A stretch of 64,000 nt of DNA. Origin: Antedon mediterranea (Eukaryota > Echinodermata > Crinoidea > Comatulida > Antedonidae). The position numbers were made by a program, and so were the translations under genes. The stretch is from NCBI RefSeq assembly GCF_964355755.1, contig NC_092678.1, forward strand, positions 25,090,365 through 25,154,364, in the 5' to 3' direction. Shown piece by piece: positions 1 through 64,000 of the stretch (its first letter is position 1; every line of letters begins with the position of its first letter). The notes beneath the pieces were generated by a model, which saw only the letters and a program-made list of their open reading frames with translations, was not told the origin of the DNA and did not search any database.

Positions 1-202
1 AGAAAACATAATAATCATTATAATGGTTCAAAATGTTCAATTAACATAAGTTCAACTCAAACAAAGCCAACTCCAATTACTCAACCATACCATTGAGAGG
101 AATACTGGGTTTACAAACATCAAGGGTCCCTTAATATTGGTTTCCAAAATATAACGCAACGAAAAATATATAACTAGAAACAAAGTACTTTCTTTGTTTT
201 AC

Positions 203-295
203 CTGGTAGACATGTACATGTTTCACAGCCATTTTCGTCTTTCTCATAACCATTAGGGCAGTATCCATAACATACTCTGATACCACAACCTGGTT
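203..295 (-). CDS. Antistasin-type cassette exon (third copy), partial gene
   Basis: A 93-bp open exon bounded by a TATAG acceptor and a GTAAAA donor on the minus strand. It encodes a Cys-rich unit (CGIRVC, then CPNGYEKDENGCETCTC) almost identical to the two antistasin exons of the gene at 766-7301. Phase is 1-1, so it can be spliced in without a frame change. It lies beyond the stop exon at 766-833, so it is either an alternative 3' cassette (joined from the exon at 965-1060 when the stop exon is skipped) or part of a second tandem copy running off the left edge. Antistasin domains are Cys-rich serine protease inhibitor modules. The exon itself is well supported; its gene assignment is open. 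Confidence 0.6.
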
Positions 296-404
296 CTATA
301 CCAAAACGAGGTTTTGAAAATTAATTATTTGTAATTATACTTAACTTAAATTGGAAAATCATGGTAAGCCAAGTGGTTCAATTCCCACTATAGTATAAAA
401 TGCA

Positions 405-605
405 ACGCACAACTGGACGCACACGCGGCGTAATTGGACGCACACGCGACGTAATTGGACGCACACGCGACGCAACTGGACGCACACTCAATGTAATTGG
501 ACGCACACGCGACGCAACTGAACGCACACGCAATGTAATTGGACGCACACGCGACGTAATTGGACGCACACTCGACGCAACTGGACGCACACGCGACGTA
601 ATTTG
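405..605. repeat. 21-bp minisatellite, about 10 units
   Basis: Tandem units of GGACGCACACGCGACGTAATT with substitutions (GTAATT or GCAACT at the end of the unit). The G/C-rich core resembles the arms of the family A hairpin repeats elsewhere in the window. Open frames on both strands here are by-products of the 21-bp period and are not genes. Confidence 0.85.
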
Positions 606-765
606 GCCAACGCCATAGAACATGATCTTCTTGCGAACCGTCACTTGTGTTACGCATACATTTGTTGTTGCTGTGCATATACGTTGCGTCCTAAGTCCAA
701 ATACAATTTTATTTATAATTTACAAAAAAAAGTTATATTTTAGGGTATAGTATAGTAGTACAATA

Positions 766-3700
766 CTAACTTTCCACAGTGGTTGTTTCGGTTACCATGT
801 CAACCACTTCAATAGCGTCAACTTCAATTACCTCTGTAGGAACTATAAAGTAAGAAACATAACAGGAAATATATTATATATCGGAATACTAGTATATTCC
901 TCAATTGTTGCAAAAACTCATCCACCTTAGTTGGGAACAAGTTAGGAAATAAAATTTCACTTACTTGGTAAACATGTACACGTATCACAACCATTTTCAT
1001 CTATCTCATAACCAGTAATGCAGATTTCATAACATACTCTGATACCACAGCCTTTAGGTTCTATACCAAAAATATGTATAAAGTTTAACTAACAGTGGAA
1101 GAATTATGAGAATTAAGTAGGAGAATTGAAAAACACTAGAAAAAATGAAATAGGGGACAAATTTACTATTCTTCTAAGGTTTTGAATTTACTGTTCTTTA
1201 TGGTTTTTAGAATAGATAGTATTTGTAGTTAGTTGGCTGAGAATAAAAACAGATTGGATTGAAAACAAAAAGAAGAGGACCGACAGACAGAGAAATGGCC
1301 ATGACAAGAGGCTTTTTTAATATAATAAATAGAGTACCTGGTAAACATGTACATGTTTCACAGCCATTTTCGTCTTTCTCATAACCATTAGGGCAGTATT
1401 CATAACATACTCTGATACCACAACCTTCGGGTTCTATAAAAAAAATGATAAAAGTTTTACTGACACCAGTGGATACAACGCTGGACGTACATGCGACACA
1501 AGTTTGACCAATCACAAGCGACATCTCCGAAAAGCTATATGTTGTGTATACGTTGCGTTTTACGTAGAAATGAAGCTTTACTATTTTAAGTAGTTATATA
1601 TTACCGTCAACGATTTCTGTGATGATTTCAAGTGTCATATTCTGTGTAGTTAGAACGTCATCCGCCACTAAGGTAAAACAAAATATTTATATTATTGGTT
1701 ATTATTCTCCAAGTGAATTGAATCAATGTTATGTTTACTGATACATGCAACATACGTTTTTTGACCAATCACAGATCCATGTAATTTGGCCAAAACTACT
1801 TGCGTTGCGCGTACGTTCGTGCGTTGTGTTCTTGTTAAAAAAAACTTACCATCCGTTGCTGCTGTGGTTGAGGCTAACATAGATTTCATGTAAACTTCAC
1901 GACTATCAACGAAAGCGTATTGAACTTCAAGACGTCCATCCGTACGACTGGACTGACCCTTGTAAACGAGTTGAATCCTTGAGTCCGAAGACTGAAAGAA
2001 TGTTGGTAAATCAACTCCTTCACTGGTACAGAATCCATGCAAGAGTTCTCGGTCTCCGTTTGTTGGAGTGTCTCGTACGTTCAACCGTAATTTACAGTCT
2101 TCGATCTCTTTGATATCTGACGAGAAAATGTCCATTTCCCTGATACCAACAACAACATATTTGCCTGGTGGTGCGATGAATCTGTATACACAGTTGGTCT
2201 CATCACCAGAGAATTCCTCAACAAAACTCCCTTCATGTGGTTCCTTTTTGTAATTTATTACCTTCCCACACGAGCTGGCCGCTGACGTGCTAAATTAAAA
2301 TTAAATATTTATAAATGAATAAGTAATCAATACATTTTTTTCAAACAAACTAAAATAAATCAAATACCGTTTGATAAGATCCGACTCACAACTTTTACGC
2401 GCGTACAAAGTCGGTGGCACGCGCGTAAAAGTTTGACGCGCGCATATTCAAAGTCTTATCACGTTTTCACCGCGCGCATATATAATGCGATAGGGGTCTA
2501 TATCATTATAAAAGACATGGAGAGCAAAATATAAAGGTAAAAATAACATGAAGGGAGCTCCTCCAACAACATTCCCGAGACATAAAGTAATTTTCATCTG
2601 GTTTCACACATTGAATAACTATAACAGTCCAACCCAACTGATTATCTATTAATTGATGAAAGGCTAGTCGGCACACCCCCTTACAGGAGGACAAATATGT
2701 AGGTCAACTCTCTTCGGTTTTATTGATATCAGATTGTTCCCGTATAGATAGACGGATCAAACAGAAACTAGTACGGTTAAAAAGTTGTTGTCTGATAGAC
2801 TATTACACGTAACAACTAAATTTACGAACGAATTTAGGAGAGATAAATTGAACAATTAGTATCTTAATTAATCGTTTGTTTTAAATCGAATCAAAAAAAT
2901 CCATCCTTTTTTTTCAAAAGAAAGCCCATGAGACATTGTTGTGCGAGCTCAAATGCTGATCTTAAATCGAATAACAAAATTAAATTGCAGTAATAAAAGT
3001 GTGTCATTGCTTAAAAAAAAGTTGAATATTAATATAAATAATAATATTACTAACTGCAGGCCTACTATTATTATATTTAGTCAAGTATTTTCGGTTAACT
3101 TGTTAACCTTGTAGGAACAGTAAAGGAAGTGATCACACACGCGGGTGGTGCTACCGGTACCCAAATTAGCCGTGACCTATACATACATGGTATAACAATT
3201 GCTTTGTCTGCTAATACATGTGTAGATTCAATTATTCGCCTTAAATTTCTTGTAACATTTCATCACAGACGAACACGCCATACCGTGTTGTCAATAAATA
3301 ATTTTTTTTAAAAGATGTTGCACTTTTTTTGGAACAAACGTTTTAGCAGTCACACTGAGTGAATTCACAAATTATTAAAGACAAATTGAGGCTGACATTT
3401 GGTTTTAAATGTAAGAACTGTATGAATTGTTTAGGCAGCTAGGCTGAATGATTCCGCCTCTAGAAGTAGCATGCAACGTAAATTGGACCAATAAATAATC
3501 ACGACGGCTCATCCGTCCCTTGCGATTGGTTTATAAATGTCTTGCGCGTACCTTGATTGCTTTCAAAAGTGAGAATCAGGGGGTGTATTTCAAAGGACAA
3601 AGACTACTATCGTGACAAAGAAACTAATATATTCTTAATGTAATGTCATATATACTGCAATACAACAGCTGTACAGACATATTACTGTAAGCAGATGTTA

Positions 3701-6700
3701 TATGGTTTTCAGTTTTCCGCAATATTTTGTTAATAAGGTTCATGCGTCTCTTTGTAATAGTGGCAGTGTGGGCTGGTCGTTTCCTTCCTGTCCTAAACTA
3801 ATGGGTTCAATTCTGGGTGGGTCTAATAGTAGTAGGCTCTACCAGCATTTCGCCAATGGCGTCATGAATTTCTCCGCATCGGAAGTGTCCGACAAAGTTA
3901 TGATTATCATTATTAACTTTCAGATGACGGCCATATTAAAAATGCCCTTGCCAACAAAAGTTCGACAAAAACTTTGATTGTGACGTTCTAACTTTTTCTT
4001 TTGTTTGTACTATACAGAAATAGGAATAATATTAAACCGCAAAAAAAATGACCTTTAATCCTGTTAATAACATTGACCTATCACAACAATCTAGCTTACT
4101 GACTTTAAAACTTTTGTTTCGATTATGCAACTGTAAGCCGGGTATACAGGGTTGAACTAATGCCCACCAACTAGGATAACTGTAACAACATATGACGCTA
4201 ATCATAGGGAATTAAATAAAGAATTACTAGTGGTATCAGCAACAACTTCATCAATAGATTGCAACAGACCAAGGTCGTCCAGGCAACGTTGCGTGCGTGC
4301 CGACCACGACGACAAGTGTAAAGAACTTTTTATTTAAACGCACCGACGACATTGAGAAATTATCAAATAAATGGTACTTAACCAAATTAGTTAACAATTA
4401 AAATGGTCCTTGCCCTTACCATGCCAGGTGCACGGTACACATTTTACCGAATCCCAGTTTATCGAAATCCAGTTTATCAAATCCCAGTTTGTCAAATCAC
4501 AATTTTCCGAATTCTAGTTTGCCGAATCACAATTTTCCGAATTCCAGTTTTCCGAATGACAGATTTCCAAATCCCAATTCGATTTGCCAAAGTCCCAGGC
4601 TTACGACACATTTCATTTTATTTGCTTTTTCTGTTATTATTACTAGTATTGTAGTTCAAACACAGTTTATAGACGATATTTTACAAACATTGGTTGTAAT
4701 GATTAGCATTTAAACTGTTGATCCTACGTGGCTTTACATGGCTAATATTCAACACCTTGGAACCCAGGAAATTATATAAACACACTTCCCTTATTTCCAA
4801 CGTTTTCTCAGTCAGAAATCCTTAGATTAATCCCAATATTTGCTACATTAATCCGTAAAATCAATCTACAACACTTCAAACTCAGTATAGGTTGGTTTCT
4901 ATAGGAACATACGCACGCAATTAATTTGACCAATCACGATAACAGATCAGATGTCGCGTGTGATTGGTCAAAACTTATGTAAGTTAATTGTGGGTACGTC
5001 TATGTGTTGCGTTCTAACCAAACTTAGCGTCTTTCCACAAACAAGTTCAATATTTGGTAATCGTTTTTACCCAGGGAATGTTCCCAACGGACTTCTTAAC
5101 TTTTCTCACTCTGCACGCAACGCCATATTAAACACAGTACCATGATTTACCATTGGTCCAAATTACTTGTATTGCTATTTTGTGATGGTGTAGCGCCAAA
5201 CATTTTTTATTTTTATATTGTTTTGTTTGGTGGATCGATTTGAGGCCGTTTTACAGGGTTGTTCGAAAACCACATTTCCGTATAAATAAACTAATTGAAG
5301 GATTATTGAAACTAAATAAAGAAACACATTAATCTCGCTAAGTTATTTCGGAAGGAATAGATAGCATAGCCAATGTTGTGGCCTCTACGTGACATTTACT
5401 GTAATAATATTGAGCGAACGAGAGCATGTACCGTAGGGTAGTAGGTATCATGTAGGGATATACTTTATTGAGGTCAGATGTCATTATAACAAAGCAAAAC
5501 AAAGACGTTTAAATTTATACCAGTAATATTTAATATGACTGAAATGTGAGAAAATGGTTGCATTTACCAATACCAGTGGTATACTAAAACTAAAAGGAGA
5601 CAGTACGAATTAGCTCCCTTTGAAGGTTTGATAGCCGAACTCATAAAAACCACCGAGTACACATCCTTCCAAAATTTATGGAATCATGAATTTGATATGA
5701 TTTTTGTAGGTGCATTATAAATGTTAATTTTCTTCCGAGACGTGACTTCATGAACCCGACTATATCAGAATGTAAGAATGTTATTGCAACACTTTCCCAG
5801 TTGGGTAAAAACGACACCGAAGTGATTTAACAAACAAAAAAGAATCACATTTCCAGGTTTCATATTCCTTGAGTTATTTCTTAAAATTATTTTTAAATCG
5901 ACTTTGGGAAAATGATCTCAATGAATTACAAAATATTGTATATAAGAAATTTGTCGATTATGATGTGTTTTAGGCCCTAATCAAAAAAGGGAAATGCGTG
6001 AATAATTTCTATCGACTTTGCCTGTTATCAGCAACATGCACAAGTTACAATTAGGCAGCACTTCATTCTTTTGAAGTGGATTTTTTTCAGCCAAATTCAT
6101 AGAAGAGCTTGTTTGATTGATGAGGAATAGGATGAGTCATTTTGAACCACCAAGTAATGATACCATTATCTAGTTCCAGCCCACGTGACTGACTGACTTT
6201 TGTTTTATTATATTCATGCTGATAATTAACCTTTTTTAAGGGCCTCTTGTTTTCATGGGGGCCTGATTAGACTTTCAAACTCTCGAACTTTCTGTGACAA
6301 AAAAATGTGATGTGCCCATATATGGACATGAACGTGATGTCATATCACTACCATTTTGGGCACATCACACTTTTTTGTCACAGAAAGTTTGAGAGTGTAG
6401 ACAGAGCTTAAGAAGACTAACTTGTTTATTTACGGTAATTTTCGACAAGACGCCTTGTATCGTTCCTTTATGGTTTTATATTTCAACTTCCTACTGTTAC
6501 GTAATATTACGTAACATGCATTCATTCAAAGTATTCACACGTGATAGAGAACTGTACAATTTAAAATTATCTATAATTATTATATAACTTTATCTAATAA
6601 AAAAAAGCCCAATGTTCGTTTTAAATGTGTTTACATTTCAGTTTAATAAGGTTATAAATTACAAATCATTGTAAATTTTTAAGCCTTTAATATATTTTAT

Positions 6701-7301
6701 GTCATTTGAATATTTAATATTTTATGTGTTGTACTGTATGTATATTTTATCGAGGGCCCTGAATGATCAATTCTAATTAGGAACTGGATAGGCTACCCTC
6801 AGTAAATATGGTAATAAATAAACAAATAAATAAATAAATCATACACGTTATTATTGTAGTCAATTTGTATTTAACATTTTATATAAATAGCCTTCATTAT
6901 ATATTTTTTATTTATCCATATATTACTCCAGCCACATCATAATCTATTTGTCCCAAATATTAACTCTAAATATTATTAAAACTTAGTGGTGACACCACCA
7001 TTTTGGAAATAAATGTTGATTCTATACAAAAAAAAAACACATTTTTTTACAATTCTAAAAAGTCATAAGCAAGTGTTTTACTGCAAAACAAGAACGATTT
7101 GTTCTAATAATAATGATGTCAACGTCACAACGTATGGGTACAATAACAAAGTAATTATAAAATAACTTCTTTTTTGCCATTACATTTAATTAAATAAAGG
7201 TGGTGGTCATTAAAACCACATTTCGAAAGCACTCTCCAAAAATAAACAAAGAATTTCACTAACCTGGAAAAGAGCAAACCCAGAAAGAAAATAGATAACA
7301 T
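766..7301 (-). CDS. Secreted CUB and antistasin-domain protein, 266 aa, six coding exons
   Basis: Exons on the minus strand: 7264-7301, 1850-2289, 1605-1667, 1338-1433, 965-1060 and 766-833 (stop TAG at 766-768). All phases join (total 801 nt). Exon 1 starts at ATG 7301 and encodes a signal peptide (MLSIFFLGLLFSSTSA). Exon 2 holds a whole CUB domain with the four usual cysteines (SSCGK, TNCVY, EDCKL, GFCTS) and ends in the RIQLVYKG strand. A 21-residue Thr/acidic linker follows, then two antistasin-like units (CGIRVCYEYCPNGYEK..GCETCTC and CGIRVCYEICITGYEI..GCDTCTC), then a short acidic Thr-rich tail. CUB modules bind protein or glycan partners outside the cell and antistasin units inhibit serine proteases, so an extracellular protease-inhibitor role is inferred. 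The two antistasin exons are each 96 bp and phase 1-1, a clear exon duplication. I do not recognise a named orthologue. Confidence 0.75.
1476..1545. repeat. Family A hairpin-repeat fragment
   Basis: Contains GCTGGACGTACATGCGACAC and TTTGACCAATCACAAGCGAC, which match one arm of the family A inverted-repeat element (best copy at 50650-50800). It lies in an intron of the CUB/antistasin gene. Confidence 0.6.
1740..1832. repeat. Family A hairpin-repeat fragment
   Basis: Diverged copy with TTTGACCAATCACAGATCC and TTGCGTTGCGCGTACGTTC, directly downstream of the donor of the CUB exon. Confidence 0.55.
3472..3551. repeat. Degenerate family A repeat
   Basis: GCAACGTAAATTGGACCAAT facing GCGATTGG and a further GCGCG-type arm. 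The arrangement is a short, worn inverted repeat of family A. Confidence 0.45.
4443..4592. repeat. Imperfect 15-bp tandem repeat
   Basis: About ten units of the type TCCGAATTCCAGTTT with many substitutions. The overlapping open frames (PNSSLPNHNF-type peptides) are produced by the repeat. Confidence 0.7.
4905..5012. repeat. Family A hairpin repeat
   Basis: Arms ACGCACGCAATTAATTTGAC and TTATGTAAGTTAATTGTGGG-ACGTC flank the paired motifs TTTGACCAATCACGA and GTGTGATTGGTCAAAA. This gives an inverted repeat of about 100 bp. Confidence 0.6.
6272..6412. repeat. Family B hairpin MITE, copy 1
   Basis: Left arm AACTTTCTGTGACAAAAAAA then TGTGATGTGCCCATATATGG; right arm CACATCACACTTTTTTGTCA then CAGAAAGTTTGAGAGTGTAG ACAGAGCTT. 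It holds a single internal TATCACTACCATTTTGGGCA unit. Confidence 0.75.
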
Positions 7302-7902
7302 GATGTTGGATTAAACTAAGTCATCCAAGAAGGGAGAAAGACATCCGTTCCTGACGAGAGGTTGGACAGGAATGATGGACACCTTGATGCTTGTTGGGAG
7401 GAAGGAAACGGGAATGAAGATAAGAATCTAGAACTTATTTTGTTTATCGTTGGCGGCGCTAGTTCATTTAAGAGAAGTGTGTAGTCTTATATTTAATTCA
7501 ATTTTTTTTATTTCGGAAATTTCATTCATATCAACAAACGTACAAACAGAAAAAGTAAAAAGAAAAACTCTCAAACTCTAAGCTTAAATATATAGGATAC
7601 TTCTCCATCTTATGTAGCATATGTTTGCAAACACAAGCAACAAGAATATTACAACTATTCAACATACGTTGCATGAAACTATAGATAGATTTTGTATTTC
7701 CTCATGGAGTCATGGGAATATCTGGATGCCTCTTCAGATTTTTTATCCAGGGTTTGTGTAACTATTTCCATTAGGCGACCTTGTTCATTTTTGTTTTGTG
7801 TATTTAATTTCATATATTTTGTGCATAGTTCTAATATTCTTCATTATGATAAATTCATTTTAGTTAAAATCATGGGATGTTGACTCGATCTTGTAGATAT
7901 AG

Positions 7903-7920
7903 CATGGAGGTACCTCCATG
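7903..7920. repeat. 18-bp perfect palindrome
   Basis: CATGGAGGTACCTCCATG is a perfect dyad. A related longer palindrome with the same CCATGGAGGTA/TACCTCCATG arms lies at 40217-40240. Confidence 0.7.
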
Positions 7921-8574
7921 GTTATAGTAATCTTATTTACTTTTAGCATTTCTTGACGATTCTACTCTGTTTATTTAAAAAACATATATGGTTTGTTGGT
8001 CAAATAAAGAAATAAAACTGCTTCTGTGCACTAAAGGTAGATTTTGACGTTAAGATATTTTTGTTTTATCAATTGTATGTATTGTATATTGTATAATCTC
8101 AACCACAACACCGCATAGGTCCAGACGTCCGCTTACACCATTCTTGGTGTTAGTATAAAAGCAAACACGTCGAGACAAAAAAATAAATATCCACATGACC
8201 ACATCCGACCAATCGACTGTTACAAGCGTATGTATGCCGACAAGTTTCGGGTTAACTTCCTAAACAAGTTTTTTAGACCTATTTTTGGCCTATTAGACCT
8301 ATTAAGTATTTTTATTTATTTTATTTGTATTTTAAAGGAACTTAAAATTCCACTTACAGTAAATTGACAAAACAATAGTGATTAAGCCTATGTCTATATA
8401 CAATTATATTCAATATAAAATGTAAACATTGATAAAACAATCCCGACCACAAACCATAAATAAAATAATTAACGGGATACATCAATTTATACGATGTGTT
8501 AAACAATTACGGAATCCGAAAACAAACTTTGGTGGTAGAATAAGGTTTATCACAAACAGCTTTATTTCACACGA

Positions 8575-8730
8575 GGAACGTCATTGCACAATGCGTGCTG
8601 GGAAGGGTTTGGGAGCAAACGTCACACGGCGCGTACGTACAAACAACAAATCACGTACTTGCGCGTCGTGACGTTTGCTCCTGAACGCTTCCCACCATGC
8701 ATCGCGCACGCTATTTGCAAGTCATCCTCT
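8575..8730. repeat. Family C hairpin element
   Basis: Inverted arms: CAATGCGTGCTGGGAAGGG-TTTGGGAGCAAACGTCAC on the left, and GTGACGTTTGCTCCTGAACG-CTTCCCACCATGCATCGCG on the right. The loop contains CGTACAAACAACAAATCACG. A half copy is at 59700-59805. Confidence 0.7.
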
Positions 8731-8734
8731 ACAC

Positions 8735-8870
8735 ATCATTATAATTATATAATTATAATCATTATATTGTAATTTTATATTAGGCCTATATTATTATATT
8801 ATATTATATTATAATATTATTATATTATATTGTTATAATCATTATAATTATTATCATTATTATGGCAGCA
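8735..8870. repeat. AT-rich microsatellite tract
   Basis: Runs of ATTATATTATATTATA and TAATTATAATCATTATA type over about 135 bp. Confidence 0.8.
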
Positions 8871-9224
8871 GACAGAGGAATATGTAGGAACTTCACACAC
8901 ATATATTTGCGTGTACTGTGTGCGCTCAACGCGTACGTAGAAGTTATGCAAAATTGCTGTTGTAAATATAGCGAACGCGCAACGAGCGATCTCTCTCTCT
9001 CTCGGCGTCAAGTTTTCAACGAGAAGACATCGACATTTTATGAGCAAACTATTAGCGAGTTTTTACGAGTTTAACGATAATAATTAGTTGTCCTAATTAT
9101 TAGCACTATTACATCTCGATATTTAGCGTTTTAACTTTACATATTTTACTTCGTGTTTAAACTGTATGTTATCGTGTTTCAATTATTGTACCGTTGTATA
9201 GCCTATATTATATAACACCTATAT

Positions 9225-9300
9225 AAATTCCTGTCATTTGATTGGACGAATGTGGGTCACATGGCGTGCAATAGTACGCACTATTCAACGATCGTTAAAT
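9225..9300. repeat. Family D repeat, copy 1
   Basis: Segment with GTGGGTCACATGGCGTGCAA followed by TAGTACGCACTATT. It recurs with few changes at 13003-13072, inside an intron of the synaptophysin-like gene. Confidence 0.65.
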
Positions 9301-9334
9301 AGTACTTTTTGAAACATTTTTGTTTGTTATTTAG

Positions 9335-9515
9335 ATGTTATATAAAACAAATAATGAATGTTTTGTATTCGTGTAATGGTACAAATAATGGCACTTGGTG
9401 AATGATGAAAGGTTATATCAACTCGGCTTTGCCTCGTTGATATAACCTTTCATCATTCACCTCGTGCCATTATTTGTACCATTGCACTCATAAACATTCA
9501 TTATTTGTATATTAT
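9335..9515. repeat. Long hairpin, arms of about 80 bp
   Basis: The left arm includes GGTACAAATAATGGCAC and GGTGAATGATGAAAGGTTAT. The right arm is its reverse complement, around a loop of about 13 bp (TCGGCTTTGCCTC). Similarity continues outward through CAAATAATGAATGTTT. It is a foldback or MITE-type element without coding capacity. Confidence 0.8.
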
Positions 9516-10513
9516 TGTCCTGAACTAGCCTAGCCAAACCTTACACTGCGCACGTACTAGCCTACGCGCTTCGTGTACATATTGTGGTTTCTACACTCCG
9601 TATATATAGTTTATTTACTTCGAGCCTAGGCCTAGGATACTTCCAGCTTTGGACATCGTTTGACTGCTACATACAATACTCCATTACCGTATTCTAAATA
9701 GGGTAAGTAAAGACCGAATTACTTAGGCCTAGCTAGGCCTAGCCTATTCCTTAAAAATAAACTTTTTACAAACATTAATGACCAAACGGGACATGGATCT
9801 CGTTGACGGATAGTGACCAGTAACTACGAACAACAACAAAAACTTAGATCTCAATTGCTCGGAGTTTCTTAATTGGCCTCCCTGAGAAACAACCATAAGT
9901 TTATGTTAGATAAAACAGAGGCGCAGCATTATTTTTAATTTTAGTAATACAGTTCAGGTATGCCGTGCAAAATCTGTTTATTAAATATATTTAGGGCTCA
10001 CAGGAACTGCTTTTACCAGTGGATTAATCACGCAATATACAGATATAACCTTCGTAGAACTTTATTGTCCCATTAAAACAGCCTGTAGAAAAGTATAAGA
10101 TACTTGGTGGTTTCCCCAGAGCACCCAATTGAAATGTACGTTTCCGATAGTTTCAAGAACCATCCATTGTGATGATAAACAAAATGTTTACAGTTATTTG
10201 AATTATTTTGACCTTAGAATATTCAGTCAGAGTGGCTTTTTGCTAATAATGTTCTGTGTTTGCCCCTGACACAGTCTTGTAGGAAAAAATATATTGTATA
10301 CTAGACTAGAGAATATTGATTTCTGTATAAATAAGTAAAGCGCCCATAATTTTATTATAATTTTACGCCACTGGCGCCCCATATTTGACTGAGGAAGTGC
10401 CCCCTCTATTTATTTCGGTTGGGTGTGGGGTACGTTTTTTATGTGGCTGTTTTTATACACGTACTCTAGGCCTAGCTAGTTATATCTTGAAAACCTTTGA
10501 AGTTAGAAAGAAA

Positions 10514-13500
10514 ATGGCAAACAATGAACAGGATCAGGTTTGTGTAATATTATGTGCATCTTAAATCACAATTATCTCTGTAATACTATCTAGGTATGGA
10601 TGGGTAACTAATAATCAAAACAGCCTAGCCTAGCTAGCTAGGCTAGCCTAGTAGAGACCGCCCTCCCCTAGCTAGTCACTCGCGATCCTCCTACTTAGTT
10701 TAGGTGGGTGTGACTGTGAGTCTTGAACTCTACGCCTGCTGGGCCTAACTAGCGCATCTAGGGCTAGACTAGGAAGAGGTAGACCTAGATAGAGTTCGAG
10801 ACTGAGGAGAGCCTTTATATTTTGTATACGGAAGGCTAGGCTAAGCTACTGTATAATTTATTTTTAGACATTAATTTTTCGCCGTAGTTAGGATTCCGGC
10901 ACCGGAACTCAACTGCCCAGCGTTAGGGAATCCGACACGCTATTGCGCATGCCCAGAGCGAGGTAATCGGCGACTCTATACTTATCATCAACAGCGATGG
11001 ATCATTTCATAGCTGCGCCACACGGCGAACTAGCCTAGATGCCTACTAATACGGGCTGCCAGTTAGACGTGACCAATGGCCCTATTTATTTTGTAATTAA
11101 AAAGTGGTTGCTTCATTCATATATAAACTTCATATCATTATGAATTATATAATTACATGACTAGTTTTATGATTTTTCATAACGCATTATACTGTACATA
11201 ACAACATGCAATCACAAGTTGATTTGTTGACGGCAGCCACCGCGTGGATGTGAAAAAAACTGTTCGGGAAGTCAGGGTCGCAACGCTAAAAACAGCATTA
11301 CGATTCTTAGATAGATACTGATACTTATTAATATCATTATAATTATTTTAACGCGTGGCGTAGTCGTATTTTAATTATTAATTCATGTATGGCATACTGT
11401 AGGCCAAGTTTCATCCATTGCTCTCTCGCTTGCGCAACGACTATCTAGGCTACAGTAAATCCCTATAACACTCCGACTCTCGGTGGTGTGGTGTGTGTGG
11501 CACTATAAGTGCAAGCTATAATTCACTTCCCAGAGCTATGGGCATGCCCAATAGCGTGTCGGATTCCCTAACGGTGGGCAGTTGAGTTCCGGTGCCGGAA
11601 TCCTAACCACGGCGTTAATTTTTACTTATTTATTCAACTGCAAAAGAAGATTGAATACAGAATTCTAAATTAAATTAGTTAGGCCTAGTAGGCTAGGCAA
11701 TCACATCCAATGCGATAACAAATATTTAAATATGTATAACTTAAAATGTTAACAAATTAAAGTAAAAAGATGTTTATTTTTACTCGGGGTACCCGAGTCT
11801 AGTACTTACTCATTTTTTACTCGGGGTACCCGAGTCTAGTACTTACTCATTTTCTCCTCCACCATCTGGACACTATTGAGTAAAAAGTGCGATTTTTAAA
11901 GTACTACTCCTCCCTTATTAGTTGTAGTATTGAGCTGGGATTTGGCATGAACATACTACAGGGACATGTCCTCAAAGCTATAGAGCCGGATTTTTAATTT
12001 TTTGTTAATTAATTTGTTTAATTAAGAATCCACAATGTGTGACACACACCACAGCGTTATGTAGTTATATGGTTATATGCGGCTTCTTGGCGTAGTGGTT
12101 ATCACGTTTGCTCAATACGCAGAAGGTACCTGGTTCGAGCCCGGCCTAAAACTTTTTTTTTAAACTTTATGGTGAAAAGTACTGTATACGCAATATGATA
12201 ATTATACACAGTATATCTTATTATTATTTTTTTAAATACTTATTTTGTGTAATCGGTAATTATCACTATTACACATGTTTATTTTGCTTTGTGCTTATTA
12301 CCATTTATTTGTAATTTAAATGGATTAAAAAACTTTCTGTAACCCACAATTTCAATGTAAGAGGTTTCGTAGTGTAGTGGTTGTCAAGTCTGCTTAACAC
12401 ACAGAAGGTCCCGGTTCGAGCCCTGGCGAAACCTATTTTTCTTTAACTTTCTAACTGTATACGTCTGTATACAGCTTCTTTTGCTGTACCCCGAGTATTG
12501 CACATTCGTGCTTGTTTTTTCAGCCATGGAGGTTACGAGTCTTACTGGAACCAAAAGGCTTCATAAAAATATTGGAATTTGTAAGTATTTAAAGAAGCTT
12601 AATGTAAATGTTCAATTATAATGTAACATTAACAAATACCAGAGTTCTAGTAATTTTAAAATGCTGATCATTTATTTTTAAAAAAAAACTAAACATTGTG
12701 CTTTAAATTTCTGTAAAAAACTGAGGAATGTGAAATTATCGAGTCGATTCCAGACCTTTGCTGAAACAGTGCAAAAACTAATTCTTTATTTGTTAGTTTT
12801 TTTTTAAATTTTGAATGTGATCACCATGAAAATATTGTAAGAAAAATAAAAGCATATTTTTTTTATTTGTAGATACTTTCTGTGTGTATGTTTGCTACTA
12901 CTGCTGGTTATTCTGATGACTTGTTGTACAACCTATCGTGCCCAACCATGCCTGATGAAAGAAAGATACATATAGAATACCCATTCCAGTAAGTGATATT
13001 AAATTAATTCCTGTCGTTTGATAGGACGATTGTGGGTCACATGACGTGCAATAGTACGTACTATTGAATGATAATTCTATTCCAGTAAGTGCTACTATAA
13101 AATACTAGTAGATTTGATTAGTGTAAATGCAAGCATCGCAACAAATCACTGTAAATAATTAGTGTGACCCTTTTTTATGTTTTTTAATTTCGAATCCAAT
13201 TTTAAAATCAGTACAGTACTGTGATAGTGAACAGTGAAAGACAAATATATAAACTGTTAACAAATTTCACCTTCAAGTTATTCACACGTGACACTGTCTT
13301 TACCTTGCAGACTTAACACTGTGGAAGTACCAGCAGGCTGTACTTCATCTGATGATATGTACCTAGGTGGTGATGCATCAGGAGCTGCTAAGTTTTTTGT
13401 AGCCATTGGTGTACTAGCCTTCCTCTATGTTATTGCTATCACTGCTTGGTATGTGTTTTTGGAACATAAACATTTGGAATGGGATCTGGTCCCTATGGTT

Positions 13501-14613
13501 GTAAGTTTGTTGTTTTCATATTGATGGGTTGTGGATACATAGGGCAGTGATGCATTGTGGTGTGTACCATTATCGTATGTACCATTAGGGTATGTAGCAT
13601 TGTGGTATGTACCATTAGGGTATGTAGCATTGTGGTATGTACCATTAGGGTATGTAGCATTGAGGTATGTACCATTGTGATGTGTACCATTTTGGTGTGA
13701 ACCATTGCGGTGTGTAGTATTCCATTGTGGTATGTACCATTCCATTGTGGTATGTACCATTCCATTGCGGTATGTACCATTCCATTGCGGTATGTAGTAT
13801 TCCATTGTGGTATGTACCATTCCATTGTGGTATGTACCATTCCATTGTGGTATGTACCATTCCATTGTGGTATGTAGCATTCCATTGTGGTATGTACCAT
13901 TGTGGTATGTACCATTATCGTATGTATCATGATATGTAGCGTTGTAGTGTGTACCATTCCAGTGTGGTGTGTAGCATTACGGTGTGTAATGCAAGTAGGC
14001 CAGAACATTACACCACAACCATTTCTGTATTAATAAATTTATTTAAATTTCAGGATTTTGGAATTCATTGTGTATTTACATTCATGTTCTTCATTGCATC
14101 TTGTGTGTGGGCTGCAGGTGTGAATGAGGTCAAAGATCACACTGATTTTGACAACATGAAAGCAGATGTTTTAAAGGATCAGTGTAGTGGTAATCAAACC
14201 TGTAAATTAACTGAGGCACTTAGCTTTGCATCACTTAATGTGTCTTTGGTAAGAATGTTTCTTGATAATATTTATTTTTTATGATTCTAGTTATTTGCCC
14301 AAGTAAAAATATTCTTTTTTACTAAAAGTGACAAATTTGAACAATCAAGTCTTTAAGTATGTACGATTATGATTGCAAAAGTGAAAAAGCTTTACTCCAC
14401 GGTCTAGTGTGCATTGGTAGTTTTTTTTTAAATTCAAAAATAATTTCTCATTTAATATTTCAGTTGTTTGGTTTCCTGAATGTAGTAGTATGGGGTGGAA
14501 ACTGCTGGTTTGTTTACAAGGAAACATCTCTGTTTGGTAACAAGCGTGATACTGGTAACGGAGCCACAGGACCACCAGATCAAAAGGTGGAAGTACCAAC
14601 AAACACGATTTAA
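10514..14613 (+). CDS. Synaptophysin-family vesicle membrane protein, 243 aa, six exons
   Basis: Exons: 10514-10537, 12524-12580, 12873-12988, 13311-13500, 14054-14248 and 14464-14613 (TAA). All donors are GT, all acceptors AG, and the phases join to 732 nt. The protein follows the synaptophysin/SYPL plan: EPKGFIKILEF into TM1, a lumenal loop with LSCPT and IEYPFQ, TM2 (AAKFFVAIGVLAFLYVIAI), TM3 (FTFMFFIASCVWAAGVNEVK), a second lumenal loop with paired Cys, and TM4 with LFGFLNVVVWGGNCWFVYKE. Family members are four-TM MARVEL-type proteins of synaptic or other transport vesicles. The C-terminal tail is short, unlike the Tyr/Gly-rich tail of neuronal synaptophysin, so SYPL or synaptoporin-like is as likely. 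Exon 1 is only 24 nt (MANNEQDQ). It was chosen for its ATG, its good donor and the phase fit, and is the least certain exon. Intron 1 hosts a MULE-like element and tRNA-like sequences; intron 4 hosts a minisatellite. Confidence 0.85.
10880..11614. mobile_element. Non-autonomous MULE-like DNA transposon, 735 bp
   Basis: Terminal inverted repeats of about 80 bp begin CGCCGTAGTTAGGATTCCGG on the left and end in the complement of CGCCGTGGTTAGGATTCCGG on the right. Only a handful of mismatches occur over the arms. Both ends are flanked by the same 9-bp sequence TTAATTTTT (10871-10879 and 11615-11623), a perfect target-site duplication. There is no transposase frame inside. Long TIRs with a 9-bp duplication fit Mutator-like elements; Merlin-like (8-9 bp) is the alternative. 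Confidence 0.85.
11776..11852. repeat. Tandem duplication with GGGTACCC dyad
   Basis: Two direct copies of about 40 bp, each with the dyad ACTCGGGGTACCCGAGT followed by CTAGTACTTACTCATTTT. Confidence 0.8.
12081..12152 (+). tRNA. Degenerate tRNA-Val-like sequence (likely pseudogene)
   Basis: Retains GCGTAGTGGTTATCACG (A box region) and GGTTCGAGCCC (B box). The acceptor arms do not pair, and the anticodon loop is TCAATAC where tRNA-Val(AAC) would have TTAACAC. Confidence 0.5.
12363..12434 (+). tRNA. tRNA-Val(AAC)-like gene
   Basis: The 7-bp acceptor stem GGTTTCG/CGAAACC pairs perfectly. Other parts are the D-arm GTGTAGTGGTTGTC, the anticodon loop TTAACAC (anticodon AAC) and the T-arm CCCGGTTCGAGCCCTGG. 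There is one mismatch in each of the anticodon and T stems and T at the discriminator position, so it may be a decayed copy. It lies in sense within intron 1 of the synaptophysin-like gene. Confidence 0.65.
13003..13072. repeat. Family D repeat, copy 2
   Basis: TGTGGGTCACATGACGTGCA then ATAGTACGTACTATT, the same segment as at 9225-9300. Confidence 0.65.
13536..13990. repeat. 20/30-bp minisatellite in synaptophysin intron 4
   Basis: Units of ACCATTCCATTGTGGTATGT (20 bp), preceded by 30-bp composites of ACCATTAGGGTATGT and AGCATTGTGGTATGT. The array starts about 36 bp after the donor of exon 4, and each unit carries GGTATGT in the sense strand. Long open frames on both strands here come from the repeat. 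Confidence 0.9.
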
Positions 14614-16039
14614 GCACTCAACAATACACTGGTGGTAGTCACAAATTGGCATTGAATTTGTCTCTCGCGCAGCACAACAAGGGCGACATGTTAGATATCG
14701 TTACTTAAGTAGAATTATTCTTAGCGATCTAAAAAAATCAAAACCAAAAATGTTGATTAATTACAGTGCAAACAGGAGCCTTACCTGTGGAGTTGCTCAA
14801 CCAAGTCTTTGTATGTGTTTTACAGTGCAAACAGGAGCTTAGTCTTTGTATGTGTTTTCTTAGTTTACACTATTTTATATATTCATTTTGTTGTAGTTTA
14901 GGTTTTTGTATCATTTTCAATATGTTGATATTCTGATTAATTAATGTAATTTTTATTTACTTTGTATAAATTTGGGAATAATTTCGCCAGTGTAGCATAG
15001 TAAAACGCTATACAAAAACAACCTTATTGATACACATTTCTAAAATTATGTAGCAAAAAAAAAATTTTTTAGTTTTTCCTGTAAGTATGCTTCCATATTA
15101 TTATATAATATCATTTTAACATTTAGTGCCTATCACACTATTTACATTCAAAGCATTTATTTTTTGGCTCAAACTTTCGGAAGTATATCCACATGTTAGG
15201 AAATTTCGTAGTTATAACAGCCGGTAAATACATTTTTTTTTAGATAGCCAAGAGGCAGAGACCACCTTTGAACAAGGTGCACTTTCATGTCAATAAAATA
15301 ATATGTATTCATTTTAATCCATCAAGAAGAGGGTGTATGTATTATAAAATTGTAGTAAGATTATCATTTTGATGATTAAAAATGACATTTTGCACAATTT
15401 ATTTGTGCATATTATAAAATTATGCATATTATAAAATTAGGCATGTGGATCCATGATTTTCTATAAAAATTAGGATTTAAATTTGTTTAAAAATGTATTG
15501 TCCCCCAAAATCATGAAAAATAAATATTTTTAAAATTGGACTTTGAATAGGTCATTTTGCAGTTTTAATGAAGTTGTTCACTTCCATAAGAAAAAAAAAC
15601 GGGGGAAAAATTATTTCACCTATAAAAAGACAAAATAAACAGTTAAATTACCCAAAAACTCATTGTCTTCCAGACAATTTGACCATTTTTTGCTTTAAAT
15701 TACATTTTTCTCAGGTAAATAAATTTTTTTCAGACCCAATTTTTGTGAGAGTGAATAACTATTATGTGACATTAAAATAACATATTCAACAAAAAAATTT
15801 AAAAAAATATTTTTTTAGGGGGACAATATGATACAGTACAGTAATATTTTATTCATAATCAAAGATAAACATACCCTAAATAAGTAGATTTGTTATTCAT
15901 GATTTGTTCTTATATTACTTATTAATTCTTATATAAAATCTTAGTTTTAAAATCCCAGCCTTCTGTTGTTATTTTGTTATTTACAACAAAAACTATACCA
16001 GTAATGCAGTATATATGTCACAAAAAAAAAGTGTCAAAA
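14614..16039. other. Probable 3'UTR and AT-rich spacer
   Basis: Follows the synaptophysin-like stop codon. It has a 23-bp direct repeat near 14763-14840 (ACAGTGCAAACAGGAGC) and an AATAAA near 15293. The rest is A/T-rich sequence leading to the 3' end of the LINE. The open frame at 15568-15780 is low-complexity and I do not regard it as a gene. Confidence 0.5.
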
Positions 16040-16194
16040 CTTTATTCAGTATTCAGTATTTATTGGTACTCACTTTCGAATCAGTGGCACACACCTTTCG
16101 GTGGTGCGTCCATACAAATATAAACAACAACATATAAAAGGAAAATGATGATAAAACTTACATAATTAACTTACAAAAAAAAAAAAAAAAAAAA

Positions 16195-16640
16195 ACAGAA
16201 TAAAGGTACAATAGGTGAACAGTATAAATAATACATAATCATGATAAAATTACTACATAAATCGAAATAAGCACAAATATATGTTTATAATATGTACTTG
16301 AAATTATAGATATAGCAAACAGCAAGTACAAGATTTTATTTGTTTAATGATTAGTTATTGGTATATCTAACTGGTCTATCAATGTATAAACTAAATAAGC
16401 TAAAATGTCAGACTGAGAAAAAAAAAAAACAAAAAAAAAAACTTATACATAGAAAATAAAACTAAAAAACAATTGGATAACAGTATAACGATACAATAGG
16501 TCAAAAGTATAAATAATACATAATCATGATTATTTTTACAAAAATCGAGATAAACACAAATATATATGTTTATATGTATTTGAAGTTAGATAAGCAAATA
16601 AACTAGTTTATCAATGTAAAAGCCAAATAGGCTAATTATT
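16195..16640 (-). repeat. Imperfect duplication in LINE 3' region
   Basis: Two segments (about 16195-16435 and 16443-16640) share AGTATAAATAATACATAATC, ACACAAATATATATGTTTAT and related text, separated by A-rich runs. This looks like a duplicated 3' tail unit, which is common in LINE 3' regions. Confidence 0.6.
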
Positions 16641-19600
16641 GGGGTAATGTTGGTAATTTCTTATATATATCTAACCTGGTATCCCAGGCACTTTGTAGGT
16701 ATTTTTTACAAGCCAAGTCAAAAATTTCCCCAAGAACAACGTTTTCATTATATAAATTGTCTAATAACAAATGTAATTTCATTTCAGAGGTTCCTTCGTA
16801 GAAAGATTTCCAATAATGTTCAAACCCGTTATTCATTAATTGTAATTTCATTGGGTAGAAGATTTCTTCTCTTAATTTACTAAATGTATTACATTCTAAC
16901 ATAAAGTGTGCGATAGTTTCAGTGTCATTATTGCAGAGTGCACACATACCCGTACTCGTGGGTGACCATGACTGTTTCCTACCTTCAAGGTTTAGAGAGT
17001 TCGATCTCGCCTTAAATTTCAAACAACTTCTTTTAAAGTCATTTTTGTAAAGAAGGTATGGTTCTAGTATCGGTTTATTCTTGTACAATATATATTGTGT
17101 CAGAGAAGATTTTGATTGTGCTCTCTTCTGCCATTCGTTATTATCGATATCTTTGTTCTTGCATTTAAATTGAGTTAACCACTTACCAGGTGATTCGTTG
17201 GTGAACATATCACCCATGTTACATTTATGTAAGGCTTCTTTAACCTGATTTAACCATCCCCATTTTAATTTATCTTCAAGAATGTTTATGGCGTTAAAAA
17301 TCACATTGGACCATCTGTCCTTCTCCATGTTTTTTAGGCGGTTAAAATATTTAATCCGAGAGTAGTTTTGAAGCGATTCTAGTGATTGCCAGCCCAAGTC
17401 ACCATATAGAGCCTCTTTTGCAACGTTACGCGGAGCCTTAAGAATGGTTCTCGCCATTAAAAACTGCAGGTTTTCAACTTTTGCCATTGTTGTTTTTCCG
17501 TTACAGTACCAAACTGAGCATGCGTAATTAATGGTAGGGATTCCGATAGATTTCCATAATAGGTCCCCGTAATAAATTCTGTTAAAATCATCTTGTTCAT
17601 TTATAATGGATTTAATATAGGCCTATGCAATGATGCGATTACCCTTCTTGATAACTTCGTCTATGTGAAGATTGTCCGACAACGTACGAGAAATATATAC
17701 TCCCAAGTATTTGTATTTATCAGTTTCTGTTATAGAATTGTTTCCTAACCTCCATTTTCTATATAAGTTGGTCCTTTGTCTTGTGATAAGGACATTTGAT
17801 TTATCATAATTAAATGACATTTTCCATTCTTTAGCAAATTCTGTAGTAGTTTGTAGGAGCATTTTAAGTTCCTTCTCGTTTTCTCCTATTAGCACGACGT
17901 CGTCGGCCCATAATAAACAATTAATTTTAGTGTTAAAGATGTTAACACCTAGATCTGAGTTGTTAAGCATTATACGTAATTCATTGATGTATATTGAGAA
18001 GAGTGTTGGCGATAACGAGCATCCCTGTTTAACACCTTCATCGATATCAAATAACTCCGTCTCTAAATTAGCAAATTGGACCTTACATTTAACATTCTCA
18101 TATAAATTTTGTACGATATTAATTAGGTTACTTTTTATACCGATTCGGCGTAATGCTTTTATTAGTCCTTCTCTCCAGACTGTATCGAATGCTTTTCGGA
18201 AATCAAGAAAAGCCAAAAATGACTTTTTACCCTCGGCTTGTCGAGTAGCTATCAAGCTTTTAAGGGTGAAGATATGGTCTTCACATTGTCTATCTTTACG
18301 GAAGCCCCCTTGTGCTTCGGTTAATAAATCATACTCTTCAAGAAATTCTGATATTCTTCGAGAAATTATTCGGCTATAGATCTTAGCAATGCATGAGTTT
18401 AAGGTAATTCCTCTATAGTTATCTAAATTTCGCCGGTCGCCTTTTTTAAATATAGGAACTATTGTGCCGTTGTTCCATTCATCTGGTATACATTCGAGAT
18501 GGGAGAGCCTTTTAAACAGTTTATACAGTGTTGCAACAATTGTGTTACCGCCGTTTTTTATCAATTCGTTAGAAATATTATCATTGCCCGGGCTTTTGTT
18601 GTTTTTACATAGGGAGACTGCGTATTTTACATCTTCACATGAGAATTCGAGTTTATCCAGAGTAGCGGTTTGAAAATTCATGTTGTAGCTGTCAGCTAAA
18701 TTGTCATTAAATAGATCATTCTCTACATCTAAGTTTTTCTTACCTAAGGTATTAAAGTAATTGGTTAACGAGGACTTAATTATGGGTGCGTCTGATGTTA
18801 CATTGTCCGTTCCCGGAATTATTATAGATGTAACATTGTTTGTTCGTTTATTTCCTTTTAAAACTGACCAGAAGTCTCTAGACTGAGGTCCGCCTTTTTC
18901 CATTATTTTTGAACATCTATCCATCCGGATTTGCATCATTTTTTGTCTAATTAATGTTTTACATTCGTTTCGTTTAGTTTGATAATCTTTCCAGAGATTA
19001 TCTCTTATAGTTTTATTAAAGTCAGAATTAGTTTTGTTCTTACAATATATTCGGTGTGCTCGACACGCTTTTTTTCGTTTTTCCATTGACTGTTCAATAT
19101 CACAATCAAACCATTGTTTACTTTTTCTGGACTGTTTTTTATAGCCTATTGTCTCTTCGGCAGCAGACACTACAAGGCGTTTCCACGATTCCCAAGCTTC
19201 GTTAGCATTTAAATGGGCTGGGTCCCAGTTAGTGAATTTAGATTCAAGGTCCTCTTGGAACGTTGTCCAATCGTGGTTATACTTTATATCCCATCGTTGT
19301 TTAAATGTTTCAGGGATTGTGTTATTATTATTAAATGATTCCACATTCATATCAATTATAATCATGTTATGATCGCTACCTATGTGAAAGTTACATTGGT
19401 CATCTATCATGAATTCATTTATATCTTTTTGAATATTTGCTGATACAAGACCATAATCCAAAACACTTTTATGTTGATTCTTTACCCACGTAAATACTCC
19501 TGTACATTTTTCACTACCGTTGAGGATAAACAGATCACCATCATTACTAAAATCAATAAGTCCTTGACCATTATAGTTTATAGATTCGTCTCCATCGTTA

Positions 19601-20307
19601 ATCAAGTGACCAATTTTGCCGTTGAAATCTCCAAGAATTATTATTTTAGCATCATTGTCATTTTGAGAGATCTCTAAATTTTCCGCTAATAAGGAGACAA
19701 ACATCTCATCAGTCAAGTTGCGATCGGTTCCTTCACATGGAAAATAAACTAAAGCTATGTAATATATTGAATTGGTAGAACTATTAAATTGCACTTTTAC
19801 CCATAGTCGTTCGAGGGTATCACATCTCGTATCTAATACATTGTCATCTATGATCTTAATGTCGTCCCTAATTAGGAAGCCGATCCCGCCTTGACTTTTT
19901 TTAGTATATGATGATCTATTTTTCCCAATCCAATTGTAACCTTTGATTTGTATTTCTTCCTTATCTTTTAGAAATGATTCGACTATTCCAAATAAATTAA
20001 TTTTATTGATGTTTACAAATTTTTGGATATCATACTTTTTGCTTTTGTAGCCTCTGATATTATTGTATGCTATTTTAATGTTAGTATTAGTATTACATGA
20101 TTTAGATTTCTTTTTACCTCGTCTAACTTTAACATGTTTATGATTAATCTTATTTGGAGGCACGTAGTTTAACATAGGATCAGGATTTACACTATTGATA
20201 CTAGCGATATCTTCGCTATTTTTGTTAATTGTTATCTCATTTATACAGGTATTGTTATTACATTCGTCAATTAAGAAATCGTATATATTGTCATGATTAA
20301 AAGACAT
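16636..20307 (-). CDS. LINE ORF2: endonuclease and reverse transcriptase, one in-frame stop
   Basis: A single frame of 1,224 codons from ATG 20307 to the stop at 16636, broken only by a TAG at 17622-17624. N-terminal apurinic-type endonuclease: YNNIRGYKS, the Glu of GIVESFL, ILGDFNGKIG, VLDYGLVS and IGSDHN, so the catalytic residues are in place. RT domain: KSPGNDNISNELIK, GTIVPIFKKGDRRN, LDFRKAFDTVW, GVKQGCSLSPTLFSIYINEL and LLWADDVVLIG (WADD replacing the usual Y/FADD). The C-terminus has a CALC..HFMLEC Cys/His motif after the stop. The stop lies in GCATAGGCCTATATT. Removing the 6-bp AGGCCT would leave an open codon there, so the break looks recent. Confidence 0.9.
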
Positions 20308-20370
20308 TACATTACCCCGCAGGTTTCTCCTGGTTGGTTCAGGATCGGCGTTTACTTCATTGCCTGTTTC

Positions 20371-21612
20371 CTATGGAAGTCGACATTGATAGTTCTTATG
20401 TCCAAATTCGAAGCATCCGTGACATTGTACTGGTTTACCATGTTTACAGTCTTTCATCTGATGGTTCCTTTCACCACAGTAGTAACATCCGGTTCTGTTT
20501 GTTTGTATTTGTCTACTATTGTGTCGATAATTTAAGTTAGTGTTTGGACGGTGCTGTTTGTTGCGATATCCCTGTGTTCCTATCGGCGACGAGTAGTGGC
20601 CTGATGAAGTTCGGTGCGATTTGTTTGTTTCTTTATCTTTCACAATCCTGTGTACTTTGTTGATATTGGTCAGTAATTTCTTCGTTCCGTAGTTGCTGAG
20701 GTGAAGTCTACTCCTATTGAGGGATCCACTTTCACATTCGTTATTGTACAGTTTGAAGGTTGTGTCGTTGTCAATTATTTTACAGTCCTCTTTTGACGCG
20801 ATTCCTTTGATTTCCCTGTTCAGTTTGTCTACTCTACCTTGATGTTCCATAACATCTTGTCTAGGACATATTGTTGATAATATAATGGATGTGCTGGGCG
20901 ATTTCGTTTTAACATCCTGTATTATTTGTGCGAACTCGTTTGGGGCGTTGTTTGCATCCTCGTCTTTTGTGCAGTCGTTCGTTCCGCCATGAATTATTAT
21001 GGTATCAAAACTGTTCGCGTCTAGTGATCTCAATGATTCTTTTATATCTTTCATTTTTGCTCCGGGTAGACAAGAAACTTTAGTCTTCAGCAATCCTCTT
21101 TCATTAATATTCTTGATTATTGAGTCTCCTATAATAAGGGTGTCTGTGTTCAATGGTATACCATTTGTTCTTTCGTGTAGATCTTTGGTACGGTCATTCT
21201 TTGTTTGGTCACACATAGCATTGCGTTGCAGTTCTAAGTCATCTTTTAGTTGTTTATTTTCCTGTCGAAGAATGTTATTTTGCTCTTTGATCTCATTGAT
21301 GATTTTAAATTGTTTATCTAATGATTTTCGTAGTGAAGTTATAGTGTTTGGTATTCCTCTACATGATTCGCAAAACCAACTGGTTGCTCGCTTTCCAGTT
21401 GCGGAGATTCCAATACATTGTGGGTGAAAATCAGTTTGGCAAAATGAGCATTCGATGCTTTTTCCTTTGGCGATATGATTTAACATACAATGCTCTACAC
21501 ATTTAATCGTCCGATTAGTGATACTAGACGTGCTTGTTGAAGGTTGTTGTGATTTGGTTTGCGAGCTTTGAGGGGATTGAGGTCTCGGAGGTGTTCGGTT
21601 TGTAGACGCCAT
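20371..21612 (-). CDS. LINE ORF1: PHD finger, coiled coil, SGNH esterase and zinc knuckles, 413 aa
   Basis: Intact from ATG 21612. An N-terminal Cys/His cluster (CVEHCMLNH, CSFCQTDFHPQC, WFCESC) reads as a PHD-type finger. A coiled coil follows (KIINEIKEQNNILRQENKQL). An SGNH hydrolase domain has the GDS nucleophile (TLIIGDSIIKN), the GGTND block and a C-terminal His (RLHLSNYG). Two CCHC knuckles end the protein (CYYCGERNHQMKDC and CHGCFEFGHKNYQC). CR1-type ORF1 proteins bind the element RNA; the role of the esterase is not settled. The gap to ORF2 is 63 bp. Confidence 0.9.
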   Translation of the reverse strand: MASTNRTPPRPQSPQSSQTKSQQPSTSTSSITNRTIKCVEHCMLNHIAKGKSIECSFCQTDFHPQCIGISATGKRATSWFCESCRGIPNTITSLRKSLDKQFKIINEIKEQNNILRQENKQLKDDLELQRNAMCDQTKNDRTKDLHERTNGIPLNTDTLIIGDSIIKNINERGLLKTKVSCLPGAKMKDIKESLRSLDANSFDTIIIHGGTNDCTKDEDANNAPNEFAQIIQDVKTKSPSTSIILSTICPRQDVMEHQGRVDKLNREIKGIASKEDCKIIDNDTTFKLYNNECESGSLNRSRLHLSNYGTKKLLTNINKVHRIVKDKETNKSHRTSSGHYSSPIGTQGYRNKQHRPNTNLNYRHNSRQIQTNRTGCYYCGERNHQMKDCKHGKPVQCHGCFEFGHKNYQCRLP

Positions 21613-22126
21613 ATTTAAGATTTAATTTAGGATCTATGTCGAATTAATTATTATTATAACTATCATTTGGTATCTGGTTCATTCAGATCGTTCAGATAAC
21701 TTCTTATAATAGTTCTGGAACGTTTTCCGACTTACAGTTATCCAGATAAATATACAGCACCCAGACGGTCTAAATATTTCAATGATGTAGGATAGCTTGG
21801 TTGGCGTGGTCCAGCAGTATTAGCGTGGGCCTAAACAAGCTGTCTATTGTTCTCTATCTATACAGGACGCTATCTTTCCCCAGTGAGAGATGTACACTTC
21901 TGCTACGTTGGCCTTGGAAATTTAGTAAAATAGTTATATGAAAACTCACCATTTACTGCTTATTTTCTCAAGATATAAACTATGGTTGGATTCCTCAAGT
22001 TGAGATATACCTAACGTTATACCTTTTAAATAAACATGTTGTTGAAGACTTGAAGAAATTCAGCTAAATTGAGATTAGAATTTAAACGTCCCGCGTCTCG
22101 TCCCTCGTAGTTCGAGCCTATCAGTA

Positions 22127-22976
22127 CAACCAAAGAATATATATCACAAGAATGAGTAATCCGCGATTTTCCCTGTAACAGTAATATTGTCCATGTGGTA
22201 GGGCGCCGCCATAAGTGTGGATGTATCTGGGATGTATACAACTTTTTGTGACGGTTTCAATAATCAAAGGCTAGACCACCGGTAGTATTTTCATGATAAA
22301 AAATGTTATCAACTACATGCCAACATCATGTTAAATACTATTTGGATATTTAATTGTTCGTTTTATGCAATTTATTTAGTAAAAACTGCCGTATAAACAG
22401 TTTGCTTTATCAACCGGGCGCTACGATAGCGTGACCGGGCGTGTTGGTGTTTACGCGTTTTCACGAAGGATTGTTTAATAATATTCCTATATTTAACTTG
22501 TTTCTGGTAAAACAAATAAATGTTAATAACATTTAACATTTTGTCCTATTAATAACATGTATTTTATACTAATTTATATCATAAAAACAATACTTAATTT
22601 ACCGGGCGTAGAGTAGTACACGGCAATGGTAAAGAATAGGCCGTGCTGAGTAACGATTCATGGATTTTTGGTGTTGCTGTGTTAGGCCTTTTTTGTGAAC
22701 TAACTTAGCATGTTAGTAAATAATTGTCTGTAAAAGTGAATGTACACTAGTTTGTTAATAAATATGTATTATAAAATAGTTTACAATTGCAAAAACTATT
22801 ATTATAATTCTATTTAATGTGACATGTATAATATCTATTAAATCAAGTCTTATTTAGTATGTATACATCCGCCCTTATGAGGGCGGGCATCACTCACTGG
22901 AGCTCTCTGTTACAAATTCCTCATGCAAAAATCGCGGAATACTCATTCTTGTGATATATATTCTTTGGTACAACTT
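22127..22976. mobile_element. Foldback element, about 850 bp with arms of about 100 bp
   Basis: The left arm near 22127-22240 contains ACCAAAGAATATATATCACA, AGAATGAGTAATCCGCGATT and GTGTGGATGTAT. The right arm near 22870-22976 is its reverse complement (AATCGCGGAATACTCATTCT, TGTGATATATATTCTTTGGT). There is no coding capacity inside. It abuts the 5' side of the LINE. Confidence 0.7.
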
Positions 22977-22983
22977 AACGACT

Positions 22984-23700
22984 TATGATAGCAGCAAAAA
23001 ACACAACTACCCCCTCTATTGGTTATCCCAGTACAATAGTTCCCGTACTAAAAAGAAATAAAAATAAAAGGTATTTTCCCATTATAATACAATGTAATAT
23101 TCATTAAATACTTCTTTTAAACTAGTATCCTCCTAGAACCTCAACATCAATAGACCACTCTTTGATTTAAATTTAGTTTAAAAAATGTATGATAGCAGCA
23201 AAAACCACAACTACCCCCTCTATTGATAATCCGGCCAGTACAATAGTTCCCGTACTGAAAAGAAATAAAATATATTTTCCTATCATAATACACCTCTAAT
23301 ATTCATTAAATACTTAATTTAAAACTCTTATTCTAGCACATAAACATGGATTGACCACTGCTTACTTTAAAAAAAAATGAATTTAACACGGTTTTTAGAC
23401 CAACAAATATTGTCAACATTTATGATAGCAGCAAAAACCACAACTACCCCCTCTATTGGTGATCCCAGTTCAAAAGTTCCCGTATTGAAAGGAAATAAAA
23501 AATAAAATGCATTTTTCCACCTCTAATATTCATGAAATAATTCATTTAAAACTAGTATCCGAGCACTTCAACATGGATAGACCACTGCTGACTTTTAAAC
23601 GAATAACTATAACACGGTTTAAGTCAAAATTAGGCCCAACAAATGTTGTCAAAATGTATGACAGCAGCAAAAAACAAAACTACCCCCTCTATTGGTAACT
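22984..23700. repeat. Tandem satellite, four units of about 203-236 bp
   Basis: Each unit starts TATGATAGCAGCAAAAA followed by ACAACTACCCCCTCTATTG. Starts are near 22984, 23187, 23420 and 23656. The units differ by indels and substitutions. No gene was seen in them. Confidence 0.85.
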
Positions 23701-24054
23701 AGTAACTCTTCGTCACGCTTGAGGAAATTCAGTGAAAACATCGCAAGAAGAGCAATTTGGAGTTTAGATTATTTGGAGGATTTTCGAGGTTTTTAGGTTA
23801 TTTTGAGTAAACTAATTATAAATAAACATAAAATGGGCATATATGTGCCTCTTCTAGTACTACTACTGGAGCTAGGATGGCCTAGGCCTACTGCATATTA
23901 TTATTTATTTGCCAATATGATCCAACCAGGCCCAGGCAGGGTAGGGAGGCTGGTATTATGATAAACAGACGATCGGGCCCATTATAGAGACGATCGGGCC
24001 TCGCCGAAATGATATCTATTGTCTTTTATTTGCAGTGCATTCAATGACACCATC

Positions 24055-27000
24055 ATGGGGAGCAAGGCAGAACTGTTCTTATGCTGTAAAGCAGGAGACC
24101 TGTATCAAGTAAAGTAGGTTGAAAGGTCAATGACCTCTTGAGATAGTTACCATACTATCACATGTATATTAAAACACCTCTCACATTATTACTATTACAA
24201 TCTGTGATTGTGGAGGACCTCGATTGTGTTGTAATTGAAACTCTAGTATGTTGACCCTTAACATTGTTATTCTAGATTCTAACATTCTTAACTTTTTTTA
24301 TTTTTCTCACAACACTTAAAAAAGTAAAACTGCCTTTCCTGATTGATAGTAAAAATGTTTGCTTTTAACCTGTGACTTATCTTTAATACATACTTATTTT
24401 GTTACCGTCTTTAGATACCTATTGGAGAAGAAAGAAGTTGATGTAAATATCCGTGATACTTGGGATAGTACTCCACTGTAGGTAAAAACTTGTGTGATGT
24501 GCCCAAATATGGTAGTGATATGCCCAAATATGGTAGTAATATGCCCAAATATGGTAGTGATATGGTGTCATGATGTCCGTATATGGGCACATCACACTTT
24601 GTTGTCACATAAAGTTTGATAGTGTAGAACAAAATCCTGATAGCTTCCAATTTCTGTATAGAACTTATTCCATCAGTTAATTATTGTATCTAAAATATTG
24701 TTTTCTTGTTGTAGATATTATGCTTGTTTGTGTGGACATTTGGATGTAGTTAGATATCTACTAGATAATGGTACAGTATGATAGATGTATTATTAATAAG
24801 TTTCTTCTAAGATTAATGAATCAATAAAATAAACCTCTAAATTATGGAAAAATGATTTAATTAAAGTTTGTACTTGTAGGAGCACGTTGTGAAGCAAAGA
24901 CTTTTGACGGAGAACGATGCATATATGGCGCCCTCACTGATGAAATCAGAGACGTTCTGAAAGGATATAAGGCTGTTAACACTGGTAGTAGGAAGCGAGA
25001 CGAGTACCAAGACTTCTTATTGAGGTAAACACACACATGTCTGTACAATGGTACAAACAAGTTAGTATAGTCATATACTTGTGAATATATACATTATATT
25101 TACATACAGTAATTGTAATTTAAAATATATCAATATTTGCATTTTTCCAGGGCTTTAGAAGGCGGATTGTACGAAGATATTCAATTTGTTATTCATGATG
25201 AGACATACATTAGTCATCGTTGTATCCTAGCAACTCGCTGCCAATATTTAGCAGAATTACTTGAGGGAAAATGGAAGCATAGGAACACCATACACATCAA
25301 GCATGAACTGGTAATGTTGTTTTAAGATCCTAATTACACATTGTCTTATTCCATGCAGGTTGTACTATTAATTTGATATTAGAGACAATAAATCCCTGTC
25401 TGAAACATTTGTATTTTTAATTAAATTTGGTAATAACTTAAAATACATTTTTTCAGGTGAGACCTCAGGCCTTTCAAGCCATTCTGAAGTATCTGTATAC
25501 AGGTATTGAATTTGATTTTATTCACTAAAAAGTAAACATATGTAGACAAGCGATACCCGTGTTATTGTGGGGACAGGAACGTCTCAAACTGAGGCATTCA
25601 CTTGCACTATCTCCATAAAAGGTTTCTGACCAGACAATTTAATTTTGTTTTTTAAGGAATTTTTCAGATACAGCTGGATTGTGTGGAAGATGCCTTACAG
25701 TTTGCCAACAAGTTCCAGCTGAAATACCTTCAGCAAGAAATAGAAGAAAAGCTGAAAACTGTTTACACATTTGGTAAAAATAAAAGAATATATGTTCCTA
25801 AGTATTCTTGTATTTACTTACTGTAGTATAAAGTGGAGCAAACTTCTCTGACCAAATAACTATATATTTTACAGTTCTTTCTAATCAAAAGTTTCTTATT
25901 TTCAAATCTAACACATAAAACTAATCTATAAGGTATTTCTATTTAAAAATCAAAGGAAATGTAAATTATGAATAAATAACTACTGAACCCAATATTACTG
26001 CCTTTAAAATTATGAACCTCTATAAGAATTACACCAGACACAAAGAAATCAGCCATTGTTTCCTCCAACTTGTTAGCTGTGTAGACACGATACAGTAGTG
26101 GACTACTAGTACCGGTATTAGTATTTCTTAGTATAGACTACTGTAGGCTTTTACTATACATTTAACACTAAACCAACATTAAGTAGTTATTAAACATTCA
26201 TCTTATTCAATATTAATTCTGTAGCTTTTCCACCATTTATTGTCTAGTTTATCTAATTATTATTCAAATTTGTGTTGTGTTTCTTCAATTTAGTTCATGA
26301 AAAACCAGGAACAGATGTGAACATTCTATGTATAGAAACGCCAAACGAATTTCAATCGTTAAAAGACGATTTCCAGACTTTGGCTGACATGGCGATGCCT
26401 GCATTACCAAATTGGGTAGGTCACGTCGTGAGGTCACAGATTACCTTTGAACTCTTGGTTTGAGTTGCTAAAGTTCACCAAAATCTCACTTTATTTGTGA
26501 ATCCGTTGCGAGTATCCATATTTGTTAATAATGTGGAGATACAGAGAATCTGTTGAACAGCAGTGAATGCGTTGATCAGTAAAACAGTTATTTAATTACT
26601 TTTTTTTACTTTACTATTACTTTTTTTTTTTTTTTCGTTGAACTGTTAACGATTAAAGATGATAGCGTCGAATAACATCGACAAGAAAACAGGCTAAGTT
26701 GGAGCAGATTACAAACTTTCTATATTTTGTGAATCTGTTGTAATTGTCACATCAGAGTATGCATTTTCTTATACAGTTCATTTTAAATTAGTTTTTGTTT
26801 GTTTGTGTTTAATTACAGTTTATTTTAAATTAGTTTTTGTGTTTAATTACAGATGGAGATGGGTCTTCCGTTTCAGTCTGATCTGCTGCCACCATTCTGT
26901 GATATTTGTTTTCAAGTTGAAGAAAGCCGTTTTTTTTGTCATAAGGCAAGTGTTTCAACATTAAAGATGTGGAAGAAGTGGATAGATGCTGTAAAAGCAT

Positions 27001-28372
27001 AGAACGAGTGACCGTCGTCATAAAATTGACAAAAAAAGTGTGATATGCCCAAATATGGTAGTGATATGACATCATCCTGTCGATATATGGGCACATCGCA
27101 TTTTTTAATCACATAAAGGAGATGTTAAACTCTATAATTATCACTATCAATGATGTTTGTTTGTTTGTTTGTCGTAGGTGTTTTTCTGCGGTCGAAGCGA
27201 TTACTTCAAAGGATTGCTATCCAATCATTTCAGTGAGTTGACAGAAGATGATGATTGTCTTGTACAAAAGATTACGCTACAAGGCGTCTCCACACAAGTG
27301 TTCTCCACGGTTGTCAACTATATTTACACAAACAAAGTGGAGGTATGTACGTTCAAAGATTTTGTTTGGAATAATAATTAAGGAATTTCACTTCATATAC
27401 ATGTAGACATGATATAAAGATATTTTTTAATTTTGTTATAATTAGATTTCGGAGGACAACAGCTATGAAGTATTGGTAACTGCAGATATGTATCTGTTGT
27501 CTGGACTGAAGAGACTGTGTGCCAATGAGATTGGAGGTCATCTTACAGAGGGCAGTGTTCTGACAATACTTAGGGTTGCTAAGATGTTTAACTTAGTGCG
27601 ACTTGAAGATCAATGTGTGGAATATATGGCAAAGATTGTGGACAAGGTTTGTGTAGTAACAGCTCTTGATTTGCGACTGCTTAGAAACTACTTTTGTCGT
27701 GTAGGAATGTTTTCTTTGTTCACTTGCATGTGTCTAGACCGAAATTAGTAACAAGATAAATATTTTGGCACATATGGCATTTCATACCTATAATACAGGA
27801 GTTTGTGTATTTTCATAGTGTTCAGAAAAAAATCGAAACGCCGACTGACGGACTAACATAAAAAAGACAATAACTACAGACTTGGGGCAAGTCTAGTATC
27901 CAGGCATTGACTATGACACAGTATTTGTAGGTTCTTGGTACAAATCCCCTCCAAATTGAAAGCTTACTATAACATTAGGTGTTATAGTGACTGATGATAG
28001 TTTTGATGGTAAAGATGTCACTGATTACAGTGACAAGTAGATTTTGTTATGAAAAAAAAAATTGAAGGAGATGGCAGATTGGAGAGAGATACAAACCAAA
28101 CCCAGTACCGTTTCTGATTATTCGGGAAATTTCCTCATGACGACTTGTTCATTACACTTTCACAGATGGTAACAAATGAAGATTTCGCAATACTAGTTCA
28201 AGAAGACGCTGCAAACGTTCAAGAAAGAGAAGAAATAGACTCAATTCCGATCATTGACGACATGCGCCACCACATCAGTTGCAACGTGCAGACGACAAGT
28301 GCAATAGCAGATGCTCAGGAGAAGTTGAATTTGTTAGATAAGTTCCTGGAGCAACTTGACCTCATTTGTTAA
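24055..28372 (+). CDS. ABTB1: Ankyrin repeat and BTB domain-containing protein 1, 477 aa, 12 exons
   Basis: Exons: 24055-24113, 24415-24477, 24715-24770, 24880-25024, 25151-25310, 25457-25502, 25657-25773, 26294-26415, 26853-26945, 27178-27342, 27446-27646 and 28166-28372 (TAA). The phases join to 1,434 nt; the human protein is about the same length. The N-terminus has ankyrin-type helices (STPLYYACLCGHLDVVRYLL). The first BTB starts near residue 108 (YEDIQFVIHDETYISHRCIL), and the second near 270 (CDICFQVEESRFFCHK then VFFCGRSDYFKGLL). The C-terminal helices include ADMYLLSGLKRLC and RLEDQCVEYMAK. The vertebrate protein is a PTEN-induced BTB protein thought to work as a ubiquitin-ligase adaptor. 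The intron after exon 9 has a GC donor (AAG|GCAAGT). The acceptor 19 bp upstream of the ATG (24034-24035) suggests a spliced 5'UTR. Confidence 0.95.
24491..24627. repeat. Family B hairpin MITE, copy 2
   Basis: Three internal TGCCCAAATATGGTAGTGATA-type units between TGTGATG and ACATAAAGTTTGATAGTGTA. It begins 14 bp after the donor of ABTB1 exon 2. Confidence 0.75.
27030..27118. repeat. Family B hairpin MITE, copy 3 (short)
   Basis: AAAAAAAGTGTGATATGCCC, one 21-bp unit, then the ATGGGCACATCGCATTTTTT arm. It lies in the GC-AG intron of ABTB1. Confidence 0.65.
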
Positions 28373-29026
28373 GATTATTTTTAGTTTTTTTTAGAATTCA
28401 TAGTTTTTTATTGTAAATAATTTATAAAATATTTCATTAGAATTTATAAAACTAAAAGAATATAAATTATATTTATATATAAAATGAAAAATAGTATTTA
28501 AACAAATTTGTTTTTCGATTTAGAAAATTATAAAATTAGGTTATTATTATTAAGATAACTTTGTTTTAACTAATTCATTTTTGACTATTTTATCAATTAC
28601 TAAAGTGTAGTAAATTTAATAATAATTGTAAATATTCCCTTCCTCCCAGTGAAAAAATGACTAGTACACACTGCATATTGTAACTGTTTTAATTCTAATT
28701 AATTTGATAATAACAGAACAGTCAATGGAATCTAGTATTGGGCTTTTTATAATACTTACAAGTTGCTTTTGATCAACAATTAAACTGTATTATTGATTAT
28801 TATTTTTATTGATAATTATTTTTGAATTATTTATTGGAAAAATAAGTTAATACTTAACAGATTACTGTATCATAAAGATTGTGTTTGACAGTGATGGTTT
28901 AATTCCAGTTTTTGTTTTATATAGTGTCTGCATCATGTTATGCTTTACTCTTAAAACCTGATGATGTTTTGTTACAGTAATGTACTTGTTATTCTGTCTG
29001 TCACATTCATTCATAATGTAACAACA
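28373..29026. other. Convergent 3' ends of ABTB1 and DCPS
   Basis: AT-rich spacer with the 3'UTRs of the two converging genes. A TTTATT on the plus strand near 28836 could be the DCPS poly(A) signal. No other feature was seen. Confidence 0.5.
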
Positions 29027-30686
29027 TTATTGTAACAATTTCCCAGCTTCTTTAAATTTTGTTAAAAGGCCATCGTTTTCCCGGAGAGAGAAAGTCATTG
29101 ATTTTTTCTGATAGTAGTTGGCAACCATCTCAATATTCTCAATGACGTCTGACAGCAGGTACGCTCGTCCCACTTGGATACCGGGGGCTTCAAACTTGAG
29201 GTGTGTAACATGCACGTGAAAATGATAATACGAAGGCTGGTAGTGGACGTACATTCGCAGCTGGCTAGGTCCGACGTTGAACTTTTCTTTAACAGCAATC
29301 TGTAGAGATAAAAACAAGAAATAAGTTGAGAAAAATACTTTTGGGAAATGAATTATGAACATTACCGGTATCTAGAGAGTTGGATAAATTATTTTTAAAT
29401 AAACACATAACTTTTTTTTTCCAAAAAATACAACCGTAACACAAAATCACTTAAACATAACTTACTCTACATTTTTCTTGAATATTTTTCAATAATGGTA
29501 AGTGTTTTTCATTTAAGTCTCTGAGACTCATGACGTCTTTCCTGTGGCATATAGCAATGAGGTAGAGATTCTCCAATTGTTTCTTGTCCCATTTCATGTC
29601 TGGTAACAATACAAATCCATTGTTTTCATCCTCGTCTTCAAAGATAATACGATCAGCTTCTGATGTCTTATTCAGAATATTGTAAACCCACTAGATGAAA
29701 GAAAAATATTGTTATAGTAACAGATTTTAAGATTACATTTAAAACTAAAATATTAATAGAAATAAAAATTCTTCAAAACAAGAAAACATTGTGTTAAACA
29801 ATGAAGAAATCTCAACTTATGATTTTTCAACGAGTAAAGCATGTAGTACTTTACCTGTAGACTAAATTTCTGTGATTGTAGATATGGTAGTGTAATATTG
29901 ACGTAGTCCTCGTAACTCTCGCATATCAAGTTCACATTTTGTGCGGTGTACTTCTGTATGTGGCGCTCTGTTGCAGGATAGATAACTGTTGTTTTCACAC
30001 CTAAAAGAAAAACAATTATTGGCTTTTTCAGAGAAACAAATGTTAAATTCTTTTCATGTAAACCATTCACATTGTTTAACATTTTAGTTCAATAAAAAAA
30101 TTATATAATTATTAAAACAAGATTATTATTTATACAGTATGTCATCTTGACCATCCCTCCTTGACAATAAGAAATAATGTGATTTAATATTTAATTTAAT
30201 AATAATCACACATATTAATTTAAAAAGCAAAAAAAAAAGAATTTAATGCAAAATAAAACATTGACAAAGAATGAATAGAGACAATTCTTTTAATACAATA
30301 TTAATATTCTTTCTGACTTTTTTTTAATCCAGGTTAATCGCTAATACTGAATAGATACCATTAAGCAATTTGTCTGGGTATCCGGTAAACATGCCATATA
30401 TATCATTCTGCATTTGAAGAGACAGTTCCATCTTGGATGAAAGAAGATTGCCGACAGTCTCTTCTGAAAACGGTGTTTTCTCTAGAATAACTACCGCATT
30501 CTCCTCCTCCTTACACTTCTCATCTTTTGAGAACTTTCCCAGAACAAAAATACTTTTATTTGAAGCATTTTCATTTAAAATTTTTGTAATTGTGAATCCA
30601 TCAAATGATTTTAATTCTTGCTGAGTTGTCTCTTCGTCGATTTTTCGTTTCTTTGTAGCTTGTTCTTTTGCGTCTACAGAACTCAT
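29027..30686 (-). CDS. DCPS: Scavenger mRNA-decapping enzyme DcpS, 323 aa, four exons
   Basis: Exons on the minus strand: 30359-30686, 29855-30000, 29466-29690 and 29027-29299, total 972 nt. DcpS is a HIT-family pyrophosphatase that hydrolyses the cap structure (m7GpppN) left after 3'-to-5' mRNA decay. The N-terminal swapped domain includes [16 protein letters not shown] and [13 protein letters not shown]. The middle has [32 protein letters not shown] and [15 protein letters not shown]. The HIT motif is YHFHVHVTH with histidines near 259, 261 and 263. A basic stretch near the start (KKRKID) could be a nuclear signal. Length is slightly below the human protein (about 337). The ATG at 30686 faces ZMYND10 across 367 bp. 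Confidence 0.95.
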
Positions 30687-31053
30687 CCTTTCGATCCTGC
30701 TTGTTTTTCTCTGTTTTGTTTACCGTCGTTTTGTTGAGTTTCGCGGATTTTTTTGTTGTGACATGTGCTTGACCCTGGGTCACTAACTATCTCACTTTTG
30801 CCAATTGAGTGAAATAAAAATAATACAAAGCTGTACTTCAAAATAAATAAAAACTCAATAACATATTATAATGAATTTTTTTAAATATTAAACGAGTTAA
30901 TAATTAATTTTAGCTATTAAATTGTCTAAAATGTTGTTAATGTTGCGAGTGAAAGGTCGATACCAACGGCAACCATGATACGCGCTGCTGCAATATTTTT
31001 TCCCACGCACTGTTTTTGTGTACAAAAATTAACAGTTAAAATACGTTTATATA
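30687..31053. promoter_or_regulatory. Shared head-to-head promoter of DCPS and ZMYND10
   Basis: 367 bp between the two opposing start codons, with no other gene. It must hold both transcription starts. The half near ZMYND10 contains a candidate X-box. No TATA box is evident. Confidence 0.6.
30959..30973. promoter_or_regulatory. Candidate RFX X-box
   Basis: GATACC-AAC-GGCAAC is an imperfect inverted repeat. The GGCAAC half matches RRNAAC exactly and the other half misses GTHNYY by one base. It sits about 80 bp upstream of the ZMYND10 ATG. RFX factors drive motile-cilium genes of this kind. Confidence 0.4.
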
Positions 31054-36529
<5,476 letters not shown>

Positions 36530-37358
36530 CAGAGGTAATTGAAAATAGAATCATTTTTCTGCATGTTTTTATTTTTCCATAAAAGGAATTGTTTTCCGCT
36601 TCCATTGTTTTCATTGTGTTTTGTGAGAACAATCCAATCTTACCAATCATTTTTTACAGTATGTATTTTATTAATAAAAAAATCCAATTATACTAATAAG
36701 TTCAAATTAGTATTGAAAGCAACTTCTCTTTCCACTATTTTACAATCTAAAGCTTTTAAAATCCAAGACAGCAATTGATATTTGTCTGTTTACGGTGAGT
36801 GATTTTCAATGTTAAATTTTGTTTACTTGTGTTGTGCGTACATCATACAGTTTTTTAAATTTTTTTTTAATGTTCACTCTTATGTACAAACAGTCTAAAA
36901 ATATGGTTAGCAACTAGAAGGCGTTTGCTGAAGACCAACTAAGACAGCAACTAGAAGGCGTTTGCTGAAGACCAACTAAGACAGCAACTAGAAGGCGTTT
37001 GCTGAAGACCAACTAAGACAGCAACTAGAAGGCATTTGCTGAAGTTCAACTAAGACAGCAACTAGAAGGCGTTTGCTGAAGACCAACTAAGACAGCAACT
37101 AGAAGGCGTTTGCTGAAGACCAACTAAGACAGCAACTAGAAGGCGTTTGCTGAAGACCAACTAAGACAGCATCGTACAAGGTGGCCGGACAAAATGTCTT
37201 GACTTGTCAGTGCTGTCTGAGTTGAATCCCGGTGAGCGTAGTTGGCCTCAATGCTTCATTTATTTATCAGTGTACTTTTTGGCACACAAACAAATTATCA
37301 AACCTTAAGAATATTCGATTCTTGCTAATATTCACATAGTGGAACCAGTTTTAAGATA
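36530..37358. other. Convergent 3' spacer of ZMYND10 and SLC16-like A
   Basis: 3'UTR of ZMYND10, then a minisatellite (36909-37165), then the 3'UTR of the minus-strand transporter. No gene seen. Confidence 0.5.
36909..37165. repeat. 37-bp minisatellite, seven units
   Basis: Unit AGCAACTAGAAGGCGTTTGC plus TGAAGACCAACTAAGAC, nearly invariant (one unit has GGCATTTGCTGAAGTTC). The very low divergence points to recent amplification. Confidence 0.9.
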
Positions 37359-40300
37359 TTATACATGTGTCTCTTTATCTGAATCCTCTTCTTCACTAAT
37401 TTTCTGTGTTTTTCCCCGAAGTTTGGTAATAATCTCTGCTATTGTTAGCATAATACCTACTATTAAGTAGTTGGCAGCAGCAAAGAAAAACGATATTTTG
37501 TAGTTTCCAATTTTATCATAAAGCGCTCCTGAAATGAAAAAGAAAATGTTGTGTCAATGTATCTTTTAGGAAAAACTACGGTGATGTCTTTTTAATAATA
37601 ATTTCTTTCAACTCACTTGGTTTGATTCTTGATGAGATTCTGCCTTTTCAAGATTTTTTGTTCATTGTCCAGTAATTTATGAGTTACGTCATTAACTATT
37701 ATTATGGCCGACATCTGTCACGAACAACAATTTCAATTAGTTTTACATTCATCTGAATGATGGATGAAACTAAGACAGGACTGTATAAAGCACCTTGATT
37801 GGTCCTATCATTGATCAAGGGCTTCTCTCATCCAGTGCCTAGCTTGTCCAGAAGTGCTTATTTCAAATTCCTGAGACCCCAGCCCCATAAATACTTGCAT
37901 TTAATAAATGAGTATTTCCTTACCTACTATGTAACCACCAAATATTGCAGTGAATCCTGAAGGAACAAGACTGATGCCATAAGCTCGAGCAAAGACGCGT
38001 TTTGGAACAAACTCCTTGACAATCGCTGGTATTTGCGGGATGTAGATGCCAAAGAAAAGTCCAGTTATTAACGAGAATGTTAGAAGAGACGGAAAAGATT
38101 GCGATACCGCCACAGCTGACATCGTGCACGTGATGACAAACATGCAGAAGATGAAGAGGTTATATTCTGAAATCCAACCAAAGTATAACGGTATCGCGTT
38201 CGCCACTCGTCCGGCAAGATTCCCAATTCCAAATGCGCCAAAGATTATCGAAGCTTGGAAATCGGTAACGCCTTTATATATTGCACTAGCGATCAGGTGT
38301 ACGTAGAATCCTGAATAACCAACACATATAAAACACGTCGCTACGGTCATTAGTATCAGACGTGGATATTTCTTAAACAATCGTAGATTGTGTAAAATTG
38401 TGTCTCGATCTTCATTATTTGTAATCACATCTATTGAACATTTTTTATCATCTTCTGACATCGGATAGAAGTCTTTACGGAAAATCAGAGTTGCGATAAC
38501 AACGCTGTGTAGAGATACCGCCCCCATTATCAGCAGTGAACCTCTCCATCCGTAATACATTTTTAGTACTGAGCACGCCAATGGTATTATTAGAATTCCG
38601 AGTCCGATTGCCGCAAAAAGAACTCCATTAGCGATGCTGACTGATCTCTTGTAGTTCAAATTCACATATATTACCATTGTTTGAAAACAAATGCAGACTC
38701 CTGCACCTAAAAAGTTTGAAAAATTGTAAAAACTGTTATTCATTTGTGAAAAAGATTATTTATTCCGTCTTTCAGTGCTAAAGGATTGATTTCTAAAGTG
38801 GGTTCAGTAGAACATGTACAATTTAATACAAACATAGAGTATATATAAATAATGAAATCAATTCAAGGTAAAACATACTTAATACTATTACTAATACTAT
38901 TTTGGATTAAATTTTTTTAAGTTGAAAGTGTCATAAATTTATAGTTGCTTTTTGTTGTTCCATAATTTGTGGTTGACCGATATACAAAAGTGCTTTTACC
39001 TTGTGTATTTTTTTTGGTATGATCTCTTTTTATCTGTAAAATGTTAAGTGAATGTTTAAACCTGTATGTTAAAGTTCGCAGAAAATAATTCTGTGCATGT
39101 TTAATCATGCTATAGGATATCTTTGTGTAGCCAGTAATTGCTCCAGCTATTCAAACTTGAGGTTTTATTGCTGTTTACACAGATCATATGCAAACAGTAG
39201 CATTATGACATTACATTCTACAGTATTATCTGGTTTCTTTACACTTAGTCTCAAATTAGTATTTACTTATGTATTGTGTAATATTTGTGATATCAAACGA
39301 GATTGGAAATATATCTTAATATAGGCTTAATCTATTGCTATCCATTGTGCTGGTTTTAATATACCTATCTGTCCTATCTCTATCTAACTAACGCTAACTG
39401 CTGTGTGTTGAACTAAAGCTCAGTCTACACTATCAAACTTTGTGACAACAAATTGTGATGTGCCTATATAATGGACATGATTATGTTATATCACTACCAT
39501 ATGTGGGCATATCACTACCATATTTGGGCACACATCGCATTAGTGTAGATTAGGGTTATGAAACAATTTTGACATAGATTATACAAATATTTATCTATTG
39601 TATATTGACCTTGTTTTTGTCAGGTCCAGGTCAAATTTCATAATGCTACTACCTTCATTGTTTATGTCCAAGTTATTTACCAAATTATTATTTCCTTATG
39701 TCATGCAATTACTGCAGTTTTTATTTAAGCTCTGTCTACACTATCTAGTTTGACAAAAAAAGTATGATGCACCCAAATATGGTAGTGATATGCCCAAATA
39801 TGGTAGGGATATACCCAAATATGGTAGTGATATACCCAAATATGGTAGTGATATGACATCATCATGTCCATATATGGGCACGTCACATTTTTTTGTTACA
39901 TAAAGTTTGTTAGTGTAGACAGAGCTTTAGACAAAAAAAGTCCTGGAAAAGTATTTTGATAAAGTACTGTAGGAAACAATATTTTAGTTATTATTTTATT
40001 TATTTTTTTTAGTAAAGTTACCTGTCATGAGTGAGTGTGAAAAGAATAGGTGCCAGACTTGAGTGACCTGTGAACTGATCATCATTCCTAATGAGTATGA
40101 CAACCCTCCAATCACAACTGTACTTCTGTATCCATACTTTCTGCTCATTGTTGAAGCTAAAGGACCTGATATAAAATACATCATGTTAGCGTTATTCGAA
40201 AAGGAAATACTTCAACCATGGAGGTATTTATACCTCCATGCTTCAACATTTTATTGATCTAGAATCTTACCTAGTGGCATGCTGTTAAGTCTTAGTTTAG

Positions 40301-40907
40301 TCTGCTTAAGCTATGACTCGGGGCAACTTAATACCTAACAGTGCTGTTCCCATGCTTAAGATATGACTTACTTAAGTATCATATTACTTATCTAAGCCAT
40401 TGCTCAGACTACATCTTACCATGATCTTACTTACCTAAAGTGCTGTTAATCCAATGTTTAAGATATGACTTACTTAAGCATCATATTACTTATCTAGTGG
40501 TTTTATTAGTACAATGCTTAAGCTATTACTCAGGCAACATCTTACTTACCTAACGGTGCTGTTAGTCCGATACTTAAGCTATTACTCAGGCAACATCTCA
40601 CTTACCTAACAGTGCTGTAAGTCCTATACTTATGCTATTATTCAGACAACATCTTACTTACCTAACGGTGCTGTTAGTCCGATACTTTAGCTATTATTCA
40701 GACAACATCTTACTTACCTAACAGTGCTGTTAGTCCTATACTTAAGCTATTAGCTATCCCAACCAATCCGGAAGTGGTGTTGAACTCATCCTTGATGGAA
40801 ACTAAGAAGAAGCTGAAACAAGGAATAGCACTTCCAATGGATGTGAGAGCAATGATGTGCATGCCAGCCAAAAGCAAAACCTCCCTACAAGAACATACGC
40901 AAGCCAT
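37359..40907 (-). CDS. SLC16-like monocarboxylate transporter, paralogue A, 428 aa
   Basis: Exons on the minus strand: 40718-40907, 40022-40165, 37924-38706 and 37359-37528 (TAA). Phases are 1-1 throughout, 1,287 nt. A proton-linked carrier of the major facilitator superfamily is expected at a cell membrane. TM1 region: LLLAGMHIIALTSIGSAIPC. The loop after TM2 reads GPLASTMSRKYGYRSTVVIGG, matching the MCT pattern of a Gly-Pro-Leu start and Arg-Tyr-Gly-Tyr-Arg core. Later segments include GNLAGRVANAIPLYF and FGIYIPQIPAIVKEFV. The C-terminal exon ends in an acidic tail (KISEEEDSDKETHV). The ATG at 40905-40907 (MACVCSCREV) is the first in frame; upstream in-frame sequence has no ATG. The substrate cannot be told from sequence. 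Intron 1 carries a tandem array of the exon 1 donor. Confidence 0.88.
39417..39545. repeat. Family B hairpin MITE, copy 11
   Basis: AGCTCAGTCTACACTATCAA, then TGTGATGTGCCTATATAATG and two internal units. In intron 2 of SLC16-like A. Confidence 0.7.
39727..39930. repeat. Family B hairpin MITE, copy 12
   Basis: Both ends are present: AAGCTCTGTCTACACTATCT and TTGTTAGTGTAGACAGAGCT. Four internal units CCCAAATATGGTAGTGATAT. Confidence 0.8.
40217..40240. repeat. Palindrome related to 7903-7920
   Basis: CCATGGAGGTATTTATACCT followed by CCATG. It has the same arms as the 18-bp palindrome with a longer spacer. Confidence 0.5.
40262..40745 (-). repeat. 56-bp array of duplicated splice donors in SLC16-like A
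   Basis: Read on the minus strand, each unit repeats the last bases of exon 1 plus the donor: ACTAACAGCACTGTTAG|GT then AAGTAAGATGTTG. The real donor is at 40716-40717. Intact extra donors are at 40660-40661, 40604-40605, 40548-40549 and 40433-40434, and weaker remnants lie further left. Spacing is 56 bp in the first four. Confidence 0.85.
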
Positions 40908-40979
40908 TGTGTTTGACGTCACAGGTTCACTAGCACCAAAACCAGTCAACTAACATTCTACAAAGAAATCAATTATCAA

Positions 40980-41060
40980 GTGTGCGTTCAAGTTTTGTGC
41001 GCATTCGGACGCAACGCACGTATTTTTAACCAATCACAAGGGACGGTCTAATAATCCGTT
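40980..41060. repeat. Family A fragment
   Basis: GCGCATTCGGACGCAACGCA followed by TTTTTAACCAATCACAAGGG. Upstream of SLC16-like A. Confidence 0.6.
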
Positions 41061-41645
41061 GTTTCAAGCACTCTGTTCAAATAGGCCTACTTGTAATGAT
41101 AATATCTAAATTTTGTATTTAAGACATGACCACAATGCAAAACAGGTTTTATTTTACCTGATTGTGTAATCCTGTATAAAGATGATGTTAAATAAAATAA
41201 ATAAATAAAAATAATACCTTATATTTACCCTTTAATATTCGTGTTTAATAATACCTGTATCTTGAAAAGGAATATTGCATTACCGTAACACTACTACACT
41301 GCAGAACTTGTCAGACTGGTCGAACAAATTAACTTGTATTGCTGTTGAGTGCACAGCTTTCACAATGCATTGTCACAGCAAAGTCCACATTTTAACAAGG
41401 GTATACACTTGAACAAACATCATCATGATAACTTCCTTCCTCTCACAGCAATAATAAAACGCTCAGCAGTCGATTTCACAATGTTTTATTTAAATGAGAA
41501 AATGCGACTCTTAGCAAAACATACAATGACATTTTTCAAATGGGAAGCCCGAACCGTCAAAAACATTGTCAATACTAAAGCGCTGCATCGTAAGAAACCA
41601 TGAATAATTAATAAACACAGTCTTTCATTCAATTTCGAGTATTAC

Positions 41646-41707
41646 ATTGGAGGGTCACGAACAGAGCCCAAGGACCATTGGAGGGTCACGAACAGAGCCC
41701 AAGGACC
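41646..41707. repeat. 31-bp tandem duplication
   Basis: Two perfect copies of ATTGGAGGGTCACGAACAGA-GCCCAAGGACC. Confidence 0.9.
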
Positions 41708-42636
41708 TATTTATTGTGATTGCCACAAGCCGATGTTGTAAAATTGCACTTATATTAAGGTCAAATAGCATTACAGTATGTACTGGTATCTATAGAAGCA
41801 TATGCTTGTCCAGCATACATACCATTGACTAGAAAATGTGTTAACATAACAACAATAGACCATTTGAATTTTTTAATTTGTTTACATATTTTGTTTTTTA
41901 ATATTAAGTGAAGCTCCGGGTTTTTAAATATCTATTATTAAAAAGACAAACATTAGCAATACCTATTTTTCTTTTAAAAGAAGCTTAGTTATTTTTAATG
42001 TTTTACATCTCTTTTTTAGCAAGCGCGTTTAATTTCTTTGGATTGTTGGAGATAATAAAGTTTTCTTATGTCTTACGACGCTCGTTCTGCTTCTCCGCTT
42101 TTAAGTGGGGAATGTTATCAATTTATTTATTGATTGATTGATTTACTTTATAAACCAGAGTCACAGGGATACATACAATATCTATATATAAATTTACGTA
42201 AGGGCAAAATTCGGTAAATCGCGCCTTACTTCTAGAATTTTTACTCGATGGTATATAAAGTTGGTTCGTACTTTCGGTACTGATTTTAACCACCTGATGT
42301 AACCCTGTTTACTAATTAAATTAAGTTAGATAATTAGTTATTGACGATTAAAACGAATTTAGGTTCAACGATTTGCCCCCAAATAGGGGTGTTTTCCGAT
42401 CGTGGTATACACTGTCTAATGGATGTCCATCTTGAAAAATACCCGCCACAAAAATGCGAGGAGGCTTCGCATTTTCCTATCTCCTCCTACGATAATTGTT
42501 TTTAATAGCTGAAAACCGGTTGAACAGTTCGAGTACAGCATCATAATGTTGAAGACAGGCCGATTTTCTTTAAAAAATACTATTTTGATACATTTAATAT
42601 ACGTTTTTACAAATGTATTGATTTGTGATGAATGGA

Positions 42637-43163
42637 ACATTCCAAATTATTTGGTTTAACAATACAGGTATAGATTTAGATTTATGGGCCCCCTTGGAGA
42701 ATAAACATAAATAGTATTGCAATGCTGTACAATACTGTGTTAAGGTATTAACCACTTTTGATCGCAATTTGAATGGCAAATTTCTTACTGTGAGTGTTGG
42801 TACTGTTAGATGTAATATAAAAATATATACAAATAAACTTTATTACTGTGAGTGTGGGTAGGCCCTACTGTTAGATTATAAACATATAATATACAAATAA
42901 ACATTCCAAATTATTTGGTTTAACCATAGAGGTATAGATTTAGATTTATGGGCCCCCTTGGAGAATAAACATAAATAGTATTGCAATGCTGTACAATACT
43001 GTTAAGGTATTAACCACTTTTGATCCCAATTTGAATCGCAAATTTCTTACTGTGAGTGTTGGTACTGTTAGATGTAATATAAAAATATATACAAATAAAT
43101 TTTATTACTGTGAGTGTGGGTAGGCCCTACTGTTAGATTATAAACATATAATATACAAATAAA
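42637..43163. repeat. 264-bp tandem duplication
   Basis: Copies start near 42637 and 42901. They share TTATTTGGTTTAAC, GGTATAGATTTAGATTTATG, GGCCCCCTTGGAGAATAAAC and the rest, with few differences. No open frame is conserved between copies. Confidence 0.9.
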
Positions 43164-43703
43164 TAAACGTTATTACTGACAGTTGCTTCTCAACGTTTGT
43201 ATTAATTAATAATTTAAAATTATATAAACGTCGTAGTGGTGTATCGTTACATGTACTTTACTATTTCAATCGACTATGACAGTGAGAGTTTTAACAAAGT
43301 ACCGTATTAAATCGTAAATGTTTTACTGTATTTAGTGGTATATTATTTATAGGCCTATAAAACATTAAAAACAATATTTCGTTACTGAGTGGATAAGAAT
43401 ATATTTTAAAATGTTTCCTCTTTGTACCTATCTTCTTCCCCCATCCCTCAACCCTTAATGTTACATACAAAACACAAATTGGGTTTGTTTAAATGAGTCC
43501 AAATAAAAAAATTTGACTCATATTGTTTCTCTCTCGGAAGTAATTCCCAGGGTGCTAATTTTGGTTGACTACATAAATCATTGTGTATATTTATTCGTTT
43601 CTGTAAACGACAATGTATTATAGTCCTGCGGTACGTACATTTGAAATCTCCATTTTTTTCTCGCTGGAAATACTGTGTATTCGAGAACCATCTGTGGGCA
43701 CGA

Positions 43704-43740
43704 CCTAGATGGTACGCGAGCGAAGCGAGCGTGCCATCTA
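43704..43740. repeat. 37-bp hairpin
   Basis: CTAGATGGTACGC and GCGTGCCATCTAG pair around GAGCGAAGCGA. Confidence 0.7.
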
Positions 43741-43886
43741 GTAAACGTAATTAATTGAAAATCAGTACAACAGTAAGATTTGAGTTAAAAGGATATCCCA
43801 AAATTAAAATACTTTAATTCCATTTGGGGTCCAGAACACAGACGAAAAACAAATTTCACAGATAAATAGTAAACATGAATCACAGT

Positions 43887-46365
43887 TTAAACCCGGGAAT
43901 TACCCTTTACTATCTTTTTTTTATTTCTGTATGTTCTGGGTGTGTGAGAGGCATTTACGCTGCTTGTTGTACCGTTGTTGGTCATCTTTGGCGGCGGTTT
44001 GGGATATTGTCTTTTCCATACCAAATCAAACAGTTCTTTTTTACTCATTACCAACAGATTACAATCTTGAGACGCTCCTTGTCTAAGCACTTGCTTAATT
44101 CGATTCCAAATATCATTAACCGTACTAAATTGTTTCTGAATGCATTCGTTAAAAACCTGATGTCGCAAACTTCTGTAAAATGCTAAATCACTTTGAAAAT
44201 CGCCGCCATATTGTGAAATTTTTCTCCATAGTGTTTGATTGAAATGTTTATACAGTAAAACATCGAGGGGATTCCAGGCTTTTATTTTGGTTGCTAAGGA
44301 TTGAGATATTTTTGTTTTATGTGGCCTTCTGTTTTTTGAAATATATAGGATATCATCCCACGACCAACAGAACTGTCTGCGCATGATCACCAACGACTCA
44401 TCGATATATTCGGTGAGGAGCACCATATCAAATTCTCTGTCAAGCGTGTCGATATAGCTTAATGTTATCGTTTTATTTAAGTGAAAGTTGTGATCCAATC
44501 CAAGATCGAACATTTGATTGTTTTTAGCATAATACCAGCGCAAGGCCATCACCCCTTCCCATTTGACATGTCTTAATCTTTCGTGGTATATTTCAGGTTG
44601 TTTTAAGAATTCAAACACTTCTTGTTGTGACGTTTTTGGTATTTCTGTATCTATTTTATCTTTAGTATCTACTTTATCAAATACATCTCGAAAGTGAAAA
44701 TGTGAAAACGCGGATTCGAACTGAGTGATAGGGTTACGTATTATTGTTATGTATTTAGTTCCAGGTTTCATGAACGAATGCATGGCTTTGCGGTTGTATC
44801 TTACATGTACACCAATCAGATTATATTTAAAATTGACGTAATCATCTTTGGGAATACCAATCGGCGGAAGAAATGAGTACCTAGGGCTTCTCTCGTTCAA
44901 CCTAAAGTACACGAGGTGTCCATTCTGTGAACTGTTCTTGTTGAACACGAATGATAAATTATTATGAAATCCGAATCTATTTATTAAGTGTCCTAGTGTT
45001 GTGCTTCCAGTTTTGTGTGTCTTTATAAACGCTACGTTTAGTACTTTGTTTTTACAACTTTTCACGTGACCGTAATCTCTCCAAAATGGTGAAACGGATG
45101 ACGTATTGAAGTAGCGTTCATCTTCTATATTCCTGTGAAAGTGAAATACGGCAGTGATGTGCCCAAATATGGTAGTGATATGCCCAAATATGGTAGTGAT
45201 ATGACATCATCATGTCCATATATGGGCACATCACATTTTTTTGTCTAATAAAGTTTGATAATGTAGACAGAACTTAATTGTAACACATAGGCCTACATAT
45301 AAATGATAGGATGAGAGCAAGAGGATAATCCTAAGTCCTAGAACTTGTTTCCATAGGGGGTCCCCGATGTTGACCTACAAAGGAACGACGAATAGCATTC
45401 GTACGTTAATTACGACAACGATCAGGATGTTCCGGTAGGCCTATACAAGAACAAACATAGGCCTACTAACCGACTGGTACACGCAATGTACGGTGTGTAT
45501 CCATCTTGTATACGCGTTTATACTGTTATGCATTATATAATTTAACTACGCATTAAACTGATAGTTGAATGCGTGATAGATAGGCTCATCCACTTTATTA
45601 ATTAAGTTATTAGTAAAGTAAAATAAAAATGAAATGAATGAAAATGACATCACAGTAAACTAATGATTAATCGTTCGCGTTGTTAGTCAATCTGTCGGTA
45701 GATCAGTCACCCTGTCTGTTGGTCAGTGAATTGTACTTCAATATGTTTTGTTTGTTTTGTTTTGTTTTGTATTTTGTTTGTTTATATTTATTGTTGACGT
45801 GGGTTTGGTTTAGCACATTTTTTGATGACATTTTTTTAAACGTTTGCTTTTCCTCGACAGCCCCGTTCAACTTTGTTTTCGAAAGATTGAAAATAAAATA
45901 ATATAATTACTAGTATCTTACTTGTTAGGCCTATGGCCTTCTTTTACCTCACTCTTGTTGCCCGCAAAGAAAGTATCCATCACCGTCACCATTCCAATTA
46001 AACATAACCCAACTATTAAGTTTATACATATCTGTTAAAAAATGTCCGTATAAGTGTTGAAACATTATTATTTCTCCTCGTTTGTTTCACCAAAAATTGT
46101 CTCTTAATAGGAGTGGGTGTCCCCTAATTAGGGGTATTCAAAGGAGGGGTGTCACTTAATAGGGGTGGGTGTCCCCTAATTAGGGGTATTTAAAGGAGGG
46201 GTGTCACTTTACTAGGGATGTTCCAAAGGAGGAGTTCTACTGTATGTGAAGTTATCTTAAATTATGATTAAAGAAAATTAGGTTATAGAAGAGGCGCGTG
46301 CCCGCTCGGACTATCGGACTCCCTCGATCTGCAACATAACTTACCTTTAACTTCTTTATTCTCAT
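43887..46365 (-). CDS. Galactose 3-O-sulfotransferase family protein (GAL3ST-like), 458 aa, three exons
   Basis: Exons on the minus strand: 46345-46365, 45922-46031 and 43887-45132, total 1,377 nt. Exon 1 gives the short cytoplasmic start MRIKKLK. Exon 2 gives a signal-anchor helix (ICINLIVGLCLIGMVTV), so this is a type II Golgi protein. Exon 3 holds the sulfotransferase domain: the PAPS 5'-phosphosulfate loop FIKTHKTGSTTLGHLINRFG, then GVHVRYNRKAMHSFM, then the 3'-phosphate site YITIIRNPITQFESAFSHF. Members transfer sulfate from PAPS to the 3-OH of galactose on glycolipids or glycans; galactosylceramide sulfotransferase is the closest description I can give. The tail is basic. Exon 2 includes the genome-wide AGGCCTA motif within its codons. 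A family B element sits just 5' of the exon 3 acceptor. Confidence 0.88.
45150..45276. repeat. Family B hairpin MITE, copy 13
   Basis: Two units GCCCAAATATGGTAGTGATA, then AAAGTTTGATAATGTAGACA at the right. It lies about 17 bp from the acceptor of the last GAL3ST-like exon. Confidence 0.75.
46101..46207. repeat. 52-bp tandem duplication
   Basis: Two copies of CTTAATAGGAGTGGGTGTCC-type units with CCCTAATTAGGGG dyads inside and AAAGGAGGGGTGTCA ends. Confidence 0.85.
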
Positions 46366-46613
46366 CGTGAAAATTTCATATGCGCGCGTAGGCCTAAACC
46401 AAAGCTGGGCGTCAAATACGTGGCCGTTGTTGGGTTTCTTGTAGCCTACCAGGTATTTATCCACAATCAATAATAGTCAATCACGCAACGGCTGGATTCA
46501 CGCCGAATAAATATGACTTTTCAGGTTTTGTTTAATTATCGATTCCATTTGTTTGGGTTAATTAGAGGTAATTATGAGATTAATATTTCCATATACTTAA
46601 TTAAACCATCGAC

Positions 46614-46735
46614 GGACACAACGCAAGAACGAGGTAACACAACGAGGACTTTGGCCAACCACGACGACGCGCGATATTGTCGCTTGTGATTGGTCAACTC
46701 ACTTGCGTTGCGTGTACGCCTTTAGCGTTATGTGG
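46614..46735. repeat. Family A hairpin MITE
   Basis: ACGGACACAACGCAAGAACG facing ACTTGCGTTGCGTGTACGCC. Inner pair GGCCAACCACGACG and TTGTGATTGGTCAACT. Confidence 0.7.
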
Positions 46736-47284
46736 TGTGGTAGGCTAGCATGCACACGTACAAATAAACCACTCCGAATTTTTGTTCGGATAAGGTAAAC
46801 ATTTGTGCTTTGATAAATTGATTTTATTTAAATGAAAAACATTTCATAATACAAGTCGATTACTGTGGAAGATATAACATTTATTTACAAACTAATAAAC
46901 TCTTATTTCGTAATTACTATTTTATACAAACATTTGTATGCTTTTTTTTTACAAATTTAGTATAAAATTCTATCTGTTCATTGTAATATATAGACCTATT
47001 ACAGTAATTATTTGCATAATTTCTGGACGTTCGATTGTCTATGGACAGCCCTAATGTCAAGCACCACAATGTAAACTTTTGTTTCTATCGCCTAACTCAA
47101 ATTAATACTATCTTGAACCTAGGAATCCGACAAAGTTTCCCAGGGTCAGCAAGTTCTCAAAATAGTGATGGGATGTTGAGTATATTTCCCATCATAAGTT
47201 GCGTGCCATGTACGTCTGCCCCCCCCCCCTCCTCCCCACCTCTCCTCCCCAGAAGGATGAGTTCTACTGTATTAAGTGAGTTCT

Positions 47285-47510
47285 ACTGTATTAAGTCTTT
47301 CACACGTGTGACGTGTTTCGGTGTTTCGGCAAATCCAATCGAACGTCAATGTTTTGTTTTCACGTGGCTACGCGCATATTGATTGGCGCATAGCGTGAAG
47401 CGTCGTGAAAACGAAACATTGGTGTTCATTTCGCCGGACCGGGACCGGGACCGTGCCGGAACAGGACCGTGCCGCCGGAACGCGTGTGAAAGGCCCTTAA
47501 GTCACGCTAA
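47285..47510. repeat. Inverted-repeat element (family E)
   Basis: Ends TAAGTCTTTCACACGTGTGA and ACGCGTGTGAAAGGCCCTTA. Internal arms AATGTTTTGTTTTCACG and CGTGAAAACGAAACATT. Includes GACCGGGACCGGGACCG triplet-like repeats. Confidence 0.6.
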
Positions 47511-47716
47511 ACACAATGTTTGTTACATCTTGTGTGTAGGCTATATAATAATAATACCGAAATGTTAATAATCTTGTATTGTAATCTTGTTCTTTGAACA
47601 CAGCATGCACCACCAGCAGGGAAACCTTTTAACATCATCATGATTACTTTACAGTAGGCCTATTGCGTAATAGCGTCGATCCCATAATGCGTCCGTTTAA
47701 TCTCCTACTAGCCTAC

Positions 47717-50700
47717 TCATACAGCCGTTACTGGTGCGTCTTCTTCATCATTTGTCGGTACCCGTAGTCTTCTGCTTCCAGTAGATTTACTTTTCCAACG
47801 TGTTACAAGCTTTGATACAATGAGCATCGCTACTACAATTATGTAATTTCCGGCCGCAAAGAAGAAAGACAGCGTATAGGTCCCTGAGCTATCGTATATT
47901 GCACCTATAAAGAGAGAAAATGAGGGTTAAATGGAATTACATCAAATATATTTGGCGATTAAATTTAATGTATTTATTTAATTTATTCGACTTCTCACTA
48001 ACTCAGTTAGTGAAGGATCTGGACCAACAGGTGGTAAACACCTCTAAAACGGTCCAGTCCCAATTTGCACAGTGGCTGTGTGTGACAGTGGCTGTGTTTG
48101 TGTGGACTAGTACTCCGGGGTAACCCCTACTCGTATCGAAAGATGTACTAGGTTCTTTAAAGTGCGCATGAGCTATGTGTACACTGGACCTACGGTTTAT
48201 AGTCCTTATCCGAGAAGACTCGTTCTACCACCAGAACCATGGAGCGAGTGAGCCTCGAACCCTTGCCAATGTTATGGCTACGTAATTACGGTTCCACTGT
48301 CTTAACCGCTCGGCCACTCACTCGCTTAAAACAACACATGCGAACAAGTGATGTGCCCATATATGGACATGATGTGATATCACTACCATATTTGGGCATA
48401 CCACCACTGCCATATTTGGGAACATCACATTATTTTTGTCAAACTAGTTTGATAGTGTAGACAGAGCCCTAAAACCACGTTTAACTCACAAATTATTTAG
48501 GAAACAATACGGACAATCACAGCTTATAATGATAAATTAAAGGGATGTGACATATTTATTTAAGAATTGTCTCTGATTAATTAAGTACATCCTTTGAACT
48601 TGACGTTGATGGGTAACTGACTGGCGTTAATGCTTCATTTATTATGTAGGAGTCACAACAAATCAAATTACTTTTGGATCGTCTACTTGAATTATAAAAT
48701 GTTGACAAACTCAAACTGTAGTATCTCTGTGAGTGTAAATGTATTAATTTAATGTGACAGGCTTAGGTCGTATAGACCTACTTATCGACGAAACCAGGTA
48801 ATTTTCACACAATATAGTAGTTTGTAATAATACGCAACGCAATGGACGCAGCGAAATGACGTGTGAGTTGACCAATCACAGTTCGGGTGATCTATCACTT
48901 CGTGATGATTGGTCAGGTTTTCAGCGCGCTTAAGCGTAGTTCCCACAAGAGACGCAACGCAAGGACGTACGCGCAACACACGCGAGTTAACCAAGTGGGA
49001 TCGAACCAAGCTTTACGACGTCCTTACGTAAACCAAGCTTTAAGCTTACCTGCAATATAGCCTCCAAAAATAGCCGTTACTCCAGACGGTACAATGCAGA
49101 TTCCATAAGCGTGATCAAATTTTTCTTTTGGAACAATCAGCCGAGCGATGGAAGGAATCTGGGGAACATACATCCCACAAAATAGTCCAGTCATTGATGC
49201 TACAAACAACATAGCTGGAAAAGTCTGACACAAGCCAAACAAACTCATGCAAATAGACACGACAAATAAACTAAGTATGAAAAGGTTCGTCTCTGATATC
49301 AGTTTGAAATATAATGGTATTGCGTTCGTTAGTCGGCCGAGTAAATTCCCGACGCCGAAGACGCCGAATATTACAGCCGATTCAAAGTCGGTAACACCTC
49401 GGTATTTGACGCTTGCTATCATGTGTACGATGAATCCCGAGGAGCCGACGCAGATGAAACAGAGCGACACGGATAGTACTAACAGGTTGGGATAGTCTTT
49501 GAAAACTAATAGACTACTTCGGAACATCGGCAGCAGACATCTAAATTTCTTTGACGGTTGCTTAGCAACTTCTTTTTCTTTTTTGTCGTCATTATTTTCG
49601 GGTTTACCATTCTCATCGCACGGTGATGCTTCTCCGTTGGTATCATCGTCTGCTACCGTTGCTATTGACATCGGAGTGCGCGCATCATCATTCTCTTCGT
49701 CGTCATATTTCTCCTTGTCCTCATCGTCATCTTTCTGTGGCAACGCGTCAAATTGCTCCATATACGGGTTGAATGACCTGCGGAATATCAGCACTGAAAT
49801 GACGACAGAATGTAGAGATATTGCGCCTATTATACGTATAGCAGCCTTCCAACCAAACCAGTAATCGAACAGGGAGCAGAGAAGCGGGATGACGAGCATA
49901 CCCAGACCAAGGGCTGAGAACAGAACACCGTTACCGATATTGTTTGATTTCTTTAAGTTCATACCGACGAAAAATACCATAGTCTGAAATGTTATACACA
50001 CACCGCCACCTGGAAATACACAAGAAAAATAATAACAATTTATGGCTTTTCACACAAAAAGGGTGTTTTAAGTTGAGTTTTACGAAGAGAATACCGTTTT
50101 CTCTAGCAGCAGTTGAAACAGACACAAGTTGAATCAAATTGGTTGTTTGTGGCTACACCTATGTTATAGAACAATCATGGAAATTGTCTTCGGGTTTTTT
50201 AGTGTTTTTTTATTGTGGTGGTGTACACCACTTTTATCATAGTATTTCGACATCGTCATCATTGTTTGTTCCACAATATATCTTTTTGCATACCGTACAT
50301 ACGTTACACTTTTTTATTTTATAGTGTCCATGTTTGTCTAATATTATTACTTGTAATCTTGTACTTTTCTTATGATATTGAAATTGATTTTGAAAAAATA
50401 AATGAATGCCTATAATAATTTGTGACGTAACTAACCCGTTAACAAAGAGTGTGTGAAAAATATCTGCCACACTTCGGTGACGTAAGAACTTAGAATAAGA
50501 CCGACGGAACATGACGTGGCTCCCGCCAGGATCGTCAACCGATATCCGTATCGTCTGTTCATAATCGTCGCGACTGGCGCTGAAAAAAAAAATATCATTC
50601 ATTGATAATTGATAAAAAAAACTGAAAACTTTTTTATTGAGATATCATTAAGCGTGGTTCCCACTAGGACGCAACGCAATGACGTAGACGCAACGCATGC

Positions 50701-52528
50701 GAGTTGACCAATCACACGCGAATGTTCGAATAATCGATTGTGATTGGTCAAATCACTTTGCGTTACGTCATTGCGTTGCGTCCTAGTGGGAACCACGCTT
50801 ACATAAAAACCAACAGCCATAATAGATTTAATTTGAATTTGTAGACTGTTGGGAGGAACAAAGTTTAAAATATTAACTAAAAAAAAATCACCTAGATCCG
50901 ATACAGAATCTTTTAAATCCCTTTGTTTAAAACTGACAGTTGTTGTTGACAAGTTAATAGAATGTTGACCACTGGTATATTAGCATTGAAATGAATGACC
51001 TCTTTAACAACATCCGATGAGTACGTACTTAATAATAAAAACAGACCTACTTATTTTGATTAAATTTAAAAAGTTTAAGAACCTCACGGAACATAATTGG
51101 TGGCACATGTATTGACAATAACATGACTCTTCTTTGTGGATATTGCTGGTTCTATGTAATTACTATAAAATGTTGACATGAAATGTTATGGTCACATCGT
51201 TACGGTGTATTCATGTCAACCGGACGCATCAAAACATATCACTCACCAATAATTATTATACTTTATTAGGCCTAGAACAAACCAAATTATTTTGTTTTTG
51301 TGGGTTTTGGTTTTTTTTTTGTACGTAACAAATGTGAACCCAAATTACTGGATTTAGACTTTAATTAATGTATACCATCCCTGAATAAGAATTTGTATTC
51401 ATATGTTTTTAATGTGTTTCAAAGTTCGAAGTTTAAAAAACATTTATTTGTTCAACAATGGCATTATACAGTATAATATATAGGTGTGTACATAAATGAA
51501 AACATGGTAATAAGCCATCATTTGGGGTCTTCTCTAGAAGAAATCAAGTTTCTTGTCTCGAGAAAGACCCCAGAAACAATACATACGTTTAACCTAATAC
51601 AATTTACTACTTAAAATAATAAATAAAAACAAAAACGATGAAATAAAAATAGATACTTTCAGCATTATATTACTATCATACAACAGTGAGCAATGTAGTT
51701 GGTTCCAAGGTCCACTCTCTGTTGTTTACATACGGTAAGCCTCCAGCACCATTACTTATTAAACACAGGCTATTGATTCTAAAAATCGCCTCCCTATGAA
51801 TACATCATTGGAACTCATTAAACGTGTTTTAAATCATATACAGAATATCAATATTAAAGCGAGGCTACCTATATTATAAGTGACTAAACCAATCACAAGT
51901 GATTGTTCGAATAATCCATTGTTTGTCAACAAATCACTTACGTTGATTTACGTATTTGCGTTGCGTCTCTAGTGGAGGAAGGACCATTGAAGCTTGATTC
52001 CTCCTGAGACGCAACGCAAGGATGTAAACGCAACGAAAGTGATTTGGCCTATTCGCTTGTAATTGGTCAGCTCACTTGCGTTGCGTCTACGTCCTTGCGT
52101 TGCGTCGCTAGTGGTTTAATGCTTTATGCAAATTGAGGAGTAAAACGCTTATGAACTTTTTATGAACATATTATAGACTTTGGATGGGACGTAAAGACGT
52201 TGGTTCCATGTAGATAGTGCACGTTAGAATTTGGCACACTATTCGAAAAGAGTAAGGGGGTGTGGGGGTGTGCTGCTGGCTGCCGTGGCTCCATAGAGGA
52301 CCTAATCCGAATGTCCTCACCAGGAGGACGATAGCTTTACTCACCAATGATATTTGTGAAACCGATACAAAGGCTGTTAGCGGTACCTATGAGACCAGAT
52401 CCAACTTGAAACTGTTCTTTAAACTGGATAAGAAAGAAACTGAAGCAGGGCAGAGCACATCCTATTGATAGTAGCGCTATTATATGCATGCCCGCAAGCA
52501 CGCATACTTTTCTAAACTTCTCTCCCAT
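47717..52528 (-). CDS. SLC16-like monocarboxylate transporter, paralogue B, 491 aa
   Basis: Exons on the minus strand: 52345-52528, 50436-50579, 49050-50009 and 47717-47904 (TGA), 1,476 nt. It has the same four-exon pattern and phases as the other two transporters, with exon 2 again exactly 144 bp. Motifs: VLAGMHIIALLSIGCALPC (TM1), APVATIMNRRYGYRLTILAG (loop 2-3), GNLLGRLTNAIPLYFKL and FCGMYVPQIPSIARLIVPKE. The central cytoplasmic loop is much longer than in paralogue A and very acidic (DDDEDKEKYDDEENDD), which explains the extra length. The C-terminus is basic then acidic. ATG 52526-52528 is the first in-frame ATG. The acceptor-side sequence of exon 1 has no upstream ATG in frame. The substrate is unknown. 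Confidence 0.88.
48050..48328 (-). mobile_element. tRNA-derived SINE
   Basis: The minus-strand head (48240-48325) starts GCGAGTGAGTGGCCGAGCGG and includes a GGTTCGAGGC B box, like a tRNA-Ser/Leu head. The body includes the complement of ACGGTTTATAGTCCTTATCC. A headless copy is at 60310-60480. Confidence 0.7.
48348..48470. repeat. Family B hairpin MITE, copy 14
   Basis: TGATGTGCCCATATATGGAC at the left; two internal units; CTAGTTTGATAGTGTAGACA at the right. Adjacent to the SINE head. Confidence 0.7.
48828..48910. repeat. Family A fragment
   Basis: AATACGCAACGCAATGGACG and GAGTTGACCAATCACAGTTC, then TGATTGGTCA. Confidence 0.6.
48930..49030. repeat. Family A fragment
   Basis: TAGTTCCCACAAGAGACGCA and ACGCAAGGACGTACGCGCAA, then GTGGGATCGAACCAAGCTTT. 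It ends about 20 bp from the donor of exon 3 of SLC16-like B. Confidence 0.6.
50650..50800. repeat. Family A hairpin MITE, best-preserved copy
   Basis: 151-bp near-perfect palindrome from AAGCGTGGTTCCCACTAGG to CCTAGTGGGAACCACGCTT. Inner arms GAGTTGACCAATCACACGCG and TGTGATTGGTCAAATCAC. In intron 1 of SLC16-like B. Confidence 0.85.
51885..52110. repeat. Two adjacent family A copies
   Basis: First: ACCAATCACAAGTGATTGTT to TTGCGTTGCGTCTCTAGTGG. Second: CCTGAGACGCAACGCAAGGA to TTGCGTTGCGTCGCTAGTGG. Confidence 0.75.
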
Positions 52529-52675
52529 TATACTGCTGGTGGAAACGCACAAATTAAAAGAGTACTGTTAGTTAGTAGACCTATAAGAAAAAATTTATTT
52601 TAGGACAACTTTTACGTAAGGTTTCGTAACTTCGTACTTATGTTGCAAAAGGTATTTTTACACGAGTAATTCGTT

Positions 52676-52838
52676 AAGCTTGGTTCCCACTAGGACGCAA
52701 CGTAAGAAAGCCGCCGCAACTCAAGTGAATTGACCAATCAAAAGCAAAGATTATTGCAACTGTTGCTTTGATTGGTCAGTTCGTTTGCATTGCGTCTTAC
52801 GTTCTTGCGTTGCGCCCTAATAAGTGACAACCAATCTT
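52676..52838. repeat. Family A hairpin MITE
   Basis: AAGCTTGGTTCCCACTAGGA at the left and GTTCTTGCGTTGCGCCCTAA at the right. Inner pair TTGACCAATCAAAAGC and GCTTTGATTGGTCAG. Confidence 0.8.
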
Positions 52839-52844
52839 AAACTG

Positions 52845-52975
52845 GATGAGGACGCATCCAACGCAAGAACGCACACATAACGCCGCCGCGCCGAACGGAT
52901 CATCGATCCTAACTGTCACATGATTGGCCGAATTACTTACGCTTTGCGCGCGTTTTTAGTTCGTTGTGCATCCGT
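52845..52975. repeat. Family A-like copy, diverged
   Basis: GGACGCATCCAACGCAAGAA at the left; ATGATTGGCCGAATTACTTA then GCGCGCGTTTTTAG at the right. Confidence 0.55.
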
Positions 52976-54149
52976 CATGACATCACGTGTGTGCACGTGA
53001 CATGGGACGACGAGACTTTCAATTGTTACGTACCAGAAAAAAATGTCCCTAGTATTACATGTACTATTTAGGAGGACCGACCAATTTAGGGCAGATAATT
53101 AAACATACGATGTAGGCCGCCTACGTTAAGTGGCCATACAGAATCAATAGGGGTCAATTCATCGCTATTTTTTCGATACTGTGATCATTCATGTGATGAT
53201 GATGCAATGACCACTGGCTATCGATTGGTCTCTATGTCCGATAAACAGCAACACAATTGGCGCGAGCACATAATAATACACTGTATTAATATACACACAT
53301 ATGAAGATTTATACAAGAAGAAATTAAGCACTGTTATAATACTAAGAGATTATAAAAGAGATTTTAAATAATCCGTTATAAATACCATAAACCCTTTGAA
53401 TTGTACTACAGGCCTACTAAATAGTCTTATAGTATTAGCCTATGTTATTGTATGTCGCCCGCGCTAAATGTGTCGATCAGCTGATCAAACTACTAGAGTA
53501 TCACATTATCCATAAGCTGGTAATGTACCATACTGATTACATAAGCCTAGATACATTATTATTAGTAGATAATACTAATATCATAACCTACCTCTATTCG
53601 TGCCTCGCATTCAAATCAACCTTCTTTCTCCGATCCATCGAAAATTATGGCACAAATTCGTAAAAAACCTTTGTTAAGGAAGCCAACATTCTATTGACAC
53701 AACGTTGGTATACACTCTTGGTGCTTATTGTCTCGATTAGGGGTCAAAGTTCAATTGCCTGCCAATGAATTGCTTGCTATAATAACATATTATATTACTT
53801 GTTTCGCAATCCGATCATGCAATACAATTAATTGCGTTTTACTTATTGTCTGGCGCAGAACAGCAGGACAGTGATAAATATTCCACCATGACCCCGTGTA
53901 TATACGCATTTATGATGTTAGCAGATGTCATATAATGCATATCATCAAATTTGTATATAGGCCTATACCTATTATTTAGAAAGTACTGTAGGCCTACTAA
54001 GAGAGCCAAGTGGTATTAACATGGCGTACATTTCACGATACAAAAATAGAAATGGTGAACTTTTTCAGGTGAAAATATTGATTATTAACACAATTGTAAA
54101 TTGTTTAATTTTTTAAAACAAGTTTTGTGCCAGAACATAACATTTTGCA

Positions 54150-54245
54150 TTGGTTTGGATCAAAAACACAAGCGACAGTTCGGATAAGCCGTCGCTTGTG
54201 ATTGGTCAAATCTTTCGATACGACTTGCGTTGCGTCCTGGCAACA
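54150..54245. repeat. Family A fragment
   Basis: ACACAAGCGACAGTTCGGAT and GTCGCTTGTGATTGGTCAAA, then ACTTGCGTTGCGTCCTGGC. Confidence 0.65.
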
Positions 54246-54486
54246 AGCTATAGCAGCACGCTCACAGCAGCCAGCCGCCGGACAACAAAACAAAAATATT
54301 ATATAAAATAGCCCCTAATTATACTAAATCGAGTAAAAAAAAGTAAATTTATAAATAGATTTTTATTTATTCGCTTATAATGACATTATTGAAATCGAAC
54401 CTGTGTTTAGGCCATCAATCTGCTGGTTCTTATTGTTTTCATATTTAAGTCGAAAAAAGAGAAAACATCATTTATAACTAATAATA

Positions 54487-54606
54487 TGGGCCTAGGCTAG
54501 TCTAGGCATAGGCCTACAGTCTAGTATTATGAGAACATCAAGGAAATGACTAGGCCTAGGCCTAGTCCTATCTAGGCTAGGCCTCTAGGCCTAGCCTAGG
54601 CCTAAA
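54487..54606. repeat. Cluster of AGGCCTA palindromes
   Basis: Reads as overlapping GGCCTAGG and CTAGGCCTAG motifs, including AGGCCTAGGCCTAGTCCTAT and TCTAGGCTAGGCCTCTAGGC. No coding potential. Confidence 0.85.
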
Positions 54607-55080
54607 CAGTATTTTTATAATAAAAAAAACCGTTTACCATTATTTACCACATTTACCTTGCTAAAAAGAGAACATTACCAAAATTAATAATTTTATAATT
54701 ATATTTGTAAAAAACTCATTAATTTCTTTAATAATTTTGTCATAGGCCTACTTACAATCATCTAACTACTGTGTATAATTCTGGTTTGATAATTATTTGG
54801 AACTGCATGCGTACGTCGTACGTACACACGTATTCTTTTTACGCGCGCATTTTGCAAAATACGCACGTAATTTTTCGCGAACGAAATGTGTGCTCATTTT
54901 TAGATAGAAGGCACAACAAGCAATGAAAGAAAAATTCCATCTTTTAATTAAATAAATGTGAAACAAAGTACAAAATGATTTGTTTTATCCCCGATAATGT
55001 ACTTGAATATCAAGGTATAAAATCTATACCCACAATAGTAGAGAGTTACGTCATTGTTTTGTTTGTTTTCCATTATTTAC

Positions 55081-56295
55081 TCAAGTGACATATTGCGGTT
55101 GTTTTTTACATGTATTGTTGTTAACTTTTTCCCATATACTGTTAGTCATGTGTTCTACCGTGTTGTATACGATGAACGCATTGCTCAGATGACGTTGTTT
55201 CTCCTGGTTTTCATTGGGATTAAATATTTCACTTGGTATAAACGTCGGTGAAATCCCCAGCCTTGCCAATGTCGTTTCTATTAACCTGTTTTCAAGTATA
55301 GATAATAATGAAGTATTATCATTGAAAATGTTTATCAATTTATGTACTAAGTCAGTAGATAATATATTCACACTTCGAAATGATTGCCGACTTTTACCGA
55401 GGTTGTCCTGATTGGGTCGTCTGCGCAGAACTGATCGTCTGTGATGCCAAAGCATAGGAAATCGTCTGCGTCGAAAAGTCGTTTGTTTGCCCATATTTGG
55501 GTCAGTATTTGCATAAAATGGTGTATTACTCTTTTTGTTGGTAAGATAATTGACAACCCTGTACATGTTGACTATGTCATTATCATGTGCAAGTAGGACA
55601 TACGAGGCAGTAGGGCAATTAATGTTCACCCATCGTAGCGCCATTTGTATCTTTAATTCTATAAAATCTGAAGCATCAACATCTATCTGAATTATGTCGC
55701 CAAAATCGAGCGATTCTTTAAAAATTATTTTCGATGCATTTGTATTCAAAGAGTTTCCAAACAAAAATAGTGTCTTTATGACACGTCCCTCGTGGTTGCT
55801 AGGCCAACAGCTTCCCCAAGTATCGCGTATAAGCTGTCGTCTGATTGAATTATCATCACGTGATATAATAATATTTAAAAGAAATACATTTTGAGTTTTT
55901 AAAGGATTCATGTTGACGCAATAATCTGGATAACTGAAAATGTAGTCAATGTTTTTGAAAAAAGATTCCCAAGTTTTATAGCTTCCTTTTCCTCGTAAGA
56001 GTTCATTTGTGAGGAGCTCGATGTTAGACATGGATAAAGAAGCTAGGTGTCCTTTTAACTGGTGGTTCATGGAGTCATTGTTAGCTGGTAATAACTTCAT
56101 CAATTCGTTCAATTTAACCATGTTTCGAATTGGATCAGAAACGAGGTGGAACTTTGACACTTTCTGTAAGACTTGATGAGTTATTTGTCTGTCTTTGCTT
56201 TCTTCAAGATTGTAGTTGGAGGTGATACCAAGGTAGACTAAGAAGAGGCAGAACAGAGCCACCAGTACCACTTTCAGACGTCTATATAACCTCAT
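55081..56295 (-). CDS. GT31 beta-1,3-glycosyltransferase-like protein, 404 aa, intronless
   Basis: Single exon from ATG 56295. Type II layout: short basic start (MRLYRRLK), signal anchor at about 8-24 (VVLVALFCLFLVYLG), stem, then a GT31-type domain. Family blocks seen: NIIISRDDNSIRRQLIRDTW (about 141-160), TLFLFGNS, then DFGDIIQIDVDASDFIELKI. The usual metal-binding DxD block is replaced by LAHDNDIVN (about 235-243). The later EDVxxG block appears only as ENRLIETTLARLGISP, and the aromatic Gly-rich acceptor block is replaced by an Arg-rich run (about 265-290). It is therefore either a very diverged Golgi galactosyl/N-acetylglucosaminyltransferase or a non-catalytic relative. Confidence 0.75.
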   Translation of the reverse strand: MRLYRRLKVVLVALFCLFLVYLGITSNYNLEESKDRQITHQVLQKVSKFHLVSDPIRNMVKLNELMKLLPANNDSMNHQLKGHLASLSMSNIELLTNELLRGKGSYKTWESFFKNIDYIFSYPDYCVNMNPLKTQNVFLLNIIISRDDNSIRRQLIRDTWGSCWPSNHEGRVIKTLFLFGNSLNTNASKIIFKESLDFGDIIQIDVDASDFIELKIQMALRWVNINCPTASYVLLAHDNDIVNMYRVVNYLTNKKSNTPFYANTDPNMGKQTTFRRRRFPMLWHHRRSVLRRRPNQDNLGKSRQSFRSVNILSTDLVHKLINIFNDNTSLLSILENRLIETTLARLGISPTFIPSEIFNPNENQEKQRHLSNAFIVYNTVEHMTNSIWEKVNNNTCKKQPQYVT

Positions 56296-56906
56296 TTTGG
56301 ATTAGTCTATATATAATACACGGAAATAGAGTCACTGGGAGTGTTCTTGTTTACCTTTCCATACACCACCTCTTCGTTGCCGTAAATTGTGAACTCAACA
56401 TACGTTGTTCAATTACAACATAATTAATACAACCAGGAAAGAGTAGTAATCGATCTTCCAATCTTCCCGGATACAACGCTATACTTATAATCCAATACCA
56501 GAAATATGACGTTTAAAAATACATTATTTATTAATATATTGTCATGTGTACCGTACCTGGTATGAATATATAAATAAGAATAATGCATTTAACCTTATAA
56601 TACTAATATTGATTGCATCCATTGTTGTTGTGCGTTGCTGCTGTGTTGTGCTGCTGCCACGCATGTTTAGCCAAATATAAAGTAATACGAATGATTCTAG
56701 CTCGATGGACCGTGACAGGTTCATATATTAACTATTTATTATATCTTGCGTTACAAATTCATGAAACACATAACTACCAATGAAATGTTCATTTCAGAGA
56801 AACGAAATTTTAAAGAAAATGAGGTATTTGAGTTTAGAGAAAGCTGCATTGAAAGTGGCTGTCGATACACATGACCAAAAGATAAATGTATAGACTCTGG
56901 TTATTG

Positions 56907-56995
56907 TTTGAGCTGTATGCTTGGTGGTACCATGCTTGCTTTCCAATCCCAAGGTCTGGGGTTCAATCCTAACCCAGTGCCAGGGTTGTAACTCA
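56907..56995 (+). mobile_element. tRNA-like SINE segment
   Basis: A-box-like GAGCTGTATGCTTGGTGG and B-box-like GGGGTTCAATCC about 50 bp apart, with no good acceptor stem. Confidence 0.45.
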
Positions 56996-57236
56996 CGACT
57001 CTCCTACTTCACTCCATAACCCTCAAATGAGACTTATTTTATACGGATGATTAATTATAAAAAACAGTATAATTCATCCTGTAAGGTACGGCGGTTGTAG
57101 GCATAATTGGCGAGTTTTTCGCTGTTAGATATGTATGAAATTTAAAACAGATAGTCTTTTAGATTTTAAAAACAGAGAAGTAATCTTTGTATACATCGTT
57201 GTAAGACACTTTTTTTTTCATTCTTTTCACACATAC

Positions 57237-57305
57237 CACTAGTTGACCAATCACAAGCGATGGATCATTGGAACTGTGATTGGTCAACTCACTTACTTTG
57301 CGTCC
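57237..57305. repeat. Family A fragment, inner part
   Basis: AGTTGACCAATCACAAGCGA facing TGTGATTGGTCAACTCACTT, then ACTTTGCGTCC. Confidence 0.65.
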
Positions 57306-57535
57306 AACCAAGTTTACTGTTTATTTGCATGCAAAATGTGAAACTTTTAAGTTTTAAAATTGCTTTTCTTCTAGTGTATTATTCTACATTTCCAGACGTA
57401 TGTATAAATTATCATCATAATTAAGGTATACTGTGCGTCGTTATGCAAACCAAGTTTACTGTTTAATCGACATGCAACAATATTCCATAAATATAAATTT
57501 CTTGATTAGTTCGTTAAATGACTTTTGATTGTTTT

Positions 57536-60206
57536 TTAAACTTTGTTAGCCGATTCCGTGGGAGGCCTATATTTTGTTATCCATTTTAAACTGAACGCGA
57601 CTTCTCCTATAATCATCAGGACAGCATTTAGTATAAATATTCCTCCTGCGATGAAAAATGACAGTCTATATAACCCGCTTGCATCGTATATCAGACCTGA
57701 AATATAATAATAATGATATTCTTTAGATTAACTTAAGTTTTTGCGTAGACGTGACGTGTTCACGTGTCTAGAATGCAGGCCCTCTAAAATTCTCCACGAA
57801 AACAGGAGTCATGCCCCATTGGTATTTAAACTTACCTATAACATATCCAGCGAACATACAAACGACTCCTCCTGGTAAAATAATAAGTCCATAAACATCT
57901 TTGAATCTTGTTACACAAACTGATTCACGTACAATAGGTGGAAAGATTATAAGGTACCATCCAATAAAATAACCAATTGCCGCCGAACATATTATAATAG
58001 CATACACATTATAAATATAATCAAAGATAATTGTAAGTGTTCCTGTGATTAACATTGACGTTATAAATTCTGTAGATTTTTTCATTAAGTTTATATGTCC
58101 TGGTACGAAGGCTGTAAGTCGACCGATAAGGCTACCAAGCCCATAGGAACCTAACGCAAACGCCGCATTTCTCTCTGATATTCCCTTGTAAATCACACTT
58201 GCGATGAAGTGAATAAAAAATCCAATATAAGCATACTCTGCAAGTGATCGTACGGTACACAGTAGAATAAGGTACGGGTACTTCAAATATAAATGTAAAG
58301 TGGAAATGTCGTCTATCGAATCGCGTCTATCTGTTTTGTCCGACGTGTGACCATCATTTAAAAAGCTGGTTTCGACCGTATTCACATCTTCAACTATCCC
58401 ATTGCTAGTTAATTTCATCTCCGTATTGTTCTTAAGTCGTCGCTTTTTGGAAAATTTTCTAAATATAAAGAGAGAAATTGGCATAGCGTTCATAGATAGC
58501 GCACTTAATATCAGCAAAGTTCCTCGAAATCCGAAATAAACTTTTGCCTCGGCACAGAATATTGGAGTTACGAGCATGCCTGACGCTGAGCCGGCGTACA
58601 GGAAGCCGATGTACACAGGAGAGCCGTTGAAATAATGACCTATTATGAAGATGGTACTCGTAGCCATCAGAGAAAAACCCAAACCTAAAATTAAAAAAAA
58701 ATAAATGTATAGCAACTGAAGTGTGTGTATATATTATGTTTCAATTGTTAGTTTTTTTAGTACGAGAATTGCCCAGGATCGTCAAGCATGGTATCGTATT
58801 CATTTGCGTTTTTCGATCACAACAACACGCACGTACGGAATATATATTGCACAGTTCTTTTCTTAAACAAATTATTAATAGACACATTTTTACGGTGTTT
58901 ATCCGGCCACCACCAGACACAACTCAGTGTGACCGTAGCTTAAATTAATGTTTTCTGCAACTTTTCTGAAGTGACTTAGAATGTCTTACCTGTTAGAATG
59001 TCTTACCTGTTAGAATGTCTTACCTGTGACTTAGAATGTCTTACCTGTTACTTAGAATGTCTTACCTGTGACTTAGAATGTCTTACCTGTTACTTAGAAT
59101 GTCTTACCTGTTACTTAGAATGTCTTACCTGTTACTTAGAATGTCTTACCTGTTACCTGTTACTTAGAATGTCTTACCTGTTACCTGTTACTTAGAATGT
59201 CTTACCTGTTACCTGTTACTTAGAATGTCTTACCTGTTAGAATGTCTTACCTGTTACTTAGAATGTCTTACCTGTTACTTAGAATGTCTTACCTGTTAGA
59301 ATGTCTTACCTGTTACCTGTTACTTAGAATGTCTTACCTGTTAGAATGTCTTACCTGTTACTTAGAATGTCTTACCTGTTACTTAGAATGTCTTACCTGT
59401 TACTTAGAATGTCTTACCTGTTACTTAGAATGTCTTACCTGTTACTTAGAATGTCTTACCTGTTACTTAGAATGTCTTACCTGTTACTTAGAATGTCTTA
59501 CCTGTTACTTAGAATGTCTTACCTGTTACCAATGAATGTGTAAAGAACAACTGCCATACAGCTTTTGTTTGTGACGTCATCAGTAACCCACTGGAGACCA
59601 TACAGCATCCGATGACAATTCCTTCCTTGTCGCCGATTCGCTTTGTCACGACGACTGCCAACGGGCCTACAATGTTACCAAAACTCATTTTTATTTAAGA
59701 AAACAAAACGACGTACAGACAACAACAAATCACGTACACACGCGTCGTGACGTTTGCTCCCAAATCCTTCCAACAATGCGTCGCGCACGCTATTTGCGAT
59801 AAACCAATGCGCAGATACATTTTAACCTTAACATGATATATTTTTAAGCTATGTCTATACACTATCAAACTAGTCTGACACAAAGGTGTGATGTGTCCAA
59901 ATATGGAGGTGATATGCCAAAATATGGCAGTGATATGACATCGTCATGTCCATATTTGAGTACATCGTGCACATTTTTTTTATAACATAAAGTTTGATAG
60001 TGTGGACAGAGCTTTAGGTACATACCGAATACAGATATTGCTCCAAAGAATAAGCTATGTGCCAGTCCAATAGTGGCTGTTGAACTGCCTTGCAGGCTGA
60101 GTGTGAAGTCCACAAGAAAGAAGCTGATGGCAGGCCCAGCAATCCCCATTGTCAACAGATGGGAGACAAGAATACCGACGAGGGTTGTCAATTCTTTCCA
60201 CTCCAT
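57536..60206 (-). CDS. SLC16-like monocarboxylate transporter, paralogue C, 444 aa
   Basis: Exons on the minus strand: 60026-60206, 59523-59666, 57836-58684 and 57536-57696 (TAA), 1,335 nt. Phases and the 144-bp exon 2 match paralogues A and B. Exon 1 starts at ATG 60206 (MEWKELTTLVGILVSHLL). Exon 2 begins GPLAVVVTKRIGDKEGIVIG, a weaker form of the MCT loop motif. Exon 3 contains GSLIGRLTAFVPGHINL and a PPIVRESVCVTRFKDVYG block before the last helices. A basic loop KKRRLKN follows TM6. It is the most diverged of the three. An AG acceptor near 60252 suggests a spliced 5'UTR. The donor of exon 2 is followed by 25 further copies of the same donor; a family B element sits 10 bp from the donor of exon 1. 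Confidence 0.85.
58979..59530 (-). repeat. Minisatellite of 26 splice-donor units in SLC16-like C
   Basis: The minus-strand unit is ACAGGTAAGACATTCTAAGTA (21 bp, with shorter 17-bp and longer composite variants). I count 26 occurrences of CAGGTAAGAC, and the rightmost is the actual exon 2 donor (exon ends at 59523). The ATG-containing open frames on the plus strand come from this repeat. Confidence 0.95.
59700..59805. repeat. Family C half element
   Basis: ACAACAAATCACGTACACAC, GCGTCGTGACGTTTGCTCCC and ACAATGCGTCGCGCACGC match the right arm of the hairpin at 8575-8730. Confidence 0.65.
59847..60015. repeat. Family B hairpin MITE, copy 15
   Basis: AAGCTATGTCTATACACTAT at the left and TTTGATAGTGTGGACAGAGC at the right. 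Two internal units. In intron 1 of SLC16-like C, beside the donor. Confidence 0.75.
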
Positions 60207-60309
60207 AGTTGCATACACCAAGTGTCTTAGTTTACTAGCCTACTTCGGAAGGATTCCCTGAAAATAACATTATTTTTTATTTTATTACACCTTCTTGCTG
60301 AAAATCATA

Positions 60310-60480
60310 CGATGAGTGACAGTGGCTGTGTGTATAATACACTAGTACACCGGAGTAACCCCCTACTCGTCTCGAAAGATGTACTCTAGGTTCTTCAAAG
60401 TGCACTTGAGCAATGTGTATACTGGACCTACGGTTTATAGTCCTTATCCGGGAAGACTCGTTCTACCACCAGAACCATTA
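60310..60480 (-). mobile_element. Headless SINE copy
   Basis: Shares CTACGGTTTATAGTCCTTAT, AAGACTCGTTCTACCACCAG and more with 48050-48240, but stops at AGAACC where the tRNA head would begin. It is therefore truncated at the 5' end of the element. Confidence 0.7.
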
Positions 60481-62184
60481 ACAAACAAATGTTAACATCA
60501 GCTTCTACACCTATTCACGTGACTAGGTTGTTCCCTGTAATTATATAATAATATATAGTTAAACCTAACCAGTGGTACCAGCATGATTTACGAAAGAAAG
60601 AAACAATTGGCACCAATTGGGACTGGGCCTTGCCGCCAAGCAGTGGTGGGACGTCCGTGGGCTGAAGAAAGAAACGTAACGCACAGGACGTCATGTGTTA
60701 CTTATTATTTATCAAAGAATGAACTGTATCATAATAGGCAATGTTTTCCGTTTGCTTGGCTTTGTTAACCCAATGAAATAAAATATTCGAGTTTAAAATA
60801 AAATAATTGTTAGGTGTTTCCCCCTAACCTATCACAACAGTAGGATTACTAACAATTACAAAAACATCCCAAAATAAATAGTCACCTTAGGCCTATGGGC
60901 TATGAAACTAACTTTTGAACAATGCTCATGAAAATTGCGTAAGCACATGCTTACTACCAGACCGTCTAATCTAAAAACAAATATGATTAATGAATATTAC
61001 TTTACCATGGTTTGCCAGCAAAGATATCACTACAATTCTAACGTTTCCAACAAAAATCACACTCAGGTCAGTGTAATGTCGATTGGTGTAGGCTGTTGTC
61101 ACCAGCTCAGTTTTTATAAGGAATTATGGTACAAATTAAACGTAATGCACGCACGAACATGCCGGATGCCGAACAGGATGTGCAACCGAATGTCACCATT
61201 GTTTCTATCGTGACACTTTAGTGAGGTTCAAAGTCCTACACTTAAGTACAGTACTATAGTATAATAGCCCCAGTATTTCGTAACACTACTTTTTGACTCA
61301 GGTTTGCGCGGTAAACCATGTGTTTCTACCATTGTCTTTAGAGCTAACTGCCCCTACTCATGGATTTAACTTTTAGATATTCATAATTTGGCGACAAAAT
61401 ATAATTTATTTTTGCCAGGTATATAATAGTAGGCCTACTTGCTTTGTATGTATGTTTTGTAATAAACAATAATAATACAATTTTCAAGGTATCATTCTGA
61501 ATGTTAGCAACATATTGCTAGCTACTCTATTGCTACTGCAAAATTGGGGTTGTAAACATTTAGCTTAATATCACTTTGTTGTGTTTGTGTTTTTTTCTTT
61601 TTCTGTACGTCTCAAAATGTCTTTTTTTGTTAATGTAATGCATCCGTATTATATGTTTTATGTTTATGCTTAGGACTACAAAGACAAGCCACTTTGGCTT
61701 CTGTGTATCTTAACCCATAAACTTTGTAAAATATTGAATATTGAATAAATCAACACTTTCATTCATTTTATGTAAAAATATTATATGGGCCTATTGCGAT
61801 AATTGTTTTCGTATTTAAACAGTAAATATGTGGAAAAAGTTGATTCTAATAATTTAGAAAATTAAAAGTTGTAATGTTTATAAAGTATATACTTTATATT
61901 TAAAAAACGTCAAAAATTTTAAAGGAAAGTGTCTTTAATGTTTTATTGATATCATTATATGAAAACATTTTTATAATTGAACTAGCGATCTCAATTTTGA
62001 AAGGCTAGACAGTTGGTCTTTGCAGTAAGACTATGTAAAAAAATATTAAGCTAATTGAAATGGCGATTAAGAATTTAAATCAGGTAGCTACAGTAGCCTA
62101 GTATGAATATTTTATTCTATTAAACAAAATGTAATTTATGAAGACCAAAAAAAAAAAAATTCCATTTATAAACCCAAAAAAAAT

Positions 62185-62259
62185 CTGTAGAGATTCGAAC
62201 CCGACCCGACAGCTGGATCTTATGAGTTCTCGAAACAGAGCATTACCCGTTACTCTACA
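62185..62259 (-). tRNA. tRNA-like sequence, probably SINE head or pseudogene
   Basis: On the minus strand TGTAGAG and CTCTACA pair perfectly as an acceptor-like stem. There is a CTCATAA loop (Met-type anticodon CAT) and GGGTTCGAATC. The T-stem is incomplete, so it is not a canonical tRNA. Confidence 0.4.
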
Positions 62260-62421
62260 AAGTATGTACTGTACAAGACTAGACTGAACAACTGACAATA
62301 GTCTATTTTTTACGTTCTTTATTATTACATCATTCTGATCGTTACGTCATAAATATGCATATTCATGAACGTCATTGTGAGGGATTAAAGAAACTCGTAT
62401 TAACATGTCTATAAACCAGAG

Positions 62422-62490
62422 GACCGGATAGCTCAGTCGGTAGAGCGTCGTGGAACACGATTATCGTGGGTTCAAACCCCATGCCGGTCT
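62422..62490 (+). tRNA. tRNA-like sequence with shortened anticodon arm
   Basis: GACCGG/CCGGTC acceptor, GCTCAGTCGGTAGAGC D-arm and GTGGGTTCAAACCCCAT T-arm. Only about 19 nt lie between the D and T arms, some four fewer than normal, and no U33 precedes the GAA triplet. Probably a pseudogene or SINE head. Confidence 0.45.
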
Positions 62491-63121
62491 CGGTAGAATA
62501 GAGTTAAAGCTATGCGAGCTCCTGTGTTTGGGGTTCACAGATTTAAACGTCCCCCTTTCCACCACGGCATTATAAGGCGATATCGCCCTCAATTTAAGAA
62601 CATCTGAGTTACATACATATTATATACTATAGGCCTAATAAAATATACAGTATAATGAAATATTATATCCGAATTTCCTCACTGAGGACAAATATAAATA
62701 CAAAATACAAAAATACAAATTATAATTGATGGATTCCATAATGTAGGCCTATTTTAAATGGAGTGTGGATCACATTGCCAACAAATAATTCTTTGATGGT
62801 GGTTCTTACAGAATGTATTGCTTTTCTTTATTAAAAATAATATAACAGACTCATTGAAATAAAAGTTGATTTAAAATACGTCGATTTTCGATTTCTCACA
62901 TAATTATTAATAATCAGTACCCATTGCGTCATTACACTGATGACCAATCATAACCGTTTATGCTATTATGAAAATCAAGAGACTGCTTCCGGGTTATTTA
63001 AAGTGTACCACCTGACAGCAGAGTTCATGAGAGGAGAATGTGTGGTCGCGAAAAAAAAATCAATTATTAGTTAGAGCTAGGCCTAGCTTTACGCTAAATT
63101 AACTTTTGTAATAGCATAAAA

Positions 63122-63915
63122 ATGGCACAAATAGGAAACAGCAATACACCAAATATGGGTAGTGATGCTAGAAGTATTGATATAACTGCTACGGAACAAG
63201 TAGAAACATTTACGGTAAGCATTGAATCTCCCTTTTTAGCTAGCTAGGCCTACTGTACTAGCTAGCCTATTTAGGCCTCCTAGTCAGCTAAATTAACTAC
63301 TAGGCCATAGGCCGAGAGGGACAGCCAGGCCACAGGAATATTCGGCCCAGTGGCAGGATATAGACAGCTTTACTACTATACTTACCAAACCTAGTAGGCC
63401 TACCCAATCTAAATATAGTTAAAACCGGATCCGTTAAACATGGGCTTCTATACTACTTATAGGATAGGCTTATTTTGTCAATAAATATTAATGCAGTTTT
63501 TACAAAAACAAGCTGTGTCTTATCCATAATATTAGGCCTATATATATACTGTATAGGATGGAAAATTTAAAGTGTCAATGTAATTACAATAATACAAATG
63601 TTAACATTTTGACAAAATGTTAATTATAATTTGATGTTGTTTATTTCACAGGTATATGTCATTCAAGTCACAATGGGAGAATGCTTTTGGACCGTCAAAC
63701 ACAGATACAGTGAATTTCACGAGCTGCACGAGAAATTAGTGTCGGATAAAAAAGTAGAAAAGTCTGCTCTGCCGCCAAAGAAACTCATCGGCAACACTTC
63801 TAAATCCTTCATTCAGAAGCGTAAACAAGAACTGGCAGTTTATCTGCAGAAGTTGATGGAGAGATACGATCCGTTGCCGTCACATCTTTCACGCTTCCTT
63901 GAGTTTGATATATAT
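63122..63915 (+). CDS. NISCH: Nischarin, N-terminal part with PX domain (runs off window)
   Basis: Exon 1 is 63122-63214 (31 codons, ATG in AAAATGGCAC). Exon 2 is 63652-63915 (88 codons), followed by a GTAAGT donor. The residues match the start of nischarin: VYVIQVTMGECFWTVKHRYS, EFHELHEKLVSDKK, LPPKKLIGNTSKSFIQKRKQ and a SRFLEFDIY end, which together form a PX phosphoinositide-binding domain. The vertebrate protein is an endosomal, integrin alpha5-binding scaffold with leucine-rich repeats that restrains PAK and Rac signalling. The rest of the gene lies beyond the right edge. Confidence 0.93.
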
Positions 63916-64000
63916 GTAAGTTGAACTTTAACCTTTAACCTTCTACACCAAGATTGTTGACAGCTTGAGACATTTGTTACTTGACGATCTCTATCCTAAC

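Follow-up and report, generated by a model that had tools for sequence, protein, structure and literature searches.

At the end of exon 2 of an SLC16-like gene of the crinoid Antedon mediterranea, the minus strand carries 26 exact copies, in tandem, of the donor motif CAGGTAAGAC. The question that this locus raises is whether such a series of donors does something for the gene or is simply tolerated by it. The answer that we favor, with a probability of roughly 85%, is that the array is a neutral minisatellite of the type named "mirage" in amphioxus, and that splicing takes place at its first donor. (Coordinates, unless preceded by a contig or locus label, refer to the window, i.e., the whole 64-kb stretch of DNA that was analyzed; a slash marks an exon-intron boundary or the corresponding join.)

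The array and its host gene

The product of the host gene matches MFS_1 (E=7e-20) and is similar to monocarboxylate transporter 2 (MCT2; E=9.6e-8); with its MFS fold and MCT similarity, the gene belongs with the SLC16-like monocarboxylate transporters. The relevant features of the window are the following.

60026..60206, minus strand: exon 1, the first recognized coding exon (MEWKELTTLVGIL...VFG), with an inferred start codon
59523..59667, minus strand: exon 2 (MFS_1 and MCT2 matches); the 7 bases at its end, GTAACAG (codons V-T-G), form the exonic portion of the repeat unit
59516..59525, minus strand: authentic donor CAG/GTAAGAC, the first array copy (exon end 59523; join gapless against MCT2)
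58974..59529, minus strand: donor minisatellite (mirage), 26 copies of CAGGTAAGAC in 21-, 17- and 28-nt units (TRF and motif count)
58685..59522, minus strand: intron 2, 838 nt when the first donor is used, of which the array makes up ~65%
58684, minus strand: exon 3 begins with this base, at the acceptor ...TTTTAATTTTAG/GTTTGGG, and continues to lower coordinates
40270..40752, minus strand: a second, older mirage, grown from the donor of exon 1 in the neighboring SLC16 paralog (exon last base 40718); units of 56 nt

Exon 2 ends ACA G/GT, and its first-donor join to exon 3 reads THSLVTG/LGFSL, without gaps relative to MCT2; the initial annotation was thus right to take the first copy for the true donor, as it was about the unit and the number of copies. 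The first intron bases of these copies lie at 59522, 59501 and so on to 58989, at spacings of 21 bases (16 times), 17 bases (five times) and 28 bases (four times), and TRF describes the segment 58974-59529 as a repeat of period 21 with 26.1 copies, 89% matches and 7% indels. Fourteen units are 21 nt long (GTAAGACATTCTAAGTAACAG), five are 17 nt long and are without GTAA, four are 28 nt long and have an additional GTAACAG, two contain AAGTCACAG, and the last passes into single-copy intron. The array also holds four extra CAGGTAAC sites, for a total of 30 CAGGT. In the remainder of the 64-kb window CAGGTAAG is found only twice on the minus strand and not at all on the plus strand, which places the array well above chance.

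Since the unit combines 7 bases of the exon with 14 of the intron, the array must have been seeded across the exon-intron junction, and the earlier suggestion of a minisatellite seeded at an exon edge is supported. SLC16 paralogs have an intron at the matching place with a single donor (e.g., GTAACAG/GTATG and GTTACAG/GTAAG), implying that the array is a later addition. The last unit passes into GTCACTTCAG, a sequence similar to the exonic GTAACAG. A plausible route to the array, read from its anatomy, begins with the duplication in tandem of a short segment at the boundary of exon 2 and intron 2, in which a slip between these near repeats (GTAACAG in the exon, GTCACTTCAG in the intron) would have generated the 21-nt unit; this unit would then have expanded into intron 2 and been homogenized. 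Each unit would bring along a copy of the donor, with splicing taking the first, exon-adjacent one.

The first eight units are identical, and variants (AAGTCAC and the 17-nt units) are located toward the intron end. Substitutions are confined to one site (in 3 of 26 copies) and indels fall outside the donor, a pattern that suits recent homogenization. Near-identical units are also what is prone to collapse or expansion in assembly, and the copy number may be wrong on that account, but an artefact that has inflated a few real copies into the entire array is very unlikely: the varied unit types follow one another in non-trivial order, many independent arrays with different units exist elsewhere in the genome, and the second array in the window is diverged.

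Arrays at other exon ends

Whole-genome pattern searches were made with three donor-like words in tandem, and the flanks of the arrays were then read. Among the matches listed, at least ten further arrays start at coding-exon donors and copy part of the exon; counting both arrays of the window, the genome holds at least a dozen. Host homology was checked for the first five of the arrays below, while the exons of the other five are recognized by open frame and acceptor only.

DHX8: unit 37 nt, starts at coding-exon end
IMP4: unit 27 nt, starts at coding-exon end
SUGCT (L065): unit 20 nt, starts at coding-exon end
DHRS1: unit 27 nt, starts at coding-exon end
MAGUK p55 PDZ exon (L075), C2:40519520-40520035, minus strand: unit 36 nt
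L058: unit 41 nt
L059: unit 31 nt
L064: unit 32 nt
L068: unit 17 nt
L074: unit 41 nt

As with the SLC16-like gene and MCT2, first-donor joins are gapless when compared with human DHX8, IMP4 and DHRS1, and this offers indirect support for normal splicing in spite of the arrays. DHX8 and IMP4 each have one recognizable copy in the genome, so that any functional transcript has to be made from the gene with the array.

Arrays of donor words are not confined to exon ends. A sense exon end was not seen at twelve of those found (L057, L060, L061, L063, L066, L067, L070-L073, L076 and L077), and none of three inspected arrays of the control motif GAATGGAC is located at one. Two of the twelve have features of their own. 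L061 (C6:1773583-1773626, minus strand) consists of three tandem TTTTTTCAG/GTAAGT units, whose abutting acceptor and donor resemble recursive splice sites, with no exon seen close by. In L077 (C3:18961900-18964900), a AAGGTAAG array adjoins what appears to be a degenerate reverse-transcriptase-element reading frame.

The number of arrays at exon ends can be set against what random seeding would give. The genome contains CAGGTAAG 10,619 times and its reversed motif 6,255 times, so that ~41% of CAGGTAAG sites may be real donors (a rough figure, since repeats enter both counts). Among the matches listed, 5 of 9 CAGGTAAG arrays are located at real donors (p=0.29 against the ~41% expected). This is the random-seeding expectation; no surplus of donor arrays over chance was found among these CAGGTAAG arrays.

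Conservation of the donor bases

It had been claimed that the donors of the exon-2 array resist the decay expected of neutral repeats. They appear perfect because the entire unit is nearly perfect, and the other arrays do not bear the claim out. Shift tests for donor selection, on single arrays and pooled, yielded no significant result. Over nine informative donor arrays, the GTRAG bases change, when pooled, at 0.55 times the average rate of the unit (p=0.20), a rate that is lower than average yet not significantly so, and that leaves room for weak selection on donor bases. Individual arrays differ: none of 45 changes in the DHX8 array falls in GTRAG bases; in the L059 array, where donors change as the rest of the unit does, 18 of 114 do so (18.4 expected); in the SUGCT array all nine changes are in the donor. 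The older array at 40752-40270 is partly decayed and has lost several donors (to ATAAG and GTATT).

These observations bear on two proposals that would give the array a function. In the first, the array is a splicing switch or a tuner of nonsense-mediated decay (NMD): some transcripts would use distal donors, thereby add GGT AAG ACA TTC TAA and be degraded, and the length of the array would set expression. All 26 donors are indeed identical 9-mers (CAGGTAAGA), and joining donor 2 to exon 3 gives T-G-K-T-F-stop, an early stop that agrees with the earlier prediction of truncation by any distal choice. The human IFI6 gene, considered below, is a precedent for the use of distal donors within a repeat (PMC4526556). 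Against this stand the decay of donors in older arrays and the failure of donor bases to be significantly better kept, the like anatomy of arrays in unrelated genes (DHX8 and IMP4 among them), and the apparently normal splicing of amphioxus mirages (PMC3087553). We consider a switch or tuner improbable. Of the 11 arrays that were checked, ten would have their reading frame disrupted or gain a stop if donor 2 were used; the MAGUK array is the exception.

The second proposal makes the array a sink or shield for U1 snRNP, with many intronic U1 sites suppressing premature polyadenylation or aiding exon definition. Twenty-six strong U1-complementary sites in 550 nt would provide for this, but significant donor-specific conservation is absent, intron 2 is just 838 nt long, arrays occur sporadically, and paralogs are without one at intron 2; this we regard as very improbable. 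The sequence analysis yielded no evidence for any of these roles, be it U1 sink, splicing switch or NMD tuner.

Relation to known repeats and the choice of donor

The initial annotation knew of no described class of donor-site minisatellites, but such arrays are on record. According to PMC3087553 (citing Canestro et al. 2002 NAR 30:2871), mirages are minisatellites of amphioxus Adh3, of the globin genes BflGb6 and BflGb9 and of other genes; they are present at several gene loci and have homogenized units, which in Adh3 are 10-72 bp long. RT-PCR suggests that they leave splicing undisturbed (PMC3087553). The exon-2 array shares with them a unit that spans the exon-intron boundary with its AG/GT splice signals (here 26 times CAGGTAAGAC) as well as homogenized units with diverged units at the edge, and it belongs to the mirage class. 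It differs from the amphioxus cases in its 26 copies on the donor side and in its host, an SLC16-like gene. Amphioxus mirages have been shown to vary in length and are apparently spliced normally, whereas the array described here is known from the sequence of one haplotype.

A human case of partial likeness is IFI6 (6-16/G1P3), whose minisatellite contains several donor sites (PMC4526556, in its account of Turri et al. 1995 NAR 23:1854). Both are exon-end minisatellites with donors in their units. In IFI6, according to that account, two downstream units are used, generating protein isoforms; the exon-2 unit, in contrast, adds a stop (T-G-K-T-F-stop) instead of continuing in frame, so that use of a distal donor would truncate the protein. 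The 36-nt MAGUK unit is in frame and without a stop (KVLQGGMIDKQG), and distal donors there would extend the PDZ domain, much as IFI6 gains its isoforms. Human introns altered by tandem repeats at their boundaries with exons have been reported as well (PMC2812944). The Rogers model of intron gain by tandem AGGT duplication (discussed in PMC3087553) has in common with the exon-2 array a duplication across AG/GT proto-splice sites, but no new intron is evident here and the copies lie within an old intron that is common to paralogs.

First-donor use is itself an inference, drawn from the fact that DHX8 and IMP4 have to remain intact and from the amphioxus RT-PCR (PMC3087553); if the exon-adjacent donor is the one used, the array should be nearly neutral, and it would persist because a donor duplicated downstream of the original leaves a working junction intact. 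Among identical donors, position and not strength would then decide. That this amounts to a strict rule, by which the exon-adjacent site is taken although dozens of others, just as strong and identical in sequence, come after it, is a more tentative proposition. If it holds, genes, essential ones included, can freely gather many donor arrays, and the genome can be thought of as a set of natural experiments on 5' splice site competition: each array confronts the spliceosome with tens of identical donors in series, and choice by position alone can be tested with RNA reads.

The reports of mirages that we found are few and concern amphioxus. The contribution of this genome lies in how many cases it holds, in their conserved single-copy hosts and in the chance to test donor choice. 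The frequency of arrays in this genome, in conserved genes, suggests that intron growth of this kind is common and tolerated, and it may be a source of new introns.

An origin of the exon-2 array from a dispersed repeat was also considered and rejected: the sole match of a DNA search with the array was a satellite of 17-nt units (TCCCCTGAATTAGAATG) at C9:18.178 Mb, which has no donor and shows 69-73% similarity, a weak or chance likeness. That satellite, at ~18.18 Mb of C9 (L003 positions 962-2685), comprises 100 copies of its 17-nt unit. Within the window, 21-nt arrays of CATATCACTACCATATTTGGG (32716-33096, 36215-36283, 59888-59937 and others) recur in or near apparent MITE-type elements.
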